In this document: piece after piece, positions 1 through 64,000 of the stretch
How positions within the stretch are numbered: the first letter of the stretch is position 1
How the letters are laid out: the number at the start of each line of letters is the position of its first letter
Assembly: GCA_964036195.1 (NCBI GenBank)
Contig: OZ038453.1
Span: forward strand, 8,261,469 to 8,325,468
DNA: 64,000 nt
Direction: 5' to 3'
From: Sphaerolaimus hirsutus
Taxonomy: Eukaryota; Nematoda; Chromadorea; Monhysterida; Sphaerolaimidae
The notes under the pieces: generated by a model
Seen by the model: only the letters and a program-made list of their open reading frames with translations
Told to the model about the DNA's origin: nothing
Databases searched by the model: none
Position numbers and translations under genes: made by a program

Positions 1-163
1 TTTCTGTACCGAAAAAACACCGGTACTCACTTACTCGCGTACTTTTTAAAGTATGCGAGTAAGTGAGTACCGGATTTTTTTATGGAGGGAACGTAAATGT
101 ATTTACACAGTACTCGAGTATACGTATTTATCGAGTAAACGTAAATACGTTTAAACAACTATG
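1..163. repeat. Truncated foldback repeat (CGTATTTACG family)
   Basis: The first 160 bases hold the right part of an element rich in ACGTATTTACGTTTAC motifs, ending near GTTTAAACAACT. The same sequence makes up the ends of larger hAT-like elements at 8824-10491 and 31313-31840. The left end lies outside the window, so no target duplication can be checked. Confidence 0.4.
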
Positions 164-215
164 GTGTGTATAAATATCTTTTTGAAACTGTAAATACAAC
201 CTCAAACTTTTTCAG

Positions 216-274
216 ATCGGAGTTAAATTTCTAAAACCTGCGGAATTTCCGTTTTCACATTATCAATCGTGAAA
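216..274 (+). other. Possible 5' UTR of the ACSL gene
   Basis: A pyrimidine-rich stretch ending TTTTTCAG at 215 could be the acceptor of a 5' UTR intron. The bases 216-274 would then be leader sequence before the ATG at 275. An in-frame TAA at 224-226 shows the coding frame cannot extend further upstream. There is no transcript evidence. Confidence 0.35.
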
Positions 275-3200
275 ATGGGCGCCGGCCAGAGTTCAGAATG
301 TGATATCTCATTCGAAATTCCCAAAGTTTTGGACAACTTCAAGAATCAATCGAAACTGATGCCTGATGGTTCGTTTTTGGGAGATTTTCTCTGGTAAAAT
401 AACTGTATTTGTTTGAATAATTCCCCTGTGGGACGGATGGGAAGAAAAATAATTTCCCCATTCGAATAACCTCTATTCCAATAATTACCCCTTAAGACGT
501 GATCAATTTGTAGTGTCCAATTTGAACAAACGTGGCGTGTTTCGTGGGTATAGGTAACATGATTTGTGGATTGAGTTGATAAAAACATGCTTGATAAATT
601 CTGACGAAATAATAGTTCCCCCTCCAAAAAGTCTGAGGAAAAAAATTCCCCAGAGGAATTATTCGAGCAAATACGTTAGTTCATTTTCTTCTCTGTTTCA
701 GACAATCCCGAAGGCATAAGAGCATCCGTGCTGGAAATCTCCGAGGACGATATCATTGACAAGTCGCTTGACAACTTCTATGACAATTTCGTACACGGAT
801 CCGAATTGGTTTGTCAACTTGACATTTCTACACGAGTTTTGACACTTTAGGAAACTTCTCACCATTTCCGAACAGACTCAAGGGCGGGGACAGTGCCTAG
901 GCACCAGGGCGCCATTATTGACGCCACACATTAATGGCGCCAACGCCAAAGACGCGCCAGCGGGCGCCAAAAATGATCGGCCATATGAATGGCAAACTTA
1001 TGAGGAAGTTAAACAAAAGGCGGATGATTTTGGATTGGGTTTGAGACATTTCGGCATGGCGCCGCAACGGGAGAAACACAGTTGGTTGTTGTTTTTAGTT
1101 TTGAATGGGGCTCCAAAAAACTTATGAAAGACTTTTAATTGCACTTTCGAGTATCCCCAAGGTTTTCAAGTTGGGTTTGGAACGACGTGGCATACTAAAC
1201 ATGTAAACCCACTAGTCATGTACACACGCCAGTCATCTATTTTGGGGGGTTTAACACAGCATGGGAGTTAGTGGCAGTGGGTTTACATGATAAGTGGGGT
1301 ACATAGCGCGGCCGCAGTGCGTGTACACTTGCATTGTTTTTGCCATTATTTTGATTACACTACTAAAAGATGAAATTAAAAACTCAGATGTGTAACAATT
1401 GATTTATGAGGTGTGAATTTGTCATTAAGCAGTATAATCAAAAGGGTGACAAAAATAATGTGAGTTAACAGGCACTGGTACCCAGGCTATGTACTTTACT
1501 AATCATGTAATCCCACTGCTGTTAACCCATGTGCCAGGCTTATCCGCCCTCAACTACATGACTATCGGATCTACATGACTAGTGGGTTTACACGACTACA
1601 GGCACAGGACCACTTAACCACGTGCTGAAACACATAGAAAAATTTACTGCTATGCATTTATGAACTCAAACCCTGGGTTCTAAATGCCTTGTGCCTGTAG
1701 TCATGTAAACCCACTAGTCATATAGATCTGCTATTAATGTATTTAATGCCAAACACGCCATACGCGCCGGTACGAATCCCCCCCCCGTTCACCCGGCTCT
1801 AAATGTATAGAATCCGCCTCCCTGGCGAGAAAAATCCTGGCTACGTCCCTGAACACCGGGTAGCGCTACATGACTACCGGGTTTACATGAGCACGGGTTT
1901 AAGCTGTCATAATGTGCTAAATCCTAAACGAGATAGGGGCCCCCGTAAGAATTTTGATGTTTCTAACTGTACAATTTCGCTTATATTTGAAACTTCAATG
2001 AATACACATAAATATTTCCGCATTCGAAAAATGTGCCCATTTTAGCGATGAAACACGTCAATGAAAAGAAAGATAATCTGTTTGAAAAATTTAAAAAGCG
2101 GCTTGCTACTAATGAAAAGGGTTATGGTTTTTCCAACTTTATTTATTTCAATTTTTGGTTATCCACTACTTATCATTTCATTTTTCGCCACATCCAAGTT
2201 GTTTGTTCATTTTTATTTTTTTAAATTGTATTGTTTAACTTTAATTGGTTAACTTTTTATTTAAAAAATACCCCCCACCAAAATCACCCAAACACAGATG
2301 CAACAATGGACATTCTGGGCATATACGCAACCAATTGCGCTGAGTACACGATCGCGGTTATCGGCTGTTCCAAACAAAGCATACCAGTTTGTCCGCTCTA
2401 TGACACTTTGGGACAAGGTCCGTTTTTGTCCTGTGTGTGATTTTTGGACATTTTTGTGTACTTTATGTGAAACAATTGTTGGTGGTTTCTACTTGAATTC
2501 AGGTAATGAGAAAAATAAAATCCCTGTTGTTGTTTTTTTTAATTGGGTGGGATGTGGTAGATTTTATTGTGATGTGCAGTAGCGATGGGAAAAAAACGAA
2601 TTTTCGAATGTTTTTGGAATTATCAAAGTTTTATTTCACCCCTAAATGAAAACACTCGAAAAAAATCGCTTTTTCCTCGAAGAACTCGAAAATGAATAAT
2701 TTGAGCGAAAATTTCAAAAAATAACAATAAAAAGTCGAAAATTAAAAAAAGTATAAAAAAATCGAAAATATGAATATATTTCGTGAACTCAGTTCGAAAA
2801 TTCAAAAACTACTTTCCGAAAAAATTCAAAATTCGGTAAGTCTGTTTAGAAAAAAAAACACACAAATTAAAAACCATTTTTTTCCAGAGGTTTTCCCACC
2901 GGCACAGTCCCTAAAACACCCCCTGAAACACCTCCAAAACACCCCCAAACACCCCCAAAACACCTCCAATACACCCCCAAAACAGCCCCAAAATCGCAGG
3001 CGCCATTCGTCACATCCTAGAGCAAACATCCATGCGTGTGGCCATGTGCGACACTTTCGAACGTGCCTGCAAATTGATCAAATCTGTGAAGCAAAATTCC
3101 GGGGCTGGTGATAAGATTCATTTGGAAAGGGTCGTTGTGATTAATGGGGCTATGGAAGGGGAGGCTAAAGGTTCGTTTTTTTGCTTTTTTTGTTTTGTTT

Positions 3201-6200
3201 TTCTAGCGCGGGTTTTTTCGAAGTGTGAAAAGAAACTGGAATGCGTGTGCAAAAATTATTTTGCAAAATTATTACTCCGTGGAAGACACTCGACAACCAT
3301 TTTATCTGTCTATTAGATTATTTCGGGGGGGGGGGGGTGGTTCATTCTTTCCCCAGTCCATTTTGAGGGGGGGGGGGGGGTTAATTCAAGGGGGGGGATA
3401 ATTCGAGGTAATACGATAGTTGTGGGGTAAAATTTACTACGTGTTTTTAAAACCATTTACTCATTATTCACGTTAATGCATACGCAATTTGTGCATTCAC
3501 AGACGAAGCTTTTTCCCTGGGCGCCATGCACAACGTGGAAATATGCACTTTCGATCAAGTTTGCGAACAGGGCAGGGAGCAACAATTCAGGAAACTAGAG
3601 GATGTCCCTGCGAAATCTGATGACATGTCGGTTTGCTGTCAAAATTGACATTTTTTGCTCAATGGGGCCACACGCACGCACACTAGTTGACATCGAAATT
3701 AGTGTCAACTAAATTGTGGGTAATTTTGTGATTTCAACTTTTCTACATTTGAATGTGATAGTTTATTTTATATCGTGGCACTTAGTTTTCATAGTTTCTG
3801 TTAAGTGTGATGCTTAAAAAAACTTTTAGTCGACATTCAGTTGACACAAATTTGCAATGTCAACTAGTGTGTGTGTGGCTCAATTCCACTGTTTCTTTCA
3901 GTTTCCTCCTGTGCTACACATCTGGCACGACGGGTCAACCGAAGGGCGTCATGCTGACGCATGGAAACATGCTTTCGTCGCCGCACGCTGTTTTGGTGGG
4001 TGGACTTGACAATTGGCAAATTTGTGAATACCGTGTTTTCTTGAATAATCCCCCCTCCCCCTCGAATGATTCCCCGCTGTTAGACGACTGAGGAATAATG
4101 CCCCCCCCTTGAATAATCCCCCCTTAAGACATACGATCAAGTCGTTTAGTCCTATTTGAACAAAAATTTTATGTTATTTTGTGAATAACACGTATTTCGT
4201 AAAATGACTTGATAGAAATATTCTTTTAGCTTCAGAAATATTCTTTTTTTTAAATCAATTTTGACGAAATAATAATTTCTGCCTTGAATATCCCACCGTA
4301 TAGACCCCCTCAAAAAAGTGTGACGAAATAATCATTCCCACGGGAATTATTCGAGCATTCGGTATGACAATTTACATGACATTTGACACCTGACTTTACA
4401 TTTTACAAGGTGCGGGACTGGCACCTGGTTGATTTAAAGTATGCATAGATTTTTTTTCGAACTTCTCGCAGGCGTCAAATCGCGTTCACGGGCTTGATGT
4501 GCTCAACCCGCATAAAACTACTTTTTCCTATTTACCCATGGCGCACATTTTTGAAATCGCAATCCAAACTTATGCTCTTTATTGCGGCGCCAGGATCGGT
4601 TTTTATTCCGGCAATATGTTGACTTTAATGGATGATTTGAAGGTCGGTTTGTGGGGTGTTTTTTTGCATTTATAATAAGATTCCGCTAACTCCCACATGT
4701 CAGGTGGGGGGTTAATTCGAGGTGGGGAATTTTTTCATGAATATGTTGGCTGAATAATAATTCTCTCGAATTATCCCCCTCGAGTTTTGCTAGTGATAAG
4801 AGATTAAAGACGCCCTGACGGTTATCACCACTCGAATAAGTCCCCAGGGGAGGTAGTTTTCGTCAGACTTTTTTATTGGAGTTTTTCGAGGGAGGGAGTT
4901 ATTCGACGGGAGAGTGATTTTTCGTGACTTTTTTACTGGTAGGTTATTAGTGGGGAGGACTTTTTTACAGAAAAATTAAGTAAAATGTATCAATTTTTTG
5001 TATTAACCGTATATACTCGAATAATTCCCCCTCTTAAACAGGTGAAAAAATAATTTCCCCCTCAAATAATCTCCCATTTAGGCATATGATTAAGTTTTTG
5101 CATCCAATTTGAGCAAAAATTCATGTCATTTAGTAAAAAAAGCATGTTTCATGAAATCCGTTCATAGGAAGATGCTTAAAATTTTTGACGGAATAATAAT
5201 TCCAACCCCCCAATTGAATAATTCCCCCTTCGAATAGTTTCCCCCTCTTTAAAGTTTGACGAAAAAATAATTTCCCGAGGGGATTATTCTAGTATATACG
5301 GTATGTACTGCGCGGTTTTACCTACTTCCATAAACCTGTGATTTAAGTAAGCAAAAAAATGCTAGTGAACATGAGTTGCAAAAGAATATATGCTTTTTAA
5401 GAATACACACGTAAAACGTCTTTCTCAAATCAAACTTTTTTGTTCAGTCACCTAATAGGGGCGGGGGTTCGGGGGGGGGGTTCATCGAGGATATACTTTC
5501 GAGGGTACCGTATTTCCTCGATTTACCCCCGCCCCCTTGAATTAACCCCGCCCCCTCGAAATACCCCCAGGTGTTTTCGGGCTGGGGAAAAAATAACCCC
5601 CCCTCGAAATACCCCCGTCTGGAATTATGTACATGATGTATGCAGTGTACATTATGTATATATTGGTCGCAGTTTGCATCGCAGCTACACATGTACTAGT
5701 TTGTGTAGCGATAGACGTTGATATGTCCAAATATACCCTACTTGGACACGTTGATTACCTGTTTTGGGTATATAAAAGCGTACTCTTTACTATGAATTTC
5801 GTGAAAATTTCTGACGAAATAATAAACCCCCCCCCCTCAAATAAGCCCCCCCTCGAAATACCCCCTCAAAATTTCCACTGTGGAAAAATAAACCCCCTGG
5901 GGGTATTTCGAGGAAATACCGTAGCTTTATTTCAGTACTACGAACCATCCCCCCATCGCAGGTGTTGCAGCCAACAATGATGCCCGTGGTCCCGCGAATT
6001 TTGTCCCGCCTTCACGACAGCATTCAACACAAAGTGTCCCTCAGCGGAGCCTTGTCCAAATTGGTGTTTAAAAAAGCCTATGAGCATAAATTGGCTAAGA
6101 TGAGGGACGGTGTTGTGACGAAAAATACGATTGCGGATAGATTGGTTTTCAGGTTTGTGGGGTTGGGTTTGGTTTTGGTTGTTTATTGATAGCGTGATTA

Positions 6201-9200
6201 GCGTTCGAAGATATCGGGAGATTTATATTTTTAAAATATTAAAAAAATCTTATATTTTTTATCTACTTTTTCTCTCGGTTTTACCAGAGACATTTCATTA
6301 TATTTATTTTATGAAAAAAAAAATTGAAAAAAAAATTCATTTATATTTTTATATTTATTTAAGTTTCTCTGTTTTTTCAGAGATGAGTTTCTGTTGTTGT
6401 TTTTGTGAGAAATTTTCTGAGATTATATTGTATTTTATTTTCCCAAAAACACCCAATGTTTTCGAACGCTAAACGTGATTAGTCTAAGCCGGTTTTTTCA
6501 AATAGCCTTGATTGGAATTTATCTTTTTTATCATCAGCGTTTGAAAATGTAACCATTCTCGCCCATTGGCGCTTCGCTTCATGTTTTCTCACACATCACG
6601 AGTATTAGAATTTTTAGAGCAAGATTTTTATAACGCTAATTCTGTATTGGGAGTTTAGTTTTATGATTGCTACGATAACTTACAACTTTACGATTAATGA
6701 TTGTTACGATAACGTACTATTTTACAATTAAGTAAAAAATTGTAAATCTTAATTATACGTCATCATAATTACATCAGATCATCCACCCCAGTGAAAATCT
6801 GATTTCAGGAAAATTCAACACGAACTAGGCGGCAAGGTGGAATTTATGATAACCGGCGCGGCCCCAATTTCACCAGAAGTGAGTATGCGTATCCGACTGA
6901 ATGCTGTACAATAAACGTTAACATATTTTGATGAATAAAGTCACATGAAGAATTCTGCATGAAATCAACCATAGTGAAAGCAATATTGATGTATAGAGAA
7001 ATTTTTAAAATTTTACTTCAGATGGGATATGGTAGATGTCTTTGACAGAGGCTTCCTAGTAATGCGAACCCGTTAATCATGTAGACTCGCCAGTAATGTA
7101 TTTTTAACCGCTATTCATGTAGATCGTTAGTCATGTATAGCGGGCATACATGTATAGCGGGGATACATGACTAGCGGGCAGGCCATTAGTAGAAGGTACA
7201 TTACTATATTACCCCAACAGCTGATGGCCATATTGCAGGATGAACACTCTGAGGCAGCACACATCAAGGACATATGTGCAACAGCAGCGGCATCTATGCC
7301 ACTGAACCAGTCAGCCTCTGCTGTTGGCACATGTCTCCTTGATGTTTGCTGTTTGGCAGCGCAGTATTGCAAAATGCACATTGTGCAACATGGCTATCAG
7401 TTGTGGAGGATATATGGCCATGTGCACATGCCGGTGATACCCTGCCCGCTATTCATGTATGTCCCCTGTAATTACATGACTAGCGAATAGAAATATTTGA
7501 CTGACTGGTGGCAACCCCAAGCCCTGTAAAGTGTAAGGTAAAGTGTCAAATGTAAAGTCAAATGCAAAGTCAAGTGTCAATTGTCATGCAAAGTTCAGTA
7601 ATAAAATATTTTCTTTTTTGTTTTGATTGACACTTTACTTTGCATTTGACTTTACATTTGACACTTTACTTTACACTTTACAGGGCTTGGGACTGCCCCA
7701 GGTCTACATGATCAGCGGGTTTACATGACTAGGTACAGGCACAGGGTCGATTTCACTGTTAGGCGCACTGTCAGCAGGCACTATCACAAAAAACAGACAC
7801 CACACAAAACCCCCGCAAAACAAACCCAGCCCCCCACCCCAGGTACTAACTCTCTGCCGGGTGTCCCTGGGCTCCGTCATAGTCGAAGGGTATGGCCAAA
7901 CGGAATGTTCCGCTGCGGGTACTATGACTCTACCCGGTGAAAGTGCCGCGGGACATGTGGGACCACCGCTGCCGCACAACGAAGTGAAGTTGGCCCCCGT
8001 GCCGGAGGTGAGGTTTTGGGTTGGGGGTTGGGGTGGATTGTAAGGCCCCCCTCGAATTACCCCCCGGGGGGTATTTTTTCAGATTGGAAACCTTGAGAGG
8101 TAGGGGGGGGGGGGTATTTCGAGGGGGGCTTATGATTTCGCCAGAAATTTTTTGAAATCCGAGTAGTAAATTGTTGTTTGTGACGTACACAGACATCGAA
8201 AAATGCAACAAAAACCGCCATGTATAAGACTCTATAGACTAAACCCTGTTCTCACATAACACAGTCATTGTTTTAACATGTGTTCTGCGTTTCCCAGATC
8301 ACAAAAGACAGCTTTTGTCATTTACGTTCTCTATACACTAAATTGGGGGGGGTATTTCGAGGAAATACGGTAGTTTCTCACCACAAAAGGTCAGCCAATC
8401 AATAGCTTTTCCCAATAAATTTGCTGAATCTTTCAGTTGAATTACGCCGGCGGTTCAGAAGGGGAAGTGTGTTTCCGAGGTCCGAATATTATGAAAGGCT
8501 ACTTCAAAATGGAACAAGAAACAAAGAATGTTATTGACGCTGATGGCTGGCTGCATACTGGTTCGTTGTTGTCCAGGGATGGAAAAAACGTTGTTTTTTT
8601 CAACTACCCCGTTTAAAAAACAACAACAACCTTTTTTATACTCGGATGACATTACGCCGTACATTTTTCCGGAGGAAACACTCCATCATTACGTCATACC
8701 CGAAACAGTCAGCGTACGCGCAAATCTTCTTTTTTTGTGGGGAGTCAGTTCATAAGTTTTCGGTTGGCCATCTGCCAGCAGAAGTTATAAATCATATCTA
8801 TTTGTAGAGTATCATGTCTGCAGCAGAGTTGCTAAAAGGTACGTACGTTTACTCGGAAAATACGCGTACGCGAGTACGTGGTAAATACGTTTACATACCT
8901 ATACTTTAAAAAAAAGTAACGTACTCACATGTACGCGTACATTTTTACAGCATACGCGTAAAGAAAATGTATTTTAGAACATTTAATATGGGATAAATTT
9001 ATGAAGTATACCCGGCGGACAGCACAGCTAGTATGGAAACCTACCATAATTTTATGAATAAAATCTTGTGATAACTTTCGTAATTGATTATTCCGTAGTA
9101 AAATTGAAATATTATGGTGAAAAAATTGTATTATTTTTGGTCCATTATTCAGATGGGTTATGGTAGGTTTTCATACTAAGTGTGATGTATAACTACACTT

Positions 9201-12200
9201 ATATGTGCAATATTTCGCCAAAATACCCCCCTCCCCCCGGCGGGGATTTGTTGAGTTGTTTCAAAGTGGAAATTTTGCGGGGAGTTAAAACGACGGGGGG
9301 TATTTTAAGGAGTGGGGTTATTTTTCCGCCAGAATTTTTTGGCACTCCCAGTTTACACAGAACACAAACGACAGTTTTTGTCATGTACGTGCACTTTACA
9401 CTCAATTTGGGGGGTATTTCGAGTGGGTACTTACAGAAGTGAATGTAAATACCTACACCACTCGCACCACTCGCGTCAATTTTTCCGGCGAATTTTGAAT
9501 CTCTGCGTACGCGCTTTTTAATTTATTTTTTATCTCATTTACGCAGGATTCATCTTGAAACCACGCTGGCGCCATTTTGGCGCCCCTTTAGGGTAGGGCG
9601 CTGGGCGCCAAGGGCGCCTGGGCGCCAGGCGCCGAGCGAAAAAAATTGTACTCACATTTACGCGTACGTATGAGTAGGGTTGGCCGATGTTTTTTTTTAA
9701 ACGTTTTTTATTAAAAAAAAACGTTTTTTTTTAAAAAAAAACACGACGTCCGAAATGTTTTTTTTTAAAAAAAAACATCGACCGAAATTTTTAGTACTAA
9801 GCACTAGGTATTTTGCAAAATTTTTGCGCGCAAGCGCGCAATTTCAGACACAAATTGACATAAGTGGTTGTTTTAATTGGTTTTGTGGCATTTTTAGTAT
9901 CAAAGTATCCATTTCTATGTGCTACCATGGGTTAATAAGCCGTCATATGTTGCTGTAGTATATAATATTGAGGTAATGTGCTTCCATGTACCTCCACAGT
10001 GTGTAACTTCACTCCCAAAGTAACAACCTCGTTTTATAACCTTGTTTGATCACTATTCCGTGCCCAACTTTACCTGAAGTCACGAACATTCGACTATAAG
10101 GCGATATACGAACGATATGTTGACGAAAAATGGATATTTTTGACACAAATCACCACTTATAATGCTATCCCATGGCTCCACAGACATTATATGGTCATAT
10201 ATAACATCACAGAGTATTGCCACTGTCTGATATACCTATATATGTTGACACAAGGTCATATCTGGGAGCTTTTAAAAAAAAACGTTTTTTATTAAAAAAA
10301 AACGTTTTTTATTAAAAAAAACGTTTTTTTTTAAAAAAAAACATCGAGTTAAAAAAAAACGTTTTTTTTCCAACCCTACGTATGAGTAAAAAATAAGTAT
10401 TTTACGTTTTCTGTACTTTGTGGTGAGTAAAAAATAAATACTTTACGTTTACGTATACTTTCAAAAAAGTTCAGTAATTCTAACAACTCTGGTCTGCAGA
10501 GTATAATAAAAATTTTTTTCCGAAAGTTCCCAAATTTGAGTCAGCAGGTATGTCAGACAAGTGACAGTACTGGTTTTTGGCTGAGGTTTTAAGTAACGGT
10601 TTCGATGCTTGCGTTTAAAAAACAACGTTTAAAAAAGTTTTTTGAAAAAACTCTGGTGACCTCTAGTTGTTGTAGTTTTTTGCACTATTTAAATGTTCCA
10701 AAATGTAGGATTACATTAAAATAAACGAAATATCGACATTTCACAGGTGACATCGCCAAGTGGCAGGAAAATGGCACATTGACGATTATCGACAGGAAGA
10801 AGCATATTTTCAAACTAGCACAAGGGGAATATGTAGCACCGGAGAAAATTGAAAATGTTCGTTTTTGAAAACAATTTCCATCTTAAAACGACCACTCAAG
10901 TTTTTTTTATTTAAAAATCCAGGTCTTAACCCGCATGAATTTGATCAATCAACTATTCGTGGAGGGTAACAGTCTGCAGCGTTATTTGGTGGCTATCGTT
11001 GTTCCAGATGAGCAGGTGTGTTCCCAATAAGATAGAATTACCGTATTACCTCGAAACAGCCCCATGGGGGTTTATTATTTCGCCAGCAAATTTTGAGGGG
11101 GGGGGGTTTCGATTGGGGTTATTATTTCGTCAGAAATTTTCTTAAGGATCGTAGTAAATAGTAGGCATTTGCGTACCCACAACGAGTAATAAATGTGTAC
11201 ATCATGACGTACATCATACCGAAGGGGGGGGGGTATTCCGAGGGGGATTAAATTTTTCCCCAGCCCATTTTAAGGGGGGTTAATTCGAGGTAATACGGTA
11301 TTCGATTTTGATCTCCTTTTCAAAAATGTGATTTTAATTGTGCAAAGTTTCGGCGGCCCGTCACGTTTTTTGGAATGTCGGTTTGACTATTTGGCGCCAG
11401 CATATGGGGCCCACACACACTAGTTGACATCGCAAATTCGTGTCAACAGAATGTCAACTAAAACACAAAAAATTAAAGATCACAGTTAACAGGAACGTAG
11501 AAAATACAAAATAAACTATGCTCACACAGGGGAGTTGAAATCACATAATTAACTAAAATTTAGTTGAATTTAGTTGACACGAATTTTTATGTCAACTCGT
11601 TTGTGGGCTCATAGCACCATTCCATCACAAAACCCTTTCCAGGTTGCCAAAGAATGGCTGTTGAGCCGTCGCCGCGAATCCGCCGCGGAAACCGACGAAA
11701 ATAAACAAAAACCGATCGATTTATCCGACATTTGCGCAAATGCGGAACTTCAACAATATTTGCTGTCGGAAATTTCGAATTTCGGCCGCGCCAACGGGCT
11801 CAATTCCATCGAATTGCCCAAGGCGATTTATTTGTGCTCGGAGCCGTTTAGCGTGGAAAATGGTCGGTTTTTGGTTGCGGAGTTTTTCATTGAGACGAAA
11901 ATGGTTATTGAGGATCACCTATAGCCTGGAGCCAGCCCCGCACCCTGTAAAGTGTCAAATGTCACGGAAAATGTAATGCAAATTTATTAATTGTCATGCA
12001 TGTGAAGTTTCAAAAGGTAATATACCTTTTTATTTGAAACTTTGCATGACAGTTGATATGATTCTTTACAGGTGCACAAAATGCACATGTGCATGCCAGG
12101 TGGCAGTTCCATACCCTGTAAAGTGTAAAGTAAAGTTTCAAATGTCATGTAAAATGACGTGCAAAGTGTCATTTGTCATGACAAATGTAAAGTAAATTTA

Positions 12201-13810
12201 GTGTCAATTGTCATGCAATGTTCAGTATGAAGATCTTTTCTTTCTTGTTTTGATTGACACTTAACATGATATTTGGCACTTGACTTTATAAGGTATCAAA
12301 AGTAATAGTTAAATGTTAAGTAAATTAAGTGTCAATTGTCATGCAATGTTCAGTATGAAGATCTTTTCTTTCTTGTTTTGATTGACACTTAACATGATAT
12401 TTGGCACTTGACTTTATAAGGTATCAAAAGTAATATACCTTTTTATTTGAAACTTTGCATGACAGTTGATATGATTCTTTACAGGTGCACAAAATGCACA
12501 AGTGCATGCCAGGTGGCAGTTCCATACCCTGTAAAGTGTAAAGTAAAGTTTCAAATGTCATGTAAAATGACGTGCAAAGTGTCATTTGTCATGACAAATG
12601 TAAAGTAAATTAAGTGTCAATTGTCATGCAATGTTCAGTATGAAGATCTTTTCTTTCTTGTTTTGATTGACACTTAACATGATATTTGGCACTTGACTTT
12701 GCACCAGAGTTGTACAAATACTGGTATTTTTGGAAAACGTAAACGTAAACGTAAATACCTTTTCAAATTTTGGAGTATAAATAGTAAAACGTAAGGTATT
12801 TTTAAAATACCTGGGAATACGTAAAATAAAACGTAAACGTAAAAATTAGTATTAAGTGCTTCCACTATCACTGAATATAAAAAGAACATTTTTACAACAT
12901 TTTGTAATGTTCCTATGATTTTCATTGACATCATCTGTTTACCTACATACCTGTATTTTACCTATATTTTATATAGAATTATGGGATCGGGATATTGAAT
13001 TGGGATAGGATCGAAACCGGTTGAGATTTGGCGTCGTTGTCAACTAGTGCGTGTAGGGTCATATGGTGCCAATTCCTTAAGTGGAGAATGGCAAGTTGAA
13101 TGGCAAGTGAAAAGTTAAAAAAACAGTAAATTTATAAGTGACAAATGAAATGGCACGTTAAAGGACACACGGCAGGTCACAAGAAGACACTAGTTTTTGA
13201 CTTTTGACTTCATTTCACTTCTCACTCATAAATTTACATTCCTCTCAAATTTTTACTTATAATTTTTAAATTGTTTCAGTTCTCCACTTGCGGAATTGGC
13301 ACCCTCTCATCATTTAAGCATGATGAACTCATCATAAAACACTACATTTGTCAAATAATACAGTTCCGTTAACTTTTTTTACGTTTTCTCTGGTACCCGG
13401 GTAATTGTGCCAGGAAAACGTAACAAAACGTAACGGTATTTTTGGAAAGCGTAAACGTAAACATAAGTATAAATACCCGAATAACCAGGTATTTCAGGTA
13501 AACGTAAATACGTTTTTGCAACTCTGCTTTGCACTTTACAAGGCTCGGGACTGCGCCCTGGGGCGCAGTTGTTTCTGGGAGCCAGTTCTGCACTTCAAAA
13601 CTTAATTGCACACAAATTTAACCCAAATTTCGAAGATAAACACCTGTAGGTATTCTAATTTAGTATCCTGAAAAAAATTACGAACGCTTTTTACATGTAA
13701 AAATCGCAGGATTATTGACACCAACACTGAAGCCTAAACGAGCAGATATGAGGAAACATTTTGCGGATATTGTGAACAGATTGTATGAAGATAATCCCGA
13801 AATAAAGTGA
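275..13810 (+). CDS. Long-chain-fatty-acid--CoA ligase (ACSL family), 16 exons
   Basis: Activates long-chain fatty acids to acyl-CoA through an acyl-AMP intermediate, normally on ER, mitochondrial or lipid-droplet membranes. Exons read from splice sites and frame: 275-368, 702-808, 876-1080, 2298-2417, 3000-3170, 3503-3626, 3902-3995, 4472-4642, 5962-6152, 6809-6878, 7843-8007, 8437-8560, 10747-10856, 10923-11015, 11643-11862, 13710-13810. They sum to 2160 nt with phase kept throughout, giving 719 aa, the usual ACSL length. Visible motifs are the AMP-binding P-loop [11 protein letters not shown] (residues 279-289), EGYGQTE (464-470) and DGWLHTGD (540-547) followed by the linker IIDRKK. The first ATG at 275 gives MGAGQSSE. 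The N-terminal membrane anchor of vertebrate ACSL1 is absent; instead MGxxxS fits an N-myristoylation signal (inference). Which ACSL paralogue it matches cannot be settled here. Confidence 0.97.
391..681. repeat. TACCGTATTT-type MITE in ACSL intron 1
   Basis: Inverted-repeat element with degenerate ends (CTGTATTTGTTTGAATAATTCCCC on the left, matching ATTATTCGAGCAAATACG on the right). It belongs to the most abundant family in the window, whose ends read TACCGTATTTCCTCGAATA and whose body is rich in C-runs on one arm and G-runs on the other. Confidence 0.6.
1185..1905. repeat. CATGTAAACCCACTAGTCATG repeat in ACSL intron 3
   Basis: Short motifs of the type TCATGTAAACCCACTAGTCATG and their complements recur many times in both orientations. 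The same motif family returns at 7060-7740. Likely a degenerate foldback element; boundaries are uncertain. Confidence 0.45.
2905..2996 (+). repeat. CCCAAAACACC low-complexity tract before ACSL exon 5
   Basis: About 90 bases of imperfect CCCAAAACACCTCC units lie directly upstream of the exon 5 acceptor (CAG at 2997-2999). A C-rich, A-containing tract takes the place of the usual T-rich polypyrimidine tract. Confidence 0.6.
3315..3418. repeat. G-run fragment of the TACCGTATTT family (ACSL intron 5)
   Basis: Contains G-runs of about 10 or more and ends TTCGAGGTAATACGATA, the right end of the TACCGTATTT family. Only one arm is present. Confidence 0.5.
3672..3893. repeat. CACACTAGTTGACA MITE in ACSL intron 6
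   Basis: Ends CACGCACACTAGTTGACATCG and TGTCAACTAGTGTGTGTG form terminal inverted repeats around about 220 bp. The right end lies only a few bases before the exon 7 acceptor at 3899-3901, so the element forms most of the intron's 3' end. Confidence 0.7.
4026..4365. repeat. TACCGTATTT-family MITE in ACSL intron 7
   Basis: Left arm GAATACCGTGTTTTCTTGAATAATCCCCCC pairs with the right arm ending GGAATTATTCGAGCATTCGGTA. The body has C-runs and GACGAAATAATAATTYC motifs typical of the family. Confidence 0.6.
4700..5305. repeat. TACCGTATTT-family copies in ACSL intron 8 (left part)
   Basis: Two or more overlapping or nested copies, with G-rich arms (GGGGAGTTATTCGAGG-like) and C-rich arms (TCGAATAATTCCCCCTC). 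The rightmost ends at ATATACGGTATG near 5302. Confidence 0.5.
5506..5923. repeat. Intact TACCGTATTTCCTCG MITE in ACSL intron 8
   Basis: Ends TACCGTATTTCCTCGATTTACCCC and GGGGGTATTTCGAGGAAATACCGTA are near-perfect inverted repeats around a body of about 370 bp. Closely related copies lie at 19691-20101 and 20513-20886, sharing internal sequence (for example GATGTATGCAGTGTACATTATG). No transposase is encoded. Confidence 0.8.
7060..7500. repeat. Inverted-repeat element in ACSL intron 10
   Basis: Outer arms carry TCATGTAGA and ACATGACTAGCG motifs. An inner pair, CACATCAAGGACATATGTGCAACAGCAG with its complement around 7319-7350, forms a hairpin. Overlapping ORFs here are frame shadows of the palindrome. 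Confidence 0.55.
7510..7706. mobile_element. Introner-family element, ACSL intron 10
   Basis: Ends CCCCAAGCCCTGTAAAG and CTTTACAGGGCTTGGGACTGCCC, with the GTAAAGTGTCAAATGT / ACATTTGACACTTTAC body of the GTGCCAGTCCCAGACC family. The right flank is CAG and the left flank is CTG-like. It is within an existing intron, so it makes no new splice junction. Confidence 0.6.
8046..8373. repeat. TACCGTATTT-family MITE in ACSL intron 11
   Basis: C-rich left arm (CCCCTCGAATTACCCCCC) and right end GGGTATTTCGAGGAAATACGGTA. Related to the copies at 5506 and 19691. Confidence 0.6.
8824..10491. mobile_element. Non-autonomous hAT element, TSD GTCTGCAG
   Basis: Ends CAGAGTTGCTAAAAGG and TTCTAACAACTCTG are inverted repeats flanked by a perfect 8-bp duplication GTCTGCAG (8816-8823 and 10492-10499), the hAT signature. 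The body holds ACGTATTTACG motifs and nested insertions, including another hAT at 9675-10378. No transposase ORF is present. It lies in ACSL intron 12. Confidence 0.88.
9675..10378. mobile_element. Nested hAT element, TSD CGTATGAG
   Basis: Ends TAGGGTTGGCCGATG and TTTTCCAACCCTA are flanked by a perfect 8-bp duplication CGTATGAG (9667-9674, 10379-10386). The subterminal regions are repeated TTTTTTTAAAAAAAAACG units. The central part, about 9800-10260, is unique sequence with no ORF. Confidence 0.88.
11041..11301. repeat. TACCGTATTACCTCG MITE in ACSL intron 14
   Basis: Ends ACCGTATTACCTCGAAACAGCCCC and TTAATTCGAGGTAATACGGT with C-rich and G-rich arms; 261 bp. Same family as 19691-20101. Confidence 0.75.
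11410..11616. repeat. CACACTAGTTGACA MITE in ACSL intron 14
   Basis: Ends CCCACACACACTAGTTGACATCG and TGTCAACTCGTTTGTGGGC around about 205 bp. It is immediately followed by the exon 15 acceptor at 11640-11642. Confidence 0.7.
12705..13526. mobile_element. Non-autonomous hAT element, TSD CTTTGCAC
   Basis: Ends CAGAGTTGTACAAATAC and ACGTTTTTGCAACTCTG with a perfect 8-bp duplication CTTTGCAC (12697-12704, 13527-13534). A GGTGCCAATTCC foldback MITE at about 13069-13305 is nested inside. Confidence 0.88.
13069..13305. repeat. GGTGCCAATTCCGCAAGTG-family MITE
   Basis: Ends GGTGCCAATTCCTTAAGTGG and CCACTTGCGGAATTGGCACC are inverted repeats. Relatives occur at 19197-19371 and 41922-42105. The outer bases resemble the introner end (GTGCCAGTCCC), so the families may be related. 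Confidence 0.65.
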
Positions 13811-14123
13811 GATATTTTTAGTGGACTCCTGTTTTTTTCCAATTATTTTCAATATATTTTTGGGTGTTTTGTTTACACAGAATGTGCATGCAGATGTTCT
13901 CTGTTTGGTTTTTGTTTTGTTTTTTTTACAATGGTATTTCTTACAAGAAATTTTCTTATCATTTTTACAGGTGCTGGATTTTGTACAATTTCTTCAGTTA
14001 TTTATATTATTTAAAATTTGTTTACACTTTTTATTCATATTTATTTTAATGTTTCTCAGATCATCTCACTCAGGTATTTCACTTACTTTTTCGATACTTT
14101 CAAAATGCTTATTTATTCACTGG

Positions 14124-14129
14124 AATAAA
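14124..14129 (+). terminator. Candidate poly(A) signal of ACSL
   Basis: AATAAA lies 314 bases after the ACSL stop codon at 13808-13810, in a T-rich region with no other feature. It is the first canonical hexamer downstream. Confidence 0.5.
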
Positions 14130-14261
14130 AATATACCATGTGGTTTATTGCAGCATTACTTGGAAAGCAGAGGCAAGTGACATGTGGATGTATCAAGACT
14201 ATGATTGATATGTATCTATTTATCATTGTGCCCACGCACACAGTTGGCACTAGTTGCCTAA

Positions 14262-16877
14262 GGCGGCCCACACACTAGTTGACACATGTTTGTCAACTGG
14301 TCTGTGTCAACTCAGATTTCGGCTTCACGTGTCGCACGGCGATTTCCAAATGCACATGCGGCTACCCATGGAGGGTGCATCAGTTTACATTCTAGTCAGT
14401 TTACATTCTTTGTATTTGCTCACTTTACATTCCACAGTGCTACCTACGCTGCTTCAGTTTACATTCTACAAAAAAATGTCGCATCCTGCATTTTCTGCAC
14501 ACTTTACATTCCGCATAGAAGCTACACTTTACATTCTAGAAAAAAGCAATGGCATGAGCTACACTCATCTGTGAGTGCACTTGAACACCTGTACACCTGT
14601 GCAAACACCTGTATGTCACTTTAAGTTTGTGTGGGCATTTATAAAAAACTTCAAACATCAAGAAACAGAAGTCCATGACTCCACGCGAGTCACACAAAGG
14701 TAAAATGTATTGAGTTGGATGGGGCAAGCGTGCAATTGAAATGTTTGATTTGATGAATATTGTGAAGTGTAATCTTTAGCAATATAGGGGTCAAAGCTGA
14801 GTGTAACAGTGGATCTATGCTCACATTTGATTGACATTTCAAATGAGGAACTTTGAGGAAATGTCAATCAAATGTGAGCATACACCTATTGTCAAATATA
14901 CAAACTTTGATGGGTGTAACAAGATATCTCAAGTGTTACACACAACGATGGAAAAAACACAGAAATTGAACACAGAAACTCATTGAGTTTCTGTGTTTTT
15001 GTTTTACACAGAAACACGGAAACTCATAAATTTTGAAAAACTCAAAACTCAAATGAGTTTTTTTTGGAGAACACAGAAACACAGAAACACGGAAACACAG
15101 AAAAGTTTTTCGAGTTTTTGTGTTTTTTTCAGCGAAGCGGTTGAATGCACATTAATCCAGTTAAACTAAACGAGATAAGATATGCATGTAAACTGCGTTC
15201 GGATCAAGTCCGGCAGTCACTTTTTGAACGGACTTCTGACGCTACAACTCACGCTATGGGGAGAGTTGAGAGCTGAAATTTGGGGGGAATATAGCCGACA
15301 TTCCCCCCTTACTATATACCAACGCAGATGCGACGGCGACCCGTTTTAGTGTGGGTCGCCGTATATGCAACAAAAATTGGGCGGTTTTCACTGTCCGGAT
15401 CAAGTCCAGCACCCACTGGATCTTCACCACTTTGGGTGCCGTAACTCCAGATACACAAACAGGATGAGTCTAAAACTTGGGCACAAAAAACGGCACAATT
15501 TTTTTTTGCGTATACGGCGACCCACACTAAAACGGGACGCCATCGCATCTGCGTTGGTATATAGTAGGGGGGGAATGTCGGCTATATTCCCCCCAAATTT
15601 CAGCTCTTAACTCCCCCCATAGCGTGAGTTGTAGCGTCAGAAGTCCAGTCAAAACGTGTCTGCCGGACTTGATCCGAACGCAGTTTATAGTATATGTACA
15701 TATGTACATAATGTATTCATATTTTATATATTTTATATATTTTAACAGAGTTGTTTAAAGTACCAAACTTTTCTCAATGTATATGTAAATGTAAAGTATT
15801 TATTTTTTACCCAGCCCCTTAGAGTGCAGAAAAAGTGAAGTAATTTTTTTACTTTTACTAGCAGTTAAACATGAGTTAACATATATTTTCATCCAGAAAA
15901 TGTAAACATGAGCATTTTTGAAAATTTTCACCCAAATTGTCTTTCAAAATCGTTAATTTTCAGAATTTTTTGCCTATCTTCAGCAACTTTTGGCTATTTA
16001 TGTGCTCATATGTCGATTTTCAACAATTTTTCTCTCCATATTTTAAACTATCCACTTTGGGTTTTTTTAACCATAAAAGACTATCTGAAATATGTTTTCT
16101 GTACTTGAGTACTTTGAAAAAGTTCAAATTCGAGATTAATTTTAAATTCAAATGTGAAAAGTAATAAAATTTTAAAAAAATTAAAAAATCATTTTGAGTA
16201 AACATAAATTTTTGAAATTTTAAAAATTTAATTTTAAATTTCAAAACCATTTTCAAAAACATATCTTTAAAGTCATTGGAGAAAAGATGCTTAAAAATTG
16301 AAACACTTTTTCCAGAGGGTTTGCCAACACAGATGTGACACACAATACAATTCCCATTACCAATATTTATGTAAATACAGTCTGTATTACAAATAAATAC
16401 ATAAAGTACATTTCAAGAAGTGTCACCTACATGTCATTCACACTTATACACCAAGAGTTGACATTTACATGTCAAGAGTTCAGCCACCATGCAAGAATAG
16501 CATAACAGATGTGGAGGTCACAGTACACCATGTAAAGCATAGCATCTTAAGTTACAAAATGTGTGGCTAACAGCGGGATGTAAACTAAAGCACTGCGGTG
16601 GAATGTAAAGTGTGCGAAAAGTAGGGGATGTCAGATTTCTCCACAGAATGTAAACTAATGCACTGTGGAATGTAAAGTGAAGCAGTACAGGATGTAAACT
16701 AGAGCTTTTGGACAGAATGTAAAGTAGCTAGGATGTGAAGTGGTCTGGCCTCCTACCCATGTTGCAAAATAAACATTGCGGCAAGTGCATTGGAAGCTCG
16801 CTCTGCTGCACGTGAAACTGAAATCTGAGTTGACACAGACCAGTTGACACACATGTGTCAACTACGTGTGGGCCGCC
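14262..16877. repeat. Large foldback element with TTTACATTC subterminal repeats
   Basis: Ends GGCGGCCCACACACTAGTTGACAC and TGTCAACTACGTGTGGGCCGCC. The inverted repeat continues inward about 100 bp (AACTCAGATTTC ... GAAATCTGAGTT). Next come clusters of (A)GTTTACATTC on the left and GAATGTAAACT on the right. It contains nested elements at 14941-15140 and 15191-15685. No transposase ORF is visible. Confidence 0.7.
15191..15685. mobile_element. Nested palindromic MITE with TA duplication
   Basis: Arms starting AACTGCGTTCGGATCAAG and ending CTTGATCCGAACGCAGTT extend for well over 100 bp each and are flanked by TA on both sides (15189-15190, 15686-15687). TA duplication suggests a Tc1/mariner-type transposase (inference). 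Confidence 0.65.
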
Positions 16878-17408
16878 CTATTTCCAAAACTTATAAATCT
16901 GTTTTCAACACTTGAGTTCACCATGATGAATTATGGTTTCCGCCAACTACTCATCATTTATGCAAACTCAAAAGTGTTTTAAAGAGATTTTCAAAATTTC
17001 CGTTGTCAAATGTCAACTACTGTGTGTGGTGCCATTGGTTGAATAAGACGTTATACATTTTTTATAATAAAATGGATTTTTATTGAAATTGGCATCTGCC
17101 GAGATATCTACAAGACATCTTTTCTTGCAAGCATATTTTTATCTTATGGTATAATTGAATGTTGTACCTACCGTACATTGGTAGATATTTACCTAATAAT
17201 GAATGTGTTGTGATAGTGATGGAAGGATGCCAAAAGGCTGGTTACGTTGCAGGGCGCCAAATGCACTTTGTGTGGCGCCCTGTTTTGGGACCCTAAAAAC
17301 TATGACGTCATTGTAGAGTGAATTATCGTGGTTGCTTAGCTCCCACTAGGTGCTTAACTTACGCGGCACTTACTTTTGGTGCTGCTTTTTATTTGTTAAA
17401 TGGCATTG

Positions 17409-17889
17409 TCCCTACACACACTAATTGACAACGCATGAAATGTCAACTGGGTCCGATCCCAATTCAAAGCTCGTCGACGAGACAACGACCGACGTGCGAA
17501 TGCAAAAGTGTCGAATAATGTTGCAAATGAAGCTTTAGTGTTGAAAACAATATAGCGGTATGTGCAATGTACAAGGCCGGTAAGAAGGGGAAAATGTCTG
17601 TGCAATGATGAGTATTGTTACCGGCCAGCAAGCTTTGAATTGGGATGGGAACCAGGGGGCAGTCCCAGACCCTGTACTTTAAATAATCTGTAAAGTGTCA
17701 AATGTCACGCAAAGTGTCAAAAGTAATGGAAAATGCCTTGCAAAATGGCAACCGAGTTGCCATTTTGCGGGACATTGTCCATGACTTTTGACACTTTGCA
17801 TTACATTGACACTCTACAGGGCATTTTACAGGGTCTGGGACTGGCACCAGTTGACATTTCGTGTCCTTGTCAACTAGTGTGTAGGGCTA
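17409..17889. repeat. CACACTAGTTGACA MITE with nested introner
   Basis: Ends CCCTACACACACTAATTGAC and GTCAACTAGTGTGTAGGG. The introner-family element 17656-17847 is inserted in its right half. Confidence 0.65.
17656..17847. mobile_element. Introner-family element, TSD CAG (reverse orientation)
   Basis: GGGGCAGTCCCAGACCCTG on the left and CTGGGACTGGCAC on the right, flanked by CAG on both sides (17653-17655, 17848-17850). The body is an imperfect hairpin centred on ACCGAGTTGCC. The GGGGC end is on the left, the opposite of the copies found in exons. Confidence 0.8.
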
Positions 17890-18365
17890 TTGGCGCTTCG
17901 CACCATTTTATGGCATTTTTCCATCACCACTTCAATCGTCATTCCGTTGCTTTAGCTTATATTTCAAGTACAAATTGTATAAAGCATGTTTTGAAACCTT
18001 CATCCATTTCTGCTTGACGCAGTGATAAGAGTGCGTACCGTAAATATATCCTCGAAAAACTGATCGTAGCACTATATTTCATCAGAAATTTCTGACAGTT
18101 TTTTCGCGTGACATCGCTGACCTTGGAAATTTGTTTGAAAGAGAATTTTAAAATATAAGGTGCCCATGTACAGTTTTATACATACCGTATATCCTCGCAT
18201 AAGTCCCCAGGGGAGTTATTTTTCGTCGGTTCTTTTTCAACTGGGGAGTTATTTAGGCGAAGGGGGCAGTTTTTTCAATGGGTGGAATTATTTTTTCATT
18301 AGAATTTCCACTAAAATGCATGATTAATTTACTGCACAAATGGGGTTACATTGGTTACATAAATT

Positions 18366-18622
18366 GTTTGGGACTACACACACTAGTCGACATCAAATTC
18401 GTGTCAACTAAACTTAATTCGACTAAATTTTGTCTAATTATGTTATTTTAACTTTTAACTTACCTGTGTGATAGAGCACAATTTATTTTATATCGTGATT
18501 CGTGACACTTAATTTTCATTGTTTCTGTTAAGTGTGATGCTTTGAAGATCTTTTTTGATTTTGTTATTTAGTTAACATTCAGTTGACATTTAATCGTCTA
18601 TGTCAACTAGCGTGTGTTGGCC
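18366..18622. repeat. CACACTAGTCGACAT MITE
   Basis: Ends ACTACACACACTAGTCGACATC and TGTCAACTAGCGTGTGT. Internal sequence (AAGTGTGATGCTT, GTGACACTTAATTTTCAT) matches the copy at 3672-3893. Confidence 0.65.
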
Positions 18623-19196
18623 CAAATAATATATATCTACCTAAGACGTTTTTTGTACATGTGAATTGTTTTCATCCCAGCAAAAAATGGGGGTTATTCG
18701 AGGAGTGGTAATTTTATCTCAATCCGCTTACAGCCTAACAATGGGAGTTTTTCAAGGGGAAGACTTATTCGAGGTTATTCGGTGTATGGGAATTTCGCGG
18801 TGTTAGTAGATTAATTATCTAGGTAACTGTAAGATAGGGTGAGTTTCAGATTCACTATTACTCAACCACATTCCACGATATTAGCAAATACTTTTATATC
18901 TTCCATTCACATTTCCATCCAAATCTAGAGTCTGCAAGCTGTATAGCACTAGGATACCGGTGGTTGTCTTCCATTTGCACGTGCTTCCCGAAGTGTTGAT
19001 TTATGTGCATTGCCCTGCTGCACGGAACTGACTCGGGTCGGTACTGGTGATGTAAGAGCGCCATGGCGCCTGGCGCCAGAGCAGACAACGCCATGGCGCT
19101 GGCGCCAGATTGCCCTGACGCCATTGGCGTTTGGAGCTGTTTGTCGGAAAAGCGCCATGGCGACGCCGAAGTCCTGGCGCTTTTTACATAACTATT

Positions 19197-19371
19197 CGGT
19201 ACCAATTCCGCAAGTGCACAAGTGAAAAGTAAGAAAACTTGTGTGAAGTGACAAGAAAACCTAAAGTGACAAGTAAATTTGGCACTTAAACTACTTGTTA
19301 ATTACTTATAACTTAAGTTGTCACTTGACCTACCGCTTTTCTTGTCACTTGGGCACTTGCGGGATTGGGTC
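19197..19371. repeat. GGTACCAATTCCGCAAGTG MITE
   Basis: Inverted arms GGTACCAATTCCGCAAGTG and CACTTGCGGGATTGGGTC around about 175 bp of AAGTGAAAAGTAAG-like sequence. Confidence 0.6.
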
Positions 19372-19690
19372 ATGGTGTGTGTACGTCTGATATTTATAAT
19401 GTTAGATAGCTGTTTTACTCTGTGTAGCGTTTGTCGTCTAAGCCTATACACCCATGTAAATGTGCATAGCGAGTATAGTAGTGACTAGTGTTCTAGTGAG
19501 TATAATAAATATTTTATTCTACACATCATTGTACACGTACATCTAGGTAGATTGTTTCATGCTTTTACGCGGGTTAGCTTTGTTAAACTACCGGTGGAGA
19601 TTAATGTATTTTTAGGAACCCAGCTCGTTTCAAATTGTAGGCGAGGTATTTTGGTGCAGTGTCAGCAGGCAGCAATTTCGAATACCTACC

Positions 19691-20101
19691 TACCGTATTA
19701 CCTCGAAATACCCCCAGGGGGTTTATTATTTCGCCAGCAAAATTTGAGGGGGGATAATTCGAGGGGGGGTTTATTCGAGGGGGGTCTATTATTTCGCCAG
19801 AAATTTTCGGAAATTCCCCATACGCAAACGTAGAAAAATCGAACAATTACATAGATGTATATGTGTTTATAGGCATATATAACTGTATATACACAAAAAA
19901 CCTTCCCCAACGTCACTTAATCATCAGTTTTAACGTGTGTTCTGCATTGTACATATCACAAACTGCGGTATTTGTCATGTATGTTCACGTTACACTCAAT
20001 TTTAGGGGGGGTATTTCGAGGGGGGGGGGGGTTATTATTTCCTCAGCCGAAATTAAGGGGGGTATTTCGAGGGGGGGGGGTTAATTCGAGGTAATACGGT
20101 A
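19691..20101. repeat. Intact TACCGTATTACCTCG MITE
   Basis: Ends TACCGTATTACCTCGAAAT and GTTAATTCGAGGTAATACGGTA are near-perfect inverted repeats. Long G-runs occur in the right arm. No gene nearby. Confidence 0.8.
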
Positions 20102-20512
20102 TTTATGGTACATTTTTTCTTATTTCGGTAATGTCAACAAGATGTGTTTTATTTTGTAAATATACATTCATTTATTTACATATGTATGGAAATAAAAAGC
20201 AAATGTGTGTCTGGGTTGCATTTATTTGTCCTCTACAAATGTACACAAACGTTCTCAAAATGTTGAAATTTAAGTTGAAAATTTAGCAATTGCCACTTCA
20301 TATTTACACGCCTGAATATGTATAGGTATTTGTTTAAGACATTTACAAATAGTAATGTGCGGAGTGACGATGAATGTCAAGTAGAAATATTGCTCTATAC
20401 AATCATTCGTTTCTCTTTTTAAGAATAAATTTGAATGTGTTTAAAAACAATTACCTGAATCATTTTTAAAGTCCACCGCTGTAAACGAGAATGGCGAGAA
20501 GAATCAGGTACT

Positions 20513-20886
20513 TACTGTATTACCTCGAATTAAAATGGGTTGGGGATATAATAACCCCCCCCTCGAAATACCCCCCTCTAGAATGATGTACATCATGTAT
20601 GCAATGTACATGATGTATTTTTTACTGCTTTTTTGTATCGCAGCTACACATAGACTTGTTTGTGTAGGAATCTACGTTTTTATGTCCAAATATATCCTAT
20701 TGGACGCATTTATTACCTGTTTTGGGTGCGAAAATGTCTACTCTTTACTACAATCCTTACGAAAATTTCTGACGAAATAATAACCCCCCCCCCCTTGAAT
20801 AGACCCGCCCCCTCGAATTAACCCCCCCTCAAATTTTGCTGGCGAAATAATAAACCCCTATGGGGGTATTTCGAGGTAATACGGTA
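20513..20886. repeat. TACCGTATTACCTCG MITE
   Basis: Ends TACTGTATTACCTCGAATTAA and GTATTTCGAGGTAATACGGTA. The interior shares ATGATGTACATCATG and TTTTGTATCGCAGCTACACA with the copy at 5506-5923. Confidence 0.75.
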
Positions 20887-21653
20887 TTACAATTTAAATC
20901 GTTCCCATAAAATCTGGCATTACAAACGTTTTTCACGTATTAACGTATAAATAGGTAATCTATCTGAGGTATTTATGCATGTATTTTCCCGTACATGAAT
21001 ACCTATAAATATTTACGAACCCGCATAAAATTTACATTGTTGCCTGACAAAAAATGTGTACGCCACCCATAATTTTATTCAACTGCATGCGTAATCTGGA
21101 TTCTTGAATATTTTAGTTTACCGATTATAAAGATTTATTATTTCCTGAAATACTTTGACAGGTTCTATGGATTTTTGTACTTTCAGTGTTTCGAAGGCTT
21201 TGACTTGACCACTCTTGGTAGTTTTCTCCTAGAAAAAGCCCCCCCTTGAATAGTTCCCCCCTTGAATAATCCCCACTTGAATGGTGCCCCGCGATCAGGC
21301 GGAAGAAGAAATAATTGCCTCTTTGATTAGCCCCTCCCCTAACCTATGTGCTGTATAATACTGCGCCCTAAAAAATTTCTGAACAAAAAAACTCCCCAGC
21401 CCCAGGGCTTTCAATCGAGCAAGAACGGTATTTTAGAATACATTGTAATTTTGCCTAGTTACCTGAGCACTGCGACAGCTTGCGGTAGCTCACTATGTAT
21501 TTACCCATTTATGCTATCCGGATGTGTAGTTCCATTTTGTGTGGGCACATGTGCATGGCCAATAAAATCGAACTAATGGTAGATTTTTGCGCCAGTTGGC
21601 ACAGCTTTTAGCACTTATATACTTTGCTGTATTTATGCAGTTAATCTTGGGGG

Positions 21654-21736
21654 TAGGGTTGGGAATTTAAAAATTTTCGGTTCCGGTTCTCGGTTCTAAA
21701 ATATGCGTGGAACCGCGGTTCGGGGTCCCAACCCTA
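21654..21736. mobile_element. 83-bp hAT mini-element, TSD CTTGGGGG
   Basis: Ends TAGGGTTGGGAATTTAAAAA and GGTCCCAACCCTA with a perfect 8-bp duplication CTTGGGGG (21646-21653, 21737-21744). The duplicated target includes the left end (GGGGC) of the introner that follows, so the hAT inserted into the introner end later. Confidence 0.87.
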
Positions 21737-21740
21737 CTTG

Positions 21741-21979
21741 GGGGCACTCCCAGACCCTGTAAAAAGCCCTGTAAAATGTAAAATGTCATGCAAAGTATCA
21801 AAAGTCATGGAAAATGCCCTGCACAATGGCAACCGAGTTGCCATTTAGCAGGGCATTTTCCATGACTTTTGACACTTCGCATGACATTTGACATTTTGCA
21901 GGGCATTTTCCATGACTTTTGACACTTTGCATGACATTTGACATTTTACAGGGCATTTTACAGGGTCTGGGACTGGCAC
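21741..21979. mobile_element. Introner-family element (reverse orientation)
   Basis: GGGGCACTCCCAGACCCTG on the left, GGGTCTGGGACTGGCAC on the right. The hairpin body has an internally duplicated arm (ATTTTCCATGACTTTTGACACTT occurs twice). The flanking triplets TTG and CGG do not match. Confidence 0.75.
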
Positions 21980-22587
21980 CGGGTGTCACGGCATGGGATT
22001 TATTTAAGTGGGTTGGATTTTTTCTGGTGCTTTTTTACACCGTGGAGTGAGACTCTTTCGAAGATGTTCCTTGAAAAATGTCAGACGGAAAATAAGTCCG
22101 CGGGAATTTATTGAAAATTCATAAATATTACCTGCCCAGATAGATTATATTCAATTAAGTGTTGTACACGAGTGAGCTTTTAGAAAAAGTTCGTTACTCA
22201 TCGACACGTTTCAAATGTCACTCTCGTTTTCAACCACCTACTTTGAACAGAAAAAAGTAGATAAAATATTTTACAACCTTGAAGTATCTGTCGCAATGAA
22301 TGAGTGTGAAAAAGAGTTTGAGCAAACACGTTTCGCCAAAATTTTCTCCACTGCACTTGGTATTCTTGGCGAAGTAATAGTTTTTTTTCTTCAAAATTTG
22401 GCGCAAATGTAAACTAGCCCGATATGTTTTCTTCGGGCATCCCGATTTATTGTATAGAAAAGTTTACGCTGCACCGGATCACTGTGATTACGGTATTAGA
22501 AATTCAACCTTACCCCAATTTAAATTTCATATGCAAACCCTCAAACATTCCCCCATCAATAATCACGCGGTGCAAAATTCTGACAAC

Positions 22588-22910
22588 CAGGGGTCTCCAT
22601 GATTTTGGCCCTCTTGGGGGGGGGGGTTAGATAGATGACAAATCGCTCCTCCGGAGGGATAGATAGCTGAAAAACAATTTTTTTGGTGGAGAGGGGGGTG
22701 GGGGGTTTGATATTTAGGTAGGCGTTTTGAAGGTGTATAAAGAACAAAAAAATCGCTAAAAGTAGGTGAAAAATGACTAAAAATGAATACAGTAGTGATT
22801 TTGGAGGTGAAAATCAATAAAAAGGTATGAAAAATTTGGCTATAGTTTCTCAAAAATCGCTCCAGATAGGTAGAAAGGGTGACCCCCAACCCCCCCATTG
22901 GATACCCCTG
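22588..22910. mobile_element. Non-autonomous hAT element, TSD CTGACAAC
   Basis: Starts CAGGGGTCTCCATG and ends GGATACCCCTG, with a perfect 8-bp duplication CTGACAAC (22580-22587, 22911-22918). 323 bp, no ORF of its own. Confidence 0.85.
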
Positions 22911-23244
22911 CTGACAACGCTATATTTTCCAGGAAATATAGTTGAGGATTTCCCGTACAATACCTACACAAATATCTATCTATCTTTTACAATAAAATAA
23001 TTTAATACAATAATTTTACCTAGCCACCCGAAAAAATGTCGTGCAAATAAAATTTTGCCCCCGGTTCTCAACTACTCAAAAAGTATAGCAAAAGGGCGTG
23101 TCGAGTAATGTTTGTTGAATACATTCTTTTCTTGCAAAAAGCTTCCCTAACACGAAGCTAGCCCGCCTAGGATTGGGATTATTGGAAAATGTGTGGTCTT
23201 TTTATGTTCTGCGCATCATTGGCGGGGTGTCAAAGTCAAATGTC

Positions 23245-24262
23245 AATTTTCAATTGAGGCGTCTAGTTCTAAAAGTCGACAAGTCCACAAAATGCGATTT
23301 TGAGTAAATCGCATTTTTAATTTCATTTCCAATTCCAGGTCCGAGGTGCGTGTCCAATGGGGCTCTCTCATGCTCAACATTAAGTTTCAAATGTTAACAA
23401 TAAAGTGTTAAATTTTCAGCATCTGCTCTCAACGTATAATGGAAAAATTAGGTGTCTATAAAATTCTACTCGGACCGAACAAAACTGTTTTGGGGAGGAA
23501 AATGGACTTGTCGACTTCTTGCACTCGAGAACATTTTTGTTCCCGTCCAATTTGCGCCTGCCTTCTGGGAAATTTATGGACTTGTCGACTTTTAGGCCGG
23601 AATTAGAGCTCAGCGTCGATTCGACGTGAAATGATGACGTGAAATGTCGTCGTGAAATTAATTAATCAATTAATTACATGACACTATTGCAAGCAGCAGT
23701 CTGACGTGAAATGTCAAGTTGTTCCCTGACACTGTGACGTGAAATGATGATGACGTGAAATGATAAAAATTGAATTTTTCAATTCGCTCTAGTTGTGGCT
23801 GATAACACTCAGTATTGGACACGATTAAGGTATTGATTCATATATTATCCTTAGAAAATTGTAGACCCGTAGCATGATCCACACTCGTGTAATTAATTTC
23901 ATGACGACATTTCACGTCATCATTTCACGTCGAATCGACGCTGAGCTCTAATTCCCGCTTTAGAAATTGGTGTCCATGACGGACTTATCACATTTCTTGC
24001 ATTTTTTACCATAAAAAAGCCGCGGAAGGTGGCCTTGTCGACTTTATGCCCAAAACTAAGTGGACTTGTCGACTTCTTGCCCAATTTTTTTGCATTTTTC
24101 CCAAAAATGTCAAATTGGGCACTTTGCCATATGGGCATATGAGGTCAAAAAATTTATGGAAAATGATGAAAAATGTGCGGAAGTAGCCCCAGATGACGTT
24201 TTCGGGCCTAACTCGAAATTTTCATATTTTGGACTTGTCGACTTTTAGAATTGGACGCCTCA
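23245..24262. repeat. GTCGACAAGTCC foldback element, copy 1
   Basis: Ends GAGGCGTCTAGTTCTAAAAG and CTTTTAGAATTGGACGCCTC. Many TGGACTTGTCGACTTTT units are spread through the body. A second copy lies at 55656-56263. A palindrome (23603-23955) is nested inside. Confidence 0.7.
23603..23955. repeat. GACGTGAAAT palindrome, nested copy
   Basis: Arms GGAATTAGAGCTCAGCGTCG and CGACGCTGAGCTCTAATTCC. Same family as the long palindrome at 43088-43612, with part of one arm missing. Confidence 0.75.
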
Positions 24263-24577
24263 ATTGTTGGAAAATTATGAATCATTTTCACTGGGAACTG
24301 CCTCTGCTGAGTTGTCGGAAAATATTAGATGTGTAAACAAATGAGTAAGAGGTTGCAAGGTGCATTTCAAGTGTCAAGTTTTCAAGCGAAATTACTGGCA
24401 GATTTTGTCGCGCCTGGTGCCAATCCCAGACCTAGTAAAAAGCCCTGTAAAATGTCAAATGTCATGCAAAGTGTCAAAACTCATGGAAAATTCCCTGAAC
24501 CGAGTTGCCATTTTGCAGGGCATTTTCCATGACTTTTGACACTTTGCATGACATTTGACATTTTACAGGTCTGGGAG

Positions 24578-26211
24578 CAGGGTTGGCAAAATCTCAGAAA
24601 AAAATAAAAATAAAATTAAATAAAAATGGAATATTCAAGAATAAAATAAAATAAAATAAAATGGAAAATTTAAGAATAAAAATAAAAATTGTATAAAAAT
24701 TCGAATTTTTGTAAAATTTTTGTAAAATTGTTTAAAAATTTGTATTTTTGTAAAATTGTATAAAAATTAATATTTTTTGTAAAATTTTTGTCTCATTGCT
24801 TGAGTCTCTACCTGTTTATTCATGAATCTGGGGGCAGTCCCAAGCATTGTAAAGTGTCAAATGTCATGTAAAATGTCATGCAAAGTGTCAATTGTCATGA
24901 CAAATGTAAAGTAAAGTGTAAATTGTCATGACATGAAAATTAAAGTATCAATTGTCAAGCAAATTGTGTTCAAATCTCATGTTTTATTTTGAAATCTTAT
25001 GTTTTGTATCCAAATTATGTTGTTGTTGACTCCAAATCTTATGTGAACATTTGGATGCAAAAACACAAGATTTGGATATAAAACAACTATGGATACAAAA
25101 ACACAAGATTTGGATACACAATTTACACTTTGCATGACATTTGTCATGACAAATGCCACTTTGCTTGAAATTTTACATGACGCTTGACATTTTGCATGAC
25201 AATTGATACTTTACTTTACATTTGTCATGACAATTGACACTTTGCTTGACATTTTAGAAATGTGCCCAGCACACTCCAGTAGTCCTTCTACTGAAAATGC
25301 AAACCATTCTCATCAATAATTGTAACTTGACACTTGCAGCTAGCTGACAATACAGGGGTGGGCATTTTCAGTTACCGCTGGAAAAACGCGATAGCTTGAG
25401 CTATGGTTGAGCTATCACAGTGAAATTTTAACACAATCGAGTAGACTCCATAGGACACCTATTCTGAAGTTTGCAACCAAAACGGCCACATTTTGTGTGG
25501 GTTATGGAACACACAGTTTTTTTGTGTAATTTTGTGTCTTAACCCCCTTTATCTCGGGACTGGGGTACTGTTCGAGAAAAAAAAAGAATTTGGTCGTAGC
25601 CCCGACCCCAAACCCCAACATATTTACTCAAAGGGCATCAAAATCGGCCAATGTACGACAGATTGGGACGACGCCAAAGCCAGTGACCCCCCCCCCCCCT
25701 CAAATGCCACACTTGATTTATCCTATCGTGACGCCGAGTCACAAAATTACACTAAAAACTGTGTGTTCCACAACTCACCCAAAATGTGCCCGTTTGGGTT
25801 GCAAACTTCAGAATAGGTGTCCTATGGAGTGTACTCTATTGTGTTAAAATTTCACTGTGATAGCTCAACCGTAGCTCAAGCTATCGCGTTTTTCCAGCGG
25901 TAACTGAAAATGCCCACCCCTGTACATACTACATGCAACTTTTGAAAAGTAAGGGAAAAATTTGTCACAGGTTTTTCATGTATAGGTCTAATTATAACAT
26001 TTTTCTGGCCTTGCACGCATGTTTCTGATTTTTTGTAAAATTTCTGTACAATTTTTGTAAAATTTTTGTAAAATGTGTCATTTTATTTTATTAATGACTT
26101 TATGGAATAAAATAAAATAAAATGAAACAAGAATAAAATAAAAATAAAATAAAATTTTTATACAATTTTTATACAATTTTACTAAAATGAATTTTTATAA
26201 AACCAACCCTG
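24578..26211. mobile_element. Non-autonomous hAT (CAGGGTTGGCAAAATC family), copy 1
   Basis: Ends CAGGGTTGGCAAAATCTCAG and TTATAAAACCAACCCTG. Flanks TCTGGGAG and TCTGGGAA differ only in the last base. The subterminal regions are AAAATAAAATAAAA / TTTTTGTAAAATTG repeats. Contains the TA-flanked element 25353-25922. Other copies: 46613-47678 and 58594-59455. Confidence 0.85.
25353..25922. mobile_element. 570-bp long-TIR MITE with TA duplication
   Basis: Starts CAGGGGTGGGCATTTTCAG and ends with its complement; the inverted repeats run roughly 170 bp each. TA occurs on both sides (25351-25352, 25923-25924). The empty site survives in the hAT copy at 47385-47400 (AACAATACATAC), confirming the insertion point. 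Pogo/Tigger-like by end and TSD (inference). Confidence 0.8.
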
Positions 26212-26349
26212 TCTGGGAAGGCCCCCTGCAATATTTGGTCGTCACGGAGAACACTCGACACTTTTTGGATGCGTAAAAGTTTTACAACACGTCCCTTTTC
26301 GAATGGCGCCATGCCTGGAACCATGTTTCTGTGGCACGCCTGGCGCCTG

Positions 26350-26541
26350 GTGCCACTCCCAGACCCTGCAAAATGTCCTGATAAAATGTCAAATGTCATG
26401 TAAAGTGTAAAAAGTCATGCAAAATCCCCTGGAAAATGACAAACGCTAGTTTGCCATGTTGCAGGCATTTTCCATGACTTTTAACACTTTGCATGACATT
26501 TGACATTTTATAGGGCGTTTTACAGGGTCCGGGACTGCCGC
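26350..26541. mobile_element. Introner-family element, TSD CTG (forward)
   Basis: GTGCCACTCCCAGACCCTG on the left, GGGACTGCCGC on the right, CTG on both sides (26347-26349, 26542-26544). 192 bp imperfect hairpin. Intergenic. Confidence 0.8.
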
Positions 26542-26644
26542 CTGGAGCCCTGGTGCAATTTTTGTTCTGTTTTCCATCACTACCCAAATCTTATGTATGT
26601 GCAGTCTTCATTCAGTTTTACCGTTATATGTGTTTATTATGTAT

Positions 26645-27660
26645 TAGGTTGTAAACTAAGTAAATATAATATGTTTAATTTTTTGCGATATCACATAAAC
26701 ATCAATTCATGTGTCCCATTCTGTTGTACACTGGTCAATTTTGATGCCGTTCGAGTATGTTGGGATTTTGGGTCTGGGCTATGACGAATTGTTGTGGTTT
26801 GCTCGAATAATCCCCCAGTCCCGAGATAAGTGGGGTCTATATAATAGCGGTCATTTCGCACAGATGATCTACACATTGACTTTGAAGCTTAATAACTCGG
26901 CCATTTCTAGATCGATTCAGATCGTTCAACACTTAAAATAATCAGGACAACCAGCCGATACAATTTTTATGATCGGATAAGTGATGTCTAAATTCCTTAT
27001 GCCGATTTAACCCGGTTTTTGAACACGAAAAAAATAATTTTTTTGAACATGCTATCATATACTTAAGACAAAAAGAATAAATCTGGCGCAAAAATTATTT
27101 CAATATCTCATTCCAATCAAAAGTTATAGCACTTTGAATTTTCGCCTCCCACTCATATAATAACTGCACGAAGAACAGTGCATATTTACAGATAATCGAA
27201 ACATAAAAATGAAATCTACAGGTCATTATGATCACTTTAAGCATTCATAGGTGAAAATCGGCTGAAAAATGGCTGAGTTGTAGAGTTTTGAATTTGCATG
27301 CTTTGTTCTTCATGTGGTAATTTAGGTATATTTATGGTTTGAAGGTGGAAGTTTGAAGTGCTGTAACTTTTGACTGGAAAGAGAGATTGAAATAATTTTT
27401 AGGCCAGATTTATTCTTTTTGTCTAAAATATATGTTAGCATGTTCAAAATAACTGTCTTGAAAAACTTTTATTACGATTATTTTTCATGTTCAAAAACCA
27501 GATCAAATCGACAGCTGGAATTCAGACATCACTAATCCGACCACAAAAATTGAATCTGCAGGTTGTCCTGATCGTTTTAAGTGTTGAACGATCCAAATCG
27601 ACCCAGAAATCGCCCAGTTATTAAGCTTCAAAAAATTAAACTTATTTAGTTTACAACCTA
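26645..27660. repeat. 1-kb long-inverted-repeat element
   Basis: TAGGTTGTAAACTAAGT at the left pairs with ATTTAGTTTACAACCTA at the right. Arm similarity continues for several hundred bases (for example CGTTCAACACTTAAAATAAT versus GTTTTAAGTGTTGAACG). Ends resemble Tc1/mariner termini. No intact ORF. Confidence 0.65.
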
Positions 27661-28328
27661 AAATTTAAGTAGGTATTTATATACTTAATATTTTTCATCC
27701 CGATTTTCCGCCCGCCTTTCCGTTACTTTACCAATGTACAGACAGTTGTACACTTCCCCTGGCAATCCAATTTCGCACAGAATCTGAATTTGCTGAAGCA
27801 TGCATACTTGCGGAAATTGAACCCCACAGGAAACAAAGGCATGCAGATAGCAGAACCTTGGATTCTGTGATTTGAACGGTAATTTGTCAAGTTGACAAGA
27901 TTCTGGACAACGTTTTTTTACGGAAAACGGAAACGGCAATTTTTGCACTTCCCCGAAAACGGATAAACATTTTGAAAATTTGACTGGAAATGGAAAAAAA
28001 TAAAAAATCTGCATGCAGGTTTTCCAGTTTGGCTAAAACAGAAAACGTGAAATTCCTACATTTTTAATTATTTTTCTTGACACTTCCTTTTTATCATTCA
28101 TTGACAGTCTTTAAAATTGGTTCCTAGTGCTCTTATTGCAAACTAAAAAGCGGCAACGTTCCATCACGCCCACAACGTTCAAAATTGTTGATGAGTAATA
28201 ATGCGCCTTCAATCATTTTTGGGTGGCATTTAGCGCAAATACCGTTTTTTATTTACACGCCGCCGTTCACATTTGAATTTTTATGTTTGTACACGCCTAT
28301 GGCAATCTGTTTTGATGAGATTCAGCTG

Positions 28329-28505
28329 GGGGCAGTCCCAGACCCTGTAAAATGTCAAATGTCATGCAAAGTGTCAAAAGTCATGGAAAATGCCCTGCAA
28401 AATGGCAACCGAGTTGCCATTTTGCAGGGCATTTTCCATGACTTTTGACACTTTGCATGACATTTGACATTTTACAGGGCATTTTACAGGGGCTGGGATT
28501 GACAC
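28329..28505. mobile_element. Introner-family element, TSD CTG (reverse)
   Basis: GGGGCAGTCCCAGACCCTG to GGGCTGGGATTGACAC, with CTG on both sides (28326-28328, 28506-28508). A very regular hairpin, a good reference copy of the family. Confidence 0.82.
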
Positions 28506-28984
28506 CTGTTTTCGATGAGTATTCAGCTGGGGAATGCAGTTTAGATTACATCTATATTTAAATGTCTGCAGTTAGCTTTGTGTGCCACCTAAACCTAGAT
28601 TTTGTTGGGCTGCAGTGCAGTGAGTGGAAGTTTAGCTTGTGTAGCTTTGATGTATGAAAAAGCATGGCATGCATGTAACTAGTTTGTAAGCAGGCTTGAA
28701 AGTTTACTCCACTTATTTGCATGTATTTTACTTAATGTGACGTTTACATAGTGCTGAATCGATATTTTTATATAGCATAATTTTGTCGTTTAGAAAATGT
28801 CATTGTTTTTACATTTTCTGAGTGTACAATATTCAAAATGTACACGGGTTTCATCATGACTTGTCTATAGACAATGTGATAGATAAATTGTGAAATTGAT
28901 CTTGATGTAAATTAAATCTATCGAGAACTACAGTAGTTTTTTTTATAACGTTTAGACACGATGTAGATTTTTATCGTTTAGTGC

Positions 28985-29135
28985 TTTTAACTTCGTGCTG
29001 TCATTTTAGTGCTGTCAATTTAGTGCTGTCAATTTAATGATGTCAATGTAGTGCTTTCAATTTAGTGCTGTCAATTTAGTGCTGTCAATTTAATGATGTC
29101 AATTTAGTGCTTTCAATTTAGTGCTGTCAATTTAG
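28985..29135 (+). repeat. 15-bp tandem repeat TTTAGTGCTGTCAAT
   Basis: About nine imperfect units of TTTAGTGCTGTCAAT with variants (AATGATG, TGCTTTC). No coding context. Confidence 0.8.
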
Positions 29136-29531
29136 TAAATGGTATCTAGGTAAGCATTCTTGTGTATTTGTAACTTGTAGTGTGTGAATTTGTCGTTCCA
29201 CTTTTTATTTGTCTTTATGCTGTAGGTAACTCCACCCGTATAATCATGACGAAATTTTTTACGGCACGTATGCAGTTTATTGAACTCGCTTTAAAATTTA
29301 TCCCAAATTGTAGGCCATTGACCCACTAAAATATTTTAAAATTATACTCGAATCACACATGGCCGCGTACAAATCCGCAAAAATTCAACGCCGGGACATA
29401 ACTCCGCAAAAGATATATCACACATGTTTCATGGGAATGTGGGAATTGCATGCATGTACATTTTCTGCATGTTTCAATCAATGGTGCGACATCTGGACCT
29501 GGGTTTGTGGTGCACATAGATGTATTCTTAT

Positions 29532-29793
29532 ACCGTATTTCTTCTAATAGAAAAGCGCCGTATTATTTTTTCATCAGCTTTTTTACCTGTCGTTCAATTG
29601 GAAGTTCCGTTCTATTGGAGTCTGCTTTTTTTTAGTACATTTTTCACACATCTTGCTTAGACAAAATTTAAATATTAACCATAGCATTAATTTGAATTCG
29701 AATTTGCAATTTTCTCGTCATCCATTTTTTTCTGTGTTTTGGCACATTTCCAACGTAATTTCTACCTGCCATTCTATTAGAAGAAATACGGTA
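29532..29793. repeat. TACCGTATTTCTTCTAATAG MITE
   Basis: Ends TACCGTATTTCTTCTAATAG and CTATTAGAAGAAATACGGTA are perfect inverted repeats. Related copies at 42336-42513, 50430-50722 and 60650-61054. Confidence 0.75.
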
Positions 29794-29799
29794 CCGATA

Positions 29800-31312
29800 T
29801 AGGTTGGTGGTCGAGAGTGCCAACGATGATGCGTATGCTTTTTTAAAAAAGCACACATTCTGTGTTTTGAGTTTATCAAAACTGGACAGGTACCTGTGTT
29901 TCGAATTTTGCAAAAAATAATAGCGTGACGCTGTTTTATTTCTGTGTTTTGTGGTAAAAATAACTCTTTTTTCATAAAAACTGAGGGTTTTTTTACACAG
30001 AAACAGATTGTGTGTAAAAATGGTGGTTTTCATTCATATCAAAAAACTTTATACATGTTCATGGAACATTTTGCACTGTAACTAAATGGGTACACTTGAA
30101 CATGATTTGAACTGGAAATATTTATGTGTTTTCTGTGGTTCCATGTTATACAATAAAATGGTGAGTTTTCACTAAAATGAGTTTCCTTGTTTCTGTTCAA
30201 AACTGAAACACAGATACTCAATGAGTCTGTGTGATAAATGTGTGTTTTTGCCATCTATGGCAGGATCTGTGTTCATTTGAGGTAGTTATGGGTAGAAAAG
30301 ACTTGGTAGAGAGCACTTGTAGAGACATGCGCAGTGCATACAGGAGCAACACATTTTCCACTCTGGAATATTCTATTTTCTTGCTAAAACCGACCGGATA
30401 ATGTATTTATTTGTATAATATTCATGTAAATTGTATAATAGTCATGTAAATATTCTATGCTGCACGTATTTCTTTGTATTTATTTGTTTTGTCACCATGC
30501 CAAGCGAGCGAATCCAAAAGAATTTAAAGAAAAAATTTATGCAATATTTTTGTTCAAGGTCGATCTTTTGTATTACTCATGGTCATGTGAAGATTACAAA
30601 GCGGGGCCAGTTCCAAATATTTTCAAGCATGAAGCTAAGTGTAAATGTGTAATCTATCTGTAAAGTTACATTTTAATGCCCTCAAAAATTCACCTCAATA
30701 AATGACATTTGCGTCATTTGAATCAAGTTTGTATGTAAGTAAGTTTTAATTAGTGACTGTTAGGAGAAATTTCGAAAAGTTCTTGGTTTTTGACTTGACA
30801 GATTTTCACTTGACATATTGACAGATCACAACAACAGAGAGAAGAGTTGGCACCAGCTGTGATGGATACCACCTAAATGTTTATTTTAACTTATATAAAT
30901 ACCTAGTGTGTGTCATTTCCCTCAGCAGGTGGTACACATGAATTGATGGAATGGAAGCGTTGTATTTAATCAAATTTTGTTGAATTTGCACTTTTATTTA
31001 TTTTACCCACGTTTCAGTGCCACGTTTTACAAAAAAAATTCTAGAAAAATTACATTCTTATTACATTTTTTACTACATTTTTCTTTTTTTTCTAGGGTTT
31101 CCTAATCCTGTGTGGCCAGCATAGCACACCGCCCATATTTTGTAACACTGGATACCTATAACTAGGTACTTTGACTAGGTGAATACCTGGATATTTTCTG
31201 TACATATTTATGTCTTTATCCAAATTCTGCGTATTTAAATGTCATTTGAAAAAGAATTTCTTATCTAAATATGTATAAACAGAAATTCAGTTCTCCAGAC
31301 TGGTCAAAAATC
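29800..31312. other. Gene-free stretch upstream of bestrophin
   Basis: A+T-rich sequence with poly(T) and scattered repeats, including ACACAGAAAC-type motifs also seen near 14950. No ORF here has a recognisable protein signature and no splice-framed exon is evident. Confidence 0.5.
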
Positions 31313-31840
31313 CACAGTTGTTAAAACGTATTTACGTTTACTCGATAAATACGGATACTCGAGTACTGCGTAAATACGTTTACGTTTCCTCCCAAAAAAA
31401 TGCTGGTGCGCACTTACTCGCGTACGTTTTGAAAGTACGCGAGTACCGAAAACGTATTTAACGGGACATAGAAAGTGACATTTTGACAGACAGAAAGTAA
31501 TAAAAATAGGACTTTTTCCTATAGTTATCGGGAAAGAAACAACACGTATTCGATGTATTCTAGAGTAAAAATTGACTAAATTTCTGATTTTTATGTTTTC
31601 TGTGAGAAAAAAATACTCACTTTCACATTTTCTATGATAAAAATACTCATTTTTACGTTTTCTGTGTGAAAAATACTCAGTTTTACATTTTCTCAGAATA
31701 AAAGTATTTTACGCACGTTTTACGCAGTGTAAAAGTAAAAAGTTTTTACTTTACGTTTTCGGTACTCAGGCGTGAGTCACAAAAAAATACTTTACGTTTA
31801 CGTTTACTTTGAAAAAAGTTCAGTACTTTTAACAACTCTG
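31313..31840. mobile_element. Non-autonomous hAT element, TSD CAAAAATC
   Basis: Ends CACAGTTGTTAAAACG and TTTTAACAACTCTG with a perfect 8-bp duplication CAAAAATC (31305-31312, 31841-31848). Same family as 8824-10491. It sits about 220 bp upstream of the bestrophin ATG. Confidence 0.86.
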
Positions 31841-32058
31841 CAAAAATCTTCACAAAATTCATTCGCGCGTAAAGTGTGAATCAATAAAATCACACTGAAA
31901 CTCGCATATTTTTCATTCCAACATAATAATTGATGAATCAAACTTACAGAACGGTCGCAGGCCGCAGGACATCAAATACCTACCGCACTACGAAAAACAC
32001 ATTTAATCGAACCCACTTAACACGTAAAAACACAAAAATTCGTTGAATCTAGCAAAAA

Positions 32059-35000
32059 ATGACTGTTACCTACGGAGATGCGCCATTCATAAAGCTGTTA
32101 TTTCGATGGAGGGGCAGTGTGTGGAAACAAGTATGGAAAAAGTATCTGATCTATTTGGTGCTATTTTTCGCCATCCAAAGTATATACAGGTTCTGTGAGT
32201 TCAATTTTTCGTTCATTTTTGAATTTTTGTGCCGCCGGTGTTTGAATCATAGCCAAAAATCGGTGTGTGAAGGCTGTGAAGTGCCGTGAGGTGTATGTAC
32301 TTCACGCAGTCGCACGGTGACAGCTAGTGATGTAAAGGCACCGGGGCACCGGTGCCCCGGTGCTGGGCACCGAAGGGCACCAGCACCGGTGCTGGTGCGG
32401 TGCCATTGCAATCTTCAGGGGTGCCATGCCGGTGCCGGTGCCATTTTTTTCAGAATAGCACCGGTGCCGGTGCGGTGCGGTGCCATTTTTTTGCCGGTGC
32501 CAAAGGTGCTAGCACCAGGGCAAAGTAAAATGCACCGGGAAAGGCACCGGGGAAGGCTTCATGTGCTGTGCAATTTTGTCCATAGTATGTGCATATTCAT
32601 ATTTCAAAAAACAGCGATATATTTACCCAACCGTTTTTGCATATTTTGTAAACCTCCCATCAAATAAATACTGTGAAATCCATTATACCCAATACGTGAT
32701 CTGATGAGCGAATCTAAAATTTTCTTGAATTTTACATCATTTTTATATTTTTTATTTATCTTACGTTTTTGTTCAAAATTTGTTGTCGGTTTATGATAGA
32801 GATAGTTCCATTCTCTGTACAGCAACGACTCCGATCAGTAGACAATAGTGGCTATGGACATTGTAATGAATTAAATATTTTATCTTTCATTTGTAATCGT
32901 TGTAATTGCTTCATAAAAGCGATTGCCACATCATTCTGATCATTTTAAGTGCTCAACCATCAAAATCGGTTGAAAATTCATGGAAATATGCACTTCCAAA
33001 GGTGAGACCACTGAGAAACTGCCCGATATTTACTTCAGAAATTCCAGCCCGGTGCGGTGCCTTTCGGTGCTAGCACCGGCAACCCGCCGGTGCCCTTCGG
33101 TGCCGGTGCCATTTTTTCCAAAAGGCACCGGTGCCGGTGCGGTGCGGTGCCATTTTTCCCGGTGCCTTTAACATCACTAGTGACAGCGCGAAGGCACTTC
33201 AATGTGCCTCCAGGTGCCAGTCCCAGACCCTGTAAAATGCCCTGTAAAATGTCACATGTCATGCAAAGTGACAAATGTCATGTATTGAAAATGCCCGGTA
33301 AAATGGCAAGTGTGATGATAGGTGAAGTGTGTGGAAGACACTTAGACTCAAATTTCGTGAAGTGTGTGAAGCGTGTGGAAGTCATTTCACAAAGACCGCT
33401 TCCACACGCTTCACGACCGCTATTTTTTCGCAGTGAGTTACTTTCGTACGGCTATATTTAATAATTTACATACCGTAAATGCTCCAATAAGGCGACTGTC
33501 GGTTTATTGTTTTCAGCACATTTTTGGGGGTCGCATTATTGGAGGGGTCGCTTTATTGGAGGGGGTCGCATTGTATTTTTCGACACCTCAACAACTCAAC
33601 TGTTCATGTAACTCGTATGAGCAAGGCATCGTAAAACAATATTGTTAAGCAAAAATTACCACAATCCCACAAAATTTGCTAAATTTGCCTAATTAGCAAC
33701 GTCCGAAGATTGCAACATCATTTTCTTACGTCCGTTTTCTATTTTTTATTTTTCTTTGGGGGTCGCATTATTGGAGGGGGTCGCATTATTGGAGAGGGTC
33801 GCTTTATACTTAGACAACGTGCCAAAGGGGGTCGTACTATTGGAGAGGTCGCTTTCTTGGAGGGGGGTCGTCCTAATAGAGCATTTACGGTATTTTACCT
33901 AGGTATTTATTTCATTTGCAGGTTTGCCCGAAAACACTGAAATCCGGAAGCAGTTTGAAAGAATGGTGATTGTATTTGACAAGTGGTCTAGAGTTATACC
34001 CATCCAGGTACGTGAAAATTACGGGAGTGAGGTAGATCTACGAGATTCCTAACCCTCGAGATACCCCCACCCTCGAAAAACCCCCACCCTCGAAATACCC
34101 CCACCCTCGAAATACCCCCGGTCTGAGTGAGCTTATGAAAAATTACGTTCCCCTCGAAATACCCCCACCCGAAATCAGTGTAAAAAGTGTGTAAATGCAA
34201 AAAAACTTCAGTTTATTTTCTGTTCAATGCAGAACAATAAAAACAAAATGGCAAAGTGCTTCACTTATATCAATCCACCACAAATTTGGAAGAACCAACA
34301 CAAACCCATTTTGAACCATTACATCAAATATTCCAACGCACAACAAACAAACCATTTGAGGGCGCCAGGGTGTTGTACCATTGCACCACTTGTGCACGAC
34401 ACACATTTTGTCACGCAGTTTTTTGCGCAACAAAAGTTTGTTGTGCAGGAGACAACGCTGGTGATGGAATGTCGCAATAGCCTCAAATGGTGCCAGCACT
34501 GTGGCGCCATTCCATCACTACCTGCGCGACAAACTTGTGTCGCGCAAAAACTGCGCGACAAAAGTTTGTTGTGCGTTGGAACTTATTCCGACAGAGTGCT
34601 TCACTTATATCAATCCACCACAAATTTGGAAGCACCAACACAAACCCATTTTGAACCACTGCATGAAATATCCACACCCAAAATTCAAACCCCCCCCCCC
34701 CAAATTGCAGTTTCTCTTGGGTTTCTATGTGTCGAGTGTGGTCGCCCGCTGGTGGAGCCAGCTGAATAGCATTGCCTGGCCGGACAAGTTTCTACTGTTT
34801 GTAGTTACTAATTTGCAGGTGTGTTTGGTGCTGTTTCTAGCATGGTGCCAGCGCCATGGCGGTTTTATGGCGCTAGAAATCATCATTGATTTATGAAGAG
34901 ATATGCTATATTTAATTGAATAAATCCCTGGAGGATTTTGTTTCATGAGACTTTTTTGAGGAGGCTTTTCGGTGGGAATTATTCAAGGGGGAATGAATTT

Positions 35001-38000
35001 TTCGTTGAAATTTTCAATTCATTTCAATTTCTAGCAATTTATCTCTAGAAATACGCTTTTTAACAGCATAGCGTGTTATTTTTTATTCAAATTATATACA
35101 GCAAATTGATCAAATGCCTAAAGCGGGGATTATTGGAAGGTGGAATTATTTTTTCTCACTCGTTAATCAGGGGGGAATTATACACGTGTTGGAATTTTTT
35201 AAAGTAAATACAGTATATAATTACAACATAATTTACACCAATTTACAACCCATTTATCAGGGCAAAGACACTGAAACAAGAAAAATCAGACGAACCTTTG
35301 CCAGGTGGTGCATTTTGCTCAGTGTTCTTGTATGGAAAGAGATTTGTCTGAAAATCAAGAAAAGATTTCCATCAGATGAACACCTTAAAAGGGTGAGTTT
35401 TGTTAGCTGGCCCAAATCCAATTAGAATGTGAGGCGCCGGAAACGCGAGTTTTGCACAGTTTTGCGAAACTCTGGAATTTTGCACAGTTTTACGAAACTC
35501 TGGAATTTTGCACAGTTTTACGAAACTCTGGAATTTTGCACAGTTTTACGAAACTCTGGAATTTTGCACAGTTTTGCGAAACTCTGGAATTTTGCACAGT
35601 TTTACGAAACTCTGGAATTTTGCACAGTTTTCTGTCCTTACTCGCGTGTCTTGTGCCTAGCTGCACCTCACTGCTCATTGAATTTGGTTCACGGAGTATG
35701 CTGTAAGACCACTGAATGCACAACGTGCACACACACACTAGTTGACATCGCAAATTCGTGTCAACTGAATGTCAACTAAATAACACAATAAGTTAAACCG
35801 TCACACCACACTTAACAGAAACAATGGAAATCAAGTGCCATGATATAGAATTAACTATGCCCAACTATAAAATTAACCAAAAGAAATATAGGTACCGTAT
35901 TTCGTCGAAATACCCCCCCCCCCCTCAAAACACCCCCCTCAAAATGGGCACTATGAATTTGTGGTCCGGGAAATGCATAACAGACGTTCAAAACACTTAC
36001 GTTAGAACATCGTTTATAAAAACCATCTACATCCTTATATAAGGCTGTAAAAACTTATAAATGGTGGTTACTGTTGCATTTTTCACGTTTCTCTCTCAAA
36101 ATTTTCACTCTGAAAAAATAAACCCCCTGGGGGTAATTCGAGGAAATACGGTAGTTCAATTTAGTTGACACGAATTTTGATGTCAACTAGTGTGTGTGTG
36201 GACTGTGGACCCAATGTCACTTTTACCTTCCACCATTTCAGTACCAACTAATGACAGAGGAAGAATATGAAATCTTCAAAAAGACAAGTGGAGATCACGG
36301 CAGGTGGTTTGTGCCTGTCAGTTGGATGGCCAATCTTATTGCCAGGTGGGCAGAAACTTATGTTCATGTTGGTACATAAGTATTTGTCAAGTTATGTCCA
36401 CTCAGGTGTAGGGTTCAAACGGGATCCCGATCCCGATCCCGGATCCCGTGAAATTCCGGGTTTACCAGTCCCGATCCCGATCCCGATCCCGAAACCCCAA
36501 TCCCGATCCCGATCCAGATCCCGAAATCTCAAAAATACCAATCCCGATCCCGATCCCGATCCCGAAAGTTTACAAATCCCGATCCCGATCCCGAGAAACT
36601 CCCAAGTCCGGGATCCCGATCCCGGAAAAATTAGTGGAAATTATAGAAAGTGAAATAATGACGTTTTTGCATGCAAAAAAGTGGATGCAAACCCCCAGCG
36701 TCAATTTTATGCCACCTTTCTGGCATCCAACAGTGTTTTGAGACCTTTATGAAGAACTGTGAATGCCAGAAAAATGGCCAAAATCTCTATCCCTAGAACC
36801 CAATCCCGATCCCGGAAAAATGCCTATCCCAATCCCGATCCCGATCCCGTGACCCCAATCCCGGCCAATCCCGATCCCGATCCCGATCCCGAAATCTCAA
36901 AAAACCAATCCCGATCCCGATCCCGATCCCGAAACCCCAATCCCGATCCCGATCCCGATCCCGAAATCTCAAAAAGTGAATCCCGATCCCGATCCCGATC
37001 CCGAAAAGTCAATCCCGTTTGAACCCTACTCAGGTGCTACTCAGAAGGCCGTATTGGAGAAATGACAAAACTAAAACTTGTAGAGGAACTGTATGCATAC
37101 AGGGGCACATCTGCTATGCTGACAATTTATGACTGGATAAATATACCATTAGTGTATACACAGGTGTGAAAATAAATGACTTCTTTCTTCTAATAATCTT
37201 CAGAAATAATTTTCCTAAAAAACCCTTCAGCTAGCTACCATTGCAACATATGGATATTTCATGTTTACACTGATCTCAAGGCAAAGTTTGGAGGGAAAAG
37301 ACACTGGTGACATCATTTTCCCATTTTTTACAACTCTGGAGTTTGTTTTCTATTTTGGCTGGCTCAGCGTGGCTGAGGAGCTAAGGTTCAGTTTTTTTCA
37401 TGGTATTTGTTCAAATGGAAAAATTTTGTTCTTTCTTTCATATATTTAGAGAAGCATAGAACAATGGAAGAGAATGCCGATATTCTAATCTAATGTCCAA
37501 TTTTGCGAATTTTGGCACTCACAGAGAGTAGAAAGCACTGCCCTCCAATACAGAAGTAGAAAAAAGCTTATTAAAATTATATTAGAGTACTACTAACAGT
37601 AGAATAAATATGATATTAATGTGTTGCCTGTGCTCTTTTCAAATTGTTTTTAATCAACTTCACCTAAATGTGAAAATTTTAGTGGAGCACCACGTCAGTC
37701 AGTTACCCATCAAAATCAAACTGTTATTGTGTTTGTATCAATAACAGTACATTGCCATTGCCATGTTTCACGTGTATATACCAAGATTATTTTCACCCAA
37801 CTGGGGTGACTTCAGAGAATTCTTTTTGATTTATTCCATGGAGAAACAATCAAAATTTTCATGGAGACAATGTGTTATCATTCTTCACAAACTGCCATTG
37901 ATAATGGCACCTTGAAACACCAGTTAAACGGGTTCAAACCTTCTGTTTGCAGGATGCCATTTGGTGAAGGTGATGAGGACTTTGACATGAATTATGTGTT

Positions 38001-39172
38001 GGACAGGAATACATTTGTTGCCAATATGTTGGTGGATGAATTGCATGATCAGCAGGTTGAAACTTGCAAGGTGAGGTTTTTTTTACACTGGTTTCAATTC
38101 TGAAATTGATGAATTGTAGAATTGATTTGTAGTATTATTGAGCGTGTGCCATTATGCATCTAAACCCATTATGCATCTAGAACCAGCACACATTTAACTA
38201 TAGCTGGCATGCTGCAAATATGCAATAAAACACATGACCTAGTGGTTTTTAAGATGAAAATCTATAAAATGTATGAAAATTAGTGACTTTGGGTGAAAAT
38301 AAGGCTAAAATTGCTCAAAAGTGCTCCAGATAGCTAGATAGCTAGGCAATTTGTAGGGGGGGGGCTGTTCAGGGAAAAGTAACACCAAAAATTTGCCTCT
38401 GATAAAGATAGATAGCTAGGCCGTTTGGGGTGGGGTTACCCGCCCCCTTTCTCACCCCTGCAGCTATAATGTGTCTATAATGGGTCTAGATGCATAATGG
38501 GTTAAGATGCATAATAAGCCTGACCCGTATTATTGTCCATCAATGTCTACTATTTATAATGTGTATAAATACTATATGCAACATGTTTTATCCAAAGTCG
38601 AAGTGACAATAAAAAAAAAACAGCAAATGAATGGATCTATTAAACTAAATATTTGTTGATGTGTCGTGTTGTTTTCATGCATATGCATAAGTTCAACATA
38701 AAAACTGAAACTACTAAGAAGGGATTATAATTCATCGAAATTAATTCACAAAATGACATGCCATTTTTGTTCAAATTGCACACAACATTTTTATCATATT
38801 CCTAAAATAATGGTGATTATTTGTGGAGGAGTTATTATTTTTCACTCATCTAACAGAGGGATTATTCAAGACATGGAATTACTCAAGGGGGGATTATTCA
38901 CGCACATTCCAACTTACACCCCCCCACAGGATCCATTCTGGGACATAAAATCAGCAGTGCTTCCCCACACAAAAGCGTCATATCCCGGCGACAAAGTGCC
39001 AAACTGGCGTTTGAGCAAGACAAAAGTGAAACAGGAAGACATGAACGATTGGGACGACATTTTCAAGGATGTAAAAGTGGAAGAAAAAACTCTTAAAAGG
39101 AGCAAATCTGTGGATGACGAGACGAAAGACACTTGTGAAATGAGTGAACAGGCGCCGTTGGCTGTTGCGTGA
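32059..39172 (+). CDS. Bestrophin-family anion channel, 9 exons
   Basis: Bestrophins are pentameric, usually Ca2+-activated chloride channels in plasma or intracellular membranes. Exons: 32059-32194, 33922-34007, 34711-34818, 35261-35392, 36242-36345, 37034-37163, 37231-37385, 37953-38070, 38930-39172. They total 1212 nt, all in phase with GT-AG introns, giving 403 aa. Family hallmarks are the start MTVTY, WRGSVWK, the neck segment [11 protein letters not shown] with RWW (neck I71, F75, F79 by alignment), [31 protein letters not shown] and [10 protein letters not shown]. It is shorter than human BEST1 (585 aa), mostly in the C-terminal tail. About seven residues after MTVTY are missing and the first Asp of the acidic cluster is Gly, both in the calcium clasp. 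The upstream sequence has no recognisable promoter. Confidence 0.97.
32325..33179. mobile_element. Non-autonomous hAT in bestrophin intron 1, TSD GTGACAGC
   Basis: Ends TAGTGATGTAAAGGCACCGG and GGTGCCTTTAACATCACTA with a perfect 8-bp duplication GTGACAGC (32317-32324, 33180-33187). Both subterminal regions are dense in GGTGC / GCACC units; the middle is A+T-rich and has no transposase ORF. Confidence 0.9.
33214..33300. mobile_element. Truncated introner-family element (bestrophin intron 1)
   Basis: CAG|GTGCCAGTCCCAGACCCTG at the left, then the normal body for about 85 bp. The right arm is missing and replaced by GAAGTGTGTGGAAG repeats. Confidence 0.6.
33470..33893. repeat. TACCGTAAATGCTCCAATA MITE (bestrophin intron 1)
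   Basis: Ends TACCGTAAATGCTCCAATAAGG and CCTAATAGAGCATTTACGGTA. The body has GGGGGTCGCATTATTGGAG units. It shares the TACCGTA start with the other families. Confidence 0.7.
34258..34672 (+). repeat. Direct repeat of about 65 bp flanking an insert, bestrophin intron 2
   Basis: TTCACTTATATCAATCCACC and the following bases to CCCATTTTGAACCA occur at about 34260-34320 and again at 34608-34665. Between them lie GCGCGACAAA / TTTGTTGTGCG inverted motifs. ORFs across this block are shadows. Confidence 0.6.
35448..35636 (+). repeat. 28-bp tandem array in bestrophin intron 4
   Basis: About 6.5 units of a 28-base repeat, TTTTACGAAACTCTGGAATT plus TTGCACAG, nearly identical with A/G variation at one site. 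Repeats abut with no spacers. Confidence 0.9.
35727..36200. repeat. CACACTAGTTGACA MITE carrying a nested TACCGTATTT MITE
   Basis: Outer ends CACACACACTAGTTGACATCG (35728) and GATGTCAACTAGTGTGTGTG (36199). The inner element 35893-36154 has TACCGTATTTCGTCGAAATA and TTCGAGGAAATACGGTA ends. It occupies most of intron 4 before exon 5. Confidence 0.7.
36409..37028. mobile_element. hAT element on the bestrophin intron 5 acceptor, TSD CTCAGGTG
   Basis: Ends TAGGGTTCAAACGGGATCCC and CCCGTTTGAACCCTA with a perfect 8-bp duplication CTCAGGTG (36401-36408, 37029-37036). Both flanks of the interior are arrays of CCCGAT hexamers. The right duplication contains the exon 6 acceptor CAG at 37031-37033, and the left copy carries the same CAG|G. 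Confidence 0.92.
38160..38515. repeat. ATGCATCTAAACCCATTATG inverted repeat in bestrophin intron 8
   Basis: CATTATGCATCTAAACCCAT on the left matches ATGGGTTAAGATGCATAATA on the right, with GATAGCTAGG motifs and a G-run between. Boundaries approximate. Confidence 0.5.
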
Positions 39173-39189
39173 AAATGTGTGTGATTTTG

Positions 39190-39450
39190 TGATGATTTTT
39201 TTGGCTGCAAAATAGACCATTCAGCGTGTCACAGCAAAAAAATGGGTTTGTGAAGTGTGTGGAAGTGCGCTCTGTGAAGACACTTCCACTCACTTCCACA
39301 CACTTCACGAAGTTTTCGGTGAAGTGTCTTCCACTCACTTTGCCTGGTTCGTGAAGTGCCGTGATACATCTGGAATGCAGTGAAGTGTCTGCGTGAAGAC
39401 ACTTCAGGGCATATCACCGCGCATCAAACATCCATTTTTTTGCTGTGTGT
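39190..39450. repeat. GAAGTGTGTGGAAG foldback repeat after bestrophin
   Basis: Multiple inverted GAAGTGT / ACACTTC units, bounded by CACAGCAAAAAAATGG and CCATTTTTTTGCTGTG arms. No poly(A) hexamer was found between the bestrophin stop and this block. Confidence 0.6.
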
Positions 39451-39479
39451 GGCATGCATGCTTGATATATTCACCATTG

Positions 39480-39705
39480 TGGCCACACAAGCTAGTTTTC
39501 ATGGTTCCAATTTGATAACTCCTTCAAAAACTGAATGGCCACGCGAACGCTGATTGACGCTTCCACCATCCCGCAACTGCCCACTGAGACAGCGCACTAG
39601 TATTCGGATGCAATCATAAGTTTACAGAAATGATCAGCCCATGAACTGTTTAAAGAGATCGACAAGAATTGGAACCATGAAAACTGGCTTGAGTGGCACC
39701 AATAA
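39480..39705. repeat. CACAAGCTAGTTTTCATGG MITE, copy 1
   Basis: Ends GGCCACACAAGCTAGTTTTC and GAAAACTGGCTTGAGTGGC. A second copy at 58120-58343 keeps the same ends and internal order. Confidence 0.75.
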
Positions 39706-39719
39706 GGTTCCAGTTTTTA

Positions 39720-40112
39720 TTTACCGCAAATCCTCGAATAAAACCCCCCTCGAATAACTCCCCCCCCTTGAAAAACTCCTCCCTCAAAAACACCTGACAA
39801 AAAATAACTCCCTGGGGTCTTATTCGAGGATTTAGGGTAGATCTTTTTCATCTGCAGTGTGATCATTGCTTGTCTGTCAGGTCACATTTTGACATTTTTC
39901 AAATGTGAGTTTTGCATTTTTGTGTTGAGTTTGTTCATCGTGTGTTGTTGTGTTTAGGTTGTGATAGTGAGGGCCATGTATTAATATACCATATTTTCTC
40001 GAAATACCCCCTTGAAATGCCCCAGGTTTGAGCAGGCTTAACCGTATAAACCCCCCCTCAAAATTTACACTCTAAAAAATAAACCCACCAGGGTATTTCT
40101 AGGAAATATTGA
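39720..40112. repeat. Two short TACCGTATTT-family copies
   Basis: 39720-39839 has TACCGCAAATCCTCGAATAA and TTATTCGAGGATTTAGGGTA ends. 39986-40112 has ATACCATATTTTCTCGAAAT and TATTTCTAGGAAATATTG ends. Confidence 0.6.
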
Positions 40113-40885
40113 ATATTTCACATTCATATTCTCAGTAACCATGGCAAATACAATTTCATGCTAATACATTCTAAATATTTGGTTGCTAATTTATAGCAGG
40201 TTCTCTGTTGCAAAATTGTTATCATGCATTCACACTTTACTTATTTAGGTGTAAATTGCTACATTATGCCTGGATATTTTCGTGCAGCTACCTTATAAAT
40301 ATTCATGTATATTTGCTTTTTGTATGGATTGTTCATAATATTTAGCTTATATTCTGTAGTTACAGCTAAACAATTGAACACTATGTTTTAACTTCATTTA
40401 TATTGTTCTAAATACATAAAAATAGAGATGCATTCTAGATAAATACCAGCATTCCAGCTTGAATATCTTACTGAAAATGTGCAATGAAAAAGTCTGTATC
40501 CAGCATTTTCTCGAATTGAGTTAATAATGTTTACTCTAACTTCTTACAATTTAATTTAATTTCATTTAATTAAATATCACAACTGGCGTCTGCGCGTCAA
40601 GGGTAAATAACGTGCAAAACGGAAAAATAGAAGTAGGTAAACCGATAGTGTTGAGTTGAACCCGTGACAAACAGGCACAAATTTCAAGCGCGAACGTATT
40701 TCAACGATTACCCGAATAATCAGTTACTACAATTTTTACACTGCAATTAAACATTGGCACATGAATACACTCGCAGTTCGCACGAGAAATGCATGAAAAA
40801 AGCCGCGCATGGGTATTTAGATAATTTGTTGTGATTCAGTCTTTCTTTGCATTGATTTGCTCAGTGATCCCGCCGCTGTCAAAGA
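40113..40885. other. A+T-rich spacer, nothing recognised
   Basis: Low-complexity A+T-rich sequence without long ORFs, inverted repeats or coding signatures. Confidence 0.5.
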
Positions 40886-40889
40886 CCTC

Positions 40890-41620
40890 GTGCCAGTCCC
40901 AGACCCTGTAAAAAGCCCTGTAAAATGTCAAATGCCATGCAAAGTGTCAAAAGTCATGGAAATGCCCTGCACCATGGCAACCGAGTTGTAACCGAGTTTT
41001 TGCAGGGCATTTTCCCCTCGAATAAGCCCCCCCCTCGAATAAGCCCCCATCAAAATTTGATGGTGGAAAAATCGGGCGTGCACTGATACGCACACGTGCC
41101 CGATACGCACATATGCCCGTTTTTTTTCACTTGACACTTTTTCAAGTGATTTTCAGATATGAGTAAAGCGGGAATTTGAGCTCAGCGTCGATTCGACGTG
41201 AAATGATGACGTGAAAAATTAATTACACGAGTGTGGATCATGCTACGGGTCTACAATTTTCTAAGGATACTATATGAATCAATACCTTAATCGTGTCCAA
41301 TACTGAGTGTTATCAGCCACAACTAGAGCGAATTGAAAAATTCAATTTTTATCATTTCACGTCATCATCATTTCACGTCACACTGTCAGGGAACAACTTG
41401 ACATTTCACGTCAGACTGCTGCTTGCAATAGTCAAGTGATTTTCAGATATGAGTGAAGTGAAAAAAGTTCACTAATGTCATTGCGCAACTTTTTTTCACT
41501 TTACTCATATCTTAAAATCACTTGAAAAAGTGTCAAGTGAAAAAAACGGGCATATGTGCGTATCGGGCCTGCCCCGAAAAATCAACCCCCTTGAGGTATT
41601 TTGAGGAGATACAGTACTTA
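40890..41620. repeat. Nested block: broken introner, MITEs and palindrome half
   Basis: Begins GTGCCAGTCCCAGACCCTG (introner left end). It is broken near 40998 by a TACCGTATTT-family element holding a CGATACGCACATATGCCCG hairpin (about 41060-41575). That hairpin itself contains a copy of the GACGTGAAAT palindrome (41168-41432). Confidence 0.55.
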
Positions 41621-41921
41621 CCTAGTTTGTGTGACGATGTTCATTAATACCATATTTGCTCGAATAACTCCCCTTTAAAAATTCTTCCCCGTTAGATGAA
41701 GGGGGAAAACATTACCCCCCTGAAATAATTCCCCCCTTTAGGCATATGAAAAATTTGTTCTGTAGAATTTCAACATGATCAGGATGTTATGCTGTTAAAT
41801 TACCATACCTAGTTCATGAAATGGGTTGATGGAAACATGTTTGAAAATTTTTTACTTAGTCATAACATGGTTTTGACCTGAAAATTTTGACCTGTTTCCG
41901 GACCTGTACCTGGCCAGGGGC

Positions 41922-42105
41922 CAGTTCCGCAAGTGGAAAAGTTAAGAGTTGAATAAAATGACAAATGACAAGTTATGAGTAAAGTTAAGAGTTTAGAGTT
42001 GAGTAAAACGGCAAACGATTTTACACAACTCTCAACTTATCATTTATTATTTTACTCAACTCTTAACTCTATACTCTTTAGTTTTCCACTTGCGGTTTGG
42101 CAAGT
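41922..42105. repeat. GCCAGTTCCGCAAGTGG MITE
   Basis: Inverted arms GCCAGTTCCGCAAGTGGAAA and TTTTCCACTTGCGGTTTGGC around AAGAGTTGAG / CTCAACTCTT units. Direct flanking homopurine/homopyrimidine ACTCTTTACT repeats continue to about 42295. Confidence 0.65.
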
Positions 42106-42335
42106 GGCAAAGTACTTTACTCTTCACTATACTCTTTACTCTGCGATTTACTCTTAACTTTTTTCTTTACTCTTTACTTTACTCTAAACTTCCTGTTTAT
42201 TGTTTTTCCTTATTTTAAACTTTACTCTTTAATCTTTAGTTTGCTCTTTGATCTTTACTTACTCTTTAGTTTAAACTTAACTCTTTACCTCGCCAATTAC
42301 AGAACTGACCGCAGTCTCTTTTTTTCAGAGAACTA

Positions 42336-42513
42336 CCGTATTTCTTCTAATAGAAGAGCGCCGTTCTATCTTTTTCATCAACTTTTTTGCCTGCCGTTCT
42401 ATTGCAGGTGCCATTCTATTGTTTTTGTGAGTGCAAAAACGTGCCAAAACATGCCGTTCTATTTAAGGTGCCGTTCTATTGTAGGTATGCCGCTCTATTA
42501 GTAGAAAAACGGT
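42336..42513. repeat. TACCGTATTTCTTCTAATAG MITE
   Basis: Ends ACCGTATTTCTTCTAATAGA and TCTATTAGTAGAAAAACGGTA. The body has CCGTTCTATT units shared with 29532, 50430 and 60650. Confidence 0.75.
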
Positions 42514-43087
42514 AATAGTCTCTACTGAAAACACTGTGTGCATTAAATTTCAGAACGGTTTTTTAACGCGAAAAAATTGGGCGATAAAATCGAAGGCATG
42601 AAAAAAGCTGATAAAATGACGTAGAAGTTTACACGTAAATTTACTATTTTGTGTACAGGTGACGTAGCGGTTTTGTCACATAAAACGATCTTATCTGGAA
42701 ATGTCACCAATGATTAGTAATTGATTTCATTAAGTACCCTTTGTTTTTTGGTGGACCGAACCTCAAAAAATAACGATAATGTACAATGTCACCGATATTT
42801 TCTAGACGACCTTTCATTCGATATTGCCATAAGTGTCACCGATATTTTAAGTGAATAGTAAATAAGGATTACGGTAACGAAACGCTTAGATTTCAAATCT
42901 TTCAATTAAGTGTTTACACATTTTAAGACTTTAAATTGCAAACTTTCCAATGTCGGATATAATGATTGATAGTTTCTCTCATTGATTTTTTCAGCAGTGA
43001 CGTAGAGCAAATTCGTCAATACATAGGGTGGAGTCTTTATATTCTGGTGAAATAATTTAACACGTGGTCCCGTAGCCGTAAAGCGGG

Positions 43088-43612
43088 AATTAGAGCTCAG
43101 CGTCGATTCGACGTGAAATGATGACGTGAAATGTCGTCGTGAAATTAATTACACAAGTGTGGATCATGCTACGGGTCTACAATTTTCTAAGGATAATATA
43201 TGAATCAATACCTTAATCGTGTCCAATACTGAGTGTTATCAGCCACAACTAGAGCGAATTGAAAAATTCTATTTTTATCATTTCACGTCAGCATCATTTC
43301 ACGTCACAGTGTCAGGGAACAACTTGACATTTCACGTCAGACTTTTGCAATGTCTGACGTGAAATGTCAAGTTGTTCCCTGACACAGTGACGTGAAATGA
43401 TGATGACGTGAAATGATAACAATTGAATTTTTCAATTCGCTCTAGTTGTGGCTGATAACACTCAGTATTGGACACGATTAAGGTATTGATTCATATATTA
43501 TCCTTAGAAAATCGTAGACCCGTAGCATGATCCACACTTGTGTAATTAATTTCACGACGACATTTCACGTCATCATTTCACGTCGAATCGACGCTGAGCT
43601 CTAATTCCGGCC
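43088..43612. repeat. Long near-perfect palindrome (GACGTGAAATGATGACG family)
   Basis: Two arms of about 255 bp, starting GGAATTAGAGCTCAGCGTCG and ending with the complement, meet at about 43345 with a loop of a few bases. Related copies lie at 23603-23955 and 41168-41432. Confidence 0.88.
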
Positions 43613-43851
43613 TAATAACCAATAATTATTTATTATCTGTAGACACTGGAGTAGATAGTGGTTTTAGTAAACACCCTTTCTTAAAAGTAGTGGTTTCTTT
43701 TTTTAAAGTAGTGGTTTGAAAAACGCCCTTTCTGTGCAATTTTGTAAATGTGGTGAGATATATTTTATCCTGACATTTGCCCTTGTAAAATTCTTTCACA
43801 AATTTTTGTCAAAACAACAAAACCGCCAAAACGCACAGATAACACCCCAAA

Positions 43852-46800
43852 ATGTTGCTCCTATCAATAATATCCACATTATTCATCACATCGGCAACAG
43901 CACAGGTAAATACAAACAGAAAATCAAAATTTACCCAAAATTCCAAAATTTCCCAAAAATTTCAAAAAATTCCCACACACAGCTACAAGCATTCAGCCCG
44001 TTCGAATTCGAATGCGCCGCAGGGGAGGGGATCGTTTCCGGGTTCACTGTGTTCGTGAGGAAATCTGGTGCCACTCCCAGACCCTGTAAAAAGCCCTGTA
44101 AAATGTTAAATGTCATGCTAAGTGGCAAAAGTCATGGAAAATGCCATTTTGCAAATAGAGTAAATGAAACCGAGTTGCCATTGTCCAGAGCAGGGCATAT
44201 TCCATGACTTTTGGCACTTTGCATGACATTTTACATTTTACAGGGCTTCTTACAGGGTCTGGGACTGCCCCCTGATGGGGACACGAGGGATTTGTTGGTG
44301 AAGCCGATATGCAAGCCTTTGGGGCCGGAAGATAGCCCATTGGTGAGCGCAGTGCGACGGATTTTTGAGAAAACTTATTGTAAATACTGTATTTGTTCAA
44401 AAAATTCCCCTGCTTAAATAGTTCCCTCGCCTGAATAATCCCCACTCTTGATTCATTCCCCCCCCTCTAAAAATTCCAGCGTATGGTATATGATCAATTT
44501 GTTATGTCCATTCTGAACAAAAATGGCAGGTTATTTTTGTTGATAAAGCATATTTTGTGGAAAGAGTTGATAGAGATATGTTTGAAAAGTTTGACCAAAC
44601 AGTAATTGCTCCCCTTGAATAATTCCCCCCTTGGAAAGCCCCCTCGGAAAAGTCTGATGAAAAACACGTCCCCAAATTCCAAGAAAAACGGTAATTGGCA
44701 ATAAAGAACAAAACAAACACCAAAAATTCATTAACCCCCCTCCCCCTCAAATAACCCCCCCAGGAATCATCATGCAGCGAGGGGGAGGAGTCATTCGAGC
44801 TAGCCGACAGCATGGGGGCCTTGGCCTCGTCCAGTGCGGACTACAACGCCGCTTGTCCCAGCGGCAGTTATATTGGTGGGATTACCAGCGAGTTTGAAGG
44901 AAGCCCTGGGGAACCTGATGCTAAGAGATTGTTGGTTGCGTTGGGATGGGCTTATGTACGCTAGTTGACAGTGAAAATTTGTGTTAACTGTATGTCAACT
45001 GGATAAGGCAAAAAAAAACTGTTTAAAGAATCACACTTAAAAGGAACAATGAAAATTAAGCGTCACGATATAAAATTAACTAGGTATTTTACATATGTCC
45101 ATAACATAGGAAAGTTGAAATCACATAATTTGACAAAATTTGGTTGAATTGAATTGACACATAAATATTTTGATGTCAACTAGTGTGTGTGTGGCCCCAT
45201 TTGAACTTTGATGGGTTCACTGAGTAAAGTGGGTGGTGGTCTCAAATTTGACAGACTTTGGTGGCTCGCACACTAGCTGACATGTCAAAATATTTGGGCT
45301 GTTGTCAACTGCTTGTGTCAACTAAAAGCAAATGTGTGGCATGTGGGCACTCTGTTTGCAACATGGCAGTTTAGTACAAATGCTACATCAGATGTTTGTG
45401 CTCACTGGGTTTTGGCAAGTCACATTCATTATACTGTAAAACAATGTTGTCTACTCAATTGCAAATTGTTACACTGTTCATGCATCACACTGCAATCATT
45501 TAGTTGACAACAGTGCTTAACAATGTTTGCAAACTAATACAGCTGTGCAATTTCTGTCTGTGCAGACTGATTCAGTTGAAATTTTGAATACATTCAAATA
45601 AATTGTGAATTCATTTTGCACATGTTATTCTGAAAAACATGCACAAGTGTAACATTTAGTTGACACAACTGTGTGATAGATGTAGACAGACGCCCTTGAA
45701 TAACACCCCCTTGAATAACTCCCCTCCAAAACATCTGATGAAATAATGACTGCCCTGGGGTCTTATTCAAGGATATACGGTAGATTTTAACACGCAGGGT
45801 AAAATTCATCTGCTGCGAGCCCAGCAATGCTGCAGTCGATGAGGAAATCGGCTGCCACGTTCAAAGTGCCAAAAATCCATTCAAATCGGGCAGGTCATTC
45901 TTGGCTCTTGGCAATGACAATTCAAATAATAATGACAAGAATTGCCCCAAGGATGCTTTGACAGGAATTGAGATAACGTTAGTTTTTTGTTTTTTATATT
46001 TTTATGCACTTGTTCTTTACTCTGCGGACTGCAAAGTATGCACCCAAAATTATGACTTATGCACGCACTTTCACAAAAAAAAGAAAAGTATACCTAGTAA
46101 AAGAAAAAAAGCGGAGTCGAGACTCGAGTACAACCGAGATATGTTTCGTGCCCGGAATCATTTTTTATATATTTTTTGTGCAACAATTCTTATTTTATCA
46201 ACAATGACGTCATAATGGAGCATTCCCTTCAAAAAAATGCACAGCGTACGGTCCGCCAAGTATCTCAATTCATTAATCACACATAAAATAAACTCGACGG
46301 ACATCATGGAAGTCAATGCTCTACGGGATTTTCGTACAACTGCGTATATTCGTAGTTGGCACTCGTCCAAGTTACCGTTTGAGAGAATGTTACCCAGTAT
46401 GAAAGATGCAGGATTTCCGTCTGCGTCACCAAAAATGGCTGCGGAATGCGATTAAGCGAACGCAATTGGTCGCTAATGGCGGCGCACACACGAGTTGACA
46501 CACATGTTGATTTAATTGGATACCGCGGTCATTTTCGTTGACGAGAGCGGAAATCTAGCGTCTTTTACCTCATTCGTATTCAACGCAAAGGTAACTTGGA
46601 CGTACTGGGAAGCAGGGTTGGCAAAATCTCAGAAAAAAATAAAAATAAAATAAAAATAAAATGGAATATTCAAGAATAAAATAAAATAAAATAAAATGGA
46701 AAATATAAGAATAAAAATAAAAATTGTATAAAAATTCGAATTTTTGTAAAATTTTTGTAAAATTGTATAAAAATTCGTATTTTTGTAAAATTGTATAAAA

Positions 46801-49800
46801 ATTTGTATTTTTTGTAAAATTTTATCTCGTTGCTTGAGTTTCTACCTGTTTATTCATGGATCTGGGAGCAGTCCCAAGTGAAAAGTGTCCAATGTCATGT
46901 AAAATGTCATGCAAAGTGTCAATTGTCATGACAAATGTAAGGTCAAGTGTAAATTGTCATGACATGTAAAAAAAAGTATCAATTGTCAAGTAAATTGTGT
47001 CCAAATCTTATGTTTTATATCTAAATCTTTTGTTTTGTATCCAAATTATGTTGTTGTTGTTGTATCCAAACATTATGTGAACATTTGGATACAAAAACAT
47101 AAGGTTTGGATACAAAACATACTATGGATACAAAAACACAAGATTTGGATACACAATTTACACTTTGCATGACATTTGTCATGACAATTGCCACTTTGCT
47201 TGAAATTTGACATGACACTTGACATTTTGCATGAGAATTGACACTTTACTTTATATTTGTCAAGACAATTGACAAATTGCATTACATTTTACAAATGTGC
47301 CCAGCACACTCCACTAGTCCTTCTACTGAAAATGCAAACCATTCTTATCAATAATTGTAACTTTACACTTGCAGCTAGCTAACAATACATACTGCATGCA
47401 ACTTTTGAAAAGTAAGGGAAAAACTTGTCACAGGTTTTTCATGTATAGGTCTAATTATAACATTTTTTTGGCCTTGCATGCATGATTCTGATTTTTTGTA
47501 AAATTTTTGTACAATTTTTGTAAAATTTTGTAAAATGTGTCATTTTATTTTATTAATGACTTTTGGGAATAAAATAAAATAAAATACAATGAAACAAGAA
47601 TAAAATAAAAATAAAATAAAATTTTTATACAATTTTTATACAATTTTACTAAAATGAATTTTTATAAAACCAACCCTGCTGGGAAGTCCATACGTTCTTT
47701 TTTGAAGGAATTCGTCGAGACTGCGACGATAAGATCCGACCTAAGACCTTACAATCTGACTTTCTATAACGATTTGTCTATCAAACTCATCTCGTTCTCG
47801 CATAAAAAGTTGGATTGAATCAAAAGTATTGTGAACCGAATGGAATCCGTCCATTCAAGTTCGAATTAAAAAAGATACGTCATTGGTAACCGAGGGCCGA
47901 ATACCTGATTCGTTTCATGTCTGCCGAGTTTATGTATATTTTTTCCTGCAGCGGGCGTGGCATCGGGCTGAAGTACTGTCCATTCAGAGTGGACGGGGCC
48001 AGCTACGACGATGACTGCCAGAAGGAGGAGGAGACTGTCTCCGAGGACTATGTCACTGAGATGGTGAGATTTGATAGCCATTTTGGTGGTGGAAATTTGT
48101 AATTTTTCCTCCATGGCACAAATTTTCTCCACCTTTCTCCATCTGCAAATTGGCATGTCACAGAAATGGAAAAAATTGTCAAAATTCTGCTGGAAATTTG
48201 CAGAAGTTTTGCTGGAAATAGAAGAAAATTGCAGAAATTTAGCTGCAAGCATGAAAATTCATGTAATAAAAAACCTGTATGCTGGTTTACCAGTTTGGCT
48301 GAAACATAAAACAGAAAGTTGAGCCAGAAAATTAAAAATTAGGTAATAAAACAAAAAAAAATTGCTGGAAAATGGAAATGGAAAAAATTTGCCTTTGTCA
48401 GAATGAAAACAGAACATGGAAAGCTGAAAGTTGACCTCTAGTTCAGTGCACCACCAACACAAAAACACACAATTATTTCCATTTTCACTGTGAACAAAAA
48501 TCAATCCCAAATCCCTTTCCCAGCTGACCGTGACAGAAATCCAAGAAACATCCACAGTGGAAGTTACTGAAACAACTGTAACTGAGGAGAACTTTTTCAC
48601 ACAATGTGATGTTGAAAGTCAGGAAGCTGTGAGCAAAATGGAAATTACACCAGAGGGGGAGGATTTTACATTTATGATTGAGTGCAAGGTAAGGAGTGTA
48701 ATTGATATTTTTCAGGGTTAAATGGTTGGCAAGCTTTGATGAATGGTAAAACTGTAAGGAAATTTATTTTATTTATTTTTCTGAAACTTAAATATTGGAA
48801 TAAATTCAATATAATGATTTCGTCAGCTTTTTACTGAAAATTATTATACCATATATTACAGGGTAAAATACTTTCAATTATTTTCACTAGATTTTGCAAT
48901 AATTTAACCTACAGTGTATAACAACTCAATTCATTTTATCAAACTGGAATGTAGGTTGACACAGAGTTGTCTTGATGCCCTTTGGCACGATTTTCATCGT
49001 TGTCTGTGATGTTGGGCCAATGCTTTTACGATTTTACAAGTTTTGGCACGCAGCCAGCTGTGCCTTATATTAGAGGTATACCCCATATAATAGGAGATAT
49101 ATATTGATGATTATATTGAGGCTTAAATTGATTTCATGATGTTCAAAAAATTGAATGTAAGTGAGACAGGACCAAATGTTTTCACACTCGAAAGCATGAT
49201 TAAAAACACTGCCAAAAATCCGGAAAATCGCCACCAAAACCACTTTCTAGGCAGTGTCTGAAGAAACCCAGGAAGCCTATGAACTGCGCTACACTGAATT
49301 CATCAAAGTCACTGAATTTTCGTCATCGGATGGCTGTCAAAGTGGAGAAATGGTCGCTGGAGTTGTGAGCCAGATGTTTGATGATGAAAGATTGTCAGTT
49401 TGACATGTTTTTTAAGTAGATTTTAGTGAATGATACAGTAGTTGATTACACAAATAATTGGCCAATAAATAATGTAGAAGATTCCTGCCCAATTTCTGCA
49501 ATCTAAACTTTTTCACACAACACATACTTTTGGTCAGCCAAAGACCCAGTAAAAACACTGTAAAGCGTAAAAGACCCTGTAAAATGTCATGTGTCATGCA
49601 AAAAAACGTGTAAAATGTCAGGTGTCACATAAAAGACCCTGTAAAGTGACATCTGTCAGGTAAAAGACCATGCAAAGTGTCGTGTGTATCCAAATATCAT
49701 TGTATATTATCCAAATATTATTGTATCTTATCCAAATCTCATGTTTTTTGTATCCAAATCCTATTTTCGGACTTAAAGTTGTGATACAAAAACATAAAAT

Positions 49801-52800
49801 TTGGATACACATCACACTTTACAGGGTCTTTTACATGACACATGACATTTTACAGGGTCTTTTATACGACACATGATATTTTATAGGGTCTTTTACATGA
49901 CACATGACATTTTACAGTGTCTTTTACACTTTTCTTAGACTTTTACAGGGTCTGGCACTGCCACTGAGTACGTGCATTTCAGTTGAGCAAATTTCATGAA
50001 TAGGATAAGGAATGTGCAAATTCAACACCCAACTTTTCAAAATAACTAATTTTTTAAAATATTTTTGGAAATGCATAAATATGGGCGATTCCATTCATTG
50101 TGAACAGGCCAAAACTATTATTGTAAAGTTTCACAATAAAAAAGTGTCCAAATGCCCCAAAAATTCGCAGAATGGCGCTGGCCTGCGTCAAATATTCCAA
50201 CATGGAAGTGTCAGAATCTGAATCTGAATCGACCACGGAAACCAAAGAAGTGACCATCACCGAGTCGGAGACAATTGTCATTGAAAGCACCAGCGAAACC
50301 ACTACCATCACTGTGGTCGAAATCACTGTTGTGTTAGTTATAACTACCATATATGTATCTTTGAATAAAATCCCCTTCAATAACTCCCTCGCTTGAATAC
50401 TTGAATTTTTTGTCAACTTTTTTTTACCATATTGGAGGTTGCCATTCTATTTTTTCAACAATTTTTCTCACACATTTCTCATCTAAAAAATAGCTTTGTT
50501 TTTGATGAAGCTTGAGCAATATTTGAATATCAGAGCATCAATTTCAGATTTAACACCTATTTGATTGTTTTGCATGTTATAACCATCCATTTTTGATTCA
50601 TTTTTGATCCTAATGGCCGTTCAATTTGAGGCTGCCGTTCTATTGTTGTCGTGAGTGCAAAAATGTGCCAAAACCTGCCATTCTATTGGAGGTATGCCGT
50701 TCTATTAGAAGAAATACGGTTACTCCCTCCCTGCTGGCCGAGTGAGGAGAAAATAACCCCCCTTGAATAACTCCACCACATGAATACTTCCCCCTCTATG
50801 ATAGGTGGCAAAGAAGTTTGGGTCAAGTTAAAGAGTCCGATTTACATACGAGTTTTCCAAATTTTTCGAAATTTCTGTAGAAAAAAACTGCTGGGTGTAG
50901 GGCTTCCCTGAACAACTTATCACAGGGAGGAAACAATGACCGTAACCTACACGGAAACAACTACAACATACACAGAAGAAACGCAATTCACGGAAACCAC
51001 TGTTATCACTGAGGAAGGTTTGTGTTTTTATTGCATACAGGAAAGTGTTGAGCGAGAGAAACATGCCCCATTTGCAATGTATTTAGGGTCATGTGCGTAT
51101 TCTAACCACTTTTTTGGCCATTAGCCAATCCCACACATACATGTTGGTGATTCTTCTTAGCATTGGACAAAATTTCCAAGAGACTAGGTAATATTTATAA
51201 AAAAATTCAGAAAAAATAAAATATATATACTTTTTCCAGCAGTTTCTGAAGATAAATTTTACTTCCTCTTTGAGAGATGCTTTAACTCGGTATTTATATC
51301 AGTAAATAAAAAATATCTACTTAAACATTTAATTCTATTTTTCAGGCTTTTCTTTGAAAGATTTAATTTTCTTTTCTTTTTGAGAGATTTTATGAGATTA
51401 TATTTAATCTTACTAATCTTATAATTTTTTATATTATCATTAAGTTAAAATAACCCAAACACCCATATTCCAAGTCGTTTTCAGAATACATCATCTAAAC
51501 ATTCAAACTTTTTTACAGAGGAAACATCAAACAAATGCAAAAGCAAGAGCTCTGGCAGTGGTGATGGATCAGGGGAAAACAAAAATGAAAAATGGTGAGT
51601 TTTTTCCTGTTATGTGGGAATTAAGTATCGGTTGCCATTTTGCAGGGCATTTTCCATAACTTTTGACACTTTGCTTGACATTTGACATTTTACAGGGCTT
51701 TTTACAGGGTCTGGGAGTGCCCCCTGGGCAAATGGAATATATGGCTTGTCAGTAGACAAGACAGTATAGCAGCATAATTTCGCTTTTGCAGTAAATGTTA
51801 TTGTGCAGTAAACTTTAAGAATTGTAGTCAACATAGTAGTACAGTATGGTAAATTCTGACACCCTCTACTAGTTTCATTGAATTTAATCATTGAACATAC
51901 AATAAATCCTCAAATAAGCCCCCCTAGAATAACCCCCCCCCTGTTGTCAGCATGGGGAAAAATAACCCCCCTTGGATAACCCCCCCCCCTCAAAAAAGTC
52001 CACCCTCAAAGAATCCTGGTGAAAAACAACTCCCCCGTTGACTTCTTCTAGTATTTACAGTAATCAACACTAAAATACCCCACACACAGGTACGGCGTGG
52101 GTCAGTGCAAAGATGGCATAGAAAAATGCGAGCGCCACTGCGACAAGTCAGCAAAGGAAGAGGGGAAGGAGGTAAAGGAGGCTGCCTGTGAGGTTCCCCC
52201 GGGCCACCCTGGAGCGCAGAAGGAAAAGTGTGTCTGCAGATGGGAGGGTGGAGGTTGGTGGGGTAGGGTCATTTGCTCACCCTCCTTGCCCTTGTCTCAT
52301 TTAGGGATGTTGAGATGTCTGTCTGTATTACCATATTTCTCCGAGTATAAGCCCCCCCCCCCAAAAAAAAACCCCATAGTGTTTGCAATGCAACAAAAAT
52401 TTTTTTAGCAAAGTCCCTTACACAGGAACTGAATTTTTTTGCTGGTGCCTGTTGCATAAAGATGAAACAATTTAAAATGGTGTATTGCGGCGCGCGTCTG
52501 GTCGAGTGTCTTTGCAAAGTGGATAGTGTTTGAAAAAGCACTAAAATTTGTATAGTGCCCCAACTAGGGCTCAAAACTCAATTTTTTTCAAACTCAAGTT
52601 TGAGTCACAGCTGACAATTTTTTCCGGTTGAGCTGGCGAGTCAAGCCGGGGCAAGTCAGTTAAAATCGAGTCGAGTCTTAGCAAAAATCTCGAGTTCGAG
52701 CCCCACCCGCAGCCCTTTTACTCGTTGATAATAATTCACAGATGACGAGGGTGATGGTGATGAGGATGAAGAGGAGTGTGAAGAATCTGAAGAAGATGAT

Positions 52801-54842
52801 GATGATTCTGATGATGATGATGATGATGACTCTGATGATGATTCTGATGATGATGATTCTGGTGGATCAGGTGGTTCCGGTGGATCAGGTGCCAGTCCCA
52901 GACTCTGCAAATGACCCTGTAAAGTGTGAAAAACCCTGTAAAATGTCATCTGTCATGTAAAATATCCTGTGAAGTGTCATGTTTATCAAAAAACTTTTTG
53001 TATCCAAATGTAATGTTTTTGTATCGAGTTCTCATGTTAGAACATAATATTAGGATACAAAAACATAAGATTTGGATACAATACAATATGGTTTGGCACA
53101 TGACACTCTACAGAGTATTTTACATGACATTTGACACCTGACAGGGTCTTTTACACTTTTGAGGGTCTTTTACAGGGTCTGGGATCTGGTGGATCTGGTG
53201 GTTCCGGTGGATCTGGCGGTTCTGGTGGATCTGGTGGATCCGGTGGATCTGGTGGCTCAGAAGAATCAGGTTCATTTACTCTCTGCTAATTTTGATTAAT
53301 CAGCCATGATTTGTCCCATCACTCAACTTCAACAAACCAAAACAAACCAGCAGAAGACTGCATCTGCATCTGCGGCACCCAATGCTCCGCATCTGGCGGT
53401 GAAGAGGAAGAGGAAGGTTCAGGTGGCACTCACAGACTCTGTAAAAAGCCATGTAAAATGTCAAATGTCATGCGGTGTCAAAAATCATGCCTTACAAAAT
53501 AGCAAACGTACGTTTGCAATTTTGCAGGGAATTTTTCATGACTTTTGACACTTTGCATGACATTTGACATTTTACATGGCTTTTTACAGGGTCTGGGAGT
53601 GGCATCAGACGAGCAAAGGGCTCTGCTTTCGAGGGCAAAGAGGGCCACGAGGACAGTCACAAAGACAACGACTGTGAAAAAGACAACTGTGACCAAGAAA
53701 ACTACGACTACTACTAGTGTTGGTTCTGGTTGCTTCTGTTAGAAGTTTTTACAGTAAAGCGGCGTTTACACGGTTTCGTGTGCCGACAAAAAAATCAAGT
53801 GATAAAGTTCCATAATTCCGGAATGAAGTTCCATATCTGCAAGAAAAAACATTGAAGGATACTCACTAGTTAAGTTTACACACATGCCAATTTGCAGATA
53901 ATTTGCGCTGTCGTTCAAGACTTATGACCATTTGAAAACTAATTTCAGTTGTCGGTTCGGTTTCAAAACGAAAACTGAACCGACAACTGAAATTTGTTTT
54001 CACGTCTTGAACGACATGCACGAATTATCTGCGAATTGGCATGCGTGTACACTCAACTAGTGAGTATGTATACCTGCTTTGTTTTGCAGATATGAAACTT
54101 TATTCTGGAATTATGAAACTTTTTCTCTTCATTTTTTGTCGGCACAGAACACAGTGTAAACGCCGCTTAATGTTTCCTGCATTATTGCGTGCATGAGTTG
54201 TCATTGTCACAATGCCATTGCAAGCTTAAAAAATGGGCATGCAAAATATAAAATGAATACTTTAACCCTACATCCCACCTGCAGAATGAGTACATACACC
54301 CTACTTAAACCCTACATCCATCCTCACAGGCAGTGACAATCACGGAGGAAGAGCGCAATGGACAAACAGTTTGGATACTCACAGCCAATGAGGAGGGCAT
54401 GAAGAGATGTCCAGAGGATCAGTGCAACTGCGATTGCGCCTGCCAGGTGCCAGTCCCAGACCCTGTGAAATTCCCTGTAAAATGTCAAATCTCATGCAAA
54501 GTGTCAAAATACATGGAAAATGCTCGGTAAAATGGCAAACGTATGTTTGCCACTTTACCAGACATTTCACATCACTATTGACACTTTGCCTGACATTTGA
54601 CATTTTACAGGGCATTTTACAGGGCTTAGTACTGCCCCCAGGAGTCTGAAGAGGACGATTCAGGGGAGGATTCGGGTTCGGGAGAAAAATCGGAAAAGTC
54701 CGGCTCTGGCTCCAAGTCGAAGAAGTCCAAGAGTAAATCTGATAAATCTAAGAAATCCAAGAAATCAAAGAAATCCGATAAATCCAAGAAATCTAAGAAG
54801 TCCAAGAAATCCAAATCGAACAATGGGAGAGGCAAAGGCTAA
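43852..54842 (+). CDS. Secreted Thr/Glu-rich, Cys-containing acidic protein (unrecognised), about 18 exons
   Basis: Family not recognised. In-phase exons: 43852-43905, 43983-44067, 44275-44342, 44764-44955, 45784-45977, 47952-48063, 48524-48688, 49251-49393, 50171-50332, 50926-51017, 51519-51594, 52090-52247, 52742-52888, 53189-53269, 53354-53422, 53609-53718, 54330-54446, 54642-54842 (2226 nt, 741 aa). Exon 1 is a signal peptide (MLLLSIISTLFITSATAQ). Then come Cys-poor segments, T-x-T / E-rich strands such as TVEVTETTVTEE, a six-Cys module (448-500), a D/S/E-rich run, Gly-Gly-Ser repeats, CxC clusters (CICIC, CNCDCAC) and a Ser-Lys tail. The composition suggests an extracellular matrix, mineral or secretion protein (inference). 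Four introns are introner elements. The starts of exons 5 and 17 are the weakest calls; reading through exon 16 would end at TAG 53740-53742. Confidence 0.72.
44068..44274 (+). mobile_element. Introner-family element inside coding sequence, TSD CTG
   Basis: GTGCCACTCCCAGACCCTG follows CTG (44065-44067) and the right end GGGACTGCCCC is followed by CTG (44272-44274). Removing 44068-44274 joins AAATCTG to ATGGGGAC in frame (K-S-D-G-D). Both strands of the element have stops in frame. A canonical alternative is donor GTGAGG at 44055 with acceptor CAG at 44253-44255, also in phase. Confidence 0.85.
44388..44756. repeat. TACCGTATTT-family MITE in the third intron
   Basis: Left arm ACTGTATTTGTTCAAAAAATTCCCC pairs with CCAAGAAAAACGGTA near 44693. 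A short C-rich fragment follows up to the acceptor at 44763. Confidence 0.55.
44957..45200. repeat. CTAGTTGACA MITE directly at a donor site
   Basis: CGCTAGTTGACAGTGAAAAT begins at the exon donor (44956) and pairs with TGATGTCAACTAGTGTGTGTG near 45190. The exon end at 44955 is therefore abutted by a MITE. Confidence 0.6.
45685..45783. repeat. Short TACCGTATTT-family element ending at an acceptor
   Basis: C-rich left arm and right end TTATTCAAGGATATACGGTAG. The TAG at 45781-45783 is the only in-phase acceptor I can find for the next exon, so the MITE end appears to supply the splice site. Confidence 0.5.
46613..47678. mobile_element. Non-autonomous hAT (CAGGGTTGGCAAAATC family), copy 2, TSD CTGGGAAG
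   Basis: Ends CAGGGTTGGCAAAATCTCAG and AACCAACCCTG with a perfect 8-bp duplication CTGGGAAG (46605-46612, 47679-47686). Sequence follows copy 1 (24578-26211) closely but lacks its nested 570-bp insert. Confidence 0.92.
49540..49966. mobile_element. Diverged introner-family element in an intron
   Basis: Repeats of AAAGACCCTGTAAAATGTCATG on the left and GGGTCTTTTACATGACACATGACA on the right, ending ACAGGGTCTGGCACTGCCA|CTG. The right arm carries three or four tandem copies. Located between the exons at 49251 and 50171. Confidence 0.6.
50340..50725. repeat. Mixed MITE block (TACCGTATTT / CCGTTCTATT families)
   Basis: A C-rich fragment (50348-50400) precedes a TTACCATATTGGAGG ... GGTATGCCGTTCTATTAGAAGAAATACGGTTA element. 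It fills the intron before the exon at 50926. Confidence 0.55.
51628..51727. mobile_element. Right half of an introner-family element
   Basis: TTGCCATTTTGCAGGGCATTTTCC through GGGTCTGGGAGTGCCCC followed by CTG; the left half is missing. Lies in the intron after the exon ending 51594. Confidence 0.6.
51898..52062. repeat. TACCGTATTT-family MITE
   Basis: C-rich left part (CAAATAAGCCCCCCTAGAATAACC) and a right end TTCTTCTAGTATTTACAGTA, just upstream of the exon at 52090. Confidence 0.5.
52889..53188 (+). mobile_element. Introner-family element in Gly-Ser coding sequence
   Basis: GTGCCAGTCCCAGACTCTGC follows CAG (52886-52888). The right end GGTCTGGGAT is followed by CTG (53186-53188). Removing 300 nt joins GGATCAG to GTGGATCTGG and keeps the Gly-Gly-Ser repeat in frame. 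The last intron bases would be TG. A downstream canonical acceptor, CAG at 53258-53260, is also in phase but would delete the repeats. Confidence 0.8.
53423..53608 (+). mobile_element. Introner-family element forming a GT-AG intron, TSD CAG
   Basis: CAG|GTGGCACTCACAGACTC at the left and GGGAGTGGCAT|CAG at the right (CAG at 53420-53422 and 53606-53608). Splicing joins EEEEGS to DEQRAL in frame. GT comes from the element and AG from the duplicated target triplet. The body is a hairpin with CAAACGTACGTTTG at its centre. Confidence 0.88.
53757..54170. repeat. AAGCGGCGTTTACAC foldback element
   Basis: Ends TAAAGCGGCGTTTACACGG and GTGTAAACGCCGCTTAA, with inner inverted arms ATGCCAATTTGCAGATAATT / AATTATCTGCGAATTGGCAT. 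About 415 bp, in the intron before the exon at 54330. Confidence 0.75.
54447..54641 (+). mobile_element. Introner-family element forming a GT-AG intron, TSD CAG
   Basis: CAG|GTGCCAGTCCCAGACCCTG at the left and GTACTGCCCC|CAG at the right (CAG at 54444-54446 and 54639-54641). Splicing joins CNCDCACQ to ESEEDD at phase 0. Translation through the element hits a stop, so it must be spliced for the Ser-Lys tail to be made. 195 bp imperfect hairpin. Confidence 0.9.
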
Positions 54843-55655
54843 TTAGAGATGAACATTCCCAGAGAGAGAGAATAACACAAATTTAGTTTAATTGTACACC
54901 ACAGTTTTTGATGATGTGTTATCCTGTGTGGTGCTGAATTGACCTTTTTGTAAATGGTATTCCAGTGTCTTTTGTACTGTTTTATTGTGTCATCTTCATA
55001 TAAAATATTTTAATGTGATAAATGCTCCATACAATTCAACTTCTGACTATCATAAATATATAAGATATGTGATACTGAGCAGTGTCTAAATTTCTTCAAC
55101 TTAGGTGTTTGCTACTTCTGATTACTGGTGGTTATTCACACAACACGATTCCATGTTAAAATGTCACTCAATTCCAGATTAGGAGTGCCGTATTTCCTTG
55201 AAGTACCCCCCTCTTCCAAATACTCCGTCAAAATGACCACCATGAATCGATAGACCCCCCTCGAAATACCCCTCCAAAATGAGTGTAAACAGAACGTGAA
55301 TGACAAAAGCTGCGGTTTGTTATAGAGGCAATGTAGATACCTACCACGCTGGGTCGGGTCGGTTCGGGTCTTGTCGGGTCGGGTCGGGTTCCAACCCTAC
55401 ACACACTTCATTTCGGTAAACTCAGGTAAACGGTGAACATTCAAAGCAGACTTATGAGATTTAAATTTTTTTAAAATTTTGTGTGTTGGCGGTGGGCACA
55501 GCGATTCACCAACGCGCTGCGCTGACACATAGAAAGAACGTGGTTGACAAGTCACTGTCAAATCATTGTAAACAAGTTTTTCGACATCGTTTCGATGTGT
55601 TATTCTGTGCTTTTTTTCCTTTGTCGGTTTCTGCGCGTCAAAATTTCAGCATGCA
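54843..55655. other. Spacer between the secreted-protein gene and its copy
   Basis: 3' flank of the gene with no canonical AATAAA close by. It holds a TACCGTATTT-family fragment (55188-55280) and a short GGGTCGGGTTCCAACCCTA piece (55350-55400) matching hAT ends at 57456-57740. No gene seen. Confidence 0.5.
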
Positions 55656-56263
55656 TTTGGGGCGTCTAATTCAAAAAGTCGACAAGTCCACAAAATGCGA
55701 TTTTGAGTAAATCGCATTTTAAGCTTCATCTCCAATTCCAGGTCCGTGGTGCGTCTCCAATGGCGCTCTCTCATGCTCAACATTAAGTTCCAAATGTTAA
55801 CAATAAAGTGTCAGATTTTCAGCCCCTGTTTTCAACGTATACGTGAAAATTTCAGTCTCCATAAAATTCTACTCGCACAGAACAAAACTGTTTTGGGGAA
55901 GGAAATGGACTTGTCGACTTCATGCACTCGAGAACATTTTTGTTCCCGGGGAAGAAGAGCCTGCCATATGGGAAATTTTTGGACTTGTCGACTTTTAGAA
56001 ATCGGTGTCCATGATGGACTTATCACATTTCTTGCGTTTTTTCCCCATAAAAAAAGGCCGAGGAAGGTGGACTTGTCGACTTTTAGCCCAAAACTAAGTG
56101 GACTTGTCGAATTTGTCACTTTGCCATATGGGCATGTGAGGTCAAAAAATTTACGGAAAATTTTTAAAAATGTGCGGGAGTAGCCCCAGATGACGTTTCC
56201 GGGCCTAACTCAAAATTTTCATATTTTGTACTTGTCGACTTTTAGAATTGGACGCCTCATTTA
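55656..56263. repeat. GTCGACAAGTCC foldback element, copy 2
   Basis: Ends GGGGCGTCTAATTCAAAAAG and CTTTTAGAATTGGACGCCTC. Colinear with 23245-24262 but without that copy's nested palindrome, so this copy shows the uninterrupted form. Confidence 0.75.
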
Positions 56264-56649
56264 CATGCTGTGTGACGTTGTCGTCCTCTTGTTTCCACGC
56301 TGAACATTGTGTTTTCACGTTGTTTTCAGGGGCCAAAGCCCTGTGTGCATGTAAAGCGGGCGCCAATTTTCTTCTCAATTCACTTGGCATTTGCCACTTC
56401 ACTTCTCACTTCTTAATTCGCGGAACTGGCACCAGGTCTGCGTGGCATGATTCATGATATGAAACACGCTGTGGCGCCTTTTGTGCTGACAATGTTTTGA
56501 TGGCGCCACAGTGCTTTCGTGGGCGGCAGCGACCCCTTACCCAAATGATACTAAACGGATATTCAAGTTGGCTATTTTGCATTAAAAAATTTTTATCAAC
56601 AATTTTAAATACAAGGTGACAAAAACCATTTCCATAAGAGAAATAAAAA

Positions 56650-59600
56650 ATGACTGTTACATACACGGAAACAATTACAACATACATGGGAGTAACGCAG
56701 TTCACAGAACCTACTGTTACTGAGGAGGGTGAGAAAGGTTTGTGCATTCTTCAATGTAGAAATCTTAAGTGGAAGTTAAAGAGTAGAGTATAAAGTAGAG
56801 TGAAGGATGAAGAGGAAAATTTTGCTATTTACTCTTAACTTGCGGGACTAGTCCCTGGGGGCACTCCCAGACCCTGTAAAAAAACCCTGTAAAATGTCAA
56901 ATGTCATGCAAAGTGTCAAAAATCATAGAAAATGCCCTGCAAAAGAGCATGCCATTTTTCAGGGCATTTTCCATGACTTGACACATTGCATGACATTTAA
57001 CATCTTACAGGGCTTTTTACATGGTCTGGGATTGGCACCTGGTGGTTCTGATGGCTCTAATCTAATGAATAAGATGGTTCTGATGTGTGAACTTGATTGA
57101 AACTTGTAAATATGCATTAAAAAACTTTGAGTAATTCACAGATGAGGAGGAGGATGGTGATTTGAATGAAGAGGAGTGTGAAAATTCTGAAAATGATGAT
57201 GATGGATCTGATGGATCTGGCGATTCTGATGGATCAGGTGTAGTGATGGAAAAGTGATATGGCACTAGTGCTTGGTGACAGCACCTGGTGCTAGCACCAA
57301 AAGAAAAAGCATCATGGCACTTTTGGCACTTGGCACTATTTCACTGTGGTGACATTGGATTGGCACTTGGCGCCACACCCATGAAAAGACCCATGGCGCT
57401 TTTGGTGCCTGGCATTTTTTTCCATGGTACCAGGGACAAAATGCCTGGTGCTGGCTAGGGTTGGGAACCCGACCCGACCCGACCCGACACGACCCGACCC
57501 GACACGACCCGACCCGACCCGACCCAACCTGAACCCGATACCCGCACACTTTTTGGAACAGAAACCCAATACCCGAACCCGACTTTGCTACCCGAACTCG
57601 AACCCGATACCCGACCTTAATACCCAAACATGAACCTGATACCGCAAAATTGTTGGAACTGATACCCGATACCCGACTCGAAATTTTTAGGACCCCATAT
57701 CCAATACCCGAACCCGAATTTCTTGAAATTCCCAACCCTAGTGCTGGCGATTTGGCTCTGGTGCCATCGGCACTTGGCACTGGGGTTCATAAAAGCGCCA
57801 TGGTGCTTTTGGCACTTGGCACCACGTTCTGGCACTTTTTCCATCACTAATCAGGTGGATCAGATGGTTCTGTTGTGTGAATTTGATTAGAACATGTATA
57901 CCTACATGAAAATAACTTCACAATAATTCACAGATGAGAAGGAGGAGGGTGATGAGGATGAAGAGGAGTGTGAAGAATCTGAAGATGATGATGAGGACGA
58001 GGAGGATTCTGAAGGATCTGAAGGATCTGCATCCAGTGGCTCAGAAAAATCAGGTTTGCTTACATTCAGCTAATTGGAATTGAAAAGTAATGATGATCTC
58101 AGTCATTTACAGTGTTATTTATGTGGCCACACAAGCTAGTTTTCATGGTTTCAATTTGAAAACTTGTTCAAAGACTTAATGCTGATTGATGCTTCCACTA
58201 TCCCCTAACTGACCACCAGTATTAGGATGCAAATATTACTTTACAGAAATGATAAGCCATGAACTACTGTTCAAGGAGGTTGACAAGATTTCGGTCAAGT
58301 TTTCAAATTGGAACCATGAAAACTAGCTTGTGTGGCACTAATATGTTCTGGATCATGAAGTGAACAAACCAATCAACCAAAATCAACTCAACATTCAGCC
58401 ATACTGCATTTTCAAACTTACTTTATACTCACACATTCAAAGGGGACTGCACCTGTGAATGCTCTGCATTGAGTAGTGATGTGGCAGCTGAAAAGGAAAA
58501 ACAGTGCAATTGTGATTGTGCTTGCCACGAATTAGCACAGTTGTTGAAGTGTATTTACGTTTACTTGAAAGATGTGTACACTCGAGTACTGGGCATGGTT
58601 GGTTTTAGTAAAATTCTTTTTACTAAAATTGTATTTTATTTTTATTAAAATTGTATTTTATTTTAATTTTATTCATGTTTCATTTTATTTTATTTTATTT
58701 TATTCTGAAATGTCATTAATAAAATAAAATGAAACCATTTTACAAAAATTTTACAAATATTTTACAAAATTTTTACAAAAAACCGGAACCTTGGATGCAA
58801 GGCCATAAACCAATGTGCACACTAGAAGCATGCAGATGAATACAAAAAATTTTATGTAGACTTGTGTCACAGGGTTGCGACAGGTATAATATCTTGAATT
58901 TTGACCCTTACATACAGGGGCCGGATACAGATATGTATCTAATTGCTCCTCCCGAAAAATAGCTAAAAAATTGTTTGTTTGTTTGTTGGGGGGGGGGGGG
59001 GCGGGGGGCTTGAGGGGTTCAATACAAAGGTTTTTTTCAACGTATGGAATGAAGAAAATGGGGAGAAAATCACATAAATTAATGATTTTTAAGGTGAAAA
59101 TATATTAAAAGATGTGAAAATTTTCAATTTTGAGCAAAAATATTTTTCAATCACAACAATAAAAGCAACAAGAAGGCACCAGTTCTGCAAATTGGCAGCT
59201 AGAAGCTTAAGCAACAGGATAGAAAACTTTTTGTAGAATTTTACAGACACTCGAGTTTTTGTAAAATTTTACCAAAATTGTACAAAAATTCAAATTTTTG
59301 TACAATTTTGATAAAATTTTACTAAAATTCAAATTTTAGTAAAATTGTATTTTTATTTTATTAATTTTCCATTTTATTTAATTTTATTTTATTATTCAAT
59401 TTTCCATTTTATTTTTATTTTATTTTTATTTATTTCTGAGATTTTGCCAACCCTGGTACTGGGTAAATATTTACACTTACATTTTTTCGAGAAAAAGTAC
59501 CAGTACTCAATTCTGTGAAAACTTTTTGAAAGTACCTATCTGTACAGAAAACATATTTCACAAAAATCAATGAGGGAGATAAAAAGTGGCTTCACTGCCA

Positions 59601-60040
59601 TATTTATATTGACAGAGGCTCTCGGGTTGCATTTTAAAACCTAAGTATGGACAATTTTGATTTTTCATTAGCCATTGCACCAATAAATGCAATGGCAACA
59701 TTCCAAAAACTGCACACTGTTCACTAATTTGTCGTTTCACATTTTATTTGTCGTTATGCTGTAAGCCGCGCCTTACATTGACATTGACATTACTTTTTAA
59801 AGTTAGGTACTGTTTTAATGACTCAATGAATCAAAGAAGGAAGACACAGAAGAGGATTTAGGTTCAGGAGATTCCATATCTAAGTCAAAGTCAAAGTCGA
59901 AAAAATCCAAGGATAAATCCAAGAAATCTAAGAAATCCAAGGATAAATCTCCAAAATCTAAGGAATCCAAGAAATCCAAGAAGTCAAAGGAATCCAAAAA
60001 ATCGAAGAGCAAATCAACCAGTGGAAAAAGCAAGGGGTAG
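56650..60040 (+). CDS. Partial tandem copy of the secreted-protein gene
   Basis: Exons matching the 3' half of the upstream gene: 56650-56728 (MTVTYTETITTY, as in 50935-51017), 57142-57237 and 57934-58053 (both like the acidic exon 52742), 58443-58528 or slightly longer (DCTCECSA then QCNCDCACH, fusing two upstream exons), and the Ser-Lys tail 59837-60040. Phases agree (1/2) from the first to the fourth exon. The junction into the tail is not clear: no in-phase canonical pair was found, and a hAT (58594-59455) plus another repeat lie between. No signal peptide exon is visible; an in-frame TAA lies just before the ATG. An AATAAA follows the stop. It could be a truncated paralogue, alternative 3' exons of the upstream gene, or a decaying pseudogene. 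Confidence 0.45.
56858..57038. mobile_element. Introner-family element, TSD CTG (reverse)
   Basis: GGGGCACTCCCAGACCCTG to TGGTCTGGGATTGGCAC, CTG on both sides (56855-56857, 57039-57041). It lies between the first two exons of the tandem copy and starts with GG, so it offers no donor on this strand. Confidence 0.8.
57241..57849. mobile_element. hAT element on a splice donor, TSD ATCAGGTG
   Basis: Ends TAGTGATGGAAAAGTG and CACTTTTTCCATCACTA with a perfect 8-bp duplication ATCAGGTG (57233-57240, 57850-57857). The left duplication spans the donor CAG|GTG of the acidic exon ending 57237. GGCACTTGGCACC-type motifs fill the body, and another hAT is nested inside. Confidence 0.92.
57456..57740. mobile_element. 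Nested hAT element, TSD GTGCTGGC
   Basis: Ends TAGGGTTGGGAACCCGACCC and AATTCCCAACCCTA with a perfect 8-bp duplication GTGCTGGC (57448-57455, 57741-57748). Contains (CCCGA)n arrays. Related to the 83-bp element at 21654 and the fragment near 55350. Confidence 0.92.
58120..58343. repeat. CACAAGCTAGTTTTCATGG MITE, copy 2
   Basis: Ends GTGGCCACACAAGCTAGTTT and AACTAGCTTGTGTGGCAC. Second copy of the element at 39480-39705; located in an intron of the tandem copy. Confidence 0.8.
58594..59455. mobile_element. Non-autonomous hAT (CAGGGTTGGC family), copy 3, TSD GTACTGGG
   Basis: Reverse orientation: starts CATGGTTGGTTTTAGTAAAA and ends AGATTTTGCCAACCCTG. Perfect 8-bp duplication GTACTGGG (58586-58593, 59456-59463). 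It interrupts an older CGTATTTACG repeat that follows the CNCDCAC exon of the tandem copy. Confidence 0.9.
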
Positions 60041-60081
60041 ATAGGGGCTAGTGTGCAATTTTATGTTGGTTGATGTTCTGA

Positions 60082-60087
60082 AATAAA
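60082..60087 (+). terminator. Candidate poly(A) signal of the tandem copy
   Basis: AATAAA 42 bases after the TAG stop at 60038-60040. It supports a real transcript end for the Ser-Lys tail exon. Confidence 0.6.
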
Positions 60088-60511
60088 AGCTCAAACTTAA
60101 TTGATTTACACACTGCGTTTGATGTGATTGTGAGGCTATTCCATCCACCAGTGTCAGTTTTTATCGTTTTGTTATTCTGGCACTTAAACTTTATCTTTCT
60201 TTATTGTAAAATCAAATATTAAACGTGTGATAATTGTCCAATTGTAATTGTGAAGTTACAAGTAAATAACGTTGATGTACGTGACATCGAATCGGGCAAA
60301 TGGTTCCCACTTTTGTATTTTGTGCTTAAAAATACTGAGAAACAATGAAAAGGCGTAGCCCACAGCGAAAAAGTGAAATAACACAGCTATTTATCTCACT
60401 GGATTTAGCAGCATGTGTGTAAATGAATGTGTCGAGAAATTAAACCAATCATGGTCACAAAATGGAAAGGACAACAAAAATAGCTCACTGAGCGGCACCG
60501 ACAGGCACCTG

Positions 60512-60600
60512 GGGGCAGTCCCAGACCCTGTAAAATGCCCTTTAAAACGTCAAATGTCATGCAAAATGGCAACACTTCAATAAGTGTCAAAGTGCCAATG
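60512..60600. mobile_element. Truncated introner-family element
   Basis: CTG|GGGGCAGTCCCAGACCCTG left end and about 60 bp of body; the right arm is missing. Intergenic. Confidence 0.6.
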
Positions 60601-60649
60601 GTGGGACAAAAGATGGTTCCAACAAGTATGAAAACTAGCCACCATTAAT

Positions 60650-61054
60650 TACCGTATTTCATCTAATAGAACGGCATACCTCCAATAGAACGGCAGGTTT
60701 CGGCACATTTTTCCACTCACGAAAACAATAGAACGGCAGCCTCCAATTGAACGGCACCTCCAATAGAACGACAGGTAAAATAGGAATTATGTTGGGAGTG
60801 TGCCAAAACACAAAAAAAAATGAATCAAAAATGGATGGTGGTAACATGCAAAGCATTCAAATAGGTGTTAAATCTGAAATTGATGCTCTGATATAAAAAT
60901 ATTGCTTAAGCTTCATTAAAAATAAAGCTATTTTGAAGTGAGAAATGTGTGAAAAAATTGATGAAAAAATAGAACGGCTGCCTCCAATAGAACGCAGGTA
61001 AAAAAGTTGACGAAAAAAATAGAACGGCGTTCTTCTATTAGAAGAAATACGGTA
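60650..61054. repeat. TACCGTATTTCATCTAATAG MITE
   Basis: Ends TACCGTATTTCATCTAATAG and TTCTATTAGAAGAAATACGGTA. The body has AATAGAACGGC units. The largest clear copy of this family here. Confidence 0.78.
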
Positions 61055-61329
61055 ATGTCAACGTACGTCGTACAGTCGACATTTTAGCATCGACATTTTT
61101 TTTATCATTTTAGCATCGACCACTCATGTGTTCAAATAGCAAATAAAACAGTTGCATATTTACATTTCATGCAGTTATAGAGGCGAGCATGCAGTTTACT
61201 CAAGCCACAGGTTTCTAATGTAGTGTCATGCAATGTCCAATGCATTCACATGCACAAACTGCATGTGCAGGTAAATTTGAGTAGGTAGTCCACCTTAGTG
61301 GGAATCATTATAAAATTGCGCAATGCCAG

Positions 61330-61497
61330 GGGGCAGTCCCAGACCCTGAAAATTGTCAAATGTCATGCAAAGTGTCAAAAATCATGGAAAATGCCCGGTG
61401 AAATGGCAAACGTACGTTTGCCATCGTACCGGGCATTTACCATGACTTTTGACACTTTGCATGACATTTGACATTTTACAGGGTCTGGGACTGGCAC
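61330..61497. mobile_element. Introner-family element with duplicated flank
   Basis: GGGGCAGTCCCAGACCCTG to GGGTCTGGGACTGGCAC, preceded by CAG and followed by CTG. A stretch of about 30 bases (GGGAATCATTATAAAATTGC and on to AATGCCAG) occurs just before and again just after the element (61299-61329, 61503-61533). Confidence 0.78.
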
Positions 61498-62097
61498 CTG
61501 CATGGGAATCATTATACAATTGCGCAATGCCAGAGAAATGTAAATTTTTGGCAGAGAAATTGGAAATACGTACTTGTTAGCCATCATGCACAGTCAATGT
61601 TTGCACTGCTGTGGCATGAAATTCAAGGGGATTAGTCAGTCACATGGATTTGAAGCGGATTAGTCACTGCATCCGTTGCGGTAACCATCACCCAGGTTTT
61701 GTGTGTTTTAGATGACTGTACACATTTTATTATAACAGATGGTAGCTGGTTTAGCAAAAAAATACCTAGTTGGCGCCAATTTGGCGCCCGGTGCCATTGT
61801 TTTGTATGGCGCCGGAAATGGCGTCAAGATGCGGCGATGAACGGTAATAATTGGCCATATTCAACTGCTTTTTCTGCTGAATGATGTCATTTTGGTGACA
61901 TTTAACACATTCACCTCTGTAATTTTTTGCCAGCGTTTCAAGTTTGGGTTTGTGTTGATTGTTTTATGCCACATAAACTCCAAATCTTCATGTATAACAA
62001 TTGGAAAAATATTGATCTAAATGATGTTTATGAAAATGAAAATGTTTAATGATTTTATTCACAGCCCTTACATAATTGATTATCTATTTACAATGCA

Positions 62098-62450
62098 CTG
62101 TATTTGCATGAAATACCCTCGCGGGGGGGGCTATTATTTCCCCAGCTTGCTCCGACCTGGGGGTATTTTAAGGGGGGTTTATCCGAGGAAACATGGTAGG
62201 AAAGGGAAATAGATACAGTATTTCCCTGAAATACCCGCAGGGGGTTGATTTTTTCATAGTGGAAATTTTTAGTGATTCGAGGGAGGGGGTATTTCAAGGG
62301 TGGGGTAATTATTTTGACAAAATTTTTCGTAGTGTACATTTTGAGGAGGGTACTTCGAGGGAATACAGTAATACAATTTCATAAAAGTTCTGATGAAATA
62401 ATAAACCCCTTGGATTGACTCCCTGGATGTATTTCTAGGAAGTATGGTAT
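62098..62450. repeat. Two TACCGTATTT-family copies
   Basis: 62098-62197 (TGTATTTGCATGAAATACCC to GAGGAAACATGGTA) and 62213-62371 (ACAGTATTTCCCTGAAATAC to ACTTCGAGGGAATACAGTA). A further degenerate piece runs to about 62450. Confidence 0.6.
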
Positions 62451-62751
62451 AAAATATTTGCGATAAGATGAGTTTTGTGGCTTGTGTCACCATCAGAAAA
62501 ATGGTAAAGCATGTTGCTCTTCTGTAAATGCCTCCATGATGATATACAGTGTGATGAAGCCACCGAAGTCAGCGTCTTCTACCACCGAATCCGGCAACTC
62601 CAAGACCGTAGTGAGAGACGGCCTTTAGAGTGGTTGATTTCCCATTGTAGCCGAACGTCCACTTGTCGACAGCCAAGTTGAGTTTATTTCGTGGTTGCGT
62701 GTTGAAAGGGGTTCAAATTGTTTCAGGTACTTTATTTGATCAGATACAGCC

Positions 62752-62766
62752 ACATATAAAAGCGCA
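62752..62766 (+). promoter_or_regulatory. Possible TATA box
   Basis: CATATAAAAGCGC stands out in locally G+C-richer sequence. It could be a promoter of a gene running off the right edge or part of an LTR. No transcript start can be assigned. Confidence 0.25.
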
Positions 62767-62849
62767 AAGCCTAGCGAGCTTCCTAGTCGAAGTTTCTATC
62801 GCTAGCTTATTTTCGTTCAGAAGCTTGGGGTCCGCAGACTGAAGTAAAA

Positions 62850-63725
62850 ACTCTCAAAGTAGCTAAGACACGGAAATCACGTATAGAAAAACAGCTACAG
62901 TAATTTCCTAATACAAATGCACAAATAAGACATAAATGCAGCAAATCAACACATTTAGCCGAAACAGTTGCCTTATACTGCGCGTGCATACATTCAAATA
63001 ATTATGGTAAAGAAATACCAAGTACAAATTGGGCTAATAGAAAAACTATTAATCTTGAGAGGCGCGAAGTCGGCAAACTCGGCCGATTTACTAATTTGCT
63101 TCAATTTGTCAGAAAACATTGACGCACATTGGAACTAATAAAATAGGGTTTGAAAACTGTAAATAGTAGTGTAAATGTTCCTAATGACGTAAATAGAATA
63201 AGGTATATTTAACATGATAATAATAATCACTTCCCGGAAACGTATGTTGAATAATCTAGCAAATTGGGACTTATTTGAGGTAAATGGGTATTGTAATTGA
63301 GCAGAGTTTATAATATATTCGATTGAGCAAGGTATTATAATTATTAAGTAAATATAAATAGTTGTGAACAGGGTTATGACAATTATACCTATGCGAAGGG
63401 CTTTGTAAAGTAAATGCTAGTTGCACGCAGGGCACCATTTCTCTATTAGGACGCTGGCCTAGATAATTACGTGGTACGTAAATAATTACAAGATTTGACT
63501 TTTGTAAATTGCAAGTAAACTATGCAAATGTATATATAATCATGATCAGAAAATTACGGCGAGTTGAATGAGCCTAATATTATATTAATACACCTAATAA
63601 TAACATATTTGACCTTTTAACCTAAACATTCCACATAAACATACCAATAACTTACAATACACTTTCCCAATTAAATATTCTCCATGGATAAATAATATAG
63701 TGCAGGAAAAGTAAAATAGTGCAAA
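62850..63725. other. A+T-rich stretch, nothing recognised
   Basis: Low G+C with short ORFs only. No inverted repeat or coding match seen. It could be an intron between the possible TATA region and the open stretch at 63733. Confidence 0.4.
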
Positions 63726-63732
63726 TAAGTAA

Positions 63733-63990
63733 ATGTGCGAATATGAACCTAATTATCAATTCTCTGTATTTCTTTATCCATCCATTTTGCCACGGTCAGC
63801 ACACTCCGGGCGGAAGAGTTGCTGCACCCCGTTGTTGCAGCAACGTCACATGCTGGTGGTGGTGGGTGCCAAAGTGATGAGTGGCGTTTCCACAGTCGCC
63901 TCGGTGGTGAACGTGGTCGTGCGCGAAGTCGTGGGCGTGCGTGAAGTTGCAGGTCCGGTTGCTGGTGATGCCAACGCCGACCTAGCCTGA
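63733..63990 (+). other. Unassigned GC-rich open stretch at the window edge
   Basis: Abrupt rise in G+C from about 63795. Long open frames occur on both strands at once, including an 85-codon + strand frame with a Val/Ala-rich end and a - strand frame running off the edge. An acceptor-like CAG occurs at about 63800. It may be an exon of a neighbouring gene or a mobile element, but I cannot name a product or choose a frame. Confidence 0.25.
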
Positions 63991-64000
63991 TGATGAAGCA

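Follow-up and report, generated by a model that had tools for sequence, protein, structure and literature searches.

Our results suggest that the animal genome analysed here carries a fully palindromic MITE, a DNA transposon of the non-autonomous kind that very probably acts as an introner, and that its copy at the focal site most likely refilled an old intron position. The observation made in the initial annotation, a foldback transposon that at the same time forms a predicted intron, was confirmed, the element, the target duplication and the in-frame join all being present. The wider reading is built on these features together with the palindrome, the strand bias of the copies and the continuity of coding sequence across them. 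The CAG-or-CTG triplet of the family, its near-perfect palindrome and a second element-intron candidate in the window go beyond the initial annotation. The window is the whole 64-kb stretch of DNA that was analysed (C4:8261469-8325468), and in its coordinates the focal site comprises the following features:

54330..54446, + strand: upstream coding exon AVTITEEERNGQTVWILTANEEGMKRCPEDQCNCDCACQ, with the 3' end TGCCAG (open frame; paralog exon in L070)
54444..54446, + strand: target triplet CAG, copy 1, on the exon side (sequence; CWG duplication genome-wide)
54447..54638, + strand: 192-bp foldback element in GT-first orientation (foldback analysis, family alignment)
54447..54448, + strand: predicted GT donor dinucleotide, contributed by the terminus of the element, with T2 among the two symmetry-breaking positions
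54615..54620, + strand: TTTTAC, candidate branch site of presumed function, its A 22 nt from the final intron base
54639..54641, + strand: CAG duplicate, source of the predicted AG acceptor (sequence)
54642..54842, + strand: downstream coding exon with a Ser/Lys-rich C-terminus and the stop (open frame)

The arms of the focal foldback (54443-54540 and 54545-54642) show 79% complementarity and are separated by a 4-nt loop. As the initial annotation had described, the element begins with GTGCC between a CAG target (54444-54446) and its duplicate (54639-54641); its 3' end is GCCCC. Element and duplicated CAG together form the predicted intron, 54447-54641, which is 195 nt long and divisible by 3. 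The upstream exon is preceded by the acceptor-like CCTCACAG, and its last part reads RCPEDQCNCDCACQ. If nothing is removed, its frame hits a stop inside the element, and excision of 54447-54641 gives an in-frame CAG|GAG join (AVTITEEERNGQTVWILTANEEGMKRCPEDQCNCDCACQ|ESEEDDSGEDSGSGEK...RGKG*), so that the coding join claimed for this site is borne out at the sequence level. The proposed division of labour, with the donor coming from the element and the acceptor AG from the target duplication, corresponds to one of the introner mechanisms described in PMC9860276.

Some features of the element count against the introner reading: the donor GTGCCA is weak past its GT, and GTAAAA and ACAG inside the element look like stronger splice signals. 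Use of the internal ACAG as acceptor was rejected by hand on the consensus, since it shifts the frame with every retained length (16 or 28 element bases together with the triplet, to which the GT sites add 0, 6 or 18 bases). Note that this ACAG directly follows TTTTAC, near the A of the branch candidate and within the predicted stem.

The focal element belongs to a large family. A search of the 348-Mb assembly (762 contigs) gave 2,940 first-look candidates, of which the best 40 were scored, the 80 matches representing 40 places on both strands. This comparison set, the focal copy and 39 other places (loci L009-L047), was picked by similarity to the focal copy and is non-random. All 40 places align nearly end to end with the focal element, and divergence from the consensus is 9.9% for the focal copy and 1.6-8.9% for the other 39. 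Genome-wide, the exact 19-base 3' end GGTCTGGGASTGCCCCCWG occurs 2,800 times, against 0 occurrences of a reversed-pattern control. The triplets flanking full-length, exact-ended copies are identical in 225 of 295 cases (chi-square p = 3e-18), the 5'/3' pairs being CAG/CAG in 139, CTG/CTG in 86, CTG/CAG in 43 and CAG/CTG in 27. The family duplicates 3 bp, CWG, which is CAG or CTG.

Both kinds of feature that characterize introners were found: similarity reaches both predicted splice boundaries in the 40 copies, with coding continuity in part of them, and transposition has left its signs in the palindrome and the CWG TSD (225/295). The intron-like ends of the copies would also fit an ordinary intron that was mobilised via RNA, by reverse splicing, and then spread. 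We find this barely credible, as the 3-bp CWG duplication, the full palindrome and the copies outside recognised coding sequence are features of a DNA transposon.

The palindrome is of an unusual kind. The 192-column consensus is perfectly palindromic except at mirror pairs 2/191 and 4/189, which are complementary in 0/40 copies; each of the remaining 94 pairs (of 96) is complementary in no fewer than 27 copies and in up to all 40 (median 95%). Mirror complementarity is independent of the orientation of a copy, but the copies were retrieved with an asymmetric query. The bases at the broken pairs yield the GT donor and the pyrimidine-rich 3' end, and when the consensus is folded in silico, 4 bases at either end stay unpaired. 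Since the symmetry is broken only at the donor and pyrimidine pairs, orientation relative to the gene would determine if a given copy is able to serve as an intron. A genome-wide control addresses the asymmetry of the query: copies with GGGGC at both ends number 7 (14 strand-wise matches), compared with 295 asymmetric copies, which carry the extra requirement of CWG flanks; this count of copies with like ends covers the GGGGC/GGGGC class. A palindrome with splice-relevant broken pairs and few GG/GG copies looks like an animal introner family.

Another possibility could be that the asymmetry between GTGCC and GGGGC serves the transposase by marking left and right ends, and that the ability to form introns is a by-product. 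The same asymmetry in window copies that lack a recognised coding context, and the scarcity of GG/GG copies (7 vs 295 asymmetric), would agree with this idea, which we consider a serious contender while leaning against it: the asymmetric bases are precisely the donor T and the acceptor-side pyrimidines, and the copies in coding sequence are oriented to match.

That orientation was measured with a coding score calculated in six frames over 90 bases on each side of the empty site, blind to the element. Read along the strand with the highest score, the GTGCC end was the leading one in 32/40 copies when no margin was applied (p = 1.8e-4), and in 22/22 copies at a score margin of at least 5 (p = 5e-7; n=40 scored). 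A further 21 paired-end matches, drawn from the window and fetched flanks, include the focal copy and one copy entered twice; the element lay on the coding strand in 15 of these, and in 6 of the 7 that reached a margin of 5. The score is crude. The best frame was the same on both flanks in 10/40 copies, compared with 41/400 random window positions, so it is weak for single copies, and in L014, where USP matches the minus strand, it chose the incorrect one.

Protein domains were sought across the empty sites of 30 of the 40 copies with Pfam, using a single frame per copy that was for the most part selected visually. The ORFs crossed the junction in 28 of these, those of L010 and L018 lying on one side only; L001, L011, L013, L016, L019, L021, L028, L034, L040 and L044 were outside the test. 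In 8/30 copies a domain extends over the junction with an E-value of at most 1.6e-4:

L014: UCH across the junction
L020: 7tm_1 across the junction
L017: RRM_1 across the junction; 3' triplet CTG
L045: FMO-like across the junction; 3' triplet CTG
L047: Myb across the junction; GG-end first, which counts against the introner reading
L012: Glyco_transf_92 across the junction
L037: Med8 across the junction; 3' triplet CTG
L042: Tmemb_cc2 across the junction; under the curated cut-off

With the exception of L047, these copies are in the GT-first orientation (7/8). No junction-spanning domain was found in 22 of the 30 copies tested, and no significant match came from the third batch of 10; PDZ and TPR matches lie beside the junction, not across it, and the PAN match is weak. 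Alignments against solved proteins are gap-free over the junction for USP (39 residues, E 3e-4), MED8 (51 residues, E 5e-8) and RRM (65 residues, E 1e-16).

These results bear on the fate of the exonic copies. They could remain unspliced, as recent, harmful or heterozygous insertions or as residents of dead genes, and the copies with a 3' CTG, which have no AG at the boundary, would suit this explanation. We regard it as decidedly unlikely, given the GT-first bias (22/22), the intact USP, MED8 and RRM domains, and divergences of 1.6-9.9% from the consensus, which indicate that the copies are not brand new. The copies could also be removed from somatic DNA, in the manner of internal eliminated sequences, instead of from RNA. 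A palindrome flanked by TSDs and exact restoration of the reading frame, even in CTG copies that lack the AG, are compatible with such removal; however, it offers no reason for a GT-first preference on the coding strand (22/22), nor for 3' CAG over CTG. DNA-level excision, against which the strand bias speaks, was therefore set aside as very improbable.

We infer instead that the copies are spliced, as follows. The palindromic MITE would insert at CWG, with three bases being duplicated. When it lands GT-end first in an exon whose target is CAG on the sense strand, the copy would be a ready intron. Its GT donor, putative TTTTAC branch site (A at -22) and C-rich pyrimidine stretch would come from the element, and the acceptor would be made up of the C-run together with the duplicated CAG. 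Exact splicing-out of element plus CAG would leave the protein unchanged.

The triplet at the 3' end is in part consistent with this scheme. Among the 22 clear coding copies it is CAG in 15, CTG in 5 and other in 2, the two others being, by eye, a CAG displaced by one base. CAG/CAG exceeds CTG/CTG genome-wide (139:86, p = 5e-4). Copies with mismatched flanks are CTG/CAG rather than CAG/CTG in a ratio of 43:27 in the raw data, which is not significant alone (p = 0.07), and of 38:16 after duplicates were removed by eye (p = 0.004). This asymmetry would fit selection for an AG acceptor, and insertion preference alone should not produce it.

Counted against the introner reading are the CTG 3' ends in 3/8 domain-spanning copies and 5/22 clear coding copies. 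The divergence of L017, L037 and L045 (4.2-4.7%) is typical of the 40-copy set, so the CTG copies do not look newer. For the MED8 copy, L037, we found by hand no GT-AG choice that restores the protein exactly. Copies inside conserved domains with CTG at the acceptor position are not explained by the proposed GT-AG model. TG 3' splice sites of U2 introns have been recorded as alternative sites in human genes (PMC2374985), and this mechanism, known from human genes, is a possible route for the CTG-ended copies. A bolder version of the introner reading holds that the lineage has been under selection to be an intron: the two broken pairs would encode splicing polarity, CWG would give an AG half the time, CTG copies would use a TG acceptor, and self-introns in their thousands, sensitive to direction, would have spread, even refilling old positions. 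We offer it tentatively, our confidence falling somewhat short of an even balance.

Within the window, matches to the consensus form 28 stretches and cover 3,660 bases, fragments included. The copies defined by consensus and paired-end match, and a second element-intron candidate recognised from its sequence, are:

17656..17847, - strand: family copy, full length
21741..21979, - strand: family copy exceeding the consensus length
26350..26541, + strand: family copy with CTG duplication
28329..28505, - strand: family copy with CTG (+ strand) duplication
44068..44271, + strand: family copy with CTG duplication
53423..53608, + strand: second element-intron candidate, CAG|GTGGC...GGCAT CAG|, 186 nt
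56858..57038, - strand: family copy with CTG (+ strand) duplication
61330..61497, - strand: family copy, flanking triplets mismatched

Some window copies lack a recognised coding context. Removal of the 53423-53608 copy gives the in-frame EEEEEGS|DEQRALL; its ends, GTGGC...GGCAT, are degraded, and the element orientation assigned by script is minus, that is, the opposite one.

The history of the focal site was approached through its relatives, of which just two others turned up: L070 and, as a weak match, L072. L070 (C4:10384230), the best-scoring paralog, has the same exon pair, separated by an ordinary 419-bp GT-AG intron (CCAAG|GTAAAT...TTACAG|GATCTGG, after the shared CNCDC.CQ motif) that lies one base from the focal position. 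In L072 the exon continues past the focal site. A tandem paralog at 58.4-60.0 kb is interrupted in the corresponding region and needs an intron there, for which no splice model is unique.

Of the recent introner insertion in an animal gene that the initial annotation had proposed, the introner and the animal gene are supported, but recency at the focal site is weakened: among the 40 copies compared, none has diverged further than the focal one (9.9%), and L070 has an ordinary intron. A non-transposon intron in relatives, named at the outset as evidence against the proposal, was partly seen, the L070 intron being one base off. From the divergence and the L070 intron, we infer an order of events in which the element likely, though this is not proven, took over an older intron position, by refilling or by replacement, and did not create a fresh one. 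If the L070 intron were independent or at a different site, the focal intron would be a simple new gain. The exact CAG duplication, the phases of the two introns (0 at the focal site, 1 in L070) and the small number of relatives, L070 and the weak L072 whose exon reads past the site, favour such a gain. We nevertheless judge it rather unlikely, as L070 shares the two-exon layout and has an ordinary intron just one base away, and the 58.4-60.0 kb tandem paralog also needs an intron in this region.

The animal host is supported by the mitochondrial COX1, which follows the invertebrate code, and by GPCR, USP, MED8 and RRM genes. Reading 4.3 kb of the 14,754 bp mitochondrial contig, we found that TGA encodes Trp in COX1 and that conserved positions are compatible with AGR as Ser and ATA as Met (code 5), assignments that indicate an invertebrate animal code. 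A genome search for the PF00379 cuticle domain gave 0 matches, which would speak against an arthropod host but is a hint only, since the controls were likewise empty.

Introners occur in diverse eukaryotes, including copepods, with two animal groups only (Gozashti et al. 2022, PMC9860276). Like those introners, the present copies are predicted introns that resemble one another up to both splice boundaries, with TIRs and TSDs, and like some of those families they would carry the 5' splice site and co-opt the 3' site. Unlike them, as far as the accessible text of that paper goes, the present family duplicates CWG and is palindromic over its full length, with breaks solely at the splice-critical pairs. 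PMC10597677 records introners in Oikopleura dioica, a tunicate, and proposes an introner-like element for one gene of a bdelloid rotifer; the presence of an introner in an animal is therefore no novelty as such. The accessible description of these includes neither CWG duplication nor full palindrome, both of which are found here. The introner elements of the dinoflagellate Amoebophrya (PMC7789003) are likewise hairpin-forming introns with direct repeats at their boundaries, but they have inverted repeats of 8-20 nt and variable, non-canonical splice sites, whereas the present consensus pairs over 92 bp, represents one family and has a GT donor.

As for the transposon, the NuwaI group of PHIS elements, known from animals only, has a 5'-CWG-3' TSD and TIRs that usually start with GGG (Han et al. 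2015, PMC4482050); its autonomous members encode a DDE transposase alongside a Myb/SANT ORF. The present family shares this TSD, but has GGGGC at one end and GTGCC at the other, and its copies are predicted introns, whereas intron formation is not among the features described for NuwaI in the accessible part of that paper. In a PF13359 profile search, the top 20 loci fetched had no ends of the palindromic family type belonging to the loci themselves, and the abundant PF13359 family was rejected as transposase partner because its ends differ. Since no transposase with the TIRs of the family was found at these 20 PF13359 loci, we call the family NuwaI-like only and do not file it as NuwaI. The titles and abstract openings found in searches of the freely accessible literature contained neither a full-length palindromic introner nor a CWG animal introner, the nearest match among them being the internally symmetrical stwintrons of fungi (PMC8469720).

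The way in which genes acquire introns has long been debated, and reports of introners in animals are rare (two taxonomic groups, PMC9860276). The present family has thousands of copies in a chromosome-scale animal genome, a number of them in conserved exons. An element that turns into an intron on landing in the correct direction would allow the gene to survive the insertion, and in this way transposition may spread introns through an animal genome. Splicing of a copy is predicted to depend on its orientation with respect to the gene, on the central base of the target triplet and on two element bases, and the CTG copies in the MED8 and RRM genes bear on the routine use of TG acceptors. Finally, the focal site suggests that introners are also able to refill intron positions that already existed; this, if true, would mimic intron conservation in comparative studies.

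At several of the predicted introner copies the 3' flank is CTG, leaving a boundary that lacks AG. This was the case for L017, L037 and L045, and also for L033, L036 and L038. Note that the coding sequence around these copies is conserved or open, and that their divergence is no lower than that of the copies flanked by CAG. Another element copy, L047, sits within a Myb/SANT domain, and since the coding strand meets its GG end first, the boundary is without GT. The region C9:24957538-25756900 carries several near-identical element copies, all of them with identical mismatched CAG/CTG flanks, which looks like a segmental duplication.

Around the focal copy, the window holds a small gene family in tandem (52700-60040), characterized by C-x-C-x-C motifs and Ser/Lys-rich tails, to which the loci L070 and L072 are related. 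A further foldback, GCGGCGTTTACAC...GTGTAAACGCCGC, was spotted by eye in the interval that separates the first gene from the focal upstream exon (approximately 53757-54170). Yet another foldback, this one near-perfect with arms of 263 nt, 97% complementarity and a 3-nt loop, occupies 43083-43611 and has relatives in the window at 23683-23962 and 41216-41432.

Finally, a DDE_Tnp_4 family (L049-L068 and further places) gave 163 matches, many with nearly equal scores. In 17 of the 19 sampled copies, identity to the member L060 was 96.6-99.0% over approximately 2.5 kb. Most of the listed stretches contain about four in-frame TGA codons, and most exceed the length of the profile, an excess perhaps caused by an intron.
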